DNA of 64,000 nucleotides from Burkholderiales bacterium 70-64. GTDB taxonomy: Bacteria > Pseudomonadota > Gammaproteobacteria > Burkholderiales > Burkholderiaceae_E. Shown here piece by piece: positions 1 to 64,000 of the stretch (its first letter is position 1; each line of letters starts with the position of its first letter). Below the pieces are notes generated by a model, which was given only the letters and a program-made list of their open reading frames with translations, made no database searches and was not told where the DNA came from. The stretch lies in the NCBI GenBank assembly GCA_001898645.1, contig MKUQ01000060.1:1-64000 (forward strand), read 5' to 3'. A program made the translations under genes and the position numbers.

Positions 1-417
1 TCGCTGCTGCGAGCACCGCACTCGTCCGCGCTGCGAACTCCTGCTCCCGCCTTCGGGCCGAACACAGCCCACGGTGCCTGAGCGGCAGTCGGCGGGCGGC
101 CGGGCCCAGAAGCACCAAGGCCGAACGGAGAAGGAGGACGAACTCCACGCAAGCCTCCTGCAATGCCGGGACCGGCTCGATTCGAGCCGGGCGGCTTCCT
201 GTGCAGTCTACCTCCGGTGTGCGATCACCTGCTCGGCGGGGACACGCAGTCCCCCGGGGCGCTCGCAGGGCAGGCAGCCCACGCCGGCAGCCGCGCCTGG
301 CGCCGCCCTTCTTCGCACAGATCAAGGACACCGACCCTCGCGGCGGCGTCTAGTCGAGGGATTCCGCGCGCCCGACCGCAAGCCCGGCGGCCGGGGTACG
401 CCGACAGGGAGGGAATC
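1..417. other. Leading region without a supported gene
   Basis: This stretch precedes the first supported gene. Open frames here are arginine/proline-rich and change frame freely, as expected of non-coding GC-rich DNA. A perfect 9-bp inverted repeat (CCGGCTCGA / TCGAGCCGG, 172-190, one-base loop) could form a hairpin. A short frame ending at the TAG at 351-353 reads plausibly for about 15 residues (PFFAQIKDTDPRGGV), but not upstream, so at best it is the tail of a decayed gene. A purine-rich GGGAGGG just before 418 is the ribosome binding site of the next gene. Confidence 0.5.
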
Positions 418-975
418 GTGCTGCAGATCATCATCCAGGGCCGCGGCGGCCAGGGCGCGCAGACCGCCGGCAACCTGCTGGCCACCGCGTTCTTCGCCCA
501 GGGCCGCCAGGTGCAGAGCTTCGCGAGCTACGGGGGCGCGCGCCGCGGCACGCCGGTCAATTCGTTCATCCGCGTCGACGACCGGCCGATCCGCGTGCGC
601 TGCGACATCGAGCAGGCCGACGCCATCCTGTGCTTCGACGCGAGCCTGCTCGAAGGCCGGCTGCTCGCCGCAGCGCGGCCCGACACCCTGATCGTGGTCA
701 ACTCGGCGCACGCGCCCGAGCATTTCGCGCAGGCGCTGCCCGGCTACCGCGTGCTGCCCGTCGACGGCATCGCGACCGCGCGCCGCCACGGCCTGGGGCG
801 GGTGGTCAACTCGGTGCTGCTGGGAGCGTTCGCGCGCGCCGTCGACGCGCCCTCGCTCGAGGTGCTCGAGCGCACGCTGATGGCCGAGGCGCCGAAGCTG
901 AAGAAGGAGAACGTCGCCGCCTGCGAGGAAGGCTACCGCCGGGTCGACGCCCTGCTGCAGAGGAGAGCGGCATGA
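418..975 (+). CDS. 2-oxoacid:acceptor oxidoreductase gamma subunit
   Basis: Predicted 185-residue gamma subunit of a pyruvate/2-oxoacid:ferredoxin oxidoreductase, the CoA-handling part of a thiamine-diphosphate enzyme that oxidises 2-oxoacids to acyl-CoA. The N-terminal IIIQGRGGQGAQTAGNLLA motif is diagnostic of this family, and FASYGGARRGTPVNSF follows. I chose the GTG at 418 because the family motif begins three residues later and GGGAGGG precedes it; longer in-frame extensions are not protein-like. The stop overlaps the next ATG (ATGA), so it is translationally coupled to the flavoprotein and to the alpha and beta genes. The substrate cannot be read from the sequence; phenylglyoxylate-type or pyruvate-type activity are both possible. 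Confidence 0.9.
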   Translation: MLQIIIQGRGGQGAQTAGNLLATAFFAQGRQVQSFASYGGARRGTPVNSFIRVDDRPIRVRCDIEQADAILCFDASLLEGRLLAAARPDTLIVVNSAHAPEHFAQALPGYRVLPVDGIATARRHGLGRVVNSVLLGAFARAVDAPSLEVLERTLMAEAPKLKKENVAACEEGYRRVDALLQRRAA

Positions 976-2654
976 ACGCCGCCGCCCTGCCGCCGACCAC
1001 CTGGACCACCGGCACCACCGAGGTCTTCAAGACCGGCACCTGGCGCGCCTCGCTGCCGCGGCACATCAGCGCGCCGTCGCCGTGCCATGCCGCCTGTCCG
1101 GTCGACGGCGACATCGCGCAGTGGATCGGGCGCGCGCGCGAGCGCGACTTCCGCGGCGCCTGGGAGATCCTCACCCGCAACAACCCGTTCCCGGCAGTGG
1201 CCGGGCGCGTCTGCCACCACCCCTGCGAGAGCGCCTGCAACCGCATGAGCCTCGACGAGCCGCTGGCGATCTGCAAGCTCGAGCGCCATATCGGCGACGT
1301 GGCGCTGGCCGAGGGCTGGTCGTATCCGGCGCCCGAGCGCGAGCTCGCCGAGCGCATCGCCGTCGTCGGCGGCGGCCCGGCGGGCCTGTCGGCCGCCTAC
1401 CACCTGCGCCGGCGCGGCTATGCGGTCACCCTGTTCGAGGCGCGCCGCCAGCTGGGCGGGCTGATGCGCGACGGCATCCCGGCCTACCGGCTGCCGCGCG
1501 CGGTGCTCGACGGCGAGATCGGACGCATCCTCGAGCTCGGCGTGGAGGTGTGCTGCGAGGAGCCGATCGACTCGCCGGGCGCCTTCGAGCGCCTGCGCGA
1601 GGAATTCGACGCCATCCACCTCTCGATCGGCGCGCGCCTGCCCAAGCGCCTGCCGCAGCTCGACTACGGCGCGCCGTGGGTGGTCGACGGCGCGCACTGG
1701 CTGGCCCAAGCCAATGCGGGCGCCGCGCCGGCGCTCGGCCGGCGGCTGGTGGTGATCGGCGGCGGCAGCGCCGCGATCGACGTGGCGCGCAGCGCGCGCC
1801 GTGCCGGGCACGAGGTGACGCTGCTCGCGCTCGAGCCCGAGGCGCAGATGCCGGCGCAGCGCGACGAGGTGGAGGAAGCCCTCGAGGAGGGCGTGCGGCT
1901 GGTCGACGGCGCGATGCTCGAGCGGGCGGCCGTCGTCGATGGCGGCGTGGCGCTCGAATGCGTGCGGGTGAAGTTCATCCTCGGCGCCGAGCGCGGGCGC
2001 TTCAGCATCGAGCCCATCGAGGGCAGCGCCTTCCGGCTGCTGGCCGACGCGATCGTGCCCTCGATCGGGCAGGATCCCGACCTGTCGTGCCTGCCGCCGG
2101 AGTTCGAGAAGCAGGGTGCGCTGCTGCGCGTCGACCGCCGCCAGGCGACCGGCGTCGCGGGCGTCTATGCCGCGGGCGACGTCGCCAGCATGGCGCGCTT
2201 CGTCACCGAGGCGATCGGCATGGGCAAGCGCGCCGCGCTGCAGATCGACGCCTCGCTGCGCGCGATCGACGGCCGGCCCGGCCTGGCCGGGGCACGCCTG
2301 CAGGGGCTGGGCACACCGGTCGAGGCGGTGGTGCCGTTCGAGGCCATTGCCGGCTTCTACCATCCCGCGGCGGCGCGCGCCGGCGCGCCGCGCCTTGCCG
2401 TCGAGCAGCGCCTCGGCGGCGACGCCGAAGTGCAGTCCGGCTTCGATCTCGAGCAGGCGCTCGCCGAGGCGCAGCGCTGCTTTTCCTGCGGCACCTGCAT
2501 CCGCTGCGACAACTGTTACCAGTACTGCCCGGACCTCGCCATCCGGCGCCTGGACGGCGGCTACGCGGTCAATGGCGACTACTGCAAGGGCTGCGGCATC
2601 TGCGTGCGCGAATGTCCGACCGGATCGATGGAAATGGTGGAGGAACTGCGATGA
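972..2654 (+). CDS. GltD-like NAD(P)H flavoprotein fused to ferredoxin subunit of 2-oxoacid oxidoreductase
   Basis: A 560-residue electron-transfer subunit. The N-terminal third has the cysteine pattern of glutamate-synthase small subunits (PCHAAC, then CHHPCESACNR). A FAD dinucleotide site follows (VVGGGPAGLSAAYHLRRRGY), then an NAD(P)H site (VIGGGSAAIDVARSARRAGH) and a late FAD motif (GVYAAGDVA). The last 60 residues hold two [4Fe-4S] motifs (CGTCIRCDNCYQYCP and CKGCGICVRECP), as in the delta subunit of pyruvate:ferredoxin oxidoreductases. The protein therefore looks like a delta subunit fused to an NAD(P)H oxidoreductase and should pass electrons between the TPP enzyme and a nicotinamide pool. 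It overlaps both neighbours by ATGA. Some related enzymes, such as phenylglyoxylate dehydrogenase, carry these parts as separate subunits. Confidence 0.9.
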   Translation: MNAAALPPTTWTTGTTEVFKTGTWRASLPRHISAPSPCHAACPVDGDIAQWIGRARERDFRGAWEILTRNNPFPAVAGRVCHHPCESACNRMSLDEPLAICKLERHIGDVALAEGWSYPAPERELAERIAVVGGGPAGLSAAYHLRRRGYAVTLFEARRQLGGLMRDGIPAYRLPRAVLDGEIGRILELGVEVCCEEPIDSPGAFERLREEFDAIHLSIGARLPKRLPQLDYGAPWVVDGAHWLAQANAGAAPALGRRLVVIGGGSAAIDVARSARRAGHEVTLLALEPEAQMPAQRDEVEEALEEGVRLVDGAMLERAAVVDGGVALECVRVKFILGAERGRFSIEPIEGSAFRLLADAIVPSIGQDPDLSCLPPEFEKQGALLRVDRRQATGVAGVYAAGDVASMARFVTEAIGMGKRAALQIDASLRAIDGRPGLAGARLQGLGTPVEAVVPFEAIAGFYHPAAARAGAPRLAVEQRLGGDAEVQSGFDLEQALAEAQRCFSCGTCIRCDNCYQYCPDLAIRRLDGGYAVNGDYCKGCGICVRECPTGSMEMVEELR

Positions 2655-3811
2655 GCGAAGCCGTCGAGGAGACGATGCTGCTGACCGGCAACCACGCGGT
2701 TGCCTGGGCGGCGCGGCTGGCGCGCCCGAAAGTTGCGCCCGGCTATCCGATCACGCCGCAGACGCCGATCCTGGAAAAGCTCACCGAGTTCGCCGCCGAA
2801 GGCGCGTTCGATGCCGAGATCATCACCCCCGAGTCCGAGCATTCGGTGATGGCCGCCTGCATCGCCGCCTCGCTGGCCGGGGTGCGCGTGTTCACCGCCA
2901 CCGCCTCGCAGGGCATGCTGCTGATGCACGAGCTGCTGCACTACGCGGCGGGCGCGCGTGCGCCGATCGTGATGGCCAACGTCAACCGCACCGTGGCTTC
3001 GCCGTGGGCGTTCTGGCCCGACCAGACCGACAGCCTGGCGCAGCGCGACACCGGCTGGATCCAGTTCTACAGCGAGAGCGCCCAGGAGTCGCTCGACACC
3101 GTGATCCAGGCGTTTCGCATCGCCGAGCGCGTGCTGGTGCCGGTGATGGTCAGCCACGACGCCTTCTACGTCTCGCACGCCCTCGAGCCGGTGCGAGTGC
3201 CGGCGCAGGCGCTGGTCGACGCCTTCCTGCCGCCGTTCGATCCCCCGCATCGCATCGATCCGGAGAACGTCGAGTCGTGGGGCAACGTGGTCAGCCAGGA
3301 GATGTTCAACCGGCACCGGCGCGACCTCGGCGAGGCGATGGCGCGGGTGCCGGCGGTGGCGCTCGAGGCCGATCGCGAGTGGAACCGGCTCACCGGCCGC
3401 GGCTGGGGCATCGTCGAGCGCTATCGCTGCGAGGACGCGCGCACCGTCATCGTGACCATGGGCAGCATGTGCGGCACGGCGCGCGACGCGGTCGACGCGA
3501 TGCGCGAGGCCGGCCAGCCGGTCGGCCTGCTCAAGGTACGCCTGTACCGCCCGCTGCCGGTCGAGGCGCTGCGCGCGGCGCTCGCCGGGGTGCCCGAGGT
3601 GCTGGTGCTCGATCGCAACTACTCGCCCGGCCACGGCGGGGTGCTGCACCAGGAGCTGCGCGCGGCGCTCTACGGCATGGAGGGCGCGCCCAGGATCCGC
3701 GGCCTGCTCGCCGGCGTGGGCGGGGTCAACGTGTCGCCGCGGCGCATCGCCGAGTACGTGCGCGATGCCGCGGACATCGACGCCGGTGCCGATTCGGTCT
3801 GGATGAAGTGA
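2651..3811 (+). CDS. 2-oxoacid:acceptor oxidoreductase alpha subunit
   Basis: A 386-residue alpha subunit matching the usual length for the split four-subunit enzymes. It carries the family signature GYPITPQTPILE near the N terminus and the pyrimidine-binding segment ITPESEHSVMAACIAASLAG, followed by TATASQGMLLMHE. The C-terminal half has the transketolase-C-like segment (TVIVTMGSM, then VLVLDRNYSPG). With the beta subunit it forms the thiamine-diphosphate active site. The start ATG overlaps the stop of the upstream flavoprotein gene, and the beta gene follows after 5 bases, so the four genes are one transcription unit. Confidence 0.93.
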   Translation: MSEAVEETMLLTGNHAVAWAARLARPKVAPGYPITPQTPILEKLTEFAAEGAFDAEIITPESEHSVMAACIAASLAGVRVFTATASQGMLLMHELLHYAAGARAPIVMANVNRTVASPWAFWPDQTDSLAQRDTGWIQFYSESAQESLDTVIQAFRIAERVLVPVMVSHDAFYVSHALEPVRVPAQALVDAFLPPFDPPHRIDPENVESWGNVVSQEMFNRHRRDLGEAMARVPAVALEADREWNRLTGRGWGIVERYRCEDARTVIVTMGSMCGTARDAVDAMREAGQPVGLLKVRLYRPLPVEALRAALAGVPEVLVLDRNYSPGHGGVLHQELRAALYGMEGAPRIRGLLAGVGGVNVSPRRIAEYVRDAADIDAGADSVWMK

Positions 3812-3816
3812 ACGCC

Positions 3817-4716
3817 ATGGAAAAGCTCGATCTCGTCGAAGAACAGATGTTCTGCTCGGGCCATGCGGCCTGTCCGGGGTGCATCGAGGCGCTGTCGGTG
3901 CGCCACGTGCTCGCCGCGCTGGGGCCGGACACGGTGGCCGTGGTGCCGCCTTCGTGCATGGCGATCATCGCCGGGCCGCAGCCGTTCTCGTCGCTGCGCA
4001 TCCCGGTGTACCAGCCCACGCTGGAGGCGAGCGCGGCCTCGGCCTCGGGGCTGCGCCGCGCGCTCGATGCGCAGGGCAAGCACGATACGCAGGTGGTGGT
4101 GTTCGCCGGCGACGGGGGCACCTACGACATCGGCTTCCAATGCTTGTCCTCGGCGGCCGAACGCAACGAGGACTTCATCTACGTGTGCCTCGACAATGAA
4201 GGCTACATGAACACCGGCGCGCAGAAGTCGTCCTCGACGCCGCGCTACGCCCGCACCGGCTCCACGCCGGCCGGCAAGACCACGCGCAAGAAGAACCTCA
4301 CCGAGATCATGGCCGCGCATGGGGTGCCCTATGCCGCCACCGCCACCGCCGGCTACCTGCCCGACCTGGTTCGCAAGGTGCAGAAGGCGAAGTCGCTGCG
4401 CGGCACCCGCCTGCTCACCCTGCTCATCCCCTGCCTCGACGGCTGGGGCCTGCCCGACGACGGCGGGCTGCGCGCGGCGCGCTTCGCGGTCGAGAGCGGC
4501 GTGTTCCCGCTCTACGAGGTGAGCGACGGGCGCCGCTACACGCTCAACCACGCCACGCGCGTGCGTCCGGTGAGCGACTATCTGGGGCTGCAGCGCCGCT
4601 ACCGCCACCTCGACGCCGCGCAGATCGAGGCGCTGCAGGCCGAAGTCGACGAAGGCTGGGAGCGGCTGCTGCGGCGGGTGGCAGCGAGCGAGGACGAGCT
4701 GACCGCGGCGTGCTGA
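3817..4716 (+). CDS. 2-oxoacid:acceptor oxidoreductase beta subunit
   Basis: A 299-residue beta subunit that binds thiamine diphosphate and one [4Fe-4S] cluster. Cysteines 13, 19 and 22 (FCSGHAACPGC) are cluster ligands in this family. The TPP/Mg motif is clear: FAGDGGTYDIGFQCLSSA followed by DNEGYMNTG. Length and motif order fit pyruvate- and phenylglyoxylate-type beta subunits. It is the last gene of the gamma - flavoprotein - alpha - beta operon. The intergenic space to the next gene (4717-4847) holds no recognisable gene. Confidence 0.93.
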   Translation: MEKLDLVEEQMFCSGHAACPGCIEALSVRHVLAALGPDTVAVVPPSCMAIIAGPQPFSSLRIPVYQPTLEASAASASGLRRALDAQGKHDTQVVVFAGDGGTYDIGFQCLSSAAERNEDFIYVCLDNEGYMNTGAQKSSSTPRYARTGSTPAGKTTRKKNLTEIMAAHGVPYAATATAGYLPDLVRKVQKAKSLRGTRLLTLLIPCLDGWGLPDDGGLRAARFAVESGVFPLYEVSDGRRYTLNHATRVRPVSDYLGLQRRYRHLDAAQIEALQAEVDEGWERLLRRVAASEDELTAAC

Positions 4717-4847
4717 AGCCCGCGGCCGCGCCGCTCGCCGGGCGGCGCGACGCCGACCGTTGCCGCCGCGTGCGCGGCCGCGCACCTCGCCGAACCGGTG
4801 CATGCCGGTGCTAAAGTGATGCATCCCGTGGCGGGCCGGGTGGAATC

Positions 4848-6092
4848 TTGATCGAAGAGATCCTCTTCGGGCGGCAGCCGATCCTCGATGCCAGCGGCGC
4901 GCTGGTGGCATTCGAGCTGCTGTTTCGCGGCGTCGGCGCCACGGCCTCGTTGCACGCCCCGATGGCCGCATTCGATGACTTGCAGGCCAGCAGCCACGTC
5001 ATGGCGGGCGCGCTGGGCGACATCGGGCTCGCGGACAGCCTCGGTCCGCATACCGGCTACGTCAACGCCGATCACGAGCTGCTGATGAGCGACGTGGTCA
5101 CCGCCCTGCCGGCCTCGCGCTTCGTGCTCGAGGTGCTCGAGACCACGGTGGTCGACGCGGCGCTGCGCGAGCGCGTCGCCGAGCTGCGCAGGCTCGGCTA
5201 CCGCATCGCGCTGGACGACGTCGCCGACCGCAACGATCCGCGCCTCGCCGAGCTGCTGCCGCTGGCCGACATCGTGAAGGTCGACCTGCTGCAGTGCGAC
5301 CGCGACGAATGGCGGGCCATTGCGCGGCTGATCGAGCCCAGCGGCAAGATGCTGCTCGCCGAGAAGGTCGAGACCGCGGAGCAGTTCCGCGCCGCGCGCG
5401 ACGCCGGCTACCGGCTGTTCCAGGGCTTCTTCTTCGCCGAGCCGCAACTGATCCGATCCCGCACGCCGCCGCCTTCGACCGCGGCGATGCTGCGGCTGAT
5501 CGCCCTGCTCGAGCGCGCACCCGACGTCGCTACGCTGGTCGAAGAGCTCAAGCGGCATCCGGAGCTGGCCACGCGCCTGCTGCGCCTGGCCAACTCGGCC
5601 GCCGCGGGCATGCGGCGCGAGGTCGACACCCTGGGCGCGGCGATCGCGCTGGTGGGCACGCGCCAGATCGGCCGCTGGGTGCAGCTGCTCCTCTATGCCG
5701 GCGGCCGCGATCGTCCGCCGCATGCCGACCCGCTGGCGCAGCAGGTGGGCATGCGTGCGCGCATGATGGAGCTGCTCGCCGTGCAGTGGTGCGGCGATCC
5801 CGAGCTGGGCGAGCGGGCGTTCATGACCGGCATGCTCTCGAAGATCGATGCGCTGGTGGGCATGCCGCTGCCGCGCGTGCTCGCCGGCCTGCCGCTGTCG
5901 CCGGCGGTGCGATCGGCGCTGCTCGAGCGCAGCGGCCCTCTCGGGCTGCTGCTGCGGGTGTGCGAAGCGCGCGAGCGCGGCGACCTGGCCGCGCTGCAGG
6001 CGCTGTGCCGGAGCATGGGCGGCATCGACCTGGCGAGCACTGCGCGCGCCGAGAGCAGCGCCGCGGCCTGGACCTTCTCGCTGACCGCCTGA
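4848..6092 (+). CDS. EAL-HDOD domain signalling protein
   Basis: A 414-residue regulator of the YuxH-like type: an EAL-like domain (about residues 1-200) followed by an HDOD domain (about 205-395). The N terminus begins ILFGRQPILD and has FELLFRG where EAL proteins have the EAL motif. Further conserved points are IALDDV, KVDLLQCD and LAEKVET. Several catalytic positions of active c-di-GMP phosphodiesterases are changed, so a binding or scaffold role is more likely than hydrolysis. The HDOD part shows LVEELKRHPELATRLLRLANSA-like sequence. The start is TTG with GGTGGA upstream; no in-frame ATG or GTG fits better. It stands alone and converges on the iclR-type gene. Confidence 0.85.
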   Translation: MIEEILFGRQPILDASGALVAFELLFRGVGATASLHAPMAAFDDLQASSHVMAGALGDIGLADSLGPHTGYVNADHELLMSDVVTALPASRFVLEVLETTVVDAALRERVAELRRLGYRIALDDVADRNDPRLAELLPLADIVKVDLLQCDRDEWRAIARLIEPSGKMLLAEKVETAEQFRAARDAGYRLFQGFFFAEPQLIRSRTPPPSTAAMLRLIALLERAPDVATLVEELKRHPELATRLLRLANSAAAGMRREVDTLGAAIALVGTRQIGRWVQLLLYAGGRDRPPHADPLAQQVGMRARMMELLAVQWCGDPELGERAFMTGMLSKIDALVGMPLPRVLAGLPLSPAVRSALLERSGPLGLLLRVCEARERGDLAALQALCRSMGGIDLASTARAESSAAAWTFSLTA

Positions 6093-6140
6093 CGGACTCC
6101 CGGTCGTCCGGCGGATTCCTGGTACCTCCGGGCCGGGGTA

Positions 6141-6911
6141 CTACCGCTGCCCGATCCGCCGCGTGATGCTGGTGAAGTCGGCCGCGACTTCGCGCAGCAC
6201 CATGGCGGCGGGCCCTTCGAGGGAGTAGTCGAAGGTTTCGCTGTTGCCGAAGACCGACATCGCGGCCACGATCTGCCCGCGCGAGTTGAGCATCGGCGCG
6301 GCCACCGCCGCGACTCCCGGCAGCAGGTGCCCGGAGTGATTGGCGAGCGACGCTTTCCGGATCGCCTCGAGCTTGAGGTCGAGGTCGCGACGATCGAGGC
6401 GCTCCACGGGCGGCCGCCCCGCGGCATACTCGGCGCGTATCACCGGCGTGACGATGGCCCGCGGCATGTGGGCGGCGAAGATCAGCCCGGAGGCGGTTCG
6501 CAGCAGCGGGAGGGTCGCGCCGACCCGCATCGTGAGGGCGATGGCCTTGCTGCTCTCTTCGATCGAGATGATGACGGGGCCGTAGCTGCCCCACACGGCA
6601 AGCATCACCGATTCGTCCAGCCGGTCCCTCACCCGCTGCTGCAGATCCTGGGCCGCATCCAGGAAATTCGAGCGCCCGATCGCCACCAGCCCCAGCTCGA
6701 TCGCGAACGGCCCGATCTCGTAGGCGAGCGTGGTCCTGTCCTGGCGCACCAGCCCCAGGCGCTGATAGCTGACGAGATATCGATGCGCCGCGCTGGCGGT
6801 CAGGCCGGCATGGGCCGCCAGGTCCTTCAGCGCCAGCGGCACGCTCATCTTCGCCAGCACCTTCAACAGACGGCCGCCCACCTCGATCGACTTGATACCG
6901 GTCTGCGCCAA
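6141..6911 (-). CDS. IclR-family transcriptional regulator
   Basis: A 256-residue IclR-type regulator with an N-terminal winged helix-turn-helix (about residues 5-70: KSIEVGGRLLKVLAKM, then LKDLAAHAGLTASAAHRYLVS) and a C-terminal effector domain (ISIEESSKAIALTMRVG). I chose the TTG at 6911 because AGGAG lies 6 bases upstream and the protein then begins MAQTGIKSIE, as typical IclR proteins do. A GTG at 6929 is the alternative. It is divergent from the ABC-transporter/nitrilase operon starting at 7121 and probably controls it, with an effector related to the transported compound. Confidence 0.9.
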   Translation of the reverse strand: MAQTGIKSIEVGGRLLKVLAKMSVPLALKDLAAHAGLTASAAHRYLVSYQRLGLVRQDRTTLAYEIGPFAIELGLVAIGRSNFLDAAQDLQQRVRDRLDESVMLAVWGSYGPVIISIEESSKAIALTMRVGATLPLLRTASGLIFAAHMPRAIVTPVIRAEYAAGRPPVERLDRRDLDLKLEAIRKASLANHSGHLLPGVAAVAAPMLNSRGQIVAAMSVFGNSETFDYSLEGPAAMVLREVAADFTSITRRIGQR

Positions 6912-7120
6912 AGCCGACTCCTGTGTCACAGCACGACGGAATTTCTCAATGGTGAACGCGTTGAATCGAAGTTTGCCCGTCGCGCACGGTTTGCCGGCAT
7001 ATTCTGCCGTGCCGCAGCCCACTGCATCACCCGATCCGCCATCGACGAGCGCAGCTCGACTCCACCGGCGGCTGGCAATCGACAAGTGGGCGCACAGCAA
7101 CCGAACAGGAGGAGACCGGC
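6912..7120. promoter_or_regulatory. Divergent control region between iclR and the liv-type operon
   Basis: This 209-bp non-coding interval separates divergent genes and must hold both promoters. It is less GC-rich than the flanking genes around 6930-7010, including GGAATTTCTCAATGGTGAAC and a GCATATTC stretch. AGGAGGAGA lies directly upstream of the ATG at 7121 and is a strong ribosome binding site. No perfect palindrome that would define an IclR operator was found by eye. Confidence 0.5.
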
Positions 7121-8407
7121 ATGAACGTCGTCTTGAGCCGAGCAGCGCGGATGGTGCGGGCGCTGGGCATGCTCGCGGCCCTCGCCCTGGGGAGCGGCCT
7201 TGCGCTTGCGCAGGAGCCGATCCGCATCGGCGTGTTCCAGCCCCTCACCGGACCCTTCACCAAGAACGGGGTGGAGCACTGGGAGGCGATGCAGATCGCG
7301 CGCGACATGATCAACGAGCGGGGCGGGATCAACGGGCGGAAGATCGAGTACGTGCTGGCCGACGTGCCCAGCCCCGCGGCCGCGATCAGCGAAACCGAAC
7401 GCGTGATCACCAAGGAGAAGGTGAAGATCACCACCGGATCCGGGCTGTCGCCGCTCGCCATCGCGGTGAGCCAGGCAGCGGAGCGCCACGGGGCCTTTCA
7501 CTGGGAGACGGTGGGCGCTGCGGAGGTGATCACCCGCAGGGGGTTCAAGTACACGTTCCAGGTGGGAGGGGCGTCGCGGCTCTATTCGCAGGCAGCGCTC
7601 GATTTCGCGCTCGACGAGCTTTCCCGGCGCCTGAAGATCGCGCCGAACGACCTGCGGATCGCCCTGCTGTGGGAGAACCGCGCCCTCGGAAAGTCGGTCG
7701 GTGACGGCATCCGCATCCATGCCGCCGACCGGGGCGTGAAGCTGGTGTACGACGAAGGGTATGACCAGTTCCTCACCGACATGACGCCGATCGTGCAGAA
7801 GCTGAAGGACGTGAATCCGGACGTGCTGATCACGATCGGTTACCCCAACGACGTCATCCTGTTCCAGCGCAAGGCGAAGGAGCTGAATTTCTACGTCAAG
7901 GCGCTCATCGGCGTCAGCGGGGGGTATTCGAATCCCGAGCTGCGGGACTCGATCGGGAATTCGGTCTATGGGCTCTTCGTCTCGGAGTTTCCGCCGCGCG
8001 TGAATCCCAAGGCGCTCAAGCCCGAAGCGCTCGAGGCGGCCAACGAGTTCTTCAGGCGCTACGAGGCGAAGATGAAGCGACCGCCCGCCGGCCACGCCTC
8101 TGCCAGCTTCTCCGCGCTGTGGGGCCTCTATACGGAGATCTTCCCCAAGGCGAAGACGTTCGAGCCGAGCGAGCTGAGGGAAATCGCGCTTTCACTCGAT
8201 CTGCCGATGGGCAGCCTGCCCAACGGCAGCGGCATCAAGTTCACCAACCACGACTGGGCCCCGGACAAGAAGGACTTCGGGCAGAACCTGCGCGCGGCGA
8301 TCGGCATCTGGCAGTGGCAGAAGGACGGGAACAACGAAGTCTTTCCCAAGGAGCTGGCCACGCACGAGCCGGTGCTCGTGCCCCTGCCGCCTTGGAGCCA
8401 GCGCTGA
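7121..8407 (+). CDS. ABC transporter periplasmic substrate-binding protein (LivK-type)
   Basis: A 428-residue periplasmic binding protein of the branched-chain amino acid/amide family (Peripla_BP_6 type). Residues 1-30 form a signal peptide ending near LALAQEP. The mature N terminus, IRIGVFQPLTGPFTKNG, is the family's first strand and ligand loop, and REGGING-like sequence follows (INERGGINGRKIEYV). It is first in an operon with two permeases, two ATPases and catabolic enzymes, so it should capture the compound these enzymes degrade. Liv-type receptors in this lineage bind many organic acids, amides and aromatics, so the ligand is unknown. Confidence 0.92.
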   Translation: MNVVLSRAARMVRALGMLAALALGSGLALAQEPIRIGVFQPLTGPFTKNGVEHWEAMQIARDMINERGGINGRKIEYVLADVPSPAAAISETERVITKEKVKITTGSGLSPLAIAVSQAAERHGAFHWETVGAAEVITRRGFKYTFQVGGASRLYSQAALDFALDELSRRLKIAPNDLRIALLWENRALGKSVGDGIRIHAADRGVKLVYDEGYDQFLTDMTPIVQKLKDVNPDVLITIGYPNDVILFQRKAKELNFYVKALIGVSGGYSNPELRDSIGNSVYGLFVSEFPPRVNPKALKPEALEAANEFFRRYEAKMKRPPAGHASASFSALWGLYTEIFPKAKTFEPSELREIALSLDLPMGSLPNGSGIKFTNHDWAPDKKDFGQNLRAAIGIWQWQKDGNNEVFPKELATHEPVLVPLPPWSQR

Positions 8408-8425
8408 CCCGCGGACGGCCGCTCG

Positions 8426-9313
8426 ATGGATACGCTCGCTCAACTGGTCCTTTCGGGGATCCTGGTCGGCAGCATCTACGCCCTGATGAGCGTCGGGCTC
8501 ACCCTCATCTTCGGCGTGCTCCGGATCGTGAATTTCGCTCACGGCGAGTTCCTGATGCTGGGCATGTACGGTGCATGGGCGATGAGCAGGTTCGCCGGGG
8601 TCAATCCCTATGTCGGATTGCTGCTGGTCGTGCCGGCCATGTTCCTGTTCGGCATGCTCGTCTACAAGCTCATCGTGACGCCCGGGCTCGACAAGCCCCA
8701 CCTCGTCATCGTGTTCGCGACCATGGGTCTGTCGATCATGCTGCAGAACCTGGCGCTGATGATCATGTCCGCCGATCTCTTCGACGTGCCGCCGATGTTC
8801 GGCGGACGATCGCTGGGCATCGGGCCGCTCTACGTGAAGACGGAGCTCCTGATCGGCTTCTGCATCGCGCTGGGCGTCACCTTCGCGATGCGGTGGATCG
8901 TGAAGACGACGTATCTCGGAAAGGCGATCCGCGCGACGGTGCAGGACAGGGAGGCCGCCAGCCTGATGGGAATTCCCGTCCATCGCATCTTCCTGATCAC
9001 GTTCGCCAGCGGCTCGGCCCTCGTCGGGCTCGCCGCCTGCGTGATGCTGCCGGTGTTCTCGGTCTTTCCCACGGTCGGGCTGAACTTCGTCCTGATCGCC
9101 TTCGTCATCGTCGTCCTGGGCGGCATGGGCAGCATCGAGGGCGCCCTGCTCGGAGGGATATGCATCGGAGTCGTGCAGTCGATGAGCAGCTACTACTTCG
9201 CGCCCGCGTACGGGCAGCTGTTCTTCTTCATTCTCTTCATGCTGGTCCTGGTCTTCCGCCCTGCCGGTCTCATGGGACAGAAGGGAACGGCCAACCTGGG
9301 CATGAATCCCTGA
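8426..9313 (+). CDS. livH: ABC transporter permease, LivH-type
   Basis: A 295-residue inner-membrane permease of the branched-chain amino acid family with about eight hydrophobic segments. The family signatures LVLSGILVGSIYALMSVGLT at the N terminus, NFAHGEFLMLG, and the cytoplasmic coupling loop with GKAIRATVQDREAASLMGI are present. It begins 18 bases after the binding-protein gene and is followed by the livM-type gene after 9 bases. Together they form the membrane channel of the importer. Confidence 0.93.
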   Translation: MDTLAQLVLSGILVGSIYALMSVGLTLIFGVLRIVNFAHGEFLMLGMYGAWAMSRFAGVNPYVGLLLVVPAMFLFGMLVYKLIVTPGLDKPHLVIVFATMGLSIMLQNLALMIMSADLFDVPPMFGGRSLGIGPLYVKTELLIGFCIALGVTFAMRWIVKTTYLGKAIRATVQDREAASLMGIPVHRIFLITFASGSALVGLAACVMLPVFSVFPTVGLNFVLIAFVIVVLGGMGSIEGALLGGICIGVVQSMSSYYFAPAYGQLFFFILFMLVLVFRPAGLMGQKGTANLGMNP

Positions 9314-9322
9314 GTCGCTCCC

Positions 9323-10351
9323 ATGTCCACCATCGTCAAGGCCCGATACTCCAGCCCCGGCGGCGCGTCCCTGGCCAGGATGCCGAAGTCCGGAACGCTC
9401 TCGTACTTCGAGATCGCATTGCTGGCCGCATGCGTGGGCGTCCTCGTGCTGGGCATTCCGGAAAGCTTCATGGACGTCGTCCTGCTGAGCTTCCTGTGGG
9501 GCGGGCTGGCGCTGGCGTGGAACATCGCCGGCGGATATGCGGGGATGATCTCGTTCGGGCACGCGGCGTTCTTCGGCGTCGGGGCATATACCTCGACCAT
9601 CCTGAGCGTCGATGCGGGGCTGAGCCCGTGGATCGGGATGTGGCTCGGAGCGATCCTGGCGGCCCTCGTCGGCGGCGTGCTGTCGCTGGTCTGCGCGCGG
9701 CTGCGCGGCCCGTTCTTCATCCTCTCCACGCTCGCCACGGCGGAAGTCATCCGGATCTGCGCGCTGAACTGGGCTTCGCTCACGGGCGGTCCGGAAGGCC
9801 TCGCCATTCCGCCGGTTGCAAGCCTCGCGAGCATGGTCTTCGATTCCAAGCAGACATACGCCCTGCTGATGCTGGGCTACCTGGTCCTGATGTATGTCTT
9901 CACCAAGGTTCTCGAGGCGTCGCGATACGGGTTCTACATGTTCGCCGTCCGGGACGACGAGGACGCGGCCGGCGCGGCCGGAATCAACGCGCTCTTCGTG
10001 CGCACGGCGGCGATGGCGCTCAGCGCCTTCCTGACGGCGATCGGCGGCTCCCTCTTCGCCCAATATTTCCTGTATCTCGATCCGACGCACGTCTTCTCCC
10101 TGGAGCTTTCGTTCCAGTTCGCGCTCCTGCCTGCGTTGGGCGGGCTCGGAACGGCGATCGGGCCGGTGCTCGGGGCGTTCGCCATCACGCCGCTGTCCGA
10201 GCTGCTGCGCTCCTATCTCGGCGACTCGGTGGCCGGGCTGCACCTGGTGATCTACGGGGGAGTCGTCATCGTGGTGATGCTCTACTTCCCCGGCGGCATG
10301 GCGGCGGCGCTGAACCGCCTCGCGGCCCGGAAGGGAGGGAAAGGAAAGTGA
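9323..10351 (+). CDS. livM: ABC transporter permease, LivM-type
   Basis: A 342-residue permease partner of LivH. After a cytoplasmic N-terminal extension of about 28 residues there are eight to ten hydrophobic segments. The family features NIAGGYAGMISFGHAAFFGVGAY and the coupling loop RYGFYMFAVRDDEDAAGAAGI are present. The end of the gene overlaps the GTG start of the livG-type ATPase by 4 bases (GTGA). Confidence 0.93.
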   Translation: MSTIVKARYSSPGGASLARMPKSGTLSYFEIALLAACVGVLVLGIPESFMDVVLLSFLWGGLALAWNIAGGYAGMISFGHAAFFGVGAYTSTILSVDAGLSPWIGMWLGAILAALVGGVLSLVCARLRGPFFILSTLATAEVIRICALNWASLTGGPEGLAIPPVASLASMVFDSKQTYALLMLGYLVLMYVFTKVLEASRYGFYMFAVRDDEDAAGAAGINALFVRTAAMALSAFLTAIGGSLFAQYFLYLDPTHVFSLELSFQFALLPALGGLGTAIGPVLGAFAITPLSELLRSYLGDSVAGLHLVIYGGVVIVVMLYFPGGMAAALNRLAARKGGKGK

Positions 10352-11085
10352 CTGCGCTGCTGAAGATGGAGGGCGTCGGCATTTCGTTCGGAGCCCTGCG
10401 TGCCGTTCACGACGTCACCTTCTCGGTCGAGCAGGGCGAGCTCGTCGGGCTGATCGGGCCGAACGGCGCGGGAAAGAGCACGCTGTACAACCTGATGGCC
10501 GGGGCGCTGCGGCCGGACTCGGGCCGCATCGTCTTCGACGGGCGGAACATCGCCGGCCTGAAGCCGCATCACGTGGCGCGCATCGGCATCGCACGGACCT
10601 TCCAGATTCCCAAGCCCTACCGCCAGATGTCGGTGGTGGAGAACGTGATGCTGAGCGCGATGCTGAACGAGCGCTCGGTGTCGAAATCGCGGGAGCGCGC
10701 GGCCGAAGTGCTGTTCGAGGTCGGGCTGGAAAGCTACGTCGATTCTCCCGTGAGCGTCCTCACGACAGGATTGCTCAAGAGGCTCGAGGTTGCCCGGGCG
10801 CTCGCCCTGCGGCCCCGCCTGGTCCTCTTCGACGAGATCATGGCCGGCCTGACGCCCAGCGAAGTCAAGGCGGTCACGGCTCTGGTCGCGAGCCTCCCGG
10901 GACGCGGCATCACCGTGATCTGGGTGGAGCACGTGCTGTACGCGATCATGAATACGGCGCGTCGCATCCTGGTGCTCAATCGCGGAGAGCTGATCGCGGA
11001 CGGTCCGCCGCAGCAGGTCGTGCGGGACAGGAACGTCGTCTCGGCGTACCTCGGGGAAGAGGAGCCGGCCGATGCTCAGGGTTGA
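10348..11085 (+). CDS. livG: ABC transporter ATPase, LivG-type
   Basis: A 245-residue ATPase. Walker A is GPNGAGKST, the Q-loop region contains ARTFQIPKPYR, and Walker B is RLVLFDE with the following His in WVEHVLY. The ABC signature reads LTTGLLKRLEVARAL rather than LSGGQ; glycine is kept, and variants of this kind are known in LivG proteins. GTG at 10348 is chosen because it overlaps the livM stop and AAGGAAA lies just upstream. The C terminus overlaps the livF-type gene by 14 bases. Confidence 0.92.
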   Translation: MTALLKMEGVGISFGALRAVHDVTFSVEQGELVGLIGPNGAGKSTLYNLMAGALRPDSGRIVFDGRNIAGLKPHHVARIGIARTFQIPKPYRQMSVVENVMLSAMLNERSVSKSRERAAEVLFEVGLESYVDSPVSVLTTGLLKRLEVARALALRPRLVLFDEIMAGLTPSEVKAVTALVASLPGRGITVIWVEHVLYAIMNTARRILVLNRGELIADGPPQQVVRDRNVVSAYLGEEEPADAQG

Positions 11086-11776
11086 GAAGCTCAGCGCCTA
11101 CTACGGCGCGACGCAGATCCTCCACGACATCGACATGTTCGTGGAGTCGGGCGAGATCGTCGGCCTGGTAGGCGCCAACGCGGCCGGCAAGAGCACGCTG
11201 ATGTATTCGCTCTCGGGGCTGCGCACACGCTGCACCGGCAGCATCTCCATCGACGGCAGGCGGATCGACGCGCTGCAGGCGGACCAGCGCGTCCCGCTCG
11301 GCCTGGTGCTGGTTCCCGAACGGCGGCGCCTGTTCCCGTTCATGACCGTGCTCGAGAATCTCGAGATCGGCGCCTATTCCGCCGATGCGCGCGCGCATCG
11401 GCGCGAGACGCTCGAGCAGGTCTTCACCCTGCTTCCCCGGCTCGCCGAGCGGCGCGACCAGGAGGCCGGATCGTTGAGCGGGGGCGAGCAGCAGATGGTC
11501 GCGCTCGGCCGCGCACTCATGGCGAGGCCGAGGATTCTCCTGCTCGACGAACCCACGGAGGGGCTTGCGCCGATCTTCGTCAACCTCGTCTACGACCTCG
11601 TTCGTGCCTTGCGCGCACTCGAGCAGACGGTGCTGATCGTCGAGCAGAACGTGCAGCACGTGCTGCGAACGGCCGATCGCGCCTACGTTCTCGAGAACGG
11701 CCGCATCACGATGCACGGCACGGGCGAGGAACTGCTCGGGAACGAAAGGCTGAAGGTCGCGTATCTGGGGCTTTGA
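11072..11776 (+). CDS. livF: ABC transporter ATPase, LivF-type
   Basis: A 234-residue second ATPase of the importer. It shows Walker A (GANAAGKST, with Ala for the usual Gly in the middle), signature SLSGGEQQMVALGRALM, Walker B PRILLLDEPTEGLAP and switch region VEQNVQHV. All catalytic features are intact. It completes the KHMGF set of the importer, and its stop lies just before the NIPSNAP-family gene. Confidence 0.93.
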   Translation: MLRVEKLSAYYGATQILHDIDMFVESGEIVGLVGANAAGKSTLMYSLSGLRTRCTGSISIDGRRIDALQADQRVPLGLVLVPERRRLFPFMTVLENLEIGAYSADARAHRRETLEQVFTLLPRLAERRDQEAGSLSGGEQQMVALGRALMARPRILLLDEPTEGLAPIFVNLVYDLVRALRALEQTVLIVEQNVQHVLRTADRAYVLENGRITMHGTGEELLGNERLKVAYLGL

Positions 11777-11787
11777 CGGAGAGATCG

Positions 11788-12099
11788 ATGATCTACGAAA
11801 TGCGGACGTACCGCGTGAAGGTCCACGCCGGCCCGAGCTTCCTCGAGGTCTACGCGAGTAGGGGCATCCAGATCATCGGCCGCTACGCGAAGCTGGTCGG
11901 TTGCTGGGAAACGGAGTCCGGGAACCTGAACGAAATCGTCTTCATATGGGCATACGACGATTTCAATCACCGGATCGAGCAGCGCAACAAGCTGTGGCGC
12001 GATCCGGACTGGCTGGAATTCGTGCCCTCCATCCGCCAGCACATGGAGCACCAGAGGAGCGCGTTCCTGATGCCAGCGGCATTCTCGCCGCTGAAGTAG
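11788..12099 (+). CDS. NIPSNAP-family protein
   Basis: A 103-residue small protein with a ferredoxin-like dimeric alpha+beta barrel fold. The start MIYEMRTYRVK and the later IVFIWAYDDFNHRIEQR are typical of NIPSNAP domains. The ATG at 11788 is preferred over a TTG at 11773 because GGAG stands in front of it and the family begins here. NIPSNAP proteins often sit in catabolic operons in Burkholderiales, but their biochemical role is not established. It lies between the transporter and the nitrilase, in the same direction. Confidence 0.88.
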   Translation: MIYEMRTYRVKVHAGPSFLEVYASRGIQIIGRYAKLVGCWETESGNLNEIVFIWAYDDFNHRIEQRNKLWRDPDWLEFVPSIRQHMEHQRSAFLMPAAFSPLK

Positions 12100-12135
12100 C
12101 GCGGCTTTCCATTTCCCCGGAACGGAGTCGAATCC

Positions 12136-13206
12136 ATGGTCAACTACCCTGCATTCAAGGTCGCAGCCATGCACGTTGCGCCCGTATTCCTCGATTCGGC
12201 GGCCACCACCGAAAAGGCCTGCTCCCTCATCGAGGAGGCGGCGCGCAACGGGGCGCAGCTGGTCGCCTTCCCGGAGACGTACATCCCCGCCTATCCGGTC
12301 TGGTCGGGGCTGCGCTCCCCGGTCTACAACCACGACATGTTCAAGCGGCTCGCCGCCCAGGCGATACTCGTGCCGGGCCCCGAGGTCGCCCGTCTCTGCG
12401 ATACGGCGCGCCGGTGCGGCGTATTCGTCTCCATGGGCATCAACGAGGGAACCCGCCAGAGCGTCGGGTGCATCTGGAACTCGAACGTCCTCATCGGCGA
12501 CGACGGGTCCATCCTCAATCATCACCGGAAGCTCGTCCCGACGCACTACGAGAAGCTCACCTGGGCGAACGGAGACGGGGCCGGCCTGCGCGTCGTGGAA
12601 ACCAGGCTGGGTCGCATCGGGATGCTGGTCTGCGGCGAGAACACCAATCCGCTGGCGCGCTTCACGCAGATGGCGCAGGGAGAGCAGGTGCACATCTCGA
12701 CGTGGCCTCCGATCTATCCCTACAAGGATCCGGGGGACGGCGCCAACTATCCGCTCAACGAATCCATCTATGTACGGGTGCGTTCCTACTCCTTCGAGGC
12801 GAAGAACTTCAACATCGGGGTGGCGAGCTACATGGATGCGGCGATGCGCAGCGAACTCGTCAAGCTGCACCAGGATGCCGCGCGCCTGCTCGAGTGCAGC
12901 ACGCGGGGCGTGACCATGATCACGGGCCCGAATGCCGAGATCATCGGAACGCCGCTGTGCGAAGAGGAAGGGATCCTCTACGCCGACCTCGATCTCGCCG
13001 ATTGCGTCGAAGCCAAGCAGGTGCACGACATCCTCGGCTATTACAACCGCTTCGATGTCTTCAAGCTGACGGTCGACCGCTCGGCCAACCGCGCGATCAC
13101 CTTCGAGGCCGGCGCCGTCGAGCGCGAGAGCCACCCGGCCGCGAGCGAGCCCAGGCCGGCGCAGGACGAGCGGCCCTCCGGCTCGACGCTGGTATTGACG
13201 AAATGA
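12136..13206 (+). CDS. Nitrilase/cyanide-hydratase family enzyme
   Basis: A 356-residue nitrilase-superfamily hydrolase of branch 1 (true nitrilase) length. The Glu-Lys-Cys catalytic triad is complete: Glu47 in AFPETYIPAYP, Lys132 in NHHRKLVPTHYEKLTW, and Cys166 in VCGENTNPLARF. The AxPETxIPxYP and CxEN contexts are those of nitrilases rather than amidases. The expected reaction is hydrolysis of a nitrile to acid and ammonia. The C-terminal 25 residues are polar and probably disordered. The stop overlaps the amidohydrolase start (ATGA), tying the two steps together. Confidence 0.9.
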   Translation: MVNYPAFKVAAMHVAPVFLDSAATTEKACSLIEEAARNGAQLVAFPETYIPAYPVWSGLRSPVYNHDMFKRLAAQAILVPGPEVARLCDTARRCGVFVSMGINEGTRQSVGCIWNSNVLIGDDGSILNHHRKLVPTHYEKLTWANGDGAGLRVVETRLGRIGMLVCGENTNPLARFTQMAQGEQVHISTWPPIYPYKDPGDGANYPLNESIYVRVRSYSFEAKNFNIGVASYMDAAMRSELVKLHQDAARLLECSTRGVTMITGPNAEIIGTPLCEEEGILYADLDLADCVEAKQVHDILGYYNRFDVFKLTVDRSANRAITFEAGAVERESHPAASEPRPAQDERPSGSTLVLTK

Positions 13207-14180
13207 TCACCGACATCCACTGCCACTACGTGCCCGAGGAGTTCCTCGGTTTCGTCACCGGACGCGAGGAGTTCGCCGTCGCCCTCGAGGACGGAGAGGG
13301 GGAGTCCGCCGAATTCGTCATTCGGGGCGCGAGGTTCGGCCTGTCGAAGACGTTCTTCGAGCTGCCCAGGCAGATGGCACGCATGGAGGCGCTCGGCATA
13401 GACCGGACGATCCTGTCTCTGGCGACGCCGTTCATCGACTATCGCCTGGAGCCGGGCCTGGCGGTGAAGGCGGCGCGCATCTTCAACGACGGGCTGGCGG
13501 CCGTCGTCACCCCGAACAAGAAGCGCCTCGGGGGCTGGGCGTTCCTGCCGATGCAGGATCCGGAGGCCGCCGCCGCGGAGCTGAAGCGCTGCGTTCGCGA
13601 TTTCGGCTTCGTGGGCGGGCACGTCGCCTCGAACGTGAACGGCGTCTACCTCCACAATCCCGCCTTTCGCGCCATCTTCGAGGCGGCGGTGGAGCTGGAC
13701 GTGCCGCTGTTCGTGCACCCCGCCGATCCTCTCGGCAAGGAGCGGATGCGGGATTTCGAGCTGGCCGTGGTAGCGGGGTACCTGTTCGACAACACGATCA
13801 ACTTCCTCGGGCTGATCTGCTCCGGGTTCCTCGATCAATGGCCGCGCCTGAAGCTCGTCTGCGCGCACACCGGGGCGTTCGCGCTGGTGCTGCGCGGGCG
13901 GATGCAGCGGGAGGTCGACACCAACCCGCGGCTGTCCTCGATGCTGAAGGCCCCGGTCGGCGATTATCTCCAGCGCCTGTTCTACGACACCGTGTGCTTC
14001 GAGCCGATGATGCTGCGGTACGCGGCGACCGTCGTACCCGTGAGCCACCTGCTGATGGGGAGCGACGCGCCGTTCCCCCTGGGCGAGCCGGACCCCGTGA
14101 ATTTCGTGCGCCGCAGCCTCGATACGCGGGAGGCCGAAGCGGTGCTGAAGCGGAACTTCGAGTTGCTCACCCTGGGCTAG
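13203..14180 (+). CDS. Amidohydrolase (ACMSD-type decarboxylase family)
   Basis: A 325-residue amidohydrolase_2 protein related to aminocarboxymuconate-semialdehyde decarboxylase and gamma-resorcylate decarboxylase. Metal ligands are recognisable: DIHCHYVP at residues 4-10 (HxH), His in LFVHPADP, His in VCAHTGAF, and Asp in LLMGSDAPFPLG. Family members decarboxylate or hydrolyse ring or chain acids. Because it is coupled to the nitrilase gene it probably acts on a product in the same pathway. It starts inside the nitrilase stop codon. The specific substrate cannot be assigned. Confidence 0.88.
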   Translation: MITDIHCHYVPEEFLGFVTGREEFAVALEDGEGESAEFVIRGARFGLSKTFFELPRQMARMEALGIDRTILSLATPFIDYRLEPGLAVKAARIFNDGLAAVVTPNKKRLGGWAFLPMQDPEAAAAELKRCVRDFGFVGGHVASNVNGVYLHNPAFRAIFEAAVELDVPLFVHPADPLGKERMRDFELAVVAGYLFDNTINFLGLICSGFLDQWPRLKLVCAHTGAFALVLRGRMQREVDTNPRLSSMLKAPVGDYLQRLFYDTVCFEPMMLRYAATVVPVSHLLMGSDAPFPLGEPDPVNFVRRSLDTREAEAVLKRNFELLTLG

Positions 14181-14182
14181 CC

Positions 14183-14728
14183 ATGCAGATCCATCGCATT
14201 CTCCTCGTCAGGGACACGGCCATCGCCGTCTCGAGAGGCCTGGCGGACCGGCCCGTGATGCGCGTGGCGGCCTGCGCCGTGATCCGCAACCCGCTGGCGG
14301 CGAGCCGGACGGACGACCTGGCGCCGCTCGTCGATCTCGGTGCGCAGCTGGGCGGCCTGCTCGCCGGCGAGGCGCTGGGCCTGCTGGCCAATCCGGTCGT
14401 CGCCTACGGGAAGGCGGCGATCGTGGGTGCGGACGGCGACATCGAGCATGGCGCGGCGCTGCTGCACCCGCGCATGGGCAAGCCCATCCGCGATGCGATC
14501 GGAGGCGGCCAGGCGCTGATTCCTTCCAACGTGAAGATCGGCGGGCCGGGGTGCGTCGTCGACGTTCCGCTCGGGCACAAGGACGACGCCTGGTCCTTCG
14601 ACGAGATCGACACGATGTCCGTCATGGTTCCCGACGGGCCGCGTCGTGACGAGATCGTCGTGGCCGTCGTCGTGTCGGACGGCGGCAGGCCGAGGCCGCG
14701 GGTGCGCCCCGTGCGCATCGCGGCCTGA
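14183..14728 (+). CDS. Amino-acid-synthesis family protein (AA_synth, DUF1185)
   Basis: A 181-residue protein of the AA_synth (DUF1185) family, recognised by IHRILLVRDTAIAV at the N terminus, VAACAVIRNPLA, AYGKAAIVGADGDIEHGAALLHP and DIPLGHKDDAW-like sequence (VDVPLGHKDDAWSFDEID). Family members occur in catabolic operons of Burkholderiales and have no firmly proven reaction. It is the last gene of the iclR-controlled liv/nitrilase unit, starting 2 bases after the amidohydrolase stop. Confidence 0.87.
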   Translation: MQIHRILLVRDTAIAVSRGLADRPVMRVAACAVIRNPLAASRTDDLAPLVDLGAQLGGLLAGEALGLLANPVVAYGKAAIVGADGDIEHGAALLHPRMGKPIRDAIGGGQALIPSNVKIGGPGCVVDVPLGHKDDAWSFDEIDTMSVMVPDGPRRDEIVVAVVVSDGGRPRPRVRPVRIAA

Positions 14729-14820
14729 CACCCCTGCTCGCGCCCCTCCCGGCTCCCCTCTCGCCCTCTCGGCTCTCTCGCGCCCCCTCGCGCTGCCGCG
14801 CCCGACTCCCTCGAGCCGGG
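14729..14820 (+). terminator. C-rich, G-poor segment; candidate Rho-dependent terminator
   Basis: Directly after the last gene of the liv/nitrilase operon the + strand is dominated by C and T (CCCCTCCCGGCTCCCCTCTC and similar runs for about 90 bases). Such a C-over-G bubble in the transcript is the hallmark of Rho utilisation sites. No intrinsic hairpin with a U-run was seen before the convergent mmsA gene. Confidence 0.45.
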
Positions 14821-14828
14821 CCGCCTCG

Positions 14829-16367
14829 TCATGCCGCGGTGGGCATGCCGAAGTCGGCGTCGTGACGGGTGTCGGCCGGCCACCGCTGCATCACGCTCTT
14901 CTGCCTGGTGTAGAAGCGGAACCCTTCCTCGCCGTAGACGTGCAGGTCGCCGAACAGGCTGTTCTTCCAGCCGCCGAAGCCGTGCCAGGCCATCGGAACG
15001 GGAATGGGGACGTTGACGCCGACCATGCCGACCTGGACCCGCCGGGCGAAATCGCGCGCGGCATTGCCGTCGCGGGTGAAGCAGGCGACGCCGTTGCCGA
15101 ATTCGTGGTCGTTGACCAGATCGATCGCTTCGGAGAGGCTGCGAACCCGCACGCAGCCGAGGACCGGCCCGAAGATCTCCTCCCGGTAGATGCGCATCGA
15201 CGGCTTCACGTGGTCGAACAGCGTCCCTCCCACGAAGAAGCCCGATTCGCATCCCGGGACCGTGACGCCGCGCCCGTCCACGACGGGCGTCGCGCCCTCC
15301 TCGATCCCCAGCCCGATGTAGCGATGGACGCGTTCGAGCGCGCTGCGCGAGACCAGCGGACCCATCTCGACGCCGGCATCCATGCCGTTTCCGATCCTCA
15401 GCGTCCGCGTCCGGTCTGCGAGCCCCGGCATGATGCGGTCCGCGACATCGCCCACGAGCACCGCCACGCTGATCGCCATGCAGCGCTCGCCTGCCGAGCC
15501 GTACGCGGCGCCGACCAGGGCGTTGACCGCCTGATCGATGTCCGCATCGGGCATGATGACCATGTGATTCTTGGCGCCGCCCAGGGCCTGGACGCGCACG
15601 CCCCGCCGGGCGCCCGCTTCGTAGACATGGCGGGCGATGGGCGTCGATCCGACGAAGCTGATCGCCGCCACGTCGGGATGGTGGAGCACGGCGTCGACGG
15701 CTGCCTTGTCGCCCTGGACGACGTTGAACACCCCGTCCGGCAGCCCCGCCTCGCGCAGCAGCTGCGCCATGTACACGCTCGCGGAGGGGTCCCGTTCGCT
15801 CGGCTTGAGGACGAACGCATTGCCGCAGGCGATCGCCACCGGGAACATCCAGCAGGGGACCATCACCGGGAAGTTGAACGGCGTGATGCCGGCGACGACG
15901 CCGAGCGGCTGGCGCATCGTCCAGTTGTCGATTCCGCCGCTCACCTGCTCGGTGTGGCTGCCCTTGAGGAGCTGCGGGGCTCCGCACACGAACTCGACGA
16001 TCTCGATGCCGCGCGTCACTTCTCCCTGGGCGTCGGCGAACGTCTTGCCGTGCTCCGCCGTGATGATTCGGGCGAGCTCGTCGCGGTGGCGGTTCATGAG
16101 CTCGAGGAAACGATTCAGCACCCGTGCGCGCCGGATCGCAGGCGTATCGGCCCATGCCGGAAATGCCGCCCGGGCCGCTGCCACGGCCTGCTGCACCTCC
16201 GCCGGCGTGGCAAGCGAGAGGCAGCGCGCCGCTGCGCCGGTGGCCGGGTCGTGGATCGGTGCACGGGCGCCGCTGCCCGCGACCTCCTGCCCGCCGATGA
16301 AGTGGCCGACCGTCTCCGGAGCGGAACGGGTACCGGACGCTGCGCTGCTTTCCATGCCGACTGTCAT
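14829..16367 (-). CDS. mmsA: Methylmalonate-semialdehyde dehydrogenase (CoA-acylating)
   Basis: A 512-residue CoA-dependent aldehyde dehydrogenase of the MmsA/IolA group, which converts methylmalonate or malonate semialdehyde to propionyl- or acetyl-CoA. Characteristic segments are [17 protein letters not shown] (with Asn165), [15 protein letters not shown] and catalytic Cys296 in [10 protein letters not shown]. The end [18 protein letters not shown] is typical of MmsA. AGGAG precedes the chosen ATG at 16367. The gene is divergent from a LysR regulator with a strong palindrome between them, which suggests substrate-controlled expression. Confidence 0.93.
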
Positions 16368-16438
16368 GACGCTCTCCTGTGTGCCAGGGGAGTGTAGGAA
16401 GGAATACGGCGCCCTCATAGGTTTTGCAGTGACAATAC

Positions 16439-16456
16439 TGTTCACCCCGGTGAACA
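16439..16456. promoter_or_regulatory. Palindromic operator between mmsA and lysR
   Basis: Two perfect 8-bp arms (TGTTCACC and GGTGAACA) surround a CC spacer, 72 bases upstream of the mmsA start and 14 bases upstream of the lysR start. The position in a divergent LysR/target interval fits a LysR binding and autorepression site. The same TGTTCACC half-site recurs in the inverted repeat at 18453-18515. Confidence 0.65.
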
Positions 16457-16469
16457 ATGGAGCGCTGGA

Positions 16470-17453
16470 ATGGACCCTGCCGACGATCCGCTGCGCAGCG
16501 AGCTCGTGTGGTCGCGCGTGCGCGCCCTTGCCGCGGTGGCGACGCAAGGCAGCCTCACGGCCGCCGCCCGCCATCTCGGCGTGTCCAAGGCCGCGGTGAG
16601 CCAGCGCGTGAGCGAGCTGGAGCGCATCGTGGGGGCGCCTCTGCTGCAACGTACGACCCGTTCGGTCCGCCTCACGCACGTCGGGCAGCAGCTCGTCGAC
16701 GAGACCAGCGAATGCTTCGCGCAGGTCGCCGCCAGCGTCGCGGCCGCTCGGGACCTGGCCGCCCAGCCGCGCGGAGTCGTGCGCGTGTCGGCACCCGTGG
16801 CGCTCGGCAGGCAGAGCGTCGCGCCGGCGCTGCAGCCCTTCCTTCGCGCCTATCCGGATATCCGCGTCGAGCTCGATCTGTCCGACCGGTTCGTCAACCT
16901 GGCCCAGGAGGGATTCGACCTCGCGCTGCGGCACACCAGCGCTCCCCCGGAGCGCCTGGTGGCGACCCTGCTCGCCCCGACGCGCACGCTGCTGGTCGCC
17001 ACGGCCGCGTATCTGCGGCGGCGGGGAAATCCCGAGCACCCGTCGGCGCTTTCCGAGCACGATTGCCTCACCTATCTGCGGCCCGGGCCGACGGCGTGGT
17101 TCTTCGAGTCCGTTCCTGCCGCCGGCCGGTCCCAGCGCAAGCGCGAGCGCGTCACGGTCGGCGTGCGCGGACCGCTGCGCGCCAACAACTCCGAGGTGTT
17201 GCGCGACGCGGTCCTGTCCGACCTCGGGATCGCCCAGGTGCCCGATTTCAGCGCAGCTGCCGCGCTGCGTGCCGGCAGGCTGCGCGAAGTCCTGCCCGAG
17301 TGGCGTCCCGTCGGGTTCTTCGGCGACGCCGTCTATGCCATCCGGCCGTGGAGCCGCGGAACCCCGCGCGCCGTCCGGCTGCTCATCGAGCACCTGCGGC
17401 GCGAGTTCGCGGCGATCTCTCACCGCGAGTGGCCGGGCGCAAAGCGCTCGTAG
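16470..17453 (+). CDS. LysR-family regulator, probable controller of mmsA
   Basis: A 327-residue LysR regulator. Residues about 13-72 form the winged helix-turn-helix ([25 protein letters not shown]), and residues about 95-305 the periplasmic-binding-like effector domain. The closing [11 protein letters not shown] segment resembles the CrgA-like subgroup. It is divergent from mmsA. Its 3' end overlaps the 3' end of the convergent double-MarR gene by 71 bases (17383-17453), which is unusual and could allow transcriptional interference. Confidence 0.92.
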
Positions 17454-18465
17454 GCCTGCCCGGCATCGCGGACGAGAGCAGCGCGGTCCAGTACCGGTCG
17501 TCCTGGAAGATGCGCCGCCCGTGGTCGTCGAGCCTGCCCATGTATTCCTGGAAGGCGCCCAGCTCCCGTTCCCCGAGCACGCTGAGCAGCTCCTGCTCGA
17601 TGGAGCATCTGATCCCGTCGATCTGCGTGTAGACCTTCCTGCCCTGGGCGGTGAGCGCGATCACGCTGCGGCGGCCGTCCGAAGTATCGCTACGCCTTCG
17701 CACCAGCCCTTTCTCGACCAGGTGATCGACCGCGCGCGTGACCTTGTCCGCCTTGATGCTCATGCGCTTCGCGACCTCGGTCGGCGACGTCGGCTGGAGG
17801 CTCCCGATGGTGATCAGGGTGCGCCAGGACGAAACGGTGAGGCCGAACCGGACGCGGAACAGCCTCGCCACGGGTCTCGTGCTCAAGGCCGCCAGGCGGG
17901 AGAAACGGAAGGTGACGCGCTGTTCGAGCGGCATGCCCGTGCGATCCGCTCGCGGCGCCCGGGCGGGCTGCGCTGCCGGACGGCCCTGCTCGAGGTCGCG
18001 GCCGGTCCCGTCGCCCTTCCCGGCATTTCGTGCCGGGACGCCGGCGCCCGGCAGATGCCCCAATCTCGCGAGGAGGTCGACGAGCGTTCGCCGCTCGTTC
18101 GAATCCAGCGGCGACAGCAGTTGCTCCATCGCCTGCTCGAGGTCGCCCTCCGTGCGCCGCAGCAGTTCGGCGCCGTCTGCGGTCAGCACGATGACGTGGC
18201 CGTTCCTCCCGACGTTTCCGCCGGCCCGCTCGACCAGGCCATGGTCGGCGAGACGCCGGATCATGGCGCCCGCGGTCGCGCGGTCGGATCCGATCGCCCT
18301 TCCGATCGCTGCCTGGCTCAACCCGCCTCCTGCGGCCAACGCCGTCAGCACGTAGTACTGCGACGCGGTGAGTCCGAACCCGGAGAAGCGGCGGTTGAGC
18401 AGGCCGACGGCGGCCTGATGCGCCTGCTTCAGCAGGACATCCGCTCTGGCCGAGGGCCTGTTCAC
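17383..18465 (-). CDS. Tandem (two-domain) MarR-type regulator
   Basis: A 360-residue protein with two consecutive MarR winged-helix domains, about residues 8-125 and 180-325, where normal MarR proteins have one and are about 150 residues long. The recognition segments are [20 protein letters not shown] and [20 protein letters not shown], each followed by a wing ending in IVLTADG or IALTAQG. The linker is polar and Arg/Ala-rich. No stop or frame change interrupts it, so it is a genuine single frame resembling a covalent MarR dimer. The start is the GTG at 18465, inside an 18-bp inverted repeat that may be its own operator. It lies downstream of the UbiD/TctC genes in the same direction. Confidence 0.85.
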
Positions 18466-18515
18466 CCTACGATCGCCCCCGCGCCAGGCCCCGGCCCGTA
18501 GGGTGAACAGGCCCT
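18453..18515. promoter_or_regulatory. Perfect 18-bp inverted repeat at the marR start
   Basis: Left arm 18453-18470 (AGGGCCTGTTCACCCTAC) and right arm 18498-18515 are exact reverse complements separated by 27 bases. The left arm covers the GTG start of the tandem-MarR gene and the right arm covers the stop of the TctC gene. It can be a hairpin that ends or attenuates the upstream transcript, or paired operators for the MarR protein. Each arm contains TGTTCACC, also found between mmsA and lysR. Confidence 0.7.
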
Positions 18516-19485
18516 AGTCGGCCTTGATCCCCTTGGCCTTGATCAGCGACTTCCATTTCTCGCTCTCGCTGGCGATGAGCCTGGCGAATGCCTCGGGGCC
18601 TTCGCCGGCGGCATCCGACCCCAGGGCGGCCATCCGCTTCCTGACGTCCTCATCGGCAAGGATCTTCGTGACCACCGAGCTCAGACGCGCAATGACATCG
18701 TGCGGCGTTCCTTTCGGGACGACCAGGCCGAACCATGCGCTGAAACTGAACCCGGGCACCGTCTCGGCGACCGCCGGAACATCCGGCATGAGGGAAGTGC
18801 GGCTCGAGGTCGAGACGCCCAGGACCTTGACCTTCCCGCTCGCCACGTGCTGGACGATCGGCGGCGCATCGACGAACATCATCGAGACCCGGTTCCCGAC
18901 GAGATCCACGAGGGCGGGTGCACCGCCCTTGTACGGAACGTGCACCATCTCGATGCCGGTTGCCGACGCGAGCAGCTCGCCGCCGATGTGAGGCGGGCTG
19001 CCGGGGCCGAACGAAGCATAGGTCAGCGATCCGGGCTTGGCCTTCGCCAGCGCGATGAGCTCCCTGACGTTCGATGCGGGGAACTCCGCAGCGGTGACCA
19101 GGAAGAACGGCTGGTGGACCACCAGGGTGACGGGCTCGAAATCCGCGAGCGGGGAATACCTCAGGCCCTCGCGCAGGTGCGGGGTGACGGTCAGGACGCT
19201 GGTGTTCGCCATGAGCAGGGTATAGCCGTCCGCGGGCGACTTGGCCACATACTCGGCGGCGATGGTGCCCGTCGCTCCGGGCTTGTTCTCCACCACCACG
19301 CTCTGGCCGAGCGGGCCGGCCATCCGCTCGGCCAGGATGCGTGCGATGATGTCCGTTCCGCCCCCGGCCGCGTAGGGAACGATGATGCGCACCGGCCGAT
19401 CCGGATAGGTTGCGGCGGCTGCGCCGACGGCCAGCACTGCCAGGGACATGGCCAGTGCGATTCGAACAAGCAATCCGTGAATCAT
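18514..19485 (-). CDS. Bug-family (TctC-type) periplasmic solute receptor
   Basis: A 323-residue tripartite-tricarboxylate receptor of the Bug family. A signal peptide of about 25 residues ends near AAAATYP. The family strands YPDRPVRIIVPYAAGGGTDIIAR and the later ADGYTLLMANTSVL are clear. Such receptors bind organic acids, often aromatic carboxylates, and many act without linked TctAB membrane genes; none is present here. The ATG at 19485 has an excellent GAGGAGG site. It lies 19 bases after the UbiD-family gene, so the two are probably co-transcribed. Confidence 0.92.
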   Translation of the reverse strand: MIHGLLVRIALAMSLAVLAVGAAAATYPDRPVRIIVPYAAGGGTDIIARILAERMAGPLGQSVVVENKPGATGTIAAEYVAKSPADGYTLLMANTSVLTVTPHLREGLRYSPLADFEPVTLVVHQPFFLVTAAEFPASNVRELIALAKAKPGSLTYASFGPGSPPHIGGELLASATGIEMVHVPYKGGAPALVDLVGNRVSMMFVDAPPIVQHVASGKVKVLGVSTSSRTSLMPDVPAVAETVPGFSFSAWFGLVVPKGTPHDVIARLSSVVTKILADEDVRKRMAALGSDAAGEGPEAFARLIASESEKWKSLIKAKGIKAD

Positions 19486-19504
19486 CGACGCCTCCTCTGG
19501 AATG

Positions 19505-21013
19505 TCACGCGGTGGATCGGGTCGCACGGCTGCGCTCCGGACGGGCGTCGCAGGCGTCGTCGCTGTCGAGCAGCCGGTCGATCCGGCTCGTGCGGGGCAG
19601 GCCGAGCTCGGACCAGCGCTGCGCCACCCGGTGCAGCATGGCCGGATCCAGCGTCACTTCGCGGGGCTTGGTCTCCCACTCGAACGGGATGCACGCGTCG
19701 AGAATGACCTTGCTCATGATGTAGCGGTTCGAGCTGTCCAGGCTGGGGTCGAGAGCGGAGGCTCGTCCGCGATCGATCACCTGGATCGACCGCTTCGGCT
19801 CGAAGCGTACGGAGAGCGCCCACCAGACGCGGCCGAGGTCGTCCGCGGGGATGTCGTCGTCGACCAGGATGACCCCCTTGAGCCCGTAGTGCGCGATCGC
19901 GGTGAGCCCGACCTGGTTGGAGTGGCCGGGATACATCTGCTTGATGGAAACCACTGCCCAGAACCAGCCGCACGACTCGGGGAGCACGTAGACACCGGAG
20001 ATGCCGGGAATCCGTCTCGTCTCGAGCTCGTGCCACAGCATAGCGGAACGGTTGATCGCCTGGATCATGTGGCAGTCGTTCACCGGCTTGCCGATGGTGC
20101 TGACCCAGAAGATGGGGTCGTCGCGATGGAGCACTCGTTCGATGGTGATGGTGGGCTCCATTCCGACGCCGTCCGCACCCTTCGCGCTCGAGTAATAGCC
20201 GGTGAACTCTCCGAGCGGACCTTCCTGCCTCAGGTCGTCCAGGTCGAGGTGCCCCTCGAGGATGACCTCGGCGGACGCTGGCAGCTTGAGCCCCGTGAGA
20301 TCGGACTCGAACACCTCCACCGGGCGGCCCCTGAGCGCGCCGATGATGTCGTACTCGCTCACGCCCGATCCCACGTGGGTCGAGCTGACCAGGAAATGCA
20401 GGGGGTCGCAGCCGATGACGACCGCGACGGGCATCTTCTCGCCGCGCGCCTGGTACTTCCTGTAGATGATCTCGGCGTCCTTTCCGCGCGCGATCATCAC
20501 CGTGACGGCATTCCTGCCCTGGAGCTGCATCCGGTAGGTTCCCAGGTTGATCCATCCCGAGTCCGGGTCCATGCACACCAGGTAATGGGCCGTGCCGAGG
20601 TAGCGGCCGCCGTCGTTCGGATAGAAGTGCGGCGACGGGAACTTCAGGAGATCCACCTTCGCGCCGACCGCCGCGTTGCGCAGCACCGGAGCCTCCTTCA
20701 CGACCCGCGGCGCGATGCCGGCGCCGTCGGCAAGGCGGGTCTTCCACTTGCGCGCAAGCTCGCAGATCGTCGTCTCCGGGTCCTCCTCCAGGCACACGGC
20801 CATGCGCTGGCTGGTGGTGAACGCACTCGAGAGGACCGGGAGGTCCGAGTCGCGGACGTGCTCGAAGAGCAGGGCCGGCCCTCCGGCATCCTCGTTCAGC
20901 GTCGCGATGTGCGACAGCTCCAGATACCAGTCGACCCGGGCGTCTATCCGGTGCAGCAGGCCGTGCCGCTCGCAGGCGGCAATGAAGTCACGAAGATCGT
21001 TGATCAACGACAT
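19505..21013 (-). CDS. UbiD-family prenylated-FMN (de)carboxylase
   Basis: A 502-residue UbiD-type decarboxylase, close to the usual 490-500. The prenyl-FMN site segment INLGTYRMQLQGRN contains the conserved Arg161. The catalytic Glu pair, spaced by five residues, is in EGPLGEFTGYY (Glu264 and Glu269). Enzymes of this family reversibly decarboxylate aromatic or unsaturated acids. No UbiX flavin prenyltransferase is encoded in the window, so prenyl-FMN must come from elsewhere. The ATG at 21013 follows GGGAG closely; the longer frame to 21148 would run through the promoter at 21105-21133. The adjacent Bug receptor suggests an aromatic carboxylate substrate. Confidence 0.9.
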   Translation of the reverse strand: MSLINDLRDFIAACERHGLLHRIDARVDWYLELSHIATLNEDAGGPALLFEHVRDSDLPVLSSAFTTSQRMAVCLEEDPETTICELARKWKTRLADGAGIAPRVVKEAPVLRNAAVGAKVDLLKFPSPHFYPNDGGRYLGTAHYLVCMDPDSGWINLGTYRMQLQGRNAVTVMIARGKDAEIIYRKYQARGEKMPVAVVIGCDPLHFLVSSTHVGSGVSEYDIIGALRGRPVEVFESDLTGLKLPASAEVILEGHLDLDDLRQEGPLGEFTGYYSSAKGADGVGMEPTITIERVLHRDDPIFWVSTIGKPVNDCHMIQAINRSAMLWHELETRRIPGISGVYVLPESCGWFWAVVSIKQMYPGHSNQVGLTAIAHYGLKGVILVDDDIPADDLGRVWWALSVRFEPKRSIQVIDRGRASALDPSLDSSNRYIMSKVILDACIPFEWETKPREVTLDPAMLHRVAQRWSELGLPRTSRIDRLLDSDDACDARPERSRATRSTA

Positions 21014-21104
21014 CTCTCCCGACGGACCGGATGGGAAGCCGACGCCCGGCGTGCTGCCGCTCGGCCTCGGGGAAGTCGAACGCGGCGAAGGGCAATGGCG
21101 GTTG

Positions 21105-21133
21105 ATTGTATTCGCTATATTTTCCTTTAACAA
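21105..21133 (-). promoter_or_regulatory. Sigma70-type promoter of the ubiD-type operon
   Basis: On the minus strand TTGTTA (21133-21128) and TACAAT (21110-21105) are separated by exactly 17 bases in an AT-rich context. Transcription would start near 21098, leaving a leader of about 85 bases before the ATG at 21013. Confidence 0.6.
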
Positions 21134-21181
21134 CAATATATCGCTCATGGCCTATGTAAATTCGAGCCGTTCGCCGAGAGG

Positions 21182-21201
21182 TATGTATGTCTACATACAT
21201 A
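21182..21201. promoter_or_regulatory. 20-bp palindrome, candidate GntR-type operator
   Basis: Perfect arms TATGTATGT and ACATACATA flank a CT centre, about 50 bases upstream of the -35 hexamer of the ubiD-type operon. The GT...AC core spacing resembles GntR-family sites. No GntR gene lies in this window; the nearby tandem MarR protein is an alternative binder. Confidence 0.55.
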
Positions 21202-21322
21202 AAGCTCCGTGCCGCCGCTTTCGCAATGACCGCGACAGGCCTCGACCGATCGGCGAGGAGCCGGTTGCGGCCGGGCCGGTCGCGGCCGGGACGCCCGCCC
21301 TCGCGGGTAAACTGCGCTCCCA

Positions 21323-22780
21323 GTGAGCGCGCCCCGGTCCAGACCCGTCCTGCAGGTTTTCGGCAATCGCCGCATCGCCGCGATGCTGCTGCTCGGCTTC
21401 GCCAGCGGCCTGCCGCTGGCGCTGTCGGCAGGCACGCTGCAGGCCTGGCTCACCATCGAGGGGCTGGACATCCGCACCATCGGCTTCTTCGCGCTGGCGG
21501 GCCTGCCCTACACGTTCAAGTTCGCCTGGGCGCCGCTGGCCGACCGCTTCGAGCCGCCCCTGCTGGGACGCCGGCGCGGCTGGCTGCTGGTGACGCAGCT
21601 GGGGCTGGCCGCCCTGTGCTTCGTCATGGCGACGCTGCGCCCCGACGGCTCGGTGCTGGCGGTGGGCGCCTGCGCGGTGGCGATCGCGTTCCTGTCGGCC
21701 TCGCAGGACATCGTCTTCGATGCCTATCGCACCGACCTGCTGCGCGAGGAGGAGCGCGGCGCGGGCGCCGCCGTCTCGGTGCTCGGCTACCGCGTCGCCA
21801 TGCTGGTGTCGGGCGGGCTGGCGCTGATCCTGGCCGACCAGTGGCTGGGCTGGCCCGGGATGTTCCGCGCCATGGGGGCGTTGTTCGTCGTGATGGCCGC
21901 GGTGACGCTGTGGGCACCCGCGGTGCCGCCGGTGGCAGCCCTGAAGAGCGACGTGCGCCGCGAGCTGGTCGGATTCGCCGCCATGCTGGCCGCCGGCGCG
22001 GGCAGCTTCTGGCTGCTGCGCCAGCTGCCGTGGCACTGGCTCGGCGAAGGGCGCTTCGTCTCGCTCGGCGTGGACACCGTGACGCTGCTGGCGGCCTGCG
22101 TGGCAGCCCTGCAGGCCGCGCGCCACGCCGGCTTCCCGTCGTTCCTCGCCCCGTGGGACGCGTTCTTCGGCCGCGAGCGCGCCGCCGCGCTGCTGGCGAT
22201 GATCGTGCTGTACAAGCTCGGCGACGCCTTCGCGGGCAGCCTGTCGACGACCTTCCTGATCCGCGGCGCCGGCTTCACCGCCACCGAGGTCGGCGCGGTG
22301 AACAAGGTGCTCGGGCTGATCGCGACCATCGTCGGCGCGCTGGCGGGCGGCGCGTGGCTCGCCAGGCAGCCGCTGTACGGCTCGCTGATGCTGTTCGGCC
22401 TGCTGCAGGCGGTGTCGAACTTCGGCTACTGGCTGATCTCGGTGATGCCCAAGAGCTACCTGCTGATGGCTACCGCGATCGGCTTCGAGAACCTGTGCGG
22501 CGGCATGGGCACGGCCGCCTTCGTCGCCTTCCTGATGGCCCTGACCGACCGCCGCTATTCGGCGGCGCAGTATGCGCTGCTGTCGGCGCTGGCGGCGGTC
22601 GGGCGCGTGTACGTCGGGCCGGCCTCGGGCGTGATGGTCGAGGCGTTCGGCTGGCCGTCGTTCTTCGTCTTCACGGTGGGCGCGGCCCTGCCGGGGCTGG
22701 TGCTGCTGCGCTGGCTGCGCCCGCAGGTGATCGCGCTCGATGCGCCGCGCCAGGCCGGGGCCGGCGCCGGGAAACGATGA
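21323..22780 (+). CDS. ampG: AmpG-type muropeptide/signal transducer permease (MFS)
   Basis: A 485-residue MFS transporter of the AmpG family, which imports anhydromuropeptides for cell-wall recycling. Typical sequence includes LLLGFASGLPLALSAGTLQAWL near the N terminus, YTFKFAWAPLADRF, SASQDIVFDAYRTDLL and the C-terminal ALTDRRYSAAQYALLSAL. About 12 membrane segments are visible. The GTG at 21323 is the natural start since the membrane part begins about 15 residues later; it lacks a clear Shine-Dalgarno sequence. A small membrane protein gene follows after 16 bases. Confidence 0.9.
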   Translation: MSAPRSRPVLQVFGNRRIAAMLLLGFASGLPLALSAGTLQAWLTIEGLDIRTIGFFALAGLPYTFKFAWAPLADRFEPPLLGRRRGWLLVTQLGLAALCFVMATLRPDGSVLAVGACAVAIAFLSASQDIVFDAYRTDLLREEERGAGAAVSVLGYRVAMLVSGGLALILADQWLGWPGMFRAMGALFVVMAAVTLWAPAVPPVAALKSDVRRELVGFAAMLAAGAGSFWLLRQLPWHWLGEGRFVSLGVDTVTLLAACVAALQAARHAGFPSFLAPWDAFFGRERAAALLAMIVLYKLGDAFAGSLSTTFLIRGAGFTATEVGAVNKVLGLIATIVGALAGGAWLARQPLYGSLMLFGLLQAVSNFGYWLISVMPKSYLLMATAIGFENLCGGMGTAAFVAFLMALTDRRYSAAQYALLSALAAVGRVYVGPASGVMVEAFGWPSFFVFTVGAALPGLVLLRWLRPQVIALDAPRQAGAGAGKR

Positions 22781-22796
22781 TGCTGCGTCAGCTGCC

Positions 22797-23183
22797 ATGA
22801 ACCGACCGCGACCGACACCGGACGACTGGCGCTTCGAGCACCGTGCCGAGCCGCTGCTCACGCCGCAGCGCTTCCGCCACCGCATGGGCCGCTACGTGCT
22901 GGCCGCCGCGGCCCTGGTGTGGGTGTCACTCGCGGTGGGGATGCTCGGCTACCACTATCTCGAGTCCCTGCCCTGGATCGACGCCTTCCTCAACGCGGCC
23001 ATGATCCTCGGCGGCATGGGCCCGGTCGATACGCTGAGGACGCCCGGCGGCAAGCTCTTCGCCGGCCTCTACGCGCTGTACGCGGGGGTGCTGTTCCTGG
23101 CCGTCGCCGGCCTGGTGTTCGGCCCGCTGATGCATCGCCTGCTGCATCGTTTCCACGTCGACACCGGGCCGGCGCCCAAGTAG
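22797..23183 (+). CDS. Small membrane protein with 2-TM pore-like architecture
   Basis: A 128-residue conserved membrane protein with no proven function. Hydrophobic helices lie at about residues 33-55 and 86-110. Between them is a shorter amphipathic stretch ending ILGGMGPV (70-77), which has the look of a P-loop between two helices, as in potassium-channel-like proteins, but it lacks the GYG filter. A channel role is therefore only an inference. It follows ampG closely and may be co-transcribed. Confidence 0.7.
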   Translation: MNRPRPTPDDWRFEHRAEPLLTPQRFRHRMGRYVLAAAALVWVSLAVGMLGYHYLESLPWIDAFLNAAMILGGMGPVDTLRTPGGKLFAGLYALYAGVLFLAVAGLVFGPLMHRLLHRFHVDTGPAPK

Positions 23184-23233
23184 CGCCGCCTGCACCGCGC
23201 ATCGTTACACTCGGGTTTCCAGGAGATCGATCC

Positions 23234-24436
<1,203 letters not shown>

Positions 24437-24468
24437 CGGCCTGCCCGCGGCCTGCAGCGGGCAGGCCG
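24437..24468 (+). terminator. GC-rich hairpin after the thiolase gene
   Basis: A perfect 12-bp stem (24437-24448 with 24457-24468) with an 8-base loop begins immediately after the stop codon. No U-run follows, but a second long hairpin comes 5 bases later. Confidence 0.6.
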
Positions 24469-24472
24469 GATG

Positions 24473-24505
24473 CCCGGAAAGTCCGTCGGCGACGGACTTT
24501 CCGGG
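24473..24505 (+). terminator. Perfect 15-bp hairpin, second terminator element
   Basis: Stem CCCGGAAAGTCCGTC (24473-24487) pairs fully with 24491-24505 around a 3-base loop. The stem is very stable. With the preceding hairpin it separates the thiolase gene from the heat-shock gene. It may also work as an mRNA 3'-end protector, since a U-tract is missing. Confidence 0.65.
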
Positions 24506-24576
24506 TGCTTGCGCCCGGTCAAGCCGCCGCGCGCGGCACGGCTGCAACATCGGATCTGCGGCGGTGCGATTGACGC

Positions 24577-24639
24577 CTTGAAATGCCGGGCACCGGCGCT
24601 GATCTTGGGGGTTGCCGGCCGATCCGGCGGGGCTTGAAA
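24577..24639 (+). promoter_or_regulatory. Possible heat-shock promoter region of hsp20
   Basis: CTTGAAA occurs twice, at 24577-24583 and 24633-24639, upstream of the hsp20 gene. This heptamer matches the -35 element of sigma32 promoters. GC-rich CCGGC/CCCCG stretches follow, but the spacing and -10 (CCCCAT) matches are poor, so this is a weak call. Confidence 0.3.
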
Positions 24640-24707
24640 AATCCCGGCCCCGCCCGGAAGTTCCTGCTCAGAACGTCCGGCAGGACATGTTTGAAAGGAG
24701 TCGAACC

Positions 24708-25127
24708 ATGAGCCGTATTTCCGTCTACGATCCATTCGCCGAAGTGTTTCCCGAGCTGTTCCGCGGCTTCTTCCAGCCGACCCGGACGCAGGCCGGCGAC
24801 GCGCTCGATATCCGCGTCGAGGTGAAGGAGGCCAACGGCGACTACACCGTCCAGGCCGAGATGCCGGGGGTCAAGAAGGACGACATCCACGTGCAGATCG
24901 ACGGCAACCGCGTGTCGATCAGCGCCGAGGTCAAGCGGGAATCCGAGCAGAAGGAAGGCGAGCGCGTGCTGCGCAGCGAGCGCTACTACGGCTCGGTGGC
25001 GCGCACCTTCGCGCTGCCCGCCGAGCTCGACGAAGCGCGCGCCGGCGCGAAGTTCGAAAACGGCGTGCTGACGCTGACGTTGCCGCGCAGGGCGGCCACG
25101 GCGTCGAAACGCCTGACGATCAGCTGA
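24708..25127 (+). CDS. Hsp20/alpha-crystallin small heat-shock protein
   Basis: A 139-residue small heat-shock protein. A short N-terminal arm (YDPFAEVFPELFRGFF) is followed by the alpha-crystallin domain (about residues 33-125) with VQAEMPGVKKDDIHVQID, GSVARTFALP and the signature AKFENGVLTLTLPR. The C-terminal KRLTIS tail supplies the usual oligomer contact. It acts as an ATP-independent holdase. GAAAGGAG stands 7 bases before the ATG at 24708. Confidence 0.95.
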   Translation: MSRISVYDPFAEVFPELFRGFFQPTRTQAGDALDIRVEVKEANGDYTVQAEMPGVKKDDIHVQIDGNRVSISAEVKRESEQKEGERVLRSERYYGSVARTFALPAELDEARAGAKFENGVLTLTLPRRAATASKRLTIS

Positions 25128-25145
25128 GGTCTTCCGATCGATCCC

Positions 25146-25191
25146 GGGCGGCGCTCGTGAGAGGCGGGCGCCGCCCCGTCTTGCGATTTTT
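25146..25191 (+). terminator. Intrinsic terminator after hsp20
   Basis: A 9-bp GC stem (GGGCGGCGC at 25146-25154 with GCGCCGCCC at 25168-25176) is followed within 15 bases by TTTTT. The element ends 5 bases before the copA ATG, so it could also attenuate read-through into copA. Confidence 0.7.
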
Positions 25192-25196
25192 CCCGG

Positions 25197-27485
25197 ATGG
25201 ATAACGACATCGCACTCGCACCGACACCGGTCGGATCGTTCTCGCTCGACATCGGCGGGATGACCTGCGCGGCCTGCGCCAACCGGGTCGAGAAGAGCCT
25301 GCGCAAGGTCGAGGGAGTCACCGAGGCCGGCGTGAACCTCGCCACCGAGGTGGCGAGCGTGCAGGTGCGCCCGGGTGAGGTGCGGGTCAGCGAGCTGATC
25401 GCCGCCGTCGAGGCGGCCGGCTACGAGGCGCGGGTACATGCCGACGACGCCACGTCCGCCCAGGCGATGCCGGTGCGCGCCGACCGCGGCGGCCTGTGGG
25501 TGCTCGGCGCTGCGTTGCTGTCGCTGCCGCTGGCTGCGCCGATGCTGCTCGAGCCGTTCGGCATCCATGCCATGCTGCCCGGCTGGTGGCAGCTGCTGCT
25601 CGCCACGCCGGTGCAGTTCGTGTTCGGGGCGCGCTTCTATCGCGACGGCTGGAACGCGGCGCGCGCGCTCAGCGGCAACATGGACCTGCTGGTGGCCATC
25701 GGCACCTCGGCCGCCTTCGGGCTCAGCCTGTATTTCCTCCTCGCCATGGGTGATGCCCACGGCGCGCACTACTACTTCGAGGCCTCGGCGGTGGTCATCA
25801 CGCTGGTGCTCCTCGGCAAGTGGCTCGAGTCGCGCGCCAAGCGGCGCACGCTGGACGCCATCCGCGCATTGCAGTCGCTGCGCCCCGAGACGGCGCGCGT
25901 GGCGGCGGGCGGGCGCGAGATCGAGCTGCCGATCGCCCAGGTGGCGGTGGGCGACGAGGTCATGGTGCGCCCGGGCGAACGCATCCCGGTCGACGGCACC
26001 ATCCTCGAGGGCGCCACACACGTCGACGAATCGATGCTGACCGGCGAGAGCCGCCCGGTGGTACGCGGCGCCGGCGAGCGCGTGGTGGGCGGCTCGATCA
26101 ACGCCGAGGGCCTGCTGCGCGTGCGCACCGAGGCGATCGGCACCGAGACGGTGCTGGCGCGCATCATCCGCCTGGTCGAGGATGCCCAGGCCGCCAAGGC
26201 GCCGATCCAGCGCCTGGTCGACCGGGTGAGCGCGGTCTTCGTACCGGTGGTGCTGCTGTGCGGCCTGCTGACCCTCGCCGCCTGGGGGCTGCTCGCGGGC
26301 GACTGGCCGCAGGCGGTGCTCAACGCGGTGTCGGTGCTGGTCATCGCCTGCCCCTGCGCGCTCGGGCTGGCGACGCCGACCGCCATCATGGCGGGCACGG
26401 GCGTGGCCGCGCGCCACGGCATCCTGATCAAGGATGCCCAGGCCCTCGAGCTGGCGCACGCCGTACGCGTGGTGGCTTTCGACAAGACCGGTACCCTCAC
26501 TGTCGGGCAGCCTGGCCTGCTGGCCCTCGAAGCCGCTTCCGGCGTCGACCGCGCGGCGCTGCTGGCCCTGGTGGCCGCGGTTCAGCATGGCAGTGAGCAC
26601 CCGCTTGCAAAGGCGGTCCAGCGGGCCTTCGAGGCCGAGCCGGCGTCCGGCGCCGCGGCGCCGCGGGTATCGGGCATCCATGCCGTGGCCGGACGTGGGG
26701 TGAGCGCTCTCCTGCACGAGGAGGGCAGCGATACCGAGGTCTTCATCGGCAGCCGGGCCTGGATGGCCGAGCGCGGGGTGGCGCTCGGCGCGCTGGCGGC
26801 GCTGGCCGATGCCCAGGAGGCCGAAGGACGCACGGTTTCGCTGGTCGCCGCGGCGGCCCCGTCGGCGGCGGCCGCGCCGCGGGTGCTGGGCCTGCTCGCC
26901 TTCGGCGACGCGATCAAGCCGGGCGCCGCCGAGGCGGTGGCCGCGCTGCACCGCCTGGGCGTGCGCACCGTGCTGCTGACGGGCGACAACGCCGGGGCCG
27001 CGGCGGCGGTCGCCGGCCGCATCGGCCTGGACGAGGTGCGCGCCCAGGTGCTGCCGGAGCAGAAGGCCGAGGCGATCCGCGCCCTGCGCGGCACGGAGGC
27101 GCCGGCCCGGGTGGTCGCCATGGTCGGCGACGGCGTGAACGATGCACCGGCGCTGGCAGCGGCCGACGTCGGCATCGCGATGGGCACCGGCACCGACGTC
27201 GCGATGCATACCGCGGGCATCACCCTGATGCGCGGTGATCCGGCGCTGGTGCCGGCGGCCATCGATGTCTCGCGCCGCACCTACGCCAAGATCCGCCAGA
27301 ACCTGTTCTGGGCCTTCGTCTACAACGTGATTGGCATTCCGCTGGCGGCGCTCGGCTTCCTCAGCCCGGTGGTGGCCGGTGCCGCGATGGCGATGTCCAG
27401 CGTGAGCGTGGTGAGCAACGCGCTCACCCTGCGTCGCTGGCGCGGGCTCGATTCAACTCCGACAGACTCCCAGCCGGTTTCTTAA
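25197..27485 (+). CDS. copA: Copper-exporting P1B-type ATPase
   Basis: A 762-residue heavy-metal ATPase that pumps Cu(I) out of the cytoplasm. It has one N-terminal metal-binding domain (GMTCAACAN, Cys24 and Cys27), the TGES actuator motif at 282-285, the transmembrane metal site CPC at 385-387, phosphorylated Asp429 in DKTGTLT, the HP motif in [16 protein letters not shown], and the MxxSS pair [13 protein letters not shown] in the last helix, which points to Cu(I) rather than Zn/Cd. No ribosome binding site precedes the ATG, which follows a terminator-like stem. A second copper gene pair lies at 33984-35009. Confidence 0.95.
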
Positions 27486-27551
27486 GAATCGCCTAAGGCA
27501 GCGCCGGCACCATCGGTTTCGTTGTTGACCGATTCGATAAGGGAGTGATTA

Positions 27552-27983
27552 GTGGAAGCCTTACCCGTACGATTCACCATCGAATTGCCTGTCGACCGCG
27601 CCGGGGCGCTGCTGCGCCGTGAGCTCGAACGCGAGGGTTTCGTGGTCGCCGGTGCCGTGCAGCCGGAGGGCGAGGCGGAAGACGGGCGGCCGGCATCGCT
27701 CGCCCTGTACGCTTACCACGGCCCCACCATGCAGGCCGCATCGCGTGCCGACCGGCGCGTAGGTCTGTACATGCTGTGCGCGGTCACCATCCGTCCGCAA
27801 GGCCAGGGCGGCAGCGAGATCCAGGGCGTGTCGCCGAACCAGCTGGCCGGCGTGTGGGGCGGGCGCCGTCTCGAGCAGCACGCGGTCGCCCAGCGCCAGC
27901 ACTTCGAGCGCGCGCTCAGCCGCCTGGAGTTCGATTACGCACCGGGGGAAACCGCCTCGTCGATGCGCCGCCGCGCTGCGTGA
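27552..27983 (+). CDS. DUF302-like protein
   Basis: A 143-residue soluble protein resembling DUF302 domains: an N-terminal helix segment ALLRRELEREGFVVAGAV and the central DRRVGLYMLCAVTI, comparable to the IGLLLPCNVVV-type strand of that family. A possible metal or heme interaction through Cys and His cannot be decided. The start is GTG at 27552, with AAGGGAG 8 bases upstream. It follows copA by 66 bases and might be co-expressed with it. The function is unknown. Confidence 0.7.
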   Translation: MEALPVRFTIELPVDRAGALLRRELEREGFVVAGAVQPEGEAEDGRPASLALYAYHGPTMQAASRADRRVGLYMLCAVTIRPQGQGGSEIQGVSPNQLAGVWGGRRLEQHAVAQRQHFERALSRLEFDYAPGETASSMRRRAA

Positions 27984-28014
27984 ACGAACGCCGAGGGGAC
28001 CACCACGCCGTTCA

Positions 28015-28135
28015 GAACGTGTGAAGGAATCGTAGCGAGCGGCCCGAGGTCGCACCGAGAAGCGCAGCCGTACTTGGGTACGGCGAGCATCGCAGGCGCG
28101 AGATCGGGCCGCGCAGCAGATTCATTCATACGTTC
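28015..28135. repeat. Imperfect palindromic repeat (REP-like) between convergent genes
   Basis: This 121-bp element begins GAACGTGTGAAGGAATC and its complement begins GAACGTATGAATGAATC, followed on both sides by GCGGCCCGA. The centre holds CCGTACTTGGGTACGG. The whole can fold into a long, interrupted hairpin. Size and end symmetry resemble dispersed intergenic palindromes of betaproteobacteria. It also probably terminates both convergent genes, ending exactly at the nnrS stop codon. Confidence 0.7.
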
Positions 28136-29356
28136 CTAGCCGGGGCGTCCGTCGATGCGGGGCGCCGCAAGCATGGGTGCGTACTTCGCGAAGTAGACCG
28201 TGAAGGCGAGGCTCCAGGCGATCGCCGCGGCGATCGTCCACGGCAGGTAGGGCAGGGCGGTCGCAAGCATGGGCACGAGCCGCAGCACGACGGCTGCCTG
28301 CACCAGCACGTAGGCGGTCACCTCGACGCGGCCCGCCTTCAGCGGCCGCCCGGTATGGCCCAGCGCGGTGCGCGTGATCATGCCGATGATCAGCCCGCCG
28401 ATGGCGCCGACGGTGAGCGCGTGCAGCCCCGCAGAGGGGGCCAGGATGCCCACGGCGCCCAGCGCCAGCAGCACCAGCCCGATCGGGATCCACGCATAGG
28501 AGAGGTGCAGGATCCACAGGATCGGCGTGCCGCGCGTGGCCCATGGGTTCCATCCGGCCAGGCGCATGGCCTGCAGCGCGGCGGCGATCAGGCACGCCGC
28601 TGCGGCCACCGCGGCGGTTGCCCCCACCAGCACCAGCAGCAGTGCCAGGACGGTGGCTGCGAGCGCGGCGATGTCCAGGGCCTGGCTGCGGAACTGGCGG
28701 ATACCGCGCAGGGCGTTCGAGGTGAAGGTGGGGATGACGCGCCCGCCGATCACGCAGATCAGGGCGATGACCGTGAACACGAAGAAGCGCCCGGCGTCCA
28801 GCGGCGAGAATGCCACGCGACCGGTCGCCGCGAGGTGGAACAGCGTGTTGGCGAGCAGAAAGGCGGTGAGCACGATCAGCACGAAGAAGTTGCGCCGGCT
28901 GCGCGCCCGCACCAGCACGATGCCGATCGAGATCATCGGCAGCACGATGAAGGCGGCATCGAGGACCAGCGCCGCGGCGATCGGTCCGGTGTAGTTGAAC
29001 ACCCGGGCGGCCAGCCAGATCGCGCACAGGCCGGCGAGATGCCGGCCCGTGGGCGTGTCCATGCCGGTCCAGGCGCGTGCCGCGGTGAGCAGGAAACCGA
29101 CGATGACCGCCAGCACGAAGCCGAAGGTCATCTCGTGGGCATGCCAGATCATGCCGGGGTAGGTGGCAGGGCCCGGAAGCGCGCCGGCGAACTGCGCGGT
29201 CCAGATCGGCACCGCCAGGGCCGCCAGCGCGGCCGCCAGCAGGTACAGGGGCCGGAAACCCAGCCGGAACAGCGCGAAGCGGCCGGCCGGCCGCGGCGCC
29301 GTCGCTTCGGGTTCGGCCAGCTGGACGAGCAGGGTGGGGGCGGAGGCAGGTTTCAT
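28136..29356 (-). CDS. nnrS: NnrS family membrane protein
   Basis: A 406-residue polytopic membrane protein of the NnrS family, a heme/copper protein tied to nitric-oxide tolerance and denitrification. About 12 hydrophobic helices are visible, with the family segments FRLGFRPLYLLAAALA, MIWHAHEMTFGF and VIGGRVIPTFTSNAL, plus ITRTALGHTGRPL near the C terminus. The ATG at 29356 is preferred, because the longer frame would place the NsrR-like operator inside the coding region. It follows a marR gene and is probably induced by nitric oxide. Confidence 0.93.
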   Translation of the reverse strand: MKPASAPTLLVQLAEPEATAPRPAGRFALFRLGFRPLYLLAAALAALAVPIWTAQFAGALPGPATYPGMIWHAHEMTFGFVLAVIVGFLLTAARAWTGMDTPTGRHLAGLCAIWLAARVFNYTGPIAAALVLDAAFIVLPMISIGIVLVRARSRRNFFVLIVLTAFLLANTLFHLAATGRVAFSPLDAGRFFVFTVIALICVIGGRVIPTFTSNALRGIRQFRSQALDIAALAATVLALLLVLVGATAAVAAAACLIAAALQAMRLAGWNPWATRGTPILWILHLSYAWIPIGLVLLALGAVGILAPSAGLHALTVGAIGGLIIGMITRTALGHTGRPLKAGRVEVTAYVLVQAAVVLRLVPMLATALPYLPWTIAAAIAWSLAFTVYFAKYAPMLAAPRIDGRPG

Positions 29357-29371
29357 GGCGAGACCGCTGTC

Positions 29372-29394
29372 AAGGTATATTTTAAGTATATCTT
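29372..29394. promoter_or_regulatory. NsrR-type operator upstream of nnrS
   Basis: An 11-1-11 inverted repeat (AAGGTATATTT, T, AAGTATATCTT) matches the known NsrR consensus (AAGATGYATTT with its complement) at most positions; the two arms agree at 9 of 11. It lies 16 bases before the nnrS start and overlaps a TATACT -10-like hexamer (29390-29385), which is the geometry for repression relieved by nitric oxide. Confidence 0.75.
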
Positions 29395-29434
29395 GATCAC
29401 GAATCATTCCGGCATATGGCCGGCCGCCTGCCGC

Positions 29435-29956
29435 TCACCTCGGCGGGGCCGCGCCCGGCTCGGCCTCGGCGCGGCTGTGGAGCCGCGCCAGGAGGTGGAT
29501 GAGCAGCTGCCGCTCCTCGGCCGACAGGACCTGGGTGAACTCGTCCTCGTGTTTGCGCATGAGCGCCTGCATGCGCTGCAGCGCCGCGTTGCCGCCCTCG
29601 GTGAGGCGCAGGCAGTAGCTGCGCCGGTCGTGGGGCGAGGGCTCACGCACGATGAGGCTGCGTCCTTCGAGCTGATCGACCACCTTGACGATGGTCGAGC
29701 GATCGACCTCCATGGCCTCGGCGAGCCGGCTCTGCGCCAGCCCCGGATTGGCGGCGATCACCTGCAGCATGCCCAGCAGGCCGGGGGTGATGTCCTCCTC
29801 GGCCGCCACGGTGCGCGAGAAGTGCCGGAAGATCGCCACCTGGGTGCGCCGCAGGTGATAGCCGAGCACCTGCGGCAGCAGGCCGTAGGAGAGCTCCTGC
29901 CCGTTCCTGGCGCCCGCCGCGGCGGGCGCGTCGGCCATCTCCCCGGGCGACCTCAT
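29435..29956 (-). CDS. MarR-family regulator of the hcr operon
   Basis: A 173-residue MarR regulator. The winged-helix part is SRLAEAMEVDRSTIVKVVDQLEGRSLIVREPSPHDRRSYCLRL-like over residues about 75-120, flanked by dimerisation helices. The ATG at 29956 overlaps the hcrB-type stop (ATGA) and has GAGGAG 4 bases upstream; longer extensions run into the reductase gene. As the last gene of the hcrCAB unit it is a likely repressor responding to an aromatic acid or its CoA ester. Confidence 0.9.
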   Translation of the reverse strand: MRSPGEMADAPAAAGARNGQELSYGLLPQVLGYHLRRTQVAIFRHFSRTVAAEEDITPGLLGMLQVIAANPGLAQSRLAEAMEVDRSTIVKVVDQLEGRSLIVREPSPHDRRSYCLRLTEGGNAALQRMQALMRKHEDEFTQVLSAEERQLLIHLLARLHSRAEAEPGAAPPR

Positions 29957-30936
29957 CCGCTCCTCGCCTCGTTCCACAGGTCGTCGACCAGCCGGCGCGC
30001 CATGCCCTGCATCACCCGCCGGCGGTACTTCGGCGCGGTGACGGTGGTGCGCAGCAGGTTGGCCGTCTTGCGCAGGGCGAGCGAGAGGCTCGCGGCCGCT
30101 TCGTTGCCCCACGGCCGGCCGGCCAGCTCGGCGGTGGGAACCATCAGCGGCGCCGAATTGGTGCCGGTGATCGCCACCCTGAGCTCGCCGATGACGTCGC
30201 CGTCGCGGCGCAGCGCCGCGGCCACGCCGGCCAGCGGGAAGTCGACGGCATCGCGCACGCGCGCCTTGGCATAGCCGGCGCGCCGCCCGTTCGTCGGCGG
30301 CAGCACCACCGCGGCCAGCGCCTCGCCCGCGCCCAGGGTCAGGTGCTCGGCGCCGCTCTCGCGGTACAGCTCGGCCAGCTTGATGCGGCGCGCGCTGTCC
30401 GGGCCGGCCACCACTGCCTCGGCGTCGAGCACCATCAGCACCGGCGCGATGTCACCGTGATAGGTGGCGTAGCAGCGGTCGCTCTTGACCACCACGTGGC
30501 ACTTGTCGCCCTTGTACTTCAGGCACCAGCCGTTGCCTTCGCGCCACCAGTCGCTCTGGTTGTAGAAGACGCAGCGGGTGTCCTGGCACAGGTTGCCGCC
30601 CAGCGTGGCCGCGGCGCGATGGGTGGGGCCGGCCACCGCCAGCGCCGCCTGGGCCACTGCCGGGTAGTCGTCGAGGACGTCGGGGTGGCGGGCCAGGTCG
30701 GCCAGCGTCACGCCTGTGCCCAGCCACAGGGCGCCTTCGATGCGCCGCACGGCGACCAGGTCGGTGACGGCGCTCAGGTCGATCAGGTCGCTCGGCTCGC
30801 CGAGGCCGCGGCGCAGGTTGACCAGCAGGTCGGTGCCGCCGCCCACGAAGCGCGCGCCGGGCAGCTCGGCCTTGAGCCGCACCGCCTCTTCCAGCGTCTC
30901 CGGGCGGTGGCAGCGGAATTCGGGCATCAGGTTCAT
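29953..30936 (-). CDS. hcrB: 4-hydroxybenzoyl-CoA reductase beta (FAD) subunit
   Basis: A 327-residue FAD-binding subunit of the molybdenum hydroxylase family. The FAD motif is [13 protein letters not shown], and [12 protein letters not shown] follows. Beyond normal CoxM-like subunits it contains a loop with cysteines 117, 122, 138, 146 and 155, matching the extra [4Fe-4S] cluster known only in 4-hydroxybenzoyl-CoA reductases. The enzyme reductively removes the para-hydroxyl to give benzoyl-CoA, using low-potential ferredoxin. Its start overlaps the stop of the alpha gene, and it overlaps marR at the other end. Confidence 0.95.
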
Positions 30937-33247
30937 GACTGCACTCCGTCGCGGGCGTCGAGCAGGTCGCCCACGCACTCGGGGCTCAGCGGCATGGTGT
31001 ACGTGCGCACCCCGACCGCCTCGTGCACCGCGTCCATCACGGCCGGCAGGAAGCCGGCCAGCATGCCTTCGCTGGCCTCCTTGGCGCCGAACGGCCCGTT
31101 GGGATCGATGCTCTCGACGATGATCACCTCGATGTCCGGGCTCTCCACCATCGTGGGCACGCGGTAGTCGAGCAGGTTGCCGTGCATCATGCGGCCGTCG
31201 TCGAAGCGGGTCTGCTCCGAGAGCGCCTGGCCCATGCCCATCCACACCCCGCCCTGGACCTGCCCCTCGACCGCCAGCGGGTTGAGGGCGCGCCCGACGT
31301 CGACCGCCACCCAGACCTTCTCGGCAGTCACCTTGCCGGTGACTTCGTCGACCGAGCATTCGACCACCTGGGCGGCATAGCAGAAGCCCATGGTGGCGCC
31401 GATGGCGCTGGCCCGGATCTTCTTGTCGCCCATGAACTCGGTGGGGCTGGTGAAGGTGCCCTTGACCGTGATCGGACCGGTGTCGATCAGCGCCGCCTTG
31501 ACCACTTCGCGAAACGGCAGCTCCCTGTCGGTGCCGGCGATGCGGTAGACCTCGCCTGCGCACTCCACGTCGTCGGCGCTGGCCTCCAGCTTGCGGGCCG
31601 CCGCCTCGATGAGGATGCGCCTGAGCTGGGTGGCGGCGTCGATGGCGGCGTTGCCGACCATGAAGGTGACGCGCGACGAATAGCTGCCGTTGTCCTTGGG
31701 GGTGAGCGCACTGTCGGCCGACACCACCCGCAGCCGGTTCCAGTCGACCCCCATGACCTCGGCCACCATCTGCGCGGCCATGGTGTTGGAGCCCTGGCCG
31801 ATGTCGGCCGCGCCGGTCAGCACGGTGATGCCGCCGTCGAAGTCGAGCCTGAGGTTGACGGTGGCGTGCGGCTCGCCCGTCCAGTGCTTGGGCGTGGTGG
31901 TGCCGGAGACGAAGTGCGAGCAGGCCACCCCGAGCCCGCGGCCCTTGGGCATCTTGCCGCGCCGCTCGGCCCACCCCGAGGCCTTCATGACCTTCTCCAG
32001 GCATTCGGGCAGGCCGTAGCTCATCACCCGCTGCGCGTACGCCGTGATGTAGGGCACGGTGGGCAGCAGGTTGATCTGGCGCACGGCGAAGTGATCGAGG
32101 CCGAGCTCGTCGGCCATCTCGTTCATCAGCGCCTCGAACGCGGCGCGCGCATCGACGGTGCCGTGGCCGCGCTGCGCGCCGCACGGCGGGGTGTTGGTGT
32201 AGACCCGCCAGGCGTCGTGCTTGATGGCCGGGATCTCGTAGATGCCGTGCAGCAGCGACCCGGTGTAGAGGATGGTGATGATGCCGTAGCCGGCGTAGCC
32301 TCCGCCCTCCTGCGTCGCCTGCAGGTGGCAGGCGGTGAGCTTGCCCTCGCGCGTCATGCCGAGCTTGACCGTGACCCGGGTGTCGGGACGGCCGCGATGG
32401 GCGATGAAAGTCTCCTCGCGCGTCTGCAGCAGGCGCACCGTGCCGCCGGCCTTGCGCGCCAGCAGGGCGGCGATGATCTCGAAATGCAGGGCCTCGGTGC
32501 GCTGCCCGAAGCCGCCGCCCAGGAAGGGCTTGACCACGCGGATGTGCGCCTGCTCCATCTCCAGGCATTGCGCCACCTTCAGGAGCACGTAGTAGGGCAC
32601 CTGGGTGGTGGTGTGCAGGGTCAGGTGGCCGCGCTCGGGGTCGTATTCGGCCAGGGTCGCATTGGGCTCCATCTGGGCATGGCAGACCTCGGCGAAGCGG
32701 TAGCTCTTCTCGCGCACCAGGTGGGCGGCGGCGAAGCCGGCCTCGGTGTCGCCGAACTCGGCGTGCACCTCGCGCAGCACGTTGTTGGGCTTCTCGATGT
32801 GGATCGGCTCGGCGCCCGGCTTCATCGCCTTGCGCGCGTCGAAGTAGGCCGGCAGCTTCTCGTACTCGACGCGGATCAGCTTGAGGGCGCGCGCCGCGGT
32901 GGCCTCGTCGACCGCCGCCACCGCCGCCACCGGGTCGCCGCGATAGCGCACCTTCCCGCGCGCCAGCGGGAACTCGTTCTCGGCGATGGGCAGCACGCCG
33001 AACGGCACCTTGCAGTCCTCGCCCGTGCACACCGCCACCACGCCCGGCAGCGCCTCGGCCGCCGAGGTGTCGATGGACAGGATGCGCGCGTGCGGCAGCG
33101 GCGAGCGCAGGATGCGGCCGCACAGCGCGCCGACGGCCGGCAGGTCGGCGGTGTACTTCGCCTTGCCGGTGACCTTGTCGACGCCGTCGATGAGCGGCGT
33201 GCGCACGCCCACCGTGCCGACGCGGACCTTCTCCAGCTGCGTGATGC

Positions 33248-33251
<4 letters not shown>
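30933..33251 (-). CDS. hcrA: 4-hydroxybenzoyl-CoA reductase alpha (molybdopterin) subunit
   Basis: A 772-residue molybdopterin-cytosine-dinucleotide subunit, about the length of characterised HcrA proteins. Recognisable cofactor segments include [36 protein letters not shown] and the Glu-containing active-site segment [14 protein letters not shown] near the C terminus. It carries the substrate site for 4-hydroxybenzoyl-CoA. Both ends overlap neighbours by ATGA, so hcrC, hcrA, hcrB and marR are translationally coupled. Confidence 0.95.
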
Positions 33252-33799
<548 letters not shown>

Positions 33800-33909
33800 C
33801 GGCCGCCTCCTGCTGGTCTGCCGTCGGGTGCGGCGGCCGGCCTGACAGGGGCCGCCGCCTACATTGTTGCGTAGGTAAACATTCTGGTCGCGAGCGGTTG
33901 CTGCTGCCC

Positions 33910-33923
33910 TTGACGTGGATCAA
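33910..33923. promoter_or_regulatory. FNR/Anr-type box upstream of hcrC
   Basis: TTGACGTGGATCAA matches the FNR consensus TTGAT-N4-ATCAA at 9 of 10 specified positions. It is centred about 117 bases upstream of the hcrC start. A CCTAC-N8-GTAGG imperfect dyad (33858-33875) lies between the box and the gene and could be a MarR site. Confidence 0.7.
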
Positions 33924-33983
33924 GTCGATCCGGCGGCACGGCGGCGTGGGGGATAGGCTGGGCTGGGCAGCCCGAGGATCGCG

Positions 33984-34451
33984 TCAGTGTTTCGGCATGG
34001 CCCCGTGCCCGCCGTGCGCGGCGGCGCCCAGCGCGCGCACCGGCGCCTGCACGTCGACCGTCTCGCGCGTTCCGTCGGCCTTCTCGAGCACCAGCGTCAG
34101 CGGCACCGTTTCGCCGGCCTTCAGCGGCTTCTTCAGGTTCATCAGCATCAGGTGGTAGCCGCCCGGCTCCAGGGCGACCGCCTTGCCGGCCGGCAGGTCG
34201 AGGCCGCCGATGGCGCGCATGCGCATCACGTTGTTCTCCATCGCCATTTCGTGGATCTCGACCACGCCGGCGGCGGGCGAGCGCGCCTGCACCAGGCGTA
34301 CGGCCTGGGCGGAGTCCAGTTTCATGAAGGCGCCGCTGGCGGTCTGCTGCGGCACCGTCGCGCGCACCCAGGGGTCGGTGACGGTGACCTGGGCGAAGGC
34401 GGCGCCGGCGAGGGCGGCGTACAGGATCGAGGCGCTCAGGAAGCGTTTCAT
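33984..34451 (-). CDS. Periplasmic copper chaperone PCu(A)C
   Basis: A 155-residue periplasmic Cu(I) chaperone. A signal peptide of about 20 residues ends AGAAFAQ. The full family motif H-x10-M-x21-H-x-M is present: His in EIHEMAMENNVMRM, then Met after ten residues, then YHLM after 21 more. A His-rich tail (HGGHGAMPKH) adds metal ligands. These proteins deliver copper to cytochrome oxidase. The ATG at 34451 is chosen from the signal peptide start. A DUF2946 gene lies 147 bases upstream in the same direction. Confidence 0.93.
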   Translation of the reverse strand: MKRFLSASILYAALAGAAFAQVTVTDPWVRATVPQQTASGAFMKLDSAQAVRLVQARSPAAGVVEIHEMAMENNVMRMRAIGGLDLPAGKAVALEPGGYHLMLMNLKKPLKAGETVPLTLVLEKADGTRETVDVQAPVRALGAAAHGGHGAMPKH

Positions 34452-34598
34452 CGTTGCGGTTCCATGTCGAGAAGAGTCATCTCCGGCGCGGGCGCCGGGG
34501 CGGTGTTTCCGGTCCGGCCGCGCGGGACGACGTGCGCGGCGTTCGGGCCGTCGATCCGCCCGCGGTCGCGGCGGGCGGCGGTGCAAGCGTGGGAGGCG
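34452..34598. other. Gap between DUF2946 gene and copper chaperone
   Basis: In these 147 bases no gene or terminator with a U-run is evident. Open frames here are Arg/Pro-rich and not protein-like. A GGCGCGGGCGCCGGGGC stretch could form small GC stems. Confidence 0.4.
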
Positions 34599-35009
34599 CT
34601 ATGCAGCGAGGGGCGGTGCGCGCGGATTGGCGGGCGACCAGCCGTCCGTGCGCTGGCGCGCCGCATGCGCGGTCGCGTGCGGGACGGTGAAGGGCGCGAG
34701 CGCGAGCACCGCGCCCGCGACGAAGGCCGAGGCGAGGCCGGGCTGCGCCGGTGGCCACGGGCACCAGGGACAATGCGCGCCCGTGGAGCCGGCCGGCCGC
34801 TGCGGCTGGCCCGGCAGGGTGTCGGCGAGGGAGGGAAGCGCGTGCCCGGCCGGACTCGCCGAGCAGGTCGCGCCGGCCAGCATCGCGGCTTCGGCGTCGC
34901 GCGCCAGTGCCCCGGCGATCGCCGGAGCGAGCGCCGGGACGAACGTCTCGAGCACGATCGCGAGGCAGGCGATCCATGCGGCGAGACGGCGGTGCTGCCA
35001 CGGCATCAT
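34599..35009 (-). CDS. DUF2946-family protein, copper-associated
   Basis: A 136-residue secreted or membrane-anchored protein of the DUF2946 family. A hydrophobic N-terminal segment (AAWIACLAIVLETFVPALAPA) is followed by a small Cys/Trp region (GAHCPWCPWPP) and a second hydrophobic stretch (FVAGAVLALAPF). DUF2946 genes are usually found with copper transport or resistance genes, as here with PCu(A)C. The start MM at 35009/35006 is only 6 bases downstream of a perfect TATAAT, suggesting a leaderless transcript. Confidence 0.8.
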   Translation of the reverse strand: MMPWQHRRLAAWIACLAIVLETFVPALAPAIAGALARDAEAAMLAGATCSASPAGHALPSLADTLPGQPQRPAGSTGAHCPWCPWPPAQPGLASAFVAGAVLALAPFTVPHATAHAARQRTDGWSPANPRAPPLAA

Positions 35010-35015
35010 CGGACG

Positions 35016-35021
35016 ATTATA
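35016..35021 (-). promoter_or_regulatory. TATAAT -10 element directly before the DUF2946 start
   Basis: On the minus strand a perfect TATAAT ends 6 bases before the ATG at 35009. Transcription starting at the normal distance would begin at, or within a base or two of, the A of the start codon. No convincing -35 hexamer lies 17 bases upstream. Confidence 0.5.
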
Positions 35022-35044
35022 TCGGCGGCCCCGCGCGTCGATAT

Positions 35045-36667
35045 CTACAGGGCCTGGCGCCCGAGCGGCTCGGCGATGCAGCGCGTGACCACCGGCGGCT
35101 CGGGACCGAGATGGAAGGCGAGGCGGCGCGCGCGCAGGGTGACGTCGGAGGCGGTGACGCGGTCGAAGCGGCGCAGGTGCTCGACCCACGACTCGTCGAC
35201 GAAATACTCGAGGTAGCGCCCGGGATCGTTGGCGTCGCGAAACAGCTCCCACGACAGCGCCCCCTGGCGCAGGCGGCTGCGGCGGCTCTCCTGCATCACG
35301 CGCCGGAACTCCTCGGCGCGCGCCGGATCGATGCGGTACTCGATGGTCGTGAGCACCGGGCCGTCGTCCGGCCCGATCTGCGTGCCGGCCACCGGCGCCT
35401 TCCACGACTGCGACGGCGTGAGGTCTTCCTCGGGGCCGCCCTCGATCAGGTAGCGGCGGGTGAGCCAGGAAGCGGCGGTGCCGGCCAGTGCCGCCGCCAG
35501 GAAGCTGGTGCTCACATTGCTCACGGCGGCCACCTGGCCCCACACCGCGGCGCCCAGCCCGCTGCCGCCCATGAGCGCGACCTGGTAGGTCGACATGCCG
35601 CGCGCGCGCACCCAGTCGGGCAGCGCCAGCTGCGCGGCAATGGCGATCGAGTTGGCCACGGTCAGCCAGGCCGCGCCGCTGACCACCATCATCGGCACCG
35701 CCACGTAGAGGTTGGGCGCGTAGCCCACCGCGACCATCGCCACGGCTTGCACCCAGGAGCCCACGCGCACCAGGTCGTCGCGCGTCCAGCTCTGGCGCAG
35801 GTGCGGCAGCACGAAGGCCGAGAGGATCGCGCCGAAGCCGAGGGAGGCGAGCAGCAGCGTGAACGTCCCCGCCGAGCCGCCCGGCATGTCGCGCGCCACC
35901 AGGGGCAGCAGGGCGATCAGCGCCGTGGACTGGGCGAAGAAGATGGTCACGCGCAGCAGCACGGCGCGCATCCGGCTCGATTGCCGCACGTACTGCGCGC
36001 CGACGCGGATCGCCCCGAGGAAGCGCTCGCCGGGCAGCGCGCTCGGCTTCTGCCGGCTCTTCCAGCGCAGGATGAGGAAGCCGGCGATCACCGAGAGCAC
36101 CGCGTTGAGCACGAACACGTACTCGGTGCCGATGCCGGCGATCAGCGCGCCGGCCACCACCGGCCCGATGATGCGCGAGGCGTTGGTGGCCACGCCGTTG
36201 AGCGCCAGCGCCGCCGGCAGCTGGGCGCGCGAGACCAGCTCGGGCACGATGGCCGAATAGACCGGCCAGCGCATCGCCAGCCCGATGCCGTTGAGGAAGG
36301 TGAGCAGCAGCAGCAGGGTGGGGTTGATCGCGTCGGAGATGATCGCCAGCGACAGGATCGACGCCGTGCCGGCCACCCAGAACTGCGTGGCCACGAAGTA
36401 GCGGCGGCGATCGAGGATGTCGGCCAGCGCGCCGCTGGGCAGCCCGAGCAGGAACACCGGCATGGTGGAGGCGGTCTGCACCAGCGCCACCATCACCGGC
36501 GAAGCGACGAGCGTGGTCATCAGCCAGGCGGCCGCCACGTCGTTCATCCACATGCAGGTGTTGGCGGCGATCCAGACCACCCACAGCATCCGGAACACCG
36601 GGTCCGCCAGCGGTGCCCAGGCAGCGGTCGACTCGGCCGCTGCCTCCTCGGGCGGCGTCTCGCCCAT
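35045..36667 (-). CDS. MFS exporter of the enterobactin-exporter-like (MFS_3) family
   Basis: A 540-residue protein: an MFS transporter (about residues 20-420, 10-12 helices; DPVFRMLWVVWIAANTCMWMNDVAAAWLM at the start in part, and LLGLPSGALADILDRRRY) followed by a soluble domain of about 110 residues. The latter (VLTTIEYRIDPARAEEFRRVM, then GALSWELFRDANDPGRYLEYF) resembles antibiotic-biosynthesis-monooxygenase-like domains. This fused architecture is known in the MFS_3 family. The ATG at 36667 is used. It follows thiG by 21 bases and may share the thi transcript, raising the possibility of a thiamine-related substrate. Confidence 0.85.
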   Translation of the reverse strand: MGETPPEEAAAESTAAWAPLADPVFRMLWVVWIAANTCMWMNDVAAAWLMTTLVASPVMVALVQTASTMPVFLLGLPSGALADILDRRRYFVATQFWVAGTASILSLAIISDAINPTLLLLLTFLNGIGLAMRWPVYSAIVPELVSRAQLPAALALNGVATNASRIIGPVVAGALIAGIGTEYVFVLNAVLSVIAGFLILRWKSRQKPSALPGERFLGAIRVGAQYVRQSSRMRAVLLRVTIFFAQSTALIALLPLVARDMPGGSAGTFTLLLASLGFGAILSAFVLPHLRQSWTRDDLVRVGSWVQAVAMVAVGYAPNLYVAVPMMVVSGAAWLTVANSIAIAAQLALPDWVRARGMSTYQVALMGGSGLGAAVWGQVAAVSNVSTSFLAAALAGTAASWLTRRYLIEGGPEEDLTPSQSWKAPVAGTQIGPDDGPVLTTIEYRIDPARAEEFRRVMQESRRSRLRQGALSWELFRDANDPGRYLEYFVDESWVEHLRRFDRVTASDVTLRARRLAFHLGPEPPVVTRCIAEPLGRQAL

Positions 36668-36688
36668 CAACTCACTGGTTTCCCTGTT

Positions 36689-37474
36689 TCACTGGACCAG
36701 GAACGGCCGGCCGGTGACCGGGGTGCTCGGCACGGCCATCTCCTGGCGGGCCATCACGCCGGCTTCCCAGCCGAGGCGGCCGGCCTCGACCGCGCGCGCG
36801 AAGGCGGCGGCCATGCGCACCGGATCGCGCGCCTGGGCCACTGCGGAATTGATCAGGACGGCGTCGAAGCCCAGCTCCATGGCGAGCGCTGCGTGCGAGG
36901 GTGCGCCGATGCCCGCGTCGACCACCAGCGGCACCTCGGGCAGGCGCTCGCGCAGCGTGCGCAGCGCCGAGGGGTTGAGCAGCCCCTGGCCCGAGCCGAT
37001 CGGCGCGCCCCACGGCATCAGCACGCGGCAGCCCACGTCGAGCAGGCGCTGGCAGGCGATGAGGTCGTCGGTGCAGTAGGGGAAGACCTCGAAGCCGTCC
37101 TTCACCAGCTCCTCGGCGGCGGTCACCAGCTCCCACGACTCCGGCTGCAGCGTATGCTCGTCGCCGATCACCTCGAGCTTGATCCACGGCGTGCCGTACA
37201 GCTCGCGCGCCATCCTGGACAGCGTCACCGCCTCGCGCGCAGTGCGGCAGCCGGCGGTGTTGGGCAGCAGGCGCGCGCCGCTCGCGCGCACCATCTCCAC
37301 GAAGCCGTTGTCCGACCCCGCGGCGAGCATGCGCTTGACGCCCACGGTGACCACCTGCGCGCCCGAGGCCGCGATCGCGTCGCGCAGCACCTGCGGCGAC
37401 GGGTAGCGCGCCGAGCCGATCATGAAGCGGCTCTCGAGCTGCGTGCCGTATACGGTGAAGGGTCCTGCGGGCAT
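36689..37474 (-). CDS. thiG: Thiazole synthase ThiG
   Basis: A 261-residue ThiG, which makes the thiazole phosphate moiety of thiamine from deoxyxylulose 5-phosphate, dehydroglycine and ThiS-thiocarboxylate. The Schiff-base lysine is in [12 protein letters not shown], and the phosphate-binding segments [12 protein letters not shown] and [13 protein letters not shown] are present. It follows thiS by 3 bases. The glycine-derived imine comes from ThiO, which is encoded in the same operon, so the pathway here is the aerobic (oxidase) version. Confidence 0.96.
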
Positions 37475-37477
37475 GGT

Positions 37478-37717
37478 TCAACCTCCGACGATGGCCTGGA
37501 ACGTGGTGATGGAATCGTTGGTGCGCAGCACCGTGGCCGCGCGCGCCGTACGCGGCACGAACTCGGCGTTGACGGCGGTGGCGACCGACTTGGGATCGAT
37601 GCCGCGCTGCGCGAGCACGTCGGCCAGCGTGGTGCCGGCGCGCACCTGCAGCGCCTCGCCGTTCAGCGTCACGGTCACGGTCACGGCCGGCGGCGAAGTC
37701 AATGCACGGGCAGGCAT
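37478..37717 (-). CDS. thiS: Sulfur carrier protein ThiS
   Basis: A 79-residue ubiquitin-like sulfur carrier ending in the required Gly-Gly (FQAIVGG). The core begins VTVTLNGEALQVRAGTTLADVLAQ; about 15 extra N-terminal residues precede it, so a downstream start cannot be excluded. The ATG at 37717 lies inside the end of thiO (19-base overlap). It carries the thiocarboxylate used by ThiG. Confidence 0.93.
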   Translation of the reverse strand: MPARALTSPPAVTVTVTLNGEALQVRAGTTLADVLAQRGIDPKSVATAVNAEFVPRTARAATVLRTNDSITTFQAIVGG

Positions 37718-38937
37718 GATGCGATCAGGTCCTCGACGAGGGCGGGCGCGAGCAGCCAGCCGTGGCGGAACAGGCCGTTGATGCGCGCGAGCCCGGGCTC
37801 GTGCTGCGTCAGCGGCTGGTTGTCGGGCAGCGCCGGGCGCAGGTTGGTCTCCAGGTGGACGATGCGCGCCTCGGCCAGCTCGGGAACCGCGCTGTGCGCG
37901 GCGGCCATCAGCTCGAGCGCGGTGCGCAGGCTCACCGGCGAGCGATCCTCGCTCTCGATCTCGCTCGCGCCCACCACCACCAGGTCGCCGGGGCGCGGCA
38001 CGAGGTATACGCGATGCCGCGGATGCAGCAGCCGCAGCGGCCGCGCCAGCGGCACGCCCGGCGCGTGCAGCCAGATCACCTCGCCGCGCACCCCGCGTAC
38101 CGGCAGCTCGGGGCGCGCGCCCAGCCCGCGCACGTCGATCGCCAGGTCGAAGCGGTGCCTGGCGCCGTCCATGGTCTCGATGCATCCCGGCGAGACGCTG
38201 CGCGCGCGCTGCCTCCAGTGCCAGTGCACGCCGGGCGCATCGTGCGCCAGCGCGGCCAGCAGCGGCGCGGGCAGCACCTGCGCCTCGCCCGGCAGCAGCC
38301 ATGCGTGCATGCCGGGCGCCACGGCCGGCTCGAGCGCGGACAGCGCGGCGCGATCGAGCGGCTGCGGCGCGGGCATGCCCGCATGCAGGGCCGGCGCCTG
38401 CTCGAGGCGCGCGAGCACGCGCTGCGCCGCGCCCAGGTCACCGGGATGGGCCACCATCAGGCTGCCGCGCTGGCAGAACAGGGGCTCGGGCTCGTCGGCT
38501 GCGGCAGGGTCGGCCGCGCCGGAGATGGTCGAGGCGGAATCGGTCGAGGGGGAGTCGGTCGCGGCTGCAGCGGCGGCCGAAGCGCAGGTACCGCCCGCGG
38601 CGTCCGTTCGGCCGGCGAGCGCCGCGGTGATGCCGCGCCACGATTCGATCGAGCGCAGTCCCAGTACGGCGACCTCGATGCCGCCGCTCTCGAATTCGGC
38701 CAGCGGGCTGAGCATGCCGGCAGCCGTGAAGCCCGCGGCGCCGCGCCCGTCGTGCGCCGGCTGCGGGCCCGTGGCCGGATCGAATACCTCCACGCGGCAG
38801 CCGCGGTGCGCCAGCTGCCACGCCAGCAGCCGCCCGAGCACGCCGGCGCCGGCGATGCCGACGTGCACGGCCGATGCGCGCGGGCGCGCATCCTGTCGCG
38901 CCGTCGGCGCAGCATGCAGGGAATCGGGTGCGTTCAT
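37699..38937 (-). CDS. thiO: Glycine oxidase ThiO with low-complexity insert
   Basis: A 412-residue FAD-dependent glycine oxidase. The FAD fingerprint is VGIAGAGVLGRLLAWQLAHRG near residue 25. AGMLSPLAEFE and the C-terminal NGLFRHGWLLAPAL are typical ThiO segments. It oxidises glycine to iminoglycine for ThiG. An insert of about 35 residues rich in Ala, Ser, Asp and Thr (about 112-147) interrupts the usual fold and explains the greater length than ordinary ThiO (about 365). It is first in the riboswitch-controlled operon. Confidence 0.92.
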   Translation of the reverse strand: MNAPDSLHAAPTARQDARPRASAVHVGIAGAGVLGRLLAWQLAHRGCRVEVFDPATGPQPAHDGRGAAGFTAAGMLSPLAEFESGGIEVAVLGLRSIESWRGITAALAGRTDAAGGTCASAAAAAATDSPSTDSASTISGAADPAAADEPEPLFCQRGSLMVAHPGDLGAAQRVLARLEQAPALHAGMPAPQPLDRAALSALEPAVAPGMHAWLLPGEAQVLPAPLLAALAHDAPGVHWHWRQRARSVSPGCIETMDGARHRFDLAIDVRGLGARPELPVRGVRGEVIWLHAPGVPLARPLRLLHPRHRVYLVPRPGDLVVVGASEIESEDRSPVSLRTALELMAAAHSAVPELAEARIVHLETNLRPALPDNQPLTQHEPGLARINGLFRHGWLLAPALVEDLIASCLPVH

Positions 38938-39057
38938 CGGGTCTCCGGCACGTACATCGCATGTGCTCCGGAGATCGCCGCGACGCCTGGAAGACCGCCG
39001 CAGGGCCCGATTCCGACACCGGCAAGGCCGGGCGGTGCGGGCCGGGGCGACGGATCG

Positions 39058-39142
39058 CTCTTCTTTCGCCGGTCCTAACCGGATCAAGTTCTCGGGTTCA
39101 GGCCTGGGCCCGTCTCAGCGTGCTGCGCACCCCGGAGCAGAT
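39058..39142 (-). ncRNA. TPP riboswitch (THI element)
   Basis: On the minus strand the leader of thiO contains the conserved blocks in order: CCGGGGTGC, CTGAGA, CCTGAACC, CTTGATCCGG and ACCGGCGAAAGAAG. These are the hallmark helices and TPP pocket of the THI-box aptamer. It ends about 120 bases before the thiO ATG, leaving room for an expression platform. TPP should reduce expression of thiO-thiS-thiG and possibly the MFS gene. Confidence 0.96.
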
Positions 39143-39146
39143 CGCC

Positions 39147-39175
39147 AGTCTAAGCGCGGCGGCAGGGGGAGGCAA
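39147..39175 (-). promoter_or_regulatory. Promoter of the thi operon
   Basis: TTGCCT (39175-39170) and TAGACT (39152-39147) on the minus strand are separated by 17 bases. The predicted start, near 39140, coincides with the first helix of the riboswitch. Confidence 0.55.
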
Positions 39176-39211
39176 GCGAAGGGCCGCGCGAAGGGCCGCG
39201 CGAAGGACCGC
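39176..39211. repeat. Three tandem 12-bp repeats upstream of the thi promoter
   Basis: GCGAAGGGCCGC occurs twice exactly, followed by GCGAAGGACCGC with one change. The array abuts the -35 hexamer of the thi promoter. It may be a protein-binding array or a simple slippage product. Confidence 0.75.
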
Positions 39212-39261
39212 TGCAGGGGCCGCCAGCGACGGGCCGCCGGCGAAGTGCAGCCGGCGCCGGC

Positions 39262-40155
39262 TCAGGGCGTGCGCGCCAGCTGCCGGTACACCTCCTCGGC
39301 CAGCGCCAGCAGCGTGGCGCGATCGGTCTGCGCCGACAGCGCATAGCCGAAGCGGCCGTCGACCCAGTAGAAGGCGGAGAGCCCGCCTTCGCGGTCGAAG
39401 CGGAAGGCCGTGTCTGCGGCCGTCGGGCCGGCGTCGGCCACGTAGAGCGTCAGCCGCGCGCCCCCGGCGTCCTGGTACATGAACTGCGCGCGTGCGCCCT
39501 CGGTGCCCGGCAGCAGCCGGCCGCCGACCAGCGACCAGCCGGCCGCCTCCAGCGAGGGCACGGTCAACGGCGCGCCGAGCCGCTTCGAGAGCCACTGCAC
39601 CAGGTGCTCGTGCTGCGCGGCCGCGACCTCGACCGGATGACGCACCTCGGGTGCGTAGACGACGTGCGCGGCCAGCGCATCGCGCACGAAGGCCGGTGGC
39701 GCGGCCGCCACGCGCTGCACGGGCGGCGCGAAGCGCACGTGCGATACCCAGCCGAGCGACCAGGACAGCGCTGCCAGCGCCGCCGCGGCGAGCCACAGCT
39801 GCGCGCCGCCCGTGCGCCATGCGCGTGCCCCGTGCGCCGCTGCAGCGACCGGCCGTGCCGCGCCGTACGCCGCAGGATCGGCCGACCGTGCTGCGCCGCG
39901 CTCCCCCGCTGCGCCGTCGGGTGCAGGGCTGCCCGGGGCGGCGCTCCCCGAGGCGGCCTCGAGCAGGCGCGGCAGTATCGCGTCGTCGAGCATCGTGCGG
40001 CCGAGCTCGCGCAGCGCCTCGTCGTGGCGTCGCCAGGCGTGTGCCTCGGCGCGCAGCGCCGCGTCGGCCTCGAGCCGGCGCTCGAAGCGGCGCAGCCGCT
40101 CGCCTTCGAGGCGGCCGTCGACCCACGCGTGCAATTCGTCCCGATCGGATGCCAT
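39262..40155 (-). CDS. Membrane anti-sigma factor
   Basis: A 297-residue anti-sigma protein. The N-terminal cytoplasmic helix region (DELHAWVDGRLEGERLRRFERRL) is the anti-sigma domain, a single membrane span lies at about residues 115-140 (LWLAAAALAALSWSLGWVSHV), and a periplasmic domain ending in a cluster of hydrophobics follows. The region around 68-110 is low-complexity. It starts 18 bases after the ECF sigma gene and should bind that sigma factor until a periplasmic signal arrives. A zinc HxxxCxxC motif is absent, so it is not the ZAS type. Confidence 0.87.
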   Translation of the reverse strand: MASDRDELHAWVDGRLEGERLRRFERRLEADAALRAEAHAWRRHDEALRELGRTMLDDAILPRLLEAASGSAAPGSPAPDGAAGERGAARSADPAAYGAARPVAAAAHGARAWRTGGAQLWLAAAALAALSWSLGWVSHVRFAPPVQRVAAAPPAFVRDALAAHVVYAPEVRHPVEVAAAQHEHLVQWLSKRLGAPLTVPSLEAAGWSLVGGRLLPGTEGARAQFMYQDAGGARLTLYVADAGPTAADTAFRFDREGGLSAFYWVDGRFGYALSAQTDRATLLALAEEVYRQLARTP

Positions 40156-40173
40156 CGTGTCAGTGCTTCCCTC

Positions 40174-40692
40174 TCACTTCAGGACCCGCAGCCTGGGGCC
40201 GGAACGCGGCGCATGCCCGGCGGCGGGCTCGAGCAGCGCGTGCAGGCCCGCGCGGGCGCGCGACAGGCGTGACATCACCGTGCCGACCGGCACGCCGACC
40301 ACGGTGGCCACCTGCTCGTAGGACAGGTCCTCGAAGGCCACCAGCAGCAGCACCTGCCGCTGCGCTTCGGGCAGGGCGCGCAGCGCGTTCGCCAGGTCGA
40401 GCGCCGCTTCCCATCCGGAGGTGGGATCGGCGCCCGCCTCGACGTCGCCCTCGGCAGCCTGCTCAAAGCGGTGCCGCGGCCGCCGTCCGTCGCTGACGAA
40501 CAGGTTGTGCATGATGGTGAACAGCCAGGCGCGCAGGTCCGAGCCCGCTCGCCATTGCGCCAGCCGTGCGCAGGCGCGCTCGAGCGTGTCCTGCACCAGG
40601 TCGTCGGCGGCGGCCGCGTCGGCGCACAGGAAGCGCGCGTAGCGGCGCAGCCGCGGAATCAGTGCGATCAGCGCTTCATGGGCGGGCGACAC
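40174..40692 (-). CDS. ECF-type RNA polymerase sigma factor
   Basis: A sigma-70-family ECF factor of about 172 residues. Region 2 shows RRYARFLCADAAAADDLVQDTLERA and WLFTIMHNLFVSD; region 4 shows LPEAQRQVLLLVAFEDLSYEQVATVVGVPVGTVMSRLSRAR. The likely start is GTG at 40692, giving MSPAHEALIALIPRLRRYAR; a GTG at 40746 is also open and would overlap the lipoprotein gene more. It forms a unit with the following anti-sigma gene and the preceding lipoprotein. Confidence 0.9.
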   Translation of the reverse strand: MSPAHEALIALIPRLRRYARFLCADAAAADDLVQDTLERACARLAQWRAGSDLRAWLFTIMHNLFVSDGRRPRHRFEQAAEGDVEAGADPTSGWEAALDLANALRALPEAQRQVLLLVAFEDLSYEQVATVVGVPVGTVMSRLSRARAGLHALLEPAAGHAPRSGPRLRVLK

Positions 40693-41065
40693 GCCATGCA
40701 CCGTCGAGGAAACCGTCGCCGGTGCGATCACCGGCCTTCTGGTCACGCACGAAATAGTAGAGCGGCTTGCCCTTGTAGGCCCACTGCCGGCGCCCGTCGT
40801 CGCGGGTCACGACCGACCAGTCGCCCGAGGCGCGCGCGTCGTCCGCCACGTAGAACGGCGGCCAGTTGGTCGCGCATTGCCCGTTGCACGCGCTGCGCCC
40901 GGCATCGGCCGGATCGCGCGCGAAGGTGTACAGCGTCATGCCGCGGGCACCGGTGAGCGTGCCGTCGGCTACCGTCGCCGGGCTGCCGCCGCCGTATATC
41001 GTCCCCATCCCGCTGCATGCCGCCAGCAGCACGGCCGCCGCCGCCGCCATCATCGACCTGATCAT
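40676..41065 (-). CDS. Lipoprotein of the Yx(F/W/Y)xxD family
   Basis: A 129-residue lipoprotein. The signal peptide ends with the lipobox LLAAC (Cys17). Two copies of the family motif are visible: LYTFARDPADAGRSACNGQC with TNWPPF, and WAYKGKPLYYFVRDQKAGD. These secreted-repeat lipoproteins often stand beside ECF sigma/anti-sigma pairs; their activity is not known. The ATG at 41065 has GGGAGAA upstream. The end overlaps the sigma gene, so it is likely part of the same operon and possibly its signal sensor or target. Confidence 0.9.
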   Translation of the reverse strand: MIRSMMAAAAAVLLAACSGMGTIYGGGSPATVADGTLTGARGMTLYTFARDPADAGRSACNGQCATNWPPFYVADDARASGDWSVVTRDDGRRQWAYKGKPLYYFVRDQKAGDRTGDGFLDGAWRVARP

Positions 41066-41154
41066 GATCGTTCTCCCGGTGGACAGGCCGGTCCCGCGCC
41101 GGCCATGCACGGTGAACGCGCCGGGGGGCGCCGGTATTCCATCGGCAGCGCGGC

Positions 41155-43404
41155 TCAGGCGAGCCCGGCCTCGGCGAGGCCTTCGCCCGGCGCCGTGGCC
41201 GGACTCGTGCGTCCGGCCGCGAGCACCCGCGCGATGCGCTCGGCCAGCGGCTCGGCGGCGAGCGCATCGAGCATGAACGGCAGCTTGCGCCGCCAGTTGG
41301 GCGCGGCATCGGGCGTGCCGGGAACGTTACTCTGCTCGACGAGGGCGAACCAGTCTTCGGGCTGCACCATCATCAGCCTGGCGGGCGTGGCGGCGAGGAA
41401 GGCGTGCACGGCATCCACCAGATCGGACGTGAGCGGGCCGCGGGCGATCCCCGCCGGGTCCGCGCCGGGCGCGAGCCTGCCGTCGCTCGCCAGCGCCTCG
41501 AGCAGGCGCACGCGGTCGTGCTCGCGCCCGGCGAGCTGCGCCCGGTACGCTCCCTCGTCGGGGAACAGGCCCGCCTGCCGGCGCGACTGCAGGTCGCGGC
41601 CGATCCACCACCCGGCGAGCGTGGGCAGGTCGTGCGTGCCCACCGATACCAGCGCGTCGCGTGGATAGTCCGCCGGCGCCCGGAAGGCGCCCGCCGCGTC
41701 GCGCTCGAAGTAGAGCAGGCGGTACGACAGCGCCCCGGCGCGCGCCAGCGCCTCGCGCACGGCATCGGGCACGGTGCCGAGATCCTCGCCGATCACCAGG
41801 CAGCGCTGGCGATGGCTCTCGAGCGTCACGACGGCGAGCAGCTCGTCCAGCGGATAGCGCACGTAGGCGCCGTCGCGCGCGTCGCCCCCGGGCGGCACCC
41901 AGAAGAGCCGCATCAGCTCCATCACGTGGTCGATGCGCAGCGCGCCCGCCTCGCGCATGCCGGCGCGCAGCGCCAGCGCGAACGGTTCATGGCCGTGCGC
42001 GCGCAGGACCTCGGGAACGGGTGGCGGCAGCCCCCAGTCCTGGCCGCGCAGGTTGAAGTCGTCGGGCGGCGCGCCGACGCTCGCCGAGGCGGCCAGGCAG
42101 GCGCGGAACGACCAGCCGTCGGAGCCGGCGCGATCGGCCGCCACCGCCAGGTCGAGGTACAGCCCGATCGCCATGCCGTGCCCGCGGCAGCGCGCGGCGC
42201 CGCGCGCGAGCTGGTCCCAGGCCAGCCACTGGAGATACTCGTAGTACTCGATGTGCTCGAGCGCCTGCACGGCGTAGCTCGCCACCGCGGCGCCGTCCGG
42301 ATCGTGGAATTCCGCCGGCCACGCCGGCCAGCCGTCGATCGAGGGATTTTCGGCGTGGAAGCGGGCCTGCAGCGCCTCGAACAGCGCATGGCGGCGCAGC
42401 GCGGCGCCGGCCTCGGTCTGGAAGGCACGGAACGCCGCCGCGCGCGGGGTGGCGCCGGCCAGGTGCAGGCGGCGGAAATGGTCGTAGAGCTGGCGCAGCA
42501 CCTCGTGCTTGGCCGCCGATACGCCGCGGAAGTCGACCAGCTCGGAATCGCGCAGCGCCTGCAGCCGGGCGGTGAAGCCGGCCGAGCGCACGCGCGCGCG
42601 CACCGCCTCGGCCTCGGCCAGGTCGTCGAGCGATTCCACGTCGATGGACAGTGGATCGAGCCACAGGCGCGAGGAGGGCGCGTAGGGGCTGGCGCGCTCC
42701 GGGTCGTGGGTGAAGCGCGCGTGCAGCGGGTTCAGGCCGACGGCGGCGGCGCCGTGCGCGGCCGCGATGTCGACCAGGGCGAGCAGGTCGCCGAAGTCGC
42801 CCACGCCCCAGTTGCGCGGCGAGCGCAGGCCGTAGAGCTGCACGCTCCAGCCCCACAGCCGCGCGCCTTCCTCGAACGCCGCGGGCTGCCAGCAGCGCGG
42901 CGGCGCGGCGATGATCAGCACCTCGGCCTCGATGCCTCCGGCGCGTAGCGCCAGGCGGTGGTAGCCGGCGGCGAGCGGCGCCTCCAGGGCGAGTGAACGC
43001 GCCTCGTACGGCTCGCCGTCGACCTCCGTGCATTCGAGCAGCTCGAGCGTGTCGAGCTCGGCCTCGCCGCTGCGTGCCTCGCCCGTCTCGCTGGCCAGAT
43101 GCCATGCCAGCCGCTCGCGCGGGCCCGGCCGCGGCAGGCGCAGGCGCAGGGCGAAGCCGGGCGCCGGTGCGGCGAGCGCGAGCACCGGTTCGGCAAGCCG
43201 CCGCCAGTGACGCGCGTGCGCCTGGTCCAGTCCGCGCGCGAGTTCTTCGTTGCTCGCGGCGGCCACTCCCATGTCGTGCAGCAGCGCGCGCAGGCTGGCG
43301 TCGGGGACTTCGTGACGCGTGCCCCAGATGTCGTGGAATGCGGCCTCGATGCCGAATGCGCCGGCCAGCCATTCGAGCCGCTGCCGCGACGACGCTTCGT
43401 TCAT
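41155..43404 (-). CDS. malQ: 4-alpha-glucanotransferase (amylomaltase)
   Basis: A 749-residue GH77 amylomaltase with a long N-terminal region (about 170 residues) before the catalytic barrel. Barrel motifs are WGVGDFGDLLALVDIA, the nucleophile Asp in LRIDHVMELMRLFW, the acid/base Glu in VIGEDLGTV and the stabilising Asp in GTHDLPTLAGWW. It transfers 4-alpha-glucan chains between acceptors, trimming or recycling malto-oligosaccharides from the glycogen-like polymer made by the upstream Glg/Tre genes. It is last in this gene row, after the small membrane protein. Confidence 0.95.
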   Translation of the reverse strand: MNEASSRQRLEWLAGAFGIEAAFHDIWGTRHEVPDASLRALLHDMGVAAASNEELARGLDQAHARHWRRLAEPVLALAAPAPGFALRLRLPRPGPRERLAWHLASETGEARSGEAELDTLELLECTEVDGEPYEARSLALEAPLAAGYHRLALRAGGIEAEVLIIAAPPRCWQPAAFEEGARLWGWSVQLYGLRSPRNWGVGDFGDLLALVDIAAAHGAAAVGLNPLHARFTHDPERASPYAPSSRLWLDPLSIDVESLDDLAEAEAVRARVRSAGFTARLQALRDSELVDFRGVSAAKHEVLRQLYDHFRRLHLAGATPRAAAFRAFQTEAGAALRRHALFEALQARFHAENPSIDGWPAWPAEFHDPDGAAVASYAVQALEHIEYYEYLQWLAWDQLARGAARCRGHGMAIGLYLDLAVAADRAGSDGWSFRACLAASASVGAPPDDFNLRGQDWGLPPPVPEVLRAHGHEPFALALRAGMREAGALRIDHVMELMRLFWVPPGGDARDGAYVRYPLDELLAVVTLESHRQRCLVIGEDLGTVPDAVREALARAGALSYRLLYFERDAAGAFRAPADYPRDALVSVGTHDLPTLAGWWIGRDLQSRRQAGLFPDEGAYRAQLAGREHDRVRLLEALASDGRLAPGADPAGIARGPLTSDLVDAVHAFLAATPARLMMVQPEDWFALVEQSNVPGTPDAAPNWRRKLPFMLDALAAEPLAERIARVLAAGRTSPATAPGEGLAEAGLA

Positions 43405-43438
43405 CGCCTTCCCCTGCGCATGCGCCGGCCGGCGCGCT

Positions 43439-44131
43439 TCACGCCGGGCCGCCGTCGCCGCCGCCTTCTCGGTGGGGCCACCAGCGATCGAGCAGCTGCG
43501 CGGCCCGTTCGCGGCCGCCGAGCCCGAAGGCGAGGGCCAGGGCGAACACCACGCCGGCCAGCACCACCAGGAAGCTCTCGCGCACGATCGCCCCGCCGAT
43601 GCCGACCTGGTCGAGGGCGATCAGGACGACGAAGACCAGCACGGCGATGCGCGCCAGGCGGCCCAGCAGCGCGGCATCGAGCATGCCGATGCTGTTGCAG
43701 TAGGCGAGCACCGCGCCGGCCACGAAACGCGCGAAGTAGGCGCCGAAGGCCATGATGAGCAGCGCCACGACGAGCCGCGGCACGAACAGCACCACCTGGC
43801 CCAGCACGTCGGTGATGTAGGTCAGGCCGAGCCCGTTGAAGGCGATGACCAGGGCGGCCAGCACCACCAGCCAGTAGGCCAGCTCGCCGAAGATGCCGAC
43901 CGCCCCCGAGCGCACGCCGCCCTGCCCGAGGAAGGCGTCGATGCCGGCGCGCTCGGTCATCACGTTGAAGTTCACTGCGCGCAGCGCCCGGGTCACCGCG
44001 AAGCGGGCCGCCTTGGCGATCAGCCAGCCGGCGAACAGCACCAGCACCGCCAGCAGCAGGCGCGGCATGAATGCCCCGACCTGGGCCAGGAACGCCCGGA
44101 TCGGCTCGAGCATCATGTCGACATTGTTCAT
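43439..44131 (-). CDS. Conserved TM-helix (mechanosensitive-channel-like) protein
   Basis: A 230-residue membrane protein with four or five hydrophobic helices; the repeated pattern LAVLVLFAGWLIAKAARF and LFVPRLVVALLIMAFGAYFARF matches the TM_helix repeat of mechanosensitive-channel relatives. It lacks the C-terminal MscS domain. The start is taken at the second ATG (44131), which lies 8 bases from AAGGAGG; the first ATG (44137) is only two bases from it. Its position between treS and malQ suggests a link to osmotic physiology, as trehalose is an osmolyte. Confidence 0.78.
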   Translation of the reverse strand: MNNVDMMLEPIRAFLAQVGAFMPRLLLAVLVLFAGWLIAKAARFAVTRALRAVNFNVMTERAGIDAFLGQGGVRSGAVGIFGELAYWLVVLAALVIAFNGLGLTYITDVLGQVVLFVPRLVVALLIMAFGAYFARFVAGAVLAYCNSIGMLDAALLGRLARIAVLVFVVLIALDQVGIGGAIVRESFLVVLAGVVFALALAFGLGGRERAAQLLDRWWPHREGGGDGGPA

Positions 44132-44145
44132 GGCCATGTCCTCCT

Positions 44146-47487
<3,342 letters not shown>

Positions 47488-47499
47488 TCCTGCCTCCGT

Positions 47500-49512
47500 T
47501 CAGAGGAAGTAGTCGAAGTCCTGCTCGCGGCGCAGGCGCCGGCGTACGCGCAGCACGTGGGCCGGCATGCGCGCCGGATCGAGCCGCACGTAGTTGCGCG
47601 CGCCGTGCCACAGGTAGCGCGCGCCCGAGAGCAGGTCGTGCATCTGGTAGGGGAGGTCCTCCGCGATGCCGAGCCGCCGCAGGTCGAGCTCGATCCATCC
47701 TGCGTGGGCGTGCTCCGGATCGAGGTCCACCACCACCACGATGGTGTTGTCGGCCTCTTCGCAGCGCTTGGCGTAGCAGATCAGCTGCTCGTTGTCGGTG
47801 GCGAAGAAGCTCAGCCCGTCGTTGGACTGCAGGGCCGGGTTCTCGCGCCGGATGCGGTTGATCAGCGTCACCAGCGGGGCCAGGCTGTCGGGCCGCTCGA
47901 TCGGCCAATGACGCAGCTGGTACTTCTCGGAGTCGAGGTATTCCTCGCTGCCGGGCTCGCGCGCGACGTGCTCCATCAGCTCGAAGGCCGGCCCGTAGAT
48001 GCCGTAGTTGGCCGACAGGGTGGCCGCCAGCACCAGCCGCGCCGCGAACGCCGCCCGTCCGCCGTACTGCAGCGTCTCGGTGAGGATGTCGGGCGTGTTG
48101 GGCCATGCGTTGGGGCGCAGGTAGTCGCGCCCGGGGCCGTGCGCCAGCTCGGTGAAATAGTCGGTCAGCTCGTGCCGGGTGTTGCGCCACGCGAAGTAGG
48201 TGTAGGACTGCGAGAAGCCCAGCCTGGCCAGCTGGTGCATCACGGCAGGGCGGGTGAACGCCTCGGCCAGGAAGATCACGTCGGGGTGCGCGCGCCCGAC
48301 GCGGTCGATGAGCCACTCCCAGAAACCGAACGGCTTGGTGTGCGGATTGTCGACGCGGAAGATCCGCACGCCCTGCCCGATCCAGAACTCGAACACGCTC
48401 TCCAGCTCGTTCCACAGGGCGCGCCAGTCGGGCGTCTCGAAGTCGAAGGGGTAGATGTCCTCGTACTTCTTGGGCGGGTTCTCGGCGTACTGCACCGTGC
48501 CGTCGGGGCGGCGGCGAAACCACTGCGGGTGGGCCGTCACGTAGGGATGGTCGGGGGCGCACTGCAGCGCGATGTCGAGCGCGATCTCCATGCCCAGCTC
48601 GTGCGCCCGCGCCACCAGACGGCGCAGGTCCTCGAGCGTGCCCAGCTCGGGGTGGACCGCCTTGTGGCCGCCCTCGTGCGACCCGATCGCCCACGGGCTG
48701 CCGACGTCGCCGGGCTGCGCCGGCACGCTGTTGTTGCGCCCCTTGCGCTGCAGCCGCCCGATCGGATGGACGGGCGGCAGGTAGACGACGTCGAAGCCGA
48801 GCCCGGCCACGTAGTCGAGCCGCGCCAGCGCGTCGGCGAGCGTGCCGTGGCGGCCCGCCACCGGCGCGGCCGAGCGCGGAAAGAGCTCGTACCACGAGGA
48901 GAAGCGCGCCCGCGGCCGATCGACCGTCAGCGGCAGCTCGACCGGCCAGACGGCCTCCAGGCGCCGGTCGGGATGGCGCGCCGCGATGGCGGCCGCCGCT
49001 TCGTCCAGGGCGATGGCGCGCAGGGCGGCCGGGTCGACGGCGCCCTCGAGCGCCGCCGCCCATGCGGCGAGACGGTCGCGATCGGCGAGGTCCGCGTCCG
49101 TGCCGGCCTCGCCGGCCCGTGCCGCCGCTTCCCGGATCAGCGCCGCGCCCGTCTGCGCGGCCAGGCGCAGGTCGGCGGCGTCCTGGCGGCGCGCGAACTC
49201 CCTGCGCCAGGTGGCGAAGGCGTCCACCCAGGCTGCCGCGCCGTAGCGGTAGCGCCCGGGCTCGGCGGCGATGATCCGGGCAAGCCAGCGGTCGTCGCCC
49301 GCCGGCGCCATCTCGACCTCCTGCCACTGCGCCGCGTGCTCGGGGCGCCAGCGCAGCATCGCGCGCAGCGCATCGTGGCCGTCGACCAGGCACACCGCCA
49401 CGACCTCGAGCGGCTCGCCGGCCGTGCGCTTGACCGCGTAGCGGCCGCCGTCGATCGCCGGCGCGACCGCCGCGATCACCGCGCGCACGCGGCCGTCGGC
49501 GACCTCAACCAT
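47500..49512 (-). CDS. glgE: Maltose-1-phosphate maltosyltransferase GlgE
   Basis: A 670-residue GH13_3 enzyme that extends alpha-1,4-glucan with maltosyl units from maltose-1-phosphate. An N-terminal domain ([18 protein letters not shown]) precedes the barrel; the nucleophile is Asp388 ([13 protein letters not shown]) and the acid/base Glu417 ([11 protein letters not shown]). [18 protein letters not shown] is a GlgE hallmark. The ATG at 49512 is preferred over 49527 because AAGAGG stands 6 bases upstream. It overlaps the end of glgB by 8 bases and precedes treS by 12. Confidence 0.95.
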
Positions 49513-51466
49513 GGTCGGCCTCTTCATCGGCAGCCTCGGCCATCGGCGCAGCCTCGATCGTCGGCACGGCCTCGGTCGTCGGCTCGGCCTCGCGCAGGAT
49601 CACCGCGCCCAGCGGCGGCAGCGTGAGCGTCACCGTGTAGGGTTGGCCATGGGAGGGCAGCGGCGCCGCCTCGACCCCCCCGAGGTTGCCCCAGCCGCTG
49701 CCGCCGTAGATCGTGGCGTCGCTGTTGAGCAGCTCCTCCCAGCGGCCCGGCCGGGGAACGCCGAGGGCGTAGTTGGTGCGCGGCACCGGCGTGAAGTTGC
49801 ACGCCACCAGCAGCGGGCGCCCGCCCTCGCGCGGCTGGCGCAGGAACGCGACGACGCTGTGCCGCGCGTCGCTGCAGTCGATCCACTGGAAGCCTTCGGC
49901 GGAGAAGTCCTGCTGGTGCAGCGCAGGCTCGTCGCGATAGGCGCGGTTCAGGTCCGACACCCAGCGCCGCAGCCCGCCGTGCTCGGGCCGGGAGAGCACC
50001 CACCACTCGAGCTCGCCGTCGTGCGCCCATTCGCGGCGCTGGCCGAACTCGCCGCCCATGAAGAGCAGCTTCTTGCCCGGGTGCGTCCACATCCAGGCGT
50101 AGAGCAGGCGCAGGTTGGCGAACTGGCGCCAGGTGTCGCCGGGCATCCTGCCGATCAGCGAGCCCTTGCCGTGCACCACCTCGTCGTGCGACAGCGGCAG
50201 CACGAAGTTCTCGTTGAACGCGTACCACAGCGAGAAGGTGAGCTTGTCCTGGTGGTACTTGCGGTTGACCGGATCCTCGCCCATGTAGTCGAGCGAGTCG
50301 TGCATCCAGCCCATGTTCCACTTCATCCCGAAGCCGAGCCCGCCGAGCGAGGTCGGGCGCGACACCATCGGCCAGGCGGTGGATTCCTCGGCGATGGTCA
50401 TCGCGTCGGGGTGGTCGCGGTACACCGCCTCGTTGAGCCGGCGCAGGAACGCCACCGCCTCGAGGCTCTCGCGCCCGCCGTAGCGGTTGGGGATCCACTC
50501 GCCCTCGCGGCGCGCGTAGTCGAGGTACAGCATGGAGGCCACCGCATCCACGCGCAGTCCGTCGACGTGGTAGCGCGCGAGCCAGAACAGCGCCGACGAC
50601 AGCAGGAAGGCCGCGACCTCGTTGCGGCCGTAGTTGAAGATGCTCGAGCTCCACTCCGGGTGGAAGCCCTGCCGGGGATCGGCATGCTCGTACAGGTGCG
50701 TGCCGTCGAAGCGCGCCAGGCCGTGCGCATCGGTCGGGAAGTGCGAGGGCACCCAGTCCAGGATCACCCCGATGCCGTTGCGGTGCAGGTGGTCCACCAG
50801 GTACATGAAGTCCTGCGGCATGCCGTAGCGCGCCGTAGGCGCGAAGTAGCCGGTGGTCTGGTAGCCCCAAGAGCCGTAGAACGGATGCTCGGTGACCGGC
50901 AGCAGCTCGACGTGCGTGAAGCCGGTCTCCAGCACGTAGGGCACCAGCGCCTCGGCCAGCTCGCGCCAGGACAGGAAGTCACCGCCGCTGCCGCGCCGCC
51001 ACGAGCCCGCGTGGACCTCGTAGATCGAGATCGGCGCATCGAGCGCGTTGCGCGCGCCGCGCCCGGCCATCCATTGCGCGTCGCCCCATTCGTAGTCCAG
51101 CGTCCATACGCGCGAGGCGGTACGCGGCGGCGTCTCGGCGAAGAAGGCACAGGGGTCGGCCTTGTCGAACGCCTCACCGCCGTCGCCCGGAACGATCCGG
51201 TACTTGTAGGCCTGGCCCGCGCGCGCCTGCGCCGCGCGCCCCTCCCAGATGCCCGAGCCGTCGGCACGCGGCGCGAGCGGGTCGGCGTGCGCGCTCCAGC
51301 CGTTCCAGTCGCCGATCACCGATACGGCGCGCGCATTGGGCGCCCACACCGCGAAGCGGGCGCCAGGCTGCGCGCGGTCGACCTGGCAGCCGAGCAGCTC
51401 GTGCAGGCGGCCGTGGGTGCCTTCGCGAAAGAGGTAGATGTCGTGATCGGTGAACACCGGCGTCAT
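49505..51466 (-). CDS. glgB: 1,4-alpha-glucan branching enzyme
   Basis: A 653-residue GH13 branching enzyme that forms alpha-1,6 branches in the glucan made by GlgE. The N-terminal CBM48-like domain ([20 protein letters not shown]) is followed by the barrel, with EVHAGSW, nucleophile Asp307 ([13 protein letters not shown]), Glu360 ([10 protein letters not shown]) and [11 protein letters not shown]. The last 25 residues are Ala/Glu-rich and variable. The ATG at 51466 gives the natural N terminus. It has no clear ribosome binding site. It is the first glycogen gene of the row. Confidence 0.95.
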
Positions 51467-51501
51467 CGAGGCCGCCGCACGCGCCGGTCGCGCGGCGCGG
51501 C

Positions 51502-51951
51502 CTACCCCAGCAATGCGTTCATCGGCGTGTTGGCGGTGACCAGGTGGTGCCGCGCCTTGTCCTGCAGCGCCTGCGGCAGCGGCACGCTCTGGTTCGTCTC
51601 CAGGCTGGCCTGCACGGCGACGCAGTCGCAGGTGGCGACCATGGCGCCGCTTTCCTCGTCGAACATCTGGTGCAGGAAGCGGAAGTACTTCTGGCCCACC
51701 GCCAGGAAGCCGCTCTTGACCTGCACCAGCTCGCCGCCGCGCAGCTCCCTGAGGAACTGGTAGTTCTGGCGCACGATCGCCACGCGCAGCGCCTGCTGCT
51801 TCATGGTGGCCGGCGTGAGGCCGATCGCGTGCAGCAGCAGCCATGTGGCCTGGTCGAAGCGCGAGACGTACATGCGCGAGTTCATGTAGCTGGAGGAGTC
51901 GTACTCCGATGCCAGAACGGCGCCCTTGAACGTGTAGACCCAGTCGGACAT
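51502..51951 (-). CDS. Acyl-CoA thioesterase (4HBT-like hotdog fold)
   Basis: A 149-residue hotdog-fold protein resembling YbgC/4-hydroxybenzoyl-CoA thioesterase proteins: [24 protein letters not shown] near the N terminus in place of the DxxGHVNNxxY motif, then [31 protein letters not shown]. The catalytic Asp position (YDSSSYMN) is partly altered. The ATG at 51951 has GAGG 7 bases upstream. It lies between flavodoxin and glgB in the same direction; its link to glycogen genes is unclear. The substrate is unknown. Confidence 0.8.
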
Positions 51952-51964
51952 GGTACGGCCTCGC

Positions 51965-52441
51965 TCATGCGGTCCCGCCGAGCGGGACGAGATGTTCCTG
52001 CGCCCAGGCGACGGCCCACCTGGCCGCCACCTCCTCGGGCACGTCGCCGGAGTTGGCATCGTGCCGCAGCAGCTCGCCGGCGCGTCGCGCGCCCAGCTCG
52101 GCCAGCAGCTGGTCGAAGCGCTCCCCGCCCCGGCAGAACGTGTCGCCGTAGGTGCCGTCGCCCAGCGCGATCACGCCGTAGGTGACGCCGTCGAGCTTCG
52201 GGCGCACGGTTTCCAGGCTCTCGACGAGATCCTGGGCGTTGTCGGGCACGTTGCCGAAGCCGTAGGTGGAGGTGCAGATGAGGAACACCCCGCCCCCTTC
52301 GAAGACGTCTGCGCCCAGCCCGTCCATCATGCGCACCTCGGCCTCGTGGCCGGCCGCGCGCAGCGCCTGCTGCGCTTCCTGCGCGACCATCTCGGCGGTG
52401 CCGGTCATCGTTCCGACGAGGAGGGTGATCCGGATCCCCAT
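51965..52441 (-). CDS. Flavodoxin-like protein
   Basis: A 158-residue flavodoxin-fold protein. The FMN phosphate loop is VGTMTGTAEMVAQEA, and the ring-contact segments are CTSTYGFGNVPDNAQ and ALGDGTYGDTFCRGGERFD. It resembles MioC/sulfite-reductase flavodoxin domains. It is divergent from a ferredoxin-NADP reductase gene with 105 bases between them, so the two may form an NADPH-to-flavodoxin electron chain. Confidence 0.92.
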   Translation of the reverse strand: MGIRITLLVGTMTGTAEMVAQEAQQALRAAGHEAEVRMMDGLGADVFEGGGVFLICTSTYGFGNVPDNAQDLVESLETVRPKLDGVTYGVIALGDGTYGDTFCRGGERFDQLLAELGARRAGELLRHDANSGDVPEEVAARWAVAWAQEHLVPLGGTA

Positions 52442-52546
52442 TCCTGCGCTCCTTGCCCCGGCATTGTCATGCGCGCCGGATCGGTCAGGCAATAATGCAC
52501 CATTCTCCGGCACGAGGATCCGGGCCGCGCGTCCGGCCACGCACCC

Positions 52547-53779
52547 ATGAGGCATATTGCGATCATCGGCAGCGGCCCGGCGGGCTGCTACTTGGCCGAT
52601 CACCTGCTGCGGCTCGCGCCCGATGCGCACATCGACGTGCTCGAACGCCTGCCGGTGCCGTTCGGGCTGGTGCGCTACGGCGTGGCGCCCGACCACCAGG
52701 GCACCAAGGCGGTGGTGCGCGTGCTCGATCGCGTGCTCGGGCGCGAGCGCGTCGGCTTCTTCGGCAACCTGGAGATCGGGCGCGACGTGCGCCTCGACGA
52801 GCTGAGGTCGCTCTACGACGCGGTGGTGCTGGCCACTGGCGCGCCGCGCGATCGCCGCCTCGGCATCCCCGGCGAGGACCTGCCCGGCGTGGTGGGTTCG
52901 GGCGCATTCGTCGGCTGGTACAACGGACATCCCGATCACGCGCCGCCGCCGCTGCGCTCGGTGCGCTCGGCGGTGGTCGTCGGCAACGGCAACGTCGCCA
53001 TCGACGTGGCGCGCATCCTCGCCAAGTCGCCCGCCGAGATGGCCGGCTCGGATCTCGCGCCGCAGGTGCTGGAGCTGCTCGCCGCCCAGCCGATCGAGAC
53101 CATCCACGTCGTCGGCCGGCGCGGCCCGGCCGAGGCGAAGTTCACCCAGCACGAGCTGGCCGAGCTGGGCGCGCTCGCTCGCGCCCGCCCGCGGGTGGCC
53201 GACCCTTCGGCCATCGCCGGCGACACGCCGATCGTCGAGGTGCTGCGCGGATTCGCCGCCGACACCCGGGAGGCGCCGGTCACCATCGTCTTCCATTTCG
53301 GGCTCGTGCCGGCGGCCTTTCTCGGCAGCGATGGGCTCGAAGGCGTGCGCTTCGCGCGCGCCGACGGCAGCGCACAGGAGATCGCGGCGCAGCTCGCGGT
53401 GACGTGCATCGGCTACCAGAGCGTCGCCTGCTGCAGCGCCGCCCCCGTCGCCGGCGTGTTCCCCAACCGCGACGGCCGCATCGACGAAGGGCTCTACGTC
53501 ACCGGCTGGGCCAAGCGCGGCCCTTCGGGCACCATCCCCACCAACCGCACCGAGGCGCAGCAGGTGGCGCAGAAGATCGCCGCCGAGGCGCTGGACCACG
53601 GCCGCCCGGGCGGCGAAGGGCTCGCCGCGCTGCTGGCCGCGCGCGGCGTGCGGCGCGTCGATCACGCCTCGTGGCGCAGGATCGACGCGGCCGAGCAGGC
53701 GGGCGCCGCGGGCGATCGCTGCCGGCGCAAGTTCGACACCGTCGCCGCGATGCTGGAAGCGATCGACCTGCCGCGCTGA
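52547..53779 (+). CDS. Ferredoxin-NADP reductase, adrenodoxin-reductase type
   Basis: A 410-residue FAD/NADPH reductase of the FprA/adrenodoxin-reductase family. The FAD motif is [40 protein letters not shown] is a signature of this family. The NADPH site is VVVGNGNVAIDVARIL, followed by VVGRRGPAEAKFT, and the end WAKRGPSGTIPTNR is typical. It passes electrons from NADPH to ferredoxin or flavodoxin, plausibly the divergently encoded flavodoxin. Confidence 0.94.
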   Translation: MRHIAIIGSGPAGCYLADHLLRLAPDAHIDVLERLPVPFGLVRYGVAPDHQGTKAVVRVLDRVLGRERVGFFGNLEIGRDVRLDELRSLYDAVVLATGAPRDRRLGIPGEDLPGVVGSGAFVGWYNGHPDHAPPPLRSVRSAVVVGNGNVAIDVARILAKSPAEMAGSDLAPQVLELLAAQPIETIHVVGRRGPAEAKFTQHELAELGALARARPRVADPSAIAGDTPIVEVLRGFAADTREAPVTIVFHFGLVPAAFLGSDGLEGVRFARADGSAQEIAAQLAVTCIGYQSVACCSAAPVAGVFPNRDGRIDEGLYVTGWAKRGPSGTIPTNRTEAQQVAQKIAAEALDHGRPGGEGLAALLAARGVRRVDHASWRRIDAAEQAGAAGDRCRRKFDTVAAMLEAIDLPR

Positions 53780-53819
53780 AGCGGCCTTTTCCCCGTCACG
53801 GCCTTCCACCTGGTCGGCA

Positions 53820-54812
53820 TCAGTCGATGTCGACCAGCACCTTGCCGACGTTCGACATCGATTCGGTGGCCTCGTGCGCGGCGACGATTTCGTCGAGCGG
53901 GAAGCGTCGGTACACCTGGTGGCGCAGCCGATCGGCCGACAGTGCATCGCCGATCCAGCGCGTCGCCTGCTCATGCGCCTCGAGCGGCATCGCATAGACC
54001 AGCACGAAGCGCACCGTGAGGTCTTTCGCCAGCATGGGCCAGAACGGTACGGCCGGTTCGGGCACCGCATCCGAGGCGTAGGTGGCGATCACGCCGCCCG
54101 GACGCAGCAATTCGATATCGGTGCGCAGGTTCGTCCCGAAGGCCACCTCGATCACGCGGTCCAGCGGCGCGTCGGTACCGCAGACCGCGCGCACCCGCGC
54201 GGCCACGTCCGCTTCGCGGTAGTTGATGATTTCATCGGCGCCTGCCTCGCGCGCACGCACCGCCTGCTCGTCGCGGCTCACGGTGGCGATGACGCGCGCG
54301 GCACCGCCGAGCTTCGCGATCTGCACCGCATAGAAGCCCACCGCCCCGGCGCCGCCCTGCACCAGCACCGTACGACCAGTTACCGGGCCGTCGGCAAACA
54401 CGCAGCGATGCGCGGTCATCGCAGGAACGCCCATGCAGGCGCCGGCTTCGAAGCCGGCGCCGTCGGGCAGCGGCACCGCCTTGTGCGCCGGCACCGTCGT
54501 GTATTGGGCCGCGGTGCCGAATGGCCGGCCCAGATTGGCTTCGTAGACCCAGACCCGCTGACCGATCCGTGTCGTGTCGACGCCGTCGCCGACCGCGTCG
54601 ATGACGCCGGCGCCGTCCTGGTGCGGGATCACGAGCGGGAACGGCATCTGCGCGACGCGCAGTCCGCCGCGGTTCTTGGTGTCCGACGGATTCACCGCCG
54701 AGACATGGATGCGTACGCGCACTTCGCCCGGCGCGGGTACGGGCACGTGCTGCTCGCCGACGCGCAGCACGTTTCGCGCGGCGCCCTTGCGTTCATAGAA
54801 GGCGGCCTTCAT
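53820..54812 (-). CDS. Zinc-free MDR oxidoreductase (NADPH:quinone reductase type)
   Basis: A 330-residue medium-chain dehydrogenase/reductase of the quinone oxidoreductase class. The N-terminal domain has VRIHVSAVNPSDTKNR and IPHQDGAGVIDAVGDGV. The cofactor site is VLVQGGAGAVGFYAVQIAKLGG. The structural and catalytic zinc cysteines of alcohol dehydrogenases are absent. The start at 54812 (MKAAFYERKG) is typical for the family. It converges on the reductase gene to its left and has its own direction, with the LysR gene 73 bases upstream. Confidence 0.9.
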   Translation of the reverse strand: MKAAFYERKGAARNVLRVGEQHVPVPAPGEVRVRIHVSAVNPSDTKNRGGLRVAQMPFPLVIPHQDGAGVIDAVGDGVDTTRIGQRVWVYEANLGRPFGTAAQYTTVPAHKAVPLPDGAGFEAGACMGVPAMTAHRCVFADGPVTGRTVLVQGGAGAVGFYAVQIAKLGGAARVIATVSRDEQAVRAREAGADEIINYREADVAARVRAVCGTDAPLDRVIEVAFGTNLRTDIELLRPGGVIATYASDAVPEPAVPFWPMLAKDLTVRFVLVYAMPLEAHEQATRWIGDALSADRLRHQVYRRFPLDEIVAAHEATESMSNVGKVLVDID

Positions 54813-54885
54813 GGTCGGATGTCCTGGCGGCGTCACGGAGTCGATGATAGCGCCCGATTTCTCGAACGCGCTCTGCTCCGAGCGG

Positions 54886-55830
54886 TCAGTTGTTCCGACG
54901 TCGTGCGCGCACGCCGCGCGCCGGCAGAGACCAGTCGGGAGGCGTGGCGGCCCAGTCCTTGAGGAAGCCGATGAAGCGCTTCACCCGCTGCGGCAGGCTC
55001 TGGCGGCTCGAATAGATGATGAAGATCTCGAGCGGCTGGGCCACGTGGCTGGTCAGCACGGGCACGAGGCGTCCGGCAGCCAGGTCTTCGGAAACCATGT
55101 AGTAGGGGTGCACGGAGATGCCGTGGCCGAGCAGCGCGGCATGGCGCAGCGCTTCCCCGAGGTTCGAGAAGATCGTCCCGCGCACGCGGATCGGTATCTC
55201 GCCGTCGCCGCCGACGAAACGCCAGATGCCGGTGGGAGACTTGATCGAATGCACCAGGCAGTTGTGCCGTTCGAGATCCGCCAGCGTCCTCGGCGTGCCG
55301 TGCCCGGAAAGATACGAGGGTGCGGCGACCAGCACTTGCGGCGCCCGGGTCAAGGGCAGGGCGACGTAGCTGGAATCCTGCAGCGCAGGGGTGATGCGGA
55401 TCGAGAGATCGAGACCCTGCTCGATCAGCTTCAGGTCTCCGTCGTCGAAGATCAGCGAGAACTGGATATCCGGGTGCAGCCCGACGAACCTGGCGATCAG
55501 CGGCACGAGGTGGTGCGCGCCGAACGCCGGGGGGCTGCCGATGCGGATCACCCCGCGCGGGGTGTTCAGGGACTCGCGCAGATCCGATTCCAGGATCTCA
55601 TATCGATCGAGCAGCTGTCGTGCGCCGTTCAGCGCCATCAGGCCGGCCGCGGTCAGGCCGACCTGCTTGGTCGTGCGGTTGAGCAATCGCGCGCCGAGCG
55701 TGTTCTCCAGGAAGGCGATGTGCTTGGTCACGCCGGCGCGCGAGATGCCCAGGTGGCGTGCCGCCCCGGCGAAGCTTCCGCATCGCACGACTTCGCCGAA
55801 TACCTGGAGACAACGCAGCCTGTCCATCAT
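54886..55830 (-). CDS. LysR-family regulator, probable controller of the mutase operon
   Basis: A 314-residue LysR protein. The HTH covers residues about 2-60 (GSFAGAARHLGISRAGVTKHIAFLE), and the effector domain follows (PRGVIRIGSPPAFGAHHL, GLDLSIRITPALQDSS). It starts with two Met codons (55830/55827). A GATAAT -10 lies 7 bases upstream, so the message may be leaderless. It is divergent from the operon beginning at 56031 and likely its regulator, with a repeated motif in the interval. Confidence 0.9.
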   Translation of the reverse strand: MMDRLRCLQVFGEVVRCGSFAGAARHLGISRAGVTKHIAFLENTLGARLLNRTTKQVGLTAAGLMALNGARQLLDRYEILESDLRESLNTPRGVIRIGSPPAFGAHHLVPLIARFVGLHPDIQFSLIFDDGDLKLIEQGLDLSIRITPALQDSSYVALPLTRAPQVLVAAPSYLSGHGTPRTLADLERHNCLVHSIKSPTGIWRFVGGDGEIPIRVRGTIFSNLGEALRHAALLGHGISVHPYYMVSEDLAAGRLVPVLTSHVAQPLEIFIIYSSRQSLPQRVKRFIGFLKDWAATPPDWSLPARGVRARRRNN

Positions 55831-56030
55831 CGGTCCAATTATCGTTCACGGATCGGAAACAGTTGATTCGCGATCGAATTCTAGCGCCGATCGGGTCGTT
55901 TCCATAGACTCCTTGCATGACACAGGAATCCGGCGATATCCGGCGTCTCGCCGGCTTCCTCGATTCGAGGAGATCGTTCACGAATCAGATCCTTCTGTGG
56001 CAGGCACCGGGAGAGAGTCCGTAGTTCGCC
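55831..56030. promoter_or_regulatory. Divergent control region between lysR and the mutase operon
   Basis: A 200-bp interval containing a 14-base motif twice, ATCGTTCACGGATC (55841-55854) and ATCGTTCACGAATC (55973-55986). The first overlaps the edge of the GATAAT -10 of lysR (55843-55838) and the second lies 45 bases before the ATG at 56031. Small hairpins (TCCTCG-ATT-CGAGGA near 55960; CCGGCG-TCT-CGCCGG near 55940) are also present. The repeats are good candidates for LysR binding sites. Confidence 0.6.
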
Positions 56031-57200
56031 ATGATCGCGGTCGAGAATTTCGTTCACGACGCCTCGGCTTCGCGGGTCGTCTTCCAGCCCGGTGCGATCG
56101 GCCGGATGGCCGCTGAGCTCGCACGGATCGGCGTGCGGCGCCCGCTGCTCGTCGCCGGGCGCCGCACGGCCGCTTCTCCGGTCTATGCGGAAGCGAAGGC
56201 CGCTCTGCACGGAATGATCCGGGCGGAGTTCACCGGCGTGCCCGAGCATTCGTCCGTCGATGCGGTGCGGCGCCTGCGCGACCTGGCGGCGGATGACGGC
56301 GTCGACGGATTCGTCGCGGTCGGCGGCGGCAGCGCGTCCGATACGGCGAAGGCGGCCGCACTCTGGCTGGCCGAAGGCGGGGAGCTCGATGACCATGCGA
56401 GCCGCTTCCGGCCGCCCGATGCGCTGGTCGTTCCCGAGCTGCGCAGGCCGAAGCTCCCGATCGCGGCCGTTCCCTGCACGGCTTCGGGGGCGGAGGTGAC
56501 GCCGAGCCTGGGCGTGCGCGCGCCGGACGGGCACAAGCTGCTGTTCTCCGATCCGAAGCTCGCGAGCCGGCTGATCGTCATCGACCCGGCGGCCAATCTC
56601 TCGGTGCCGGCTGCGCTGATGCTGTCCACCGGGATGAACGGCCTCGCCCATTGCCTGGAAGGCCTGTACTCGAAGGTGCATACGCCGGTGACGACGGCGC
56701 TCGCGCTGCATGGGATCCGGCTGTTCCTCGAATCGCTGCCGCAAGTGGCCCGCCGCCCCGATTCGGTGGACGCCCGCGGCACCCTGCTGGCCGCGGCCCA
56801 TCTGTCGGGTCGGGTCCTGCTGAATGCGCGTACCTGCCTGCATCATGCCGTCTGCCATGCGATCGGCGCGGTGGCCGGCGTCGCCCATGGCGACGCCAAC
56901 AGCGTGATGCTGCCGCACGCGATCCGCTTCAATGCGGCGTCGGCGCCGGCGGCGATGAAGCTGGCCGCGGAGGCCATGGGTTGCGGCGAGGAATCGCGAG
57001 CTCAGGAAGCGGTCGCCGACCGCCTCGCGCGGCTGCAGGCCGAGATCGGCGCACCGGCCCGCTTGCGCGACATCGGCGTGCCCGAGGCGCTGCTGGCGCC
57101 GATCGCCGCCAAAGCCATGAACGAGCGCGGCCTCTACTTCAATCCGCGCCAGGTGTCCGGCGCGCAAGAGGTCGAGGCCATGCTGGAGCAGGCATGGTGA
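56031..57200 (+). CDS. Iron-alcohol-dehydrogenase family, maleylacetate-reductase-like
   Basis: A 389-residue dehydrogenase of the Fe-ADH family. The NAD(P) site is AVGGGSASDTAKAAAL (GGGS at 98-101), and AVPCTASGAEVTPS follows. The metal-ligand Asp of true Fe-ADH is Asn203 here (GMNGLAHCLEGLY), and His207 and the HHAVCHAIG/GVAHGDAN histidines remain. The Asn substitution is characteristic of maleylacetate reductases, which work without metal. It is first in the mutase operon. The reaction may be reduction of a ring-cleavage keto acid, but the substrate is unproven. Confidence 0.87.
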   Translation: MIAVENFVHDASASRVVFQPGAIGRMAAELARIGVRRPLLVAGRRTAASPVYAEAKAALHGMIRAEFTGVPEHSSVDAVRRLRDLAADDGVDGFVAVGGGSASDTAKAAALWLAEGGELDDHASRFRPPDALVVPELRRPKLPIAAVPCTASGAEVTPSLGVRAPDGHKLLFSDPKLASRLIVIDPAANLSVPAALMLSTGMNGLAHCLEGLYSKVHTPVTTALALHGIRLFLESLPQVARRPDSVDARGTLLAAAHLSGRVLLNARTCLHHAVCHAIGAVAGVAHGDANSVMLPHAIRFNAASAPAAMKLAAEAMGCGEESRAQEAVADRLARLQAEIGAPARLRDIGVPEALLAPIAAKAMNERGLYFNPRQVSGAQEVEAMLEQAW

Positions 57201-57233
57201 GCGCGAGCTCGTGCGCCCGGAGATGACGACCCG

Positions 57234-58163
57234 ATGAAGCTGCTCAGCTACCTCGGTGCGGATGCGGCGCTGCGCTGCGGAGCGCTGGTCGGGACGCGCG
57301 TGGTCGACCTGACCGACGCGTGCGCGGAGCTCGACGTGCCGCAGGCCGTGCTCGACGAGCTGCGCCGTCGCGGAGCGGCTCCCGCGCCGGGAGGCTCGAT
57401 GCGCGCCCTGCAAGCCGGCCCTGCAGGTCTGGCGCGGCTCGCCGGGACGGTGCGCGAGGCGGTCGCGCGCGGCGCGCTCGATCGCTGCGCGGACGTTGCC
57501 GGCCTGCAGTTGCTGGCGCCGGTGCCGCGCCCGGGAAAGATCGTGGCGGTCGGGCGCAATTACGGCGCCCATGCCAGGGAGACGGGGAGCGAGCCGGCCG
57601 ACGTGCCGCGGCTGATCGCGAAGCTGCCGTCCAGCGTGGTAGGTCCCGGCGCGCGGATCCGGCCGCCGGCGGCCGTGCGCAAGCTGGACTTCGAGATCGA
57701 GCTGGCGGTCGTGATCGGCGTCTTTGCCCGCGAGGTGCCGCGCGACCGCGCGCTGCAGGCGGTGGCGGGCTACACCATCCTGGACGATCTGAGCGCGCGC
57801 GAATTCCAGTTCGACACCACGCCGCCGCAGACGACCTTCGCCAAGAGCATGGACGGCTTCTGCCCGATGGGTCCGTGGCTCGTGACGAAGGACGAGATGG
57901 AGGATCCGCAGTGCCTGGAGCTGCGCTGCGAGGTCAATGGCGTGACGATGCAGCGAGCCGGCACGGCCGACATGCTGTTTCCGGTCGATCGGCTGATCGA
58001 GTACATCACGCGCCACATGACGCTGGAGCCGGGCGATGTCATCGCCACGGGCACGCCGGCCGGCAGCGGCGCGTTTCGCGATCCCCCCGCCTGGCTCGCG
58101 CCGGGCGACCGGATCCGCATGGAGATTTCCGGCCTCGGCGTGCTCGAGCACGAAATCGCCTGA
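57234..58163 (+). CDS. Fumarylacetoacetate-hydrolase family protein
   Basis: A 309-residue FAH-fold enzyme. Family metal and substrate segments are KIVAVGRNYGAHARETG, KLDFEIELAVVIG (Glu ligands), YTILDDLSAREFQ, and GDVIATGTPAGSGAFRDPP near the C terminus. Members hydrolyse or decarboxylate acylpyruvates and ring-cleavage products. It lies 33 bases after the dehydrogenase gene in the same direction. It might act on a 2,4-diketo acid or a hydroxymuconate-type intermediate; the substrate is not defined. Confidence 0.9.
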   Translation: MKLLSYLGADAALRCGALVGTRVVDLTDACAELDVPQAVLDELRRRGAAPAPGGSMRALQAGPAGLARLAGTVREAVARGALDRCADVAGLQLLAPVPRPGKIVAVGRNYGAHARETGSEPADVPRLIAKLPSSVVGPGARIRPPAAVRKLDFEIELAVVIGVFAREVPRDRALQAVAGYTILDDLSAREFQFDTTPPQTTFAKSMDGFCPMGPWLVTKDEMEDPQCLELRCEVNGVTMQRAGTADMLFPVDRLIEYITRHMTLEPGDVIATGTPAGSGAFRDPPAWLAPGDRIRMEISGLGVLEHEIA

Positions 58164-58192
58164 TTCCCCGAGTCGAATCCAAAGGAGGGCAT

Positions 58193-59173
58193 ATGAAGCG
58201 GACCATGTTGGGATGTATCGCAGCCGCGTCGATCGTGGCGGCACTCGGCGCCGGCGGCGCACTCGCCCAGGACTATCCGACGCGGCCGATCAAGTTCGTG
58301 GTCGGATACGCCGCGGGCGGTCCGACCGACGTGATCGCGCGCGTGGTCGCGCAGGACGTGACCGCGAGCCTGGGCCAGGCGGTCATCGTCGAGAACCGCG
58401 CCGGTGCGAACGGCAACATCGGCACCGAGACGGTCGCGCGATCGCCGGCCGACGGCTACACGCTGATCGTCAACACGCTTTCGCACAACGTGAACCCGCT
58501 GCTCAATCCCGACAAGGCCAGATACGATCCGGTCAAGGACTTCGCGCCGGTGAGCCTGGCGGTGATACTGCCCCAGGTGGTCGTGGTGGCCTACGACTCG
58601 CCGCTGAAGTCGATCGCCGACCTGGTTGCCAAGGCCAGGTCTTCGCCGGGCGCCGTGACCTACGGTTCGGCGGGCAACGGGGGATCGGCTCATCTGGCCG
58701 GCGCCCTGCTCGAACTGCGTTCGGGCACGCAGATGCTGCACGTGCCGTTCCGCGGGAATGCTCCGGCGCTCACCGAGGTCATGGCGGGCCGCGTGGACTT
58801 CATGTTCTACCCAATGATCGGCGTGGCCGACCTGGTCGCGCAGAAGCGCGTGAGGGTGCTGGCCGTCACCACGCAGCAACCTCATCCGGACTATCCGGGC
58901 GTGCCCACGATGGCCCAGTCCGGGTTCCCCGGTTTCGAGGACTACGTCGGACCGGTCGGCTTCCTGGCGCCGGCCGGTACGCCGCAGCCGGTGCTGGACA
59001 AGCTCAGCACCGCGATCCGCGCCTCGCTCTCGAAGCCCGCGACGCAGGAGCGCCTGCGCGCGCTCGGCGCCGTGGTCGTCGGTTCGACGCCCGCGGAATA
59101 CCAGGCCTGGCTCAAGGGGGATGCCGAGCGGTGGGGAGAGTTGATCCGGACCGCGAAGGTCCGGTCCGATTGA
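58193..59173 (+). CDS. Bug-family (TctC-type) periplasmic solute receptor
   Basis: A 326-residue Bug receptor. A signal peptide ends near GGALAQDYP; the mature protein begins YPTRPIKFVVGYAAGGPTDVIAR and continues with ADGYTLIVNTLSHNVNP. AAAGGAGG lies 6 bases before the ATG at 58193. It is embedded in the mutase operon and most likely binds the acid that the operon degrades, then hands it to a TctAB-type transporter encoded elsewhere. No membrane partner is present in the window. Confidence 0.93.
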   Translation: MKRTMLGCIAAASIVAALGAGGALAQDYPTRPIKFVVGYAAGGPTDVIARVVAQDVTASLGQAVIVENRAGANGNIGTETVARSPADGYTLIVNTLSHNVNPLLNPDKARYDPVKDFAPVSLAVILPQVVVVAYDSPLKSIADLVAKARSSPGAVTYGSAGNGGSAHLAGALLELRSGTQMLHVPFRGNAPALTEVMAGRVDFMFYPMIGVADLVAQKRVRVLAVTTQQPHPDYPGVPTMAQSGFPGFEDYVGPVGFLAPAGTPQPVLDKLSTAIRASLSKPATQERLRALGAVVVGSTPAEYQAWLKGDAERWGELIRTAKVRSD

Positions 59174-59198
59174 ACGGACTGCGCGAACCGGGGAATCG

Positions 59199-60902
59199 AT
59201 GAGCAAGACAGACCTGTCCGGCGCGACACAGGCGGACGTCGCCGCCATCGCGTCCGCTGCCGAAGAGTGGGTGCACGGCCCGTATCGGGCGGCGACGCGG
59301 CGCACGCCCGAACGCTGCCGATTCGTCGCCGACGTCGGCGTTCCGATCAAGCCGCTCTATACCCCTGCGGACGTCTCGGAACGCGGCATCGACTACCTGG
59401 GGGAGATCGGCTTTCCCGGCGAGTATCCCTTCACGCGCGGCGATCGCCCCGGCATGTTCCGTACCGAGCCGTTCGTCGTCTCGGCGTACTCGGGCTTCGG
59501 GGAAGCGCAGCAGTGCAACCGGCGCTTCCGGACGCTGCTCGAATGGGGCGCCGAACAGATCCTGGTCGCGCTGGATCTTCCGACCCAGTGCGGCTACGAC
59601 TCGGACGACGAGATGGCCACCGCGGAGGTCGGGCAGGTCGGCGTGGCGATCGACACGCTGGCCGACCTGGAAGTGCTCTTCGACGGTATCGAGATCGATC
59701 GCGTCAAGCGGGTGGGCACGCTGGGCAACTCGATCGGTCCGATCGTGCTGGCGATGTTCGCCGCGCTCGGCGAGCGGCGCGGGCTGGACTGGAGCCGCTA
59801 TACCGTCAACCTGCAGAACGATCCGCTGAAGGAGTACATCGCCAGGGGCACGCAGATCCTGCCGGCGCCCGCGGCGGCGCGGCTCGCGTCCGACTGCGTG
59901 GCCTGGTGCGTCGAGCACGCGCCGCACTGGTCGCCGATGACGGTCTGCGTCAATCACATCAACGCGGGCGGCGCGGGCTCGAGCCGCGCCACCGCCATCG
60001 CGCTGGCCAACGCGATCCACTACATCGAGACGCTGCTGGCGCAGGGATATGCGATCGACCAGGTGGCGCCGCTGCTGCACATGTTTCCGGACGAGCGCCA
60101 CGACTTCTTCGTATCGGTCGCCAATCTCCGGGCGTTGCGCCGGACCTGGGCGAAGCTGATGAAGGAGCGCTTCGGCGCGACCGCTGCCGAGGCGATGGCG
60201 CTGCGCACCACCGTCTACGGCCACGGCCAGGAAACGCTGCAGGAGCCGCTGAACAACATCGTGCGCATCGGCTTCGGCACGCTGGCGTACGTGCTGGGCG
60301 GAGCGTCGTACGTCTATATCGCCTCCTACGACGAGGCGGTCTCCACGCCGACCGAGGAGTCGGTGAAGGTGGCGCTGCGCACGCAGCAGATCCTGGCGCA
60401 CGAGCACGGCTTCACCGACACCATCGATCCGCTCGGCGGCTCGTATTTCGTCGAGTCGCTGACCCACGATATCGAGCGCCAGATCCTGGATGCGCTGGGC
60501 GAGATCGACGGGGCCGGCGGCGCGCTCTCGGTCATCGACACGGGACTGGGACGCCGCTGGATGACCGAGGGTGCCGTGCGCCGGCAGCGTGCGCTCGACA
60601 GCGGCGACCGCCCATGGGTCACCGTGAACCTGTGGCCGCAGCAGCCCGACGTGCCCAATACCGCGTTTCGCGTCGATCCGGAAACGACCCGTCGCCAGAC
60701 CGGGCGGCTCGCGCGCGTGAAGGCAACGCGCGATCCGGCCCGCGTCGCGGCCGCGCTGGCCGCGATCGACGAGGCCTGCCGCAGCGGCGCCAACATGGTG
60801 CCGCCGGCGATCGAGGCCGTGAAGGCCCATGCGACGGTGGGCGAGATCTGCGATAGATGGCGTCGCCACTTCGGAACGTTCGAGCCGTCGACGGATTTTT
60901 GA
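59199..60902 (+). CDS. Adenosylcobalamin acyl-CoA mutase, large subunit
   Basis: A 567-residue catalytic subunit of the methylmalonyl-CoA mutase superfamily in the split large/small form used by isobutyryl-CoA and 2-hydroxyisobutyryl-CoA mutases. By alignment in mind with methylmalonyl-CoA mutase, Tyr97 occupies the Tyr89 position (SAYSGFG), Gln206 and Arg216 sit at Gln197/Arg207 (LQNDPLKEYIARGTQ) and His253 at His244 (NHINAGGAG). The upstream TIRQ motif is VVSA, and the Glu following the His is lost. GYDSDDEMATAEVGQVGVAIDTLADLE fits the barrel. Substrate specificity is therefore uncertain and probably new. The cobalamin domain is the next gene. Confidence 0.88.
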   Translation: MSKTDLSGATQADVAAIASAAEEWVHGPYRAATRRTPERCRFVADVGVPIKPLYTPADVSERGIDYLGEIGFPGEYPFTRGDRPGMFRTEPFVVSAYSGFGEAQQCNRRFRTLLEWGAEQILVALDLPTQCGYDSDDEMATAEVGQVGVAIDTLADLEVLFDGIEIDRVKRVGTLGNSIGPIVLAMFAALGERRGLDWSRYTVNLQNDPLKEYIARGTQILPAPAAARLASDCVAWCVEHAPHWSPMTVCVNHINAGGAGSSRATAIALANAIHYIETLLAQGYAIDQVAPLLHMFPDERHDFFVSVANLRALRRTWAKLMKERFGATAAEAMALRTTVYGHGQETLQEPLNNIVRIGFGTLAYVLGGASYVYIASYDEAVSTPTEESVKVALRTQQILAHEHGFTDTIDPLGGSYFVESLTHDIERQILDALGEIDGAGGALSVIDTGLGRRWMTEGAVRRQRALDSGDRPWVTVNLWPQQPDVPNTAFRVDPETTRRQTGRLARVKATRDPARVAAALAAIDEACRSGANMVPPAIEAVKAHATVGEICDRWRRHFGTFEPSTDF

Positions 60903-60917
60903 GGGGAGATGGCGCCG

Positions 60918-61331
60918 ATGGCTGCGGCCGACGACAAGAGGGTGCGCGTGCTCGTCGCGAAGATCGGTCTCGACGGTCACGACGTCGGGGCGCGGGTGAT
61001 CGCGCGCGGCCTGCTCGACGCCGGAATGGAGGTGATCTATACGGGCCTGCGGCGCACGCCCGGGCAGGTGGTGCGCGCCGCGCTCGAGGAGGACGTCGAC
61101 GTCGTGGGCGTGAGCATCCTCTCGGGCGCCCATCTCGCGCTGCTGCCGAGCGTTCGCCGGATGCTCGACGAGGCCGGCGCGCCCGACATCGGCCTGATCG
61201 CCGGCGGCGTGATTCCGCAGGAGGACATTCCGGCGCTCGAGGCGGCCGGCGTGGAGCGGGTGTTCCTGTCGGGGACGACGGTGCAGGAGATCGTCGGGCA
61301 TATCGCCCGGCGCTACGGGGAACGAGGATGA
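60918..61331 (+). CDS. Cobalamin-binding mutase small subunit
   Basis: A 137-residue B12-binding Rossmann domain. The base-off ligand motif is KIGLDGHDVGARVIARGL (D-x-H-x-x-G), with the following VVGVSILSGAHLAL and LIAGGVIPQEDI contacts. It is the partner of the large subunit encoded just before it. The ATG at 60918 is preferred because GAGGGGAG lies 8 bases upstream; the ATG at 60909 directly abuts that site. The stop overlaps the acyl-CoA ligase start (ATGA). No G-protein chaperone (MeaB type) is encoded nearby. Confidence 0.9.
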   Translation: MAAADDKRVRVLVAKIGLDGHDVGARVIARGLLDAGMEVIYTGLRRTPGQVVRAALEEDVDVVGVSILSGAHLALLPSVRRMLDEAGAPDIGLIAGGVIPQEDIPALEAAGVERVFLSGTTVQEIVGHIARRYGERG

Positions 61332-62887
61332 CTGCCGGTGCTTCGCTGGGCGCGCTGACGTTGCAGGCCGCACGCCATTTCGCCGATCGCGTCTGCCTGC
61401 GCTATGGCGACCGGTCGTGGACGTTCGCGGAGTTCTCGGCGCAGGCGAGGTCGATCGCCGCCGGCCTGGCGCATCGCCTCGAGCCCGGCAGCCGCGTCGG
61501 CCTCTTCATGGCGAACCGGCCCGAATACCTGCTGCTGCAGCTCGCCATCGAGCTGGCCGGGCTGGTAAGGGTTCCGCTGAACATGCGCTTCACCGCCCAC
61601 GAAGTCGCCACGATCGTCGAGGATTGCGACGCGCGCGCGGTGTTCTTCGACGGCTCGACCCGCGATCGCGCCTCGGCGCTCGCCGCCCGCCTGACGCGGA
61701 TCTGGTGGTGCCGGGTCGACGGCGACGAAGCGCTGGGCGGCGATCCGTGGCATCGGGCCGCGCAGGCGGACGGCGCGCCGCGCGACGGCGTCGCGCTCGA
61801 TGCGCTGTGCTCGATCAACTACACGTCGGGCACGTCGGGCAGGCCCAAGGGCGTCATGCTGACGCATCGCAACTGGCTCTCGGTATGCCGCAACATGCTG
61901 GCCGACCGGGACATGCGGCACGACGACGTCGTTGCCCATATCGGGCCGCTGACCCATGCCAGCGGCACCTATTTCGTGCCGTGGTTCCTGCGCGGCGCCT
62001 GCAACGTGATCGTCGAGGGCGCGGCGATCGAGGGCCTGCTCGAGACGATCGGACGCGAGCGCGTGAGCGTGTTCACCTGCGTGCCGACGGCGCTCACCCG
62101 CATCGTCAATCATCCGGATCTCGAACGCCACGACCTGTCCAGCCTGCGCGCCATCGGCTACGGCGCCGAGCCGATCCCATATAACACGCTGGAGAAGGCG
62201 CTCGAGCGGTTCGGACCGGTCCTGACGCAGAACTACGGCCTGACGGAAGCGATGATGACGGTCGCGACGCTGCGCCCTGCGGAGCACTTCGTGTCCGACG
62301 CGGCCACCGGCCGCAGGGTGCCGCGGGTCGGATCGATCGGGCGGCCGTACACCTTCGTCGAGGTCGTGCTGCGCGACGGCAACGGCGAGCGGGTGCCCGA
62401 GGGCGAGGTGGGCGAGATCACGATCCGTTCCGATCACGTGATGCAGGGGTACTGGAACCGGCCCGAGGAAACCGCGAAAGTGCTGCGCGACGGCTGGCTG
62501 TGGACCGGCGACCTCGCCCGCTGCGACGAGCAGGGATTCATCACGCTTGCCGGGCGCAGCAAGGACATGCTGATCTGCGGCGGGTTCAACATCTATCCGG
62601 CCGAGGTCGAGGCCGTGCTCACCAGCCATCCGCGCGTGCTCGAGGCGGCGGTGGTCGGGACGCCGGATCCCGATTGGGGCGAGATCGCGGTGGCGTTCGT
62701 CACCGCGCTGCCGGGCACGGCGCTTTCCGCCGAAGAATTGCGCAGTCACTGCAAACCCGTGCTCGGCATGAAGACGCCGCGTGCGTTCCGGCTCGTCGAT
62801 GCGCTGCCGAAGAACGCCAACGGCAAGGTCGACAAGCCGAAGCTGAACGCTGCGGCGGCCCGCATGGAGGAATGCGGCGATGTCTGA
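61328..62887 (+). CDS. Acyl-CoA synthetase (AMP-forming)
   Basis: A 519-residue ANL-superfamily ligase that activates a carboxylic acid to its CoA thioester via an acyl-adenylate. The P-loop is NYTSGTSGRPKGVMLTH, A5 is QNYGLTEAMM, A7 is GWLWTGDLA, A8 is GRSKDMLICGGFNIYPAEVE, and the catalytic Lys is in KNANGKVDKPKL. It should supply the CoA ester used by the mutase. The gene overlaps both neighbours, so ligase, mutase and thiolase are coupled. The substrate is not readable, though its length fits ligases of medium or aromatic acids. Confidence 0.9.
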   Translation: MTAGASLGALTLQAARHFADRVCLRYGDRSWTFAEFSAQARSIAAGLAHRLEPGSRVGLFMANRPEYLLLQLAIELAGLVRVPLNMRFTAHEVATIVEDCDARAVFFDGSTRDRASALAARLTRIWWCRVDGDEALGGDPWHRAAQADGAPRDGVALDALCSINYTSGTSGRPKGVMLTHRNWLSVCRNMLADRDMRHDDVVAHIGPLTHASGTYFVPWFLRGACNVIVEGAAIEGLLETIGRERVSVFTCVPTALTRIVNHPDLERHDLSSLRAIGYGAEPIPYNTLEKALERFGPVLTQNYGLTEAMMTVATLRPAEHFVSDAATGRRVPRVGSIGRPYTFVEVVLRDGNGERVPEGEVGEITIRSDHVMQGYWNRPEETAKVLRDGWLWTGDLARCDEQGFITLAGRSKDMLICGGFNIYPAEVEAVLTSHPRVLEAAVVGTPDPDWGEIAVAFVTALPGTALSAEELRSHCKPVLGMKTPRAFRLVDALPKNANGKVDKPKLNAAAARMEECGDV

Positions 62888-64000
62888 CCAGGACGTGGTC
62901 GTCGTCTCGGTGGCGAGGACGCCGTTCGGCCGATTCGAAGGAGCATTGAGCGGGATCGACGGGCCGGTGCTCGGCGCGCTGGCGATCGACGAAGCGGTGC
63001 GCCGCGCCGGGATGCTCCCCGACAGCGTCGGTGCGGTCTATGGCGGGGTGGGCATGATCGCATCGGGGGTGCTCACGCCGGTGCGCCAGGCGGTGCTGCG
63101 CTCCTGCCTGCCGGAATCGACCCCATCCGCGGCCATCGACCGCGCCTGCTGCTCGGGCATGACCGCCATCGGGATCGGCTTCAGGGAGCTGCTGCTCGAC
63201 GAGTCGGAGGTCGTGGTCTGCGGCGGGTTCGACTCGCTCAGCCGTACGCCGCTGCTGTGGCCGAGGGACCGCGCCAGGCGCATCGGCAACGTCGCCGTCG
63301 AGGATCCGCTGCTGCTGCGAGGCGCGGTGGTCGATCGGCCGATCGCGGTCTATTCCGGCGAAGAGGCGCTGCGCCGCGGCGTCGATCGCGAGCAGCAGGA
63401 CCGCTGGGCCGTCGAGAGCCACCGGCGCTATGCGCGGGCCGAGGCGGCCGGACGGTTCGCCTTCGAGCGGTTCGCGGTGCAGGCGCCCGGCGGCAAGGGT
63501 GCGCAGATCCGCGTGGACACCGACGAGTCGCCGCGCCCCGATACGACACTCGAGAAGCTCGCCCGGCTCGAACCGGTCTACGGCGGCAGGACGATCACTG
63601 CCGGCAATGCCCCGGGCCTGAACGACGGCGCGGCGTTCCTCGTGCTCTGCCGGCGCGGCTACGCGCGGGCGCACGGCCTCGAGCCGCTCGCACGCATCGT
63701 CGACCATGCGCAGGTATGCGGCGGTCCGACCTCGGGGACCTCGACGCCCGCCGCGGCCATCGCCCGCCTCGCGCAGCGCAACGGGCGCGAGGTGCGGCAG
63801 TGGGACGGCATCGAGATCAACGAGGCCTATGCCGCCACGCCGCTGGTGAGCACGCTGGTCCTGGCCGATGGAGACGAACAGGAGGCGGCACGCCTGCGCG
63901 AGCGCACCAACGTGCATGGCGGCGCGGTCGCGATCGGCCACCCTCTCGGCGCGAGCGGGGCGCGCATCGTGATGTCGCTGATCAACTGCCTGAGACGTCG
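62880..64000 (+). CDS. Thiolase (partial, runs off the window)
   Basis: An open frame from ATG 62880 to the window end (373 codons, no stop) encodes a thiolase. The nucleophilic Cys lies in IDRACCSGMTAIG, and the GHPLGASG motif with its His is present (GGAVAIGHPLGASGARIV); the final Cys motif lies beyond the edge. It overlaps the ligase stop by 8 bases. As the operon's terminal cleavage step it would release acetyl-CoA or propionyl-CoA after the mutase reaction. It differs from the pcaF-type gene at 23234 and is probably specific for this pathway. Confidence 0.92.
   Translation, partial: MSDQDVVVVSVARTPFGRFEGALSGIDGPVLGALAIDEAVRRAGMLPDSVGAVYGGVGMIASGVLTPVRQAVLRSCLPESTPSAAIDRACCSGMTAIGIGFRELLLDESEVVVCGGFDSLSRTPLLWPRDRARRIGNVAVEDPLLLRGAVVDRPIAVYSGEEALRRGVDREQQDRWAVESHRRYARAEAAGRFAFERFAVQAPGGKGAQIRVDTDESPRPDTTLEKLARLEPVYGGRTITAGNAPGLNDGAAFLVLCRRGYARAHGLEPLARIVDHAQVCGGPTSGTSTPAAAIARLAQRNGREVRQWDGIEINEAYAATPLVSTLVLADGDEQEAARLRERTNVHGGAVAIGHPLGASGARIVMSLINCLRR

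What the first reader, a model, noticed from the sequence alone, without database searches (positions are those of the whole stretch)
7121..14728. Transporter plus nitrilase, ACMSD-like amidohydrolase, NIPSNAP and AA_synth operon
A full liv-type importer is transcribed with a triad-complete nitrilase and two poorly characterised enzymes, under a divergent IclR. It reads as uptake and stepwise degradation of a nitrogen-containing organic compound (nitrile-type), but the combination is not one I can name.
Basis: partly seen in the sequence, partly recalled or inferred. Interest (0 to 1): 0.65.

Follow-up and report, generated by a model that had tools for sequence, protein, structure and literature searches.

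The report
Nitrilase-fronted variant of a catabolic operon
A bacterium carries a rare uptake-and-breakdown gene set, probably for a nitrogen-ring compound, into which a nitrile-splitting enzyme has been slotted, so that it may use a cyano form of the compound.

Summary
The operon is a mosaic. In 6 of 13 related loci SBP-livHMGF-amidohydrolase-AA_synth is one conserved block without nitrilase, NIPSNAP or IclR; livF abuts the amidohydrolase there. In 4 of the 7 loci with AA_synth a molybdenum hydroxylase follows (the one tested is nearest to quinoline 2-oxidoreductase among solved structures). AA_synth and NIPSNAP recur elsewhere in N-heterocycle-type clusters. So the core is most likely a route for an N-heteroaromatic carboxylate, and NIPSNAP-nitrilase an acquired front end. 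Measured against drift among relatives, the receptor has drifted most of the seven shared genes, with an excess at LivJ ligand-contact columns on the narrowest definition only; the amidohydrolase shows no excess. That fits a new imported compound turned by the nitrilase into the old substrate. The amidohydrolase has the ACMSD fold and metal ligands but lacks an ACMSD substrate arginine; the receptor lacks the LivJ amino-acid signature. The substrate is unproven. New variant of a known kind, moderate interest.

The parts
6141..7100 (-). divergent IclR-family regulator (true start probably inside the ORF, as the HTH begins at residue 71)
   Evidence: Pfam IclR_C 66 bits, HTH_IclR 41.7 bits; no IclR match at E<=1e-5 in the 13 related loci; a LysR is divergent in four of them
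7121..8407 (+). periplasmic receptor (SBP) of the liv-type importer
   Evidence: Peripla_BP_6 130 bits; 69-71% to the SBPs of five relatives, 22-24% to LivJ/LivK; 6 of 11 LivJ-contact columns changed
8426..9313 (+). permease livH-like
   Evidence: BPD_transp_2; 72-76% to the five close relatives
9323..10351 (+). permease livM-like
   Evidence: BPD_transp_2; 68-73% to the five close relatives
10348..11085 (+). ATPase livG-like (GTG start)
   Evidence: ABC_tran, BCA_ABC_TP_C
11072..11776 (+). ATPase livF-like
   Evidence: ABC_tran
11788..12099 (+). NIPSNAP protein, first gene of the inserted block
   Evidence: PF07978 87.6 bits; not matched at E<=1e-5 in any of the 13 amidohydrolase loci; aligned with 7 others
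12136..13206 (+). nitrilase, triad E47-K132-C166, motif CGENTN; second gene of the inserted block
   Evidence: CN_hydrolase 136.5 bits; PDB NitA E=9e-57; triad
13203..14180 (+). ACMSD-fold amidohydrolase, metal ligands H6 H8 H172 H222 D288, equivalent of human ACMSD R47 missing
14183..14728 (+). AA_synth (PF06684) protein with invariant Y75-G76-K77 and E88-H89
   Evidence: 183 bits; PDB 2qtp E=1e-44; alignment of 14
14829..16331 (-). neighbour: CoA-acylating (methyl)malonate-semialdehyde dehydrogenase mmsA; membership in the system uncertain
   Evidence: TIGR01722 682 bits

Best explanation
A mosaic catabolic operon. Core (shown by conservation): receptor, livHMGF, an ACMSD-fold metal-dependent decarboxylase or hydrolase, AA_synth. 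Inferred role of the core: import of an N-heteroaromatic compound, (de)carboxylation or cleavage of an ortho-oxo or ortho-hydroxy ring carboxylate by the amidohydrolase, and processing of a later, probably ring-opened or enamine-type intermediate with AA_synth. In four relatives a molybdenum hydroxylase (and in two of them a RidA protein) lies in the same cluster. In the window that front end is not adjacent; NIPSNAP and a nitrilase have been placed between livF and the amidohydrolase. Proposed working: a cyano-substituted version of the compound is imported by an altered receptor, the nitrilase turns C-CN into C-COOH plus ammonia, and the acid enters the old amidohydrolase/AA_synth steps; IclR controls it. 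Anatomy and mosaic: shown. Triad and metal ligands: shown. Ring type, nitrile front end, regulation and order of steps: inferred.
For: Block conserved in 6 of 13 loci without NIPSNAP/nitrilase/IclR; livF and amidohydrolase abut there. Mo-hydroxylase next to AA_synth in L068, L070, L071, L078; for the L071 large subunit the best solved relatives are quinoline 2-oxidoreductase, a CoxL chain and 6-hydroxypseudooxynicotine dehydrogenase. RidA in L068 and L078. AA_synth: 6 of 7 records opened from AA_synth hits are Mo-hydroxylase or trigonelline-type clusters; PMC7913881 (passages) calls TgnF of the trigonelline route a homologue of the PF06684 protein HcdD. NIPSNAP: 5 of 6 records opened are trigonelline-type (one of them only in part) or within 6 kb of a Mo-hydroxylase. 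Nitrilase stop overlaps the amidohydrolase start by 4 bases. Receptor drift: non-identity of the window to five relatives is 1.84 times that among them, against 1.00 for the amidohydrolase and 1.14-1.43 for the other five shared genes; 6 of 11 LivJ-contact columns changed against 39 of 275 elsewhere, p=0.003. A nitrilase (36%) also lies about 5 kb from the amidohydrolase in L079.
Against: No substrate is identified. The window operon has no ring hydroxylase or ring-opening oxygenase; the genome's Mo-hydroxylases are at most 42% to the L071 one. The nitrilase's 50-58% relatives sit in unrelated contexts, some tied to malonate, so it may act on a small aliphatic nitrile. The pocket enrichment weakens with wider windows (p=0.08, 0.18, 0.22) and the contact list is recalled. 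L069 and L074 show no adjacent Mo-hydroxylase; L067 has another one on the other strand. L065 shows AA_synth, and L094 NIPSNAP, outside such clusters. The neighbourhood samples are small, not independent, and have no random-gene background.
Confidence: 0.42

Rival explanations
1. Short aliphatic nitrile route: the nitrilase yields a C3 acid such as malonate (from cyanoacetate) or beta-alanine, finished by the neighbouring mmsA; the amidohydrolase handles a side step.
For: The ORF of a 58% nitrilase relative of the same genus overlaps by 17 bases that of a malonyl-CoA decarboxylase and has a liv importer nearby on the other strand; in Variovorax the nitrilase lies about 7 kb from malonate decarboxylase genes; in Bradyrhizobium near an mmsA at 63%; mmsA is next to the window operon.
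Against: mmsA is on the other strand, and among the 13 related loci the only mmsA match is a 37% one at L078; does not explain the conserved amidohydrolase and AA_synth.
Confidence: 0.2
2. The nitrilase and NIPSNAP are passengers: recently inserted genes co-transcribed by chance, while the operon still degrades the relatives' compound.
For: Absent from all 6 full relatives; nitrilase relatives with other neighbours are common (833 plasmid records with a match; 8 opened).
Against: Overlap with the amidohydrolase start, intact triad, GC3 0.88 like its neighbours, and the drift of the receptor.
Confidence: 0.2
3. The core is not for N-heterocycles but for a carbocyclic aromatic or an amino-acid-like compound.
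For: ACMSD-fold enzymes also decarboxylate benzoates; PF06684 was linked to branched-chain amino acids by genome context (PMC2954203, passages); L065 context is aminotransferase and M20.
Against: LivJ signature missing; Mo-hydroxylase and RidA neighbours; AA_synth contexts.
Confidence: 0.18

Closest known systems
Liv-amidohydrolase-AA_synth(-Mo-hydroxylase-RidA) cassette of Bradyrhizobium sp. URHD0069 (L068) and other records, mostly labelled Alphaproteobacteria (L067, L069-L071, L074, L078; L070 is a MAG labelled Marinimicrobia); not described in the papers met
   Same: seven genes in the same order, 50-76% identical, in six loci; L078 is cut
   Different: no NIPSNAP or nitrilase; LysR instead of IclR; Mo-hydroxylase downstream in 4 loci
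Trigonelline-type (tgn) cluster, seen in S. meliloti pSymA, Rhizobium SL42, Pararhizobium gei (the label rests on recall of the tgn genes and on PMC7913881)
   Same: AA_synth and NIPSNAP together with an importer
   Different: LLM monooxygenase, flavin reductase, alpha/beta hydrolase and aldehyde dehydrogenase are absent from the window operon; importer of another type
ACMSD (2-amino-3-carboxymuconate-6-semialdehyde decarboxylase)
   Same: fold (Z 40.4, rmsd 2.3 over 323 residues), five metal ligands, probable R239 equivalent R233
   Different: 25% identity; R47 of human ACMSD replaced by G, A or P in all 11
Nitrilases NitA (6zby) and Nit6803-type (3wuy)
   Same: triad and length
   Different: CGEN instead of C(A/W)EH; 222.6 bits against the Nit6803 equivalog cut-off of 502.6
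Picolinate pic cluster (PicC decarboxylase, amidohydrolase family; PMC10142695, passages)
   Same: logic: pyridine acid, picolinate dehydrogenase PicA, amidohydrolase-family decarboxylase PicC
   Different: no PicB or PicD-G genes in the window operon

Membership tests
Nitrilase (EC 3.5.5.1) | Glu-Lys-Cys triad in a CN_hydrolase domain | tested here: met
   E47, K132, C166 invariant in 9; Pfam 136.5 bits
Nitrilase (EC 3.5.5.1) | hydrolysis of a nitrile to acid and ammonia | not testable with these tools
   needs assay
Nit6803 equivalog TIGR04048 | score above curated cut-off | tested here: not met
   222.6 against 502.6 bits
ACMSD | fold and metal ligands HxH, H, H, D | tested here: met
ACMSD | both essential arginines (R51 and R239* of the Pseudomonas enzyme, title of 4ifk; equivalence of R51 and human R47 recalled) | tested here: not met
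   the column of human R47 is G/A/P in 11 of 11 (alignment, columns); R233, invariant, is taken as the R239 equivalent only from the equal offset at both ends of the match
AA_synth PF06684 | profile match | tested here: met
   183.2 against 27 bits
Liv amino-acid importer | LivJ-type receptor above cut-off, with T102 and E226 (contact list recalled) | tested here: not met
   72 against 477 bits; V131, A133, G267 at the A100, T102, E226 columns, S79 kept
Trigonelline tgn cluster | LLM monooxygenase plus flavin reductase in the operon | tested here: not met
   all ten genes of 6141-14728 fall in other families

The most novel reading that the evidence does not exclude
A modular catabolic operon whose front end has been exchanged: a molybdenum hydroxylase in relatives, a nitrilase here, with the receptor re-tuned to match, so that a natural heteroaryl nitrile (for instance a 3-cyano-2-pyridone alkaloid of the ricinine type) is turned into the ring carboxylate that the conserved ACMSD-fold decarboxylase takes; and AA_synth is not for amino-acid synthesis but an enzyme of N-heterocycle breakdown.
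Probability: 0.17. Interest if true: 0.68.

Novelty: new variant of a known kind. Interest (0 to 1): 0.48.

Why it matters
It gives a testable role to two badly named families (AA_synth, NIPSNAP), both of which recur beside N-heterocycle-type enzymes in the records opened here, and shows how a degradation route may gain a new substrate by adding one front-end enzyme and altering its receptor. If a heteroaryl nitrile is the substrate, it would supply a whole gene set for a step that I know (recalled) only from single nitrilases.

Tried and rejected
Tried, with little or no result: literature search for nitrilase + NIPSNAP + amidohydrolase (0 papers); DUF1185/PF06684/'AA_synth'/'amino acid synthesis protein' (54 papers with at least one term, 30 listed, two of them opened for passages); 'amino acid synthesis family' (1 listed, not opened); TgnF + trigonelline (1 listed, the paper already opened); PicC (1 listed, passages read); B. 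bronchiseptica nic locus (7 listed; only PMC10142695 among them was opened, for PicC); homarine operon (1 listed, not opened); ricinine + nitrilase (6 listed, none opened); cyanoacetic acid + nitrilase + malonate (0); nitrilase with cyanopyridine/nicotinate/decarboxylase/gene cluster, at least 4 of 5 terms (8 listed, none opened). No paper was read in full. 16S rRNA was not found in the genome, so lineage was judged from rpoB: 68% to E. coli, against 61% (L068) and 60% (L071) for carriers of the cassette; that of L074 came in four pieces of 40-61%. Signature loops of CO dehydrogenase-type large subunits (recalled) were sought by simple patterns and not found in five proteins; left open.

Considered and set aside: ordinary branched-chain amino-acid operon (receptor test fails); trigonelline cluster proper; picolinate cluster; the Nit1C nitrilase cluster (recalled: radical SAM and acetyltransferase partners, not among the operon's families); mmsA as a fixed part (opposite strand, not conserved).

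Results against my reading: pocket enrichment of the receptor holds only for the narrowest definition, and the control on each of the five relatives could count only 5 of the 11 columns; L065 is an AA_synth locus, and L094 a NIPSNAP locus, without N-heterocycle enzymes; L069 and L074 lack an adjacent Mo-hydroxylase; 6 of 13 loci (L072, L073, L075, L076, L077, L079) have the amidohydrolase without matches to importer genes or AA_synth (L072 and L073 are contigs of about 6 kb; L076 ends 0.4 kb after it).
Full report
OBSERVATION. The operon is as described. Pfam places every gene above the cut-off of its family: divergent IclR 6141-7100; receptor, two permeases and two ATPases 7121-11776; NIPSNAP 11788-12099; nitrilase 12136-13206; Amidohydro_2 13203-14180; AA_synth 14183-14728. 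The nitrilase triad is E47, K132, C166 with E139. The downstream neighbours are a convergent mmsA (TIGR01722, 682 bits) and a LysR-type ORF (family not scanned), then a two-domain MarR protein.

THE OPERON IS A MOSAIC. A scan of one genome per species with the amidohydrolase gave 13 loci (it starts from exact peptide patterns, so it finds close relatives only and the number is a lower bound). In 6 of 13 (L067-L071, L074) all seven genes SBP-livH-livM-livG-livF-amidohydrolase-AA_synth follow each other, 50-76% identical to the window. L078 is cut by its contig end and shows amidohydrolase-AA_synth. At E<=1e-5 none of the 13 has a NIPSNAP match and one (L079) a nitrilase match, at 36% and about 5 kb away. 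In the six, livF and the amidohydrolase abut (from an overlap of 1 to a gap of 11 bases); in the window 1,426 bases with NIPSNAP and nitrilase lie between them, and the nitrilase stop overlaps the amidohydrolase start by 4 bases. The divergent regulator is LysR in L067, L069 and L071 (Pfam), and in L068 a protein of the same sequence cluster; no IclR was matched.

LINEAGE. Only the window genome among 74 genomes of its family has the amidohydrolase at E<=1e-40, and only it among 398 sampled of its phylum at E<=1e-45. Its RpoB is 68% identical to E. coli's; those of two carriers labelled Alphaproteobacteria are 61% and 60%, and a third came in four pieces of 40-61%. Horizontal gain is the simplest reading; no tree was made.

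WHAT THE CORE MAY DO. In 4 of the 7 loci with AA_synth (L068, L070, L071, L078) the next two genes are the 2Fe-2S and molybdopterin subunits of a molybdenum hydroxylase; the FAD subunit is near in L068 and L070 and a RidA-family gene in L068 and L078 (Pfam was run on the L071, L068 and L078 examples, the others rest on similarity). The L071 large subunit's best solved relatives are quinoline 2-oxidoreductase, a CoxL-type CO dehydrogenase chain and 6-hydroxypseudooxynicotine dehydrogenase. L067 has a different Mo-hydroxylase (35%) on the other strand; L069 and L074 show none adjacent. AA_synth elsewhere: of 7 plasmid records opened from AA_synth hits (387 records matched), four are 6-hydroxynicotinate-reductase clusters with Mo-hydroxylase parts, one a Rieske plus Mo-hydroxylase cluster, one a trigonelline-type cluster on S. 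meliloti pSymA, one neither. The seven are not independent (two are Sulfitobacter). NIPSNAP: of 6 records opened (280 matched), two are trigonelline-type with AA_synth, one a partial such cluster without a listed AA_synth or LLM gene, two lie within 6 kb of a Mo-hydroxylase, one neither. PMC7913881 (passages) calls TgnF of the trigonelline route a homologue of its PF06684 protein HcdD, and reports that a TgnF-like stimulation could not be shown for HcdD; PMC2954203 (passages) argued for amino-acid metabolism from context. The label trigonelline type rests on that passage and on recall of the tgn genes.

ENZYMES. The amidohydrolase model (mean pLDDT 89.6) matches ACMSD best (Z 40.4, rmsd 2.3, 323 residues; isoorotate decarboxylase next at Z 35.9). 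H6, H8, H172, H222 and D288 are invariant in 11, and so is R233, the likely counterpart of R239 of the Pseudomonas enzyme (by offset only); the residue at human R47 is G, A or P in all 11. So: ACMSD-like, probably a decarboxylase of another acid. AA_synth has invariant Y75-G76-K77, E88-H89 and R103 in 14 sequences, which looks enzymatic.

RECEPTOR. It is 69-71% to the five close relatives and 22-24% to LivJ/LivK. At LivJ contacts (list recalled) S79 is kept; A100, T102 and E226 are V, A and G. The five relatives are 79-86% to each other. Relative to the drift among the five, the window's non-identity is 1.84 for the receptor, 1.43 livH, 1.30 livF, 1.21 AA_synth, 1.15 livM, 1.14 livG, 1.00 amidohydrolase. 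Window-only changes hit 6 of 11 contact columns and 39 of 275 others (Fisher p=0.003); with columns widened by 1, 2 or 3 it fades (0.08, 0.18, 0.22). The same count for each of the five relatives gives 0 of 5 contact columns, but only 5 columns are countable there because the window is then among the others. This fits a changed ligand in front of an unchanged enzyme; it is suggestive, not proof.

NITRILASE. Eight relatives of 50-54% over the full alignment (51-57% by tblastn) were opened out of 25 listed and 833 records matched; in none was the core cassette found. They sit beside LysR, CmpA/NrtA-type importers, acetate symporters, once an aldoxime dehydratase with a liv importer, once about 7 kb from malonate decarboxylase genes. 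The ORF of a 58% relative in a genome of the same genus overlaps that of a malonyl-CoA decarboxylase, with a liv importer nearby. An IclR match (39%) followed by a nitrilase (42%) and a receptor gene recurs in another genome of the genus, so the IclR may have come with a nitrilase.

VERDICT. Real, well-formed, rare in the searches made; a known kind of thing (catabolic operon) in a new variant. The anatomy is firm, the ring chemistry and the nitrile step are inference.

Noticed in passing
window 17383-18465: MarR-family protein of 360 aa with two MarR stretches in one chain.
   Followed up: no
window 30933-33923: Molybdopterin large subunit (minus strand), 35% to the relatives' hydroxylase, beside a PCuAC copper chaperone, a MarR and an NnrS gene.
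   Followed up: partly
L097 6001-11225: S. meliloti pSymA cluster GntR, AA_synth, alpha/beta hydrolase, flavin reductase, LLM oxidoreductase, aldehyde dehydrogenase, NIPSNAP, ABC: a candidate trigonelline locus that includes a NIPSNAP gene.
   Followed up: partly
L069 9112-10398: 428-aa protein with three Rid (L-PSP) stretches in one chain near the cassette.
   Followed up: no
L067 15282-18296: Molybdopterin subunit with a CoxG domain in the same ORF, 1004 aa.
   Followed up: no
L056 9181-11575: Nitrilase ORF overlapping a malonyl-CoA decarboxylase ORF, hinting at a malonate-forming nitrilase.
   Followed up: partly
L064, L090, L091, L092: Recurring cluster 6-hydroxynicotinate reductase, UPF0280, two AA_synth genes, with ABC importer and/or Mo-hydroxylase genes.
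   Followed up: no
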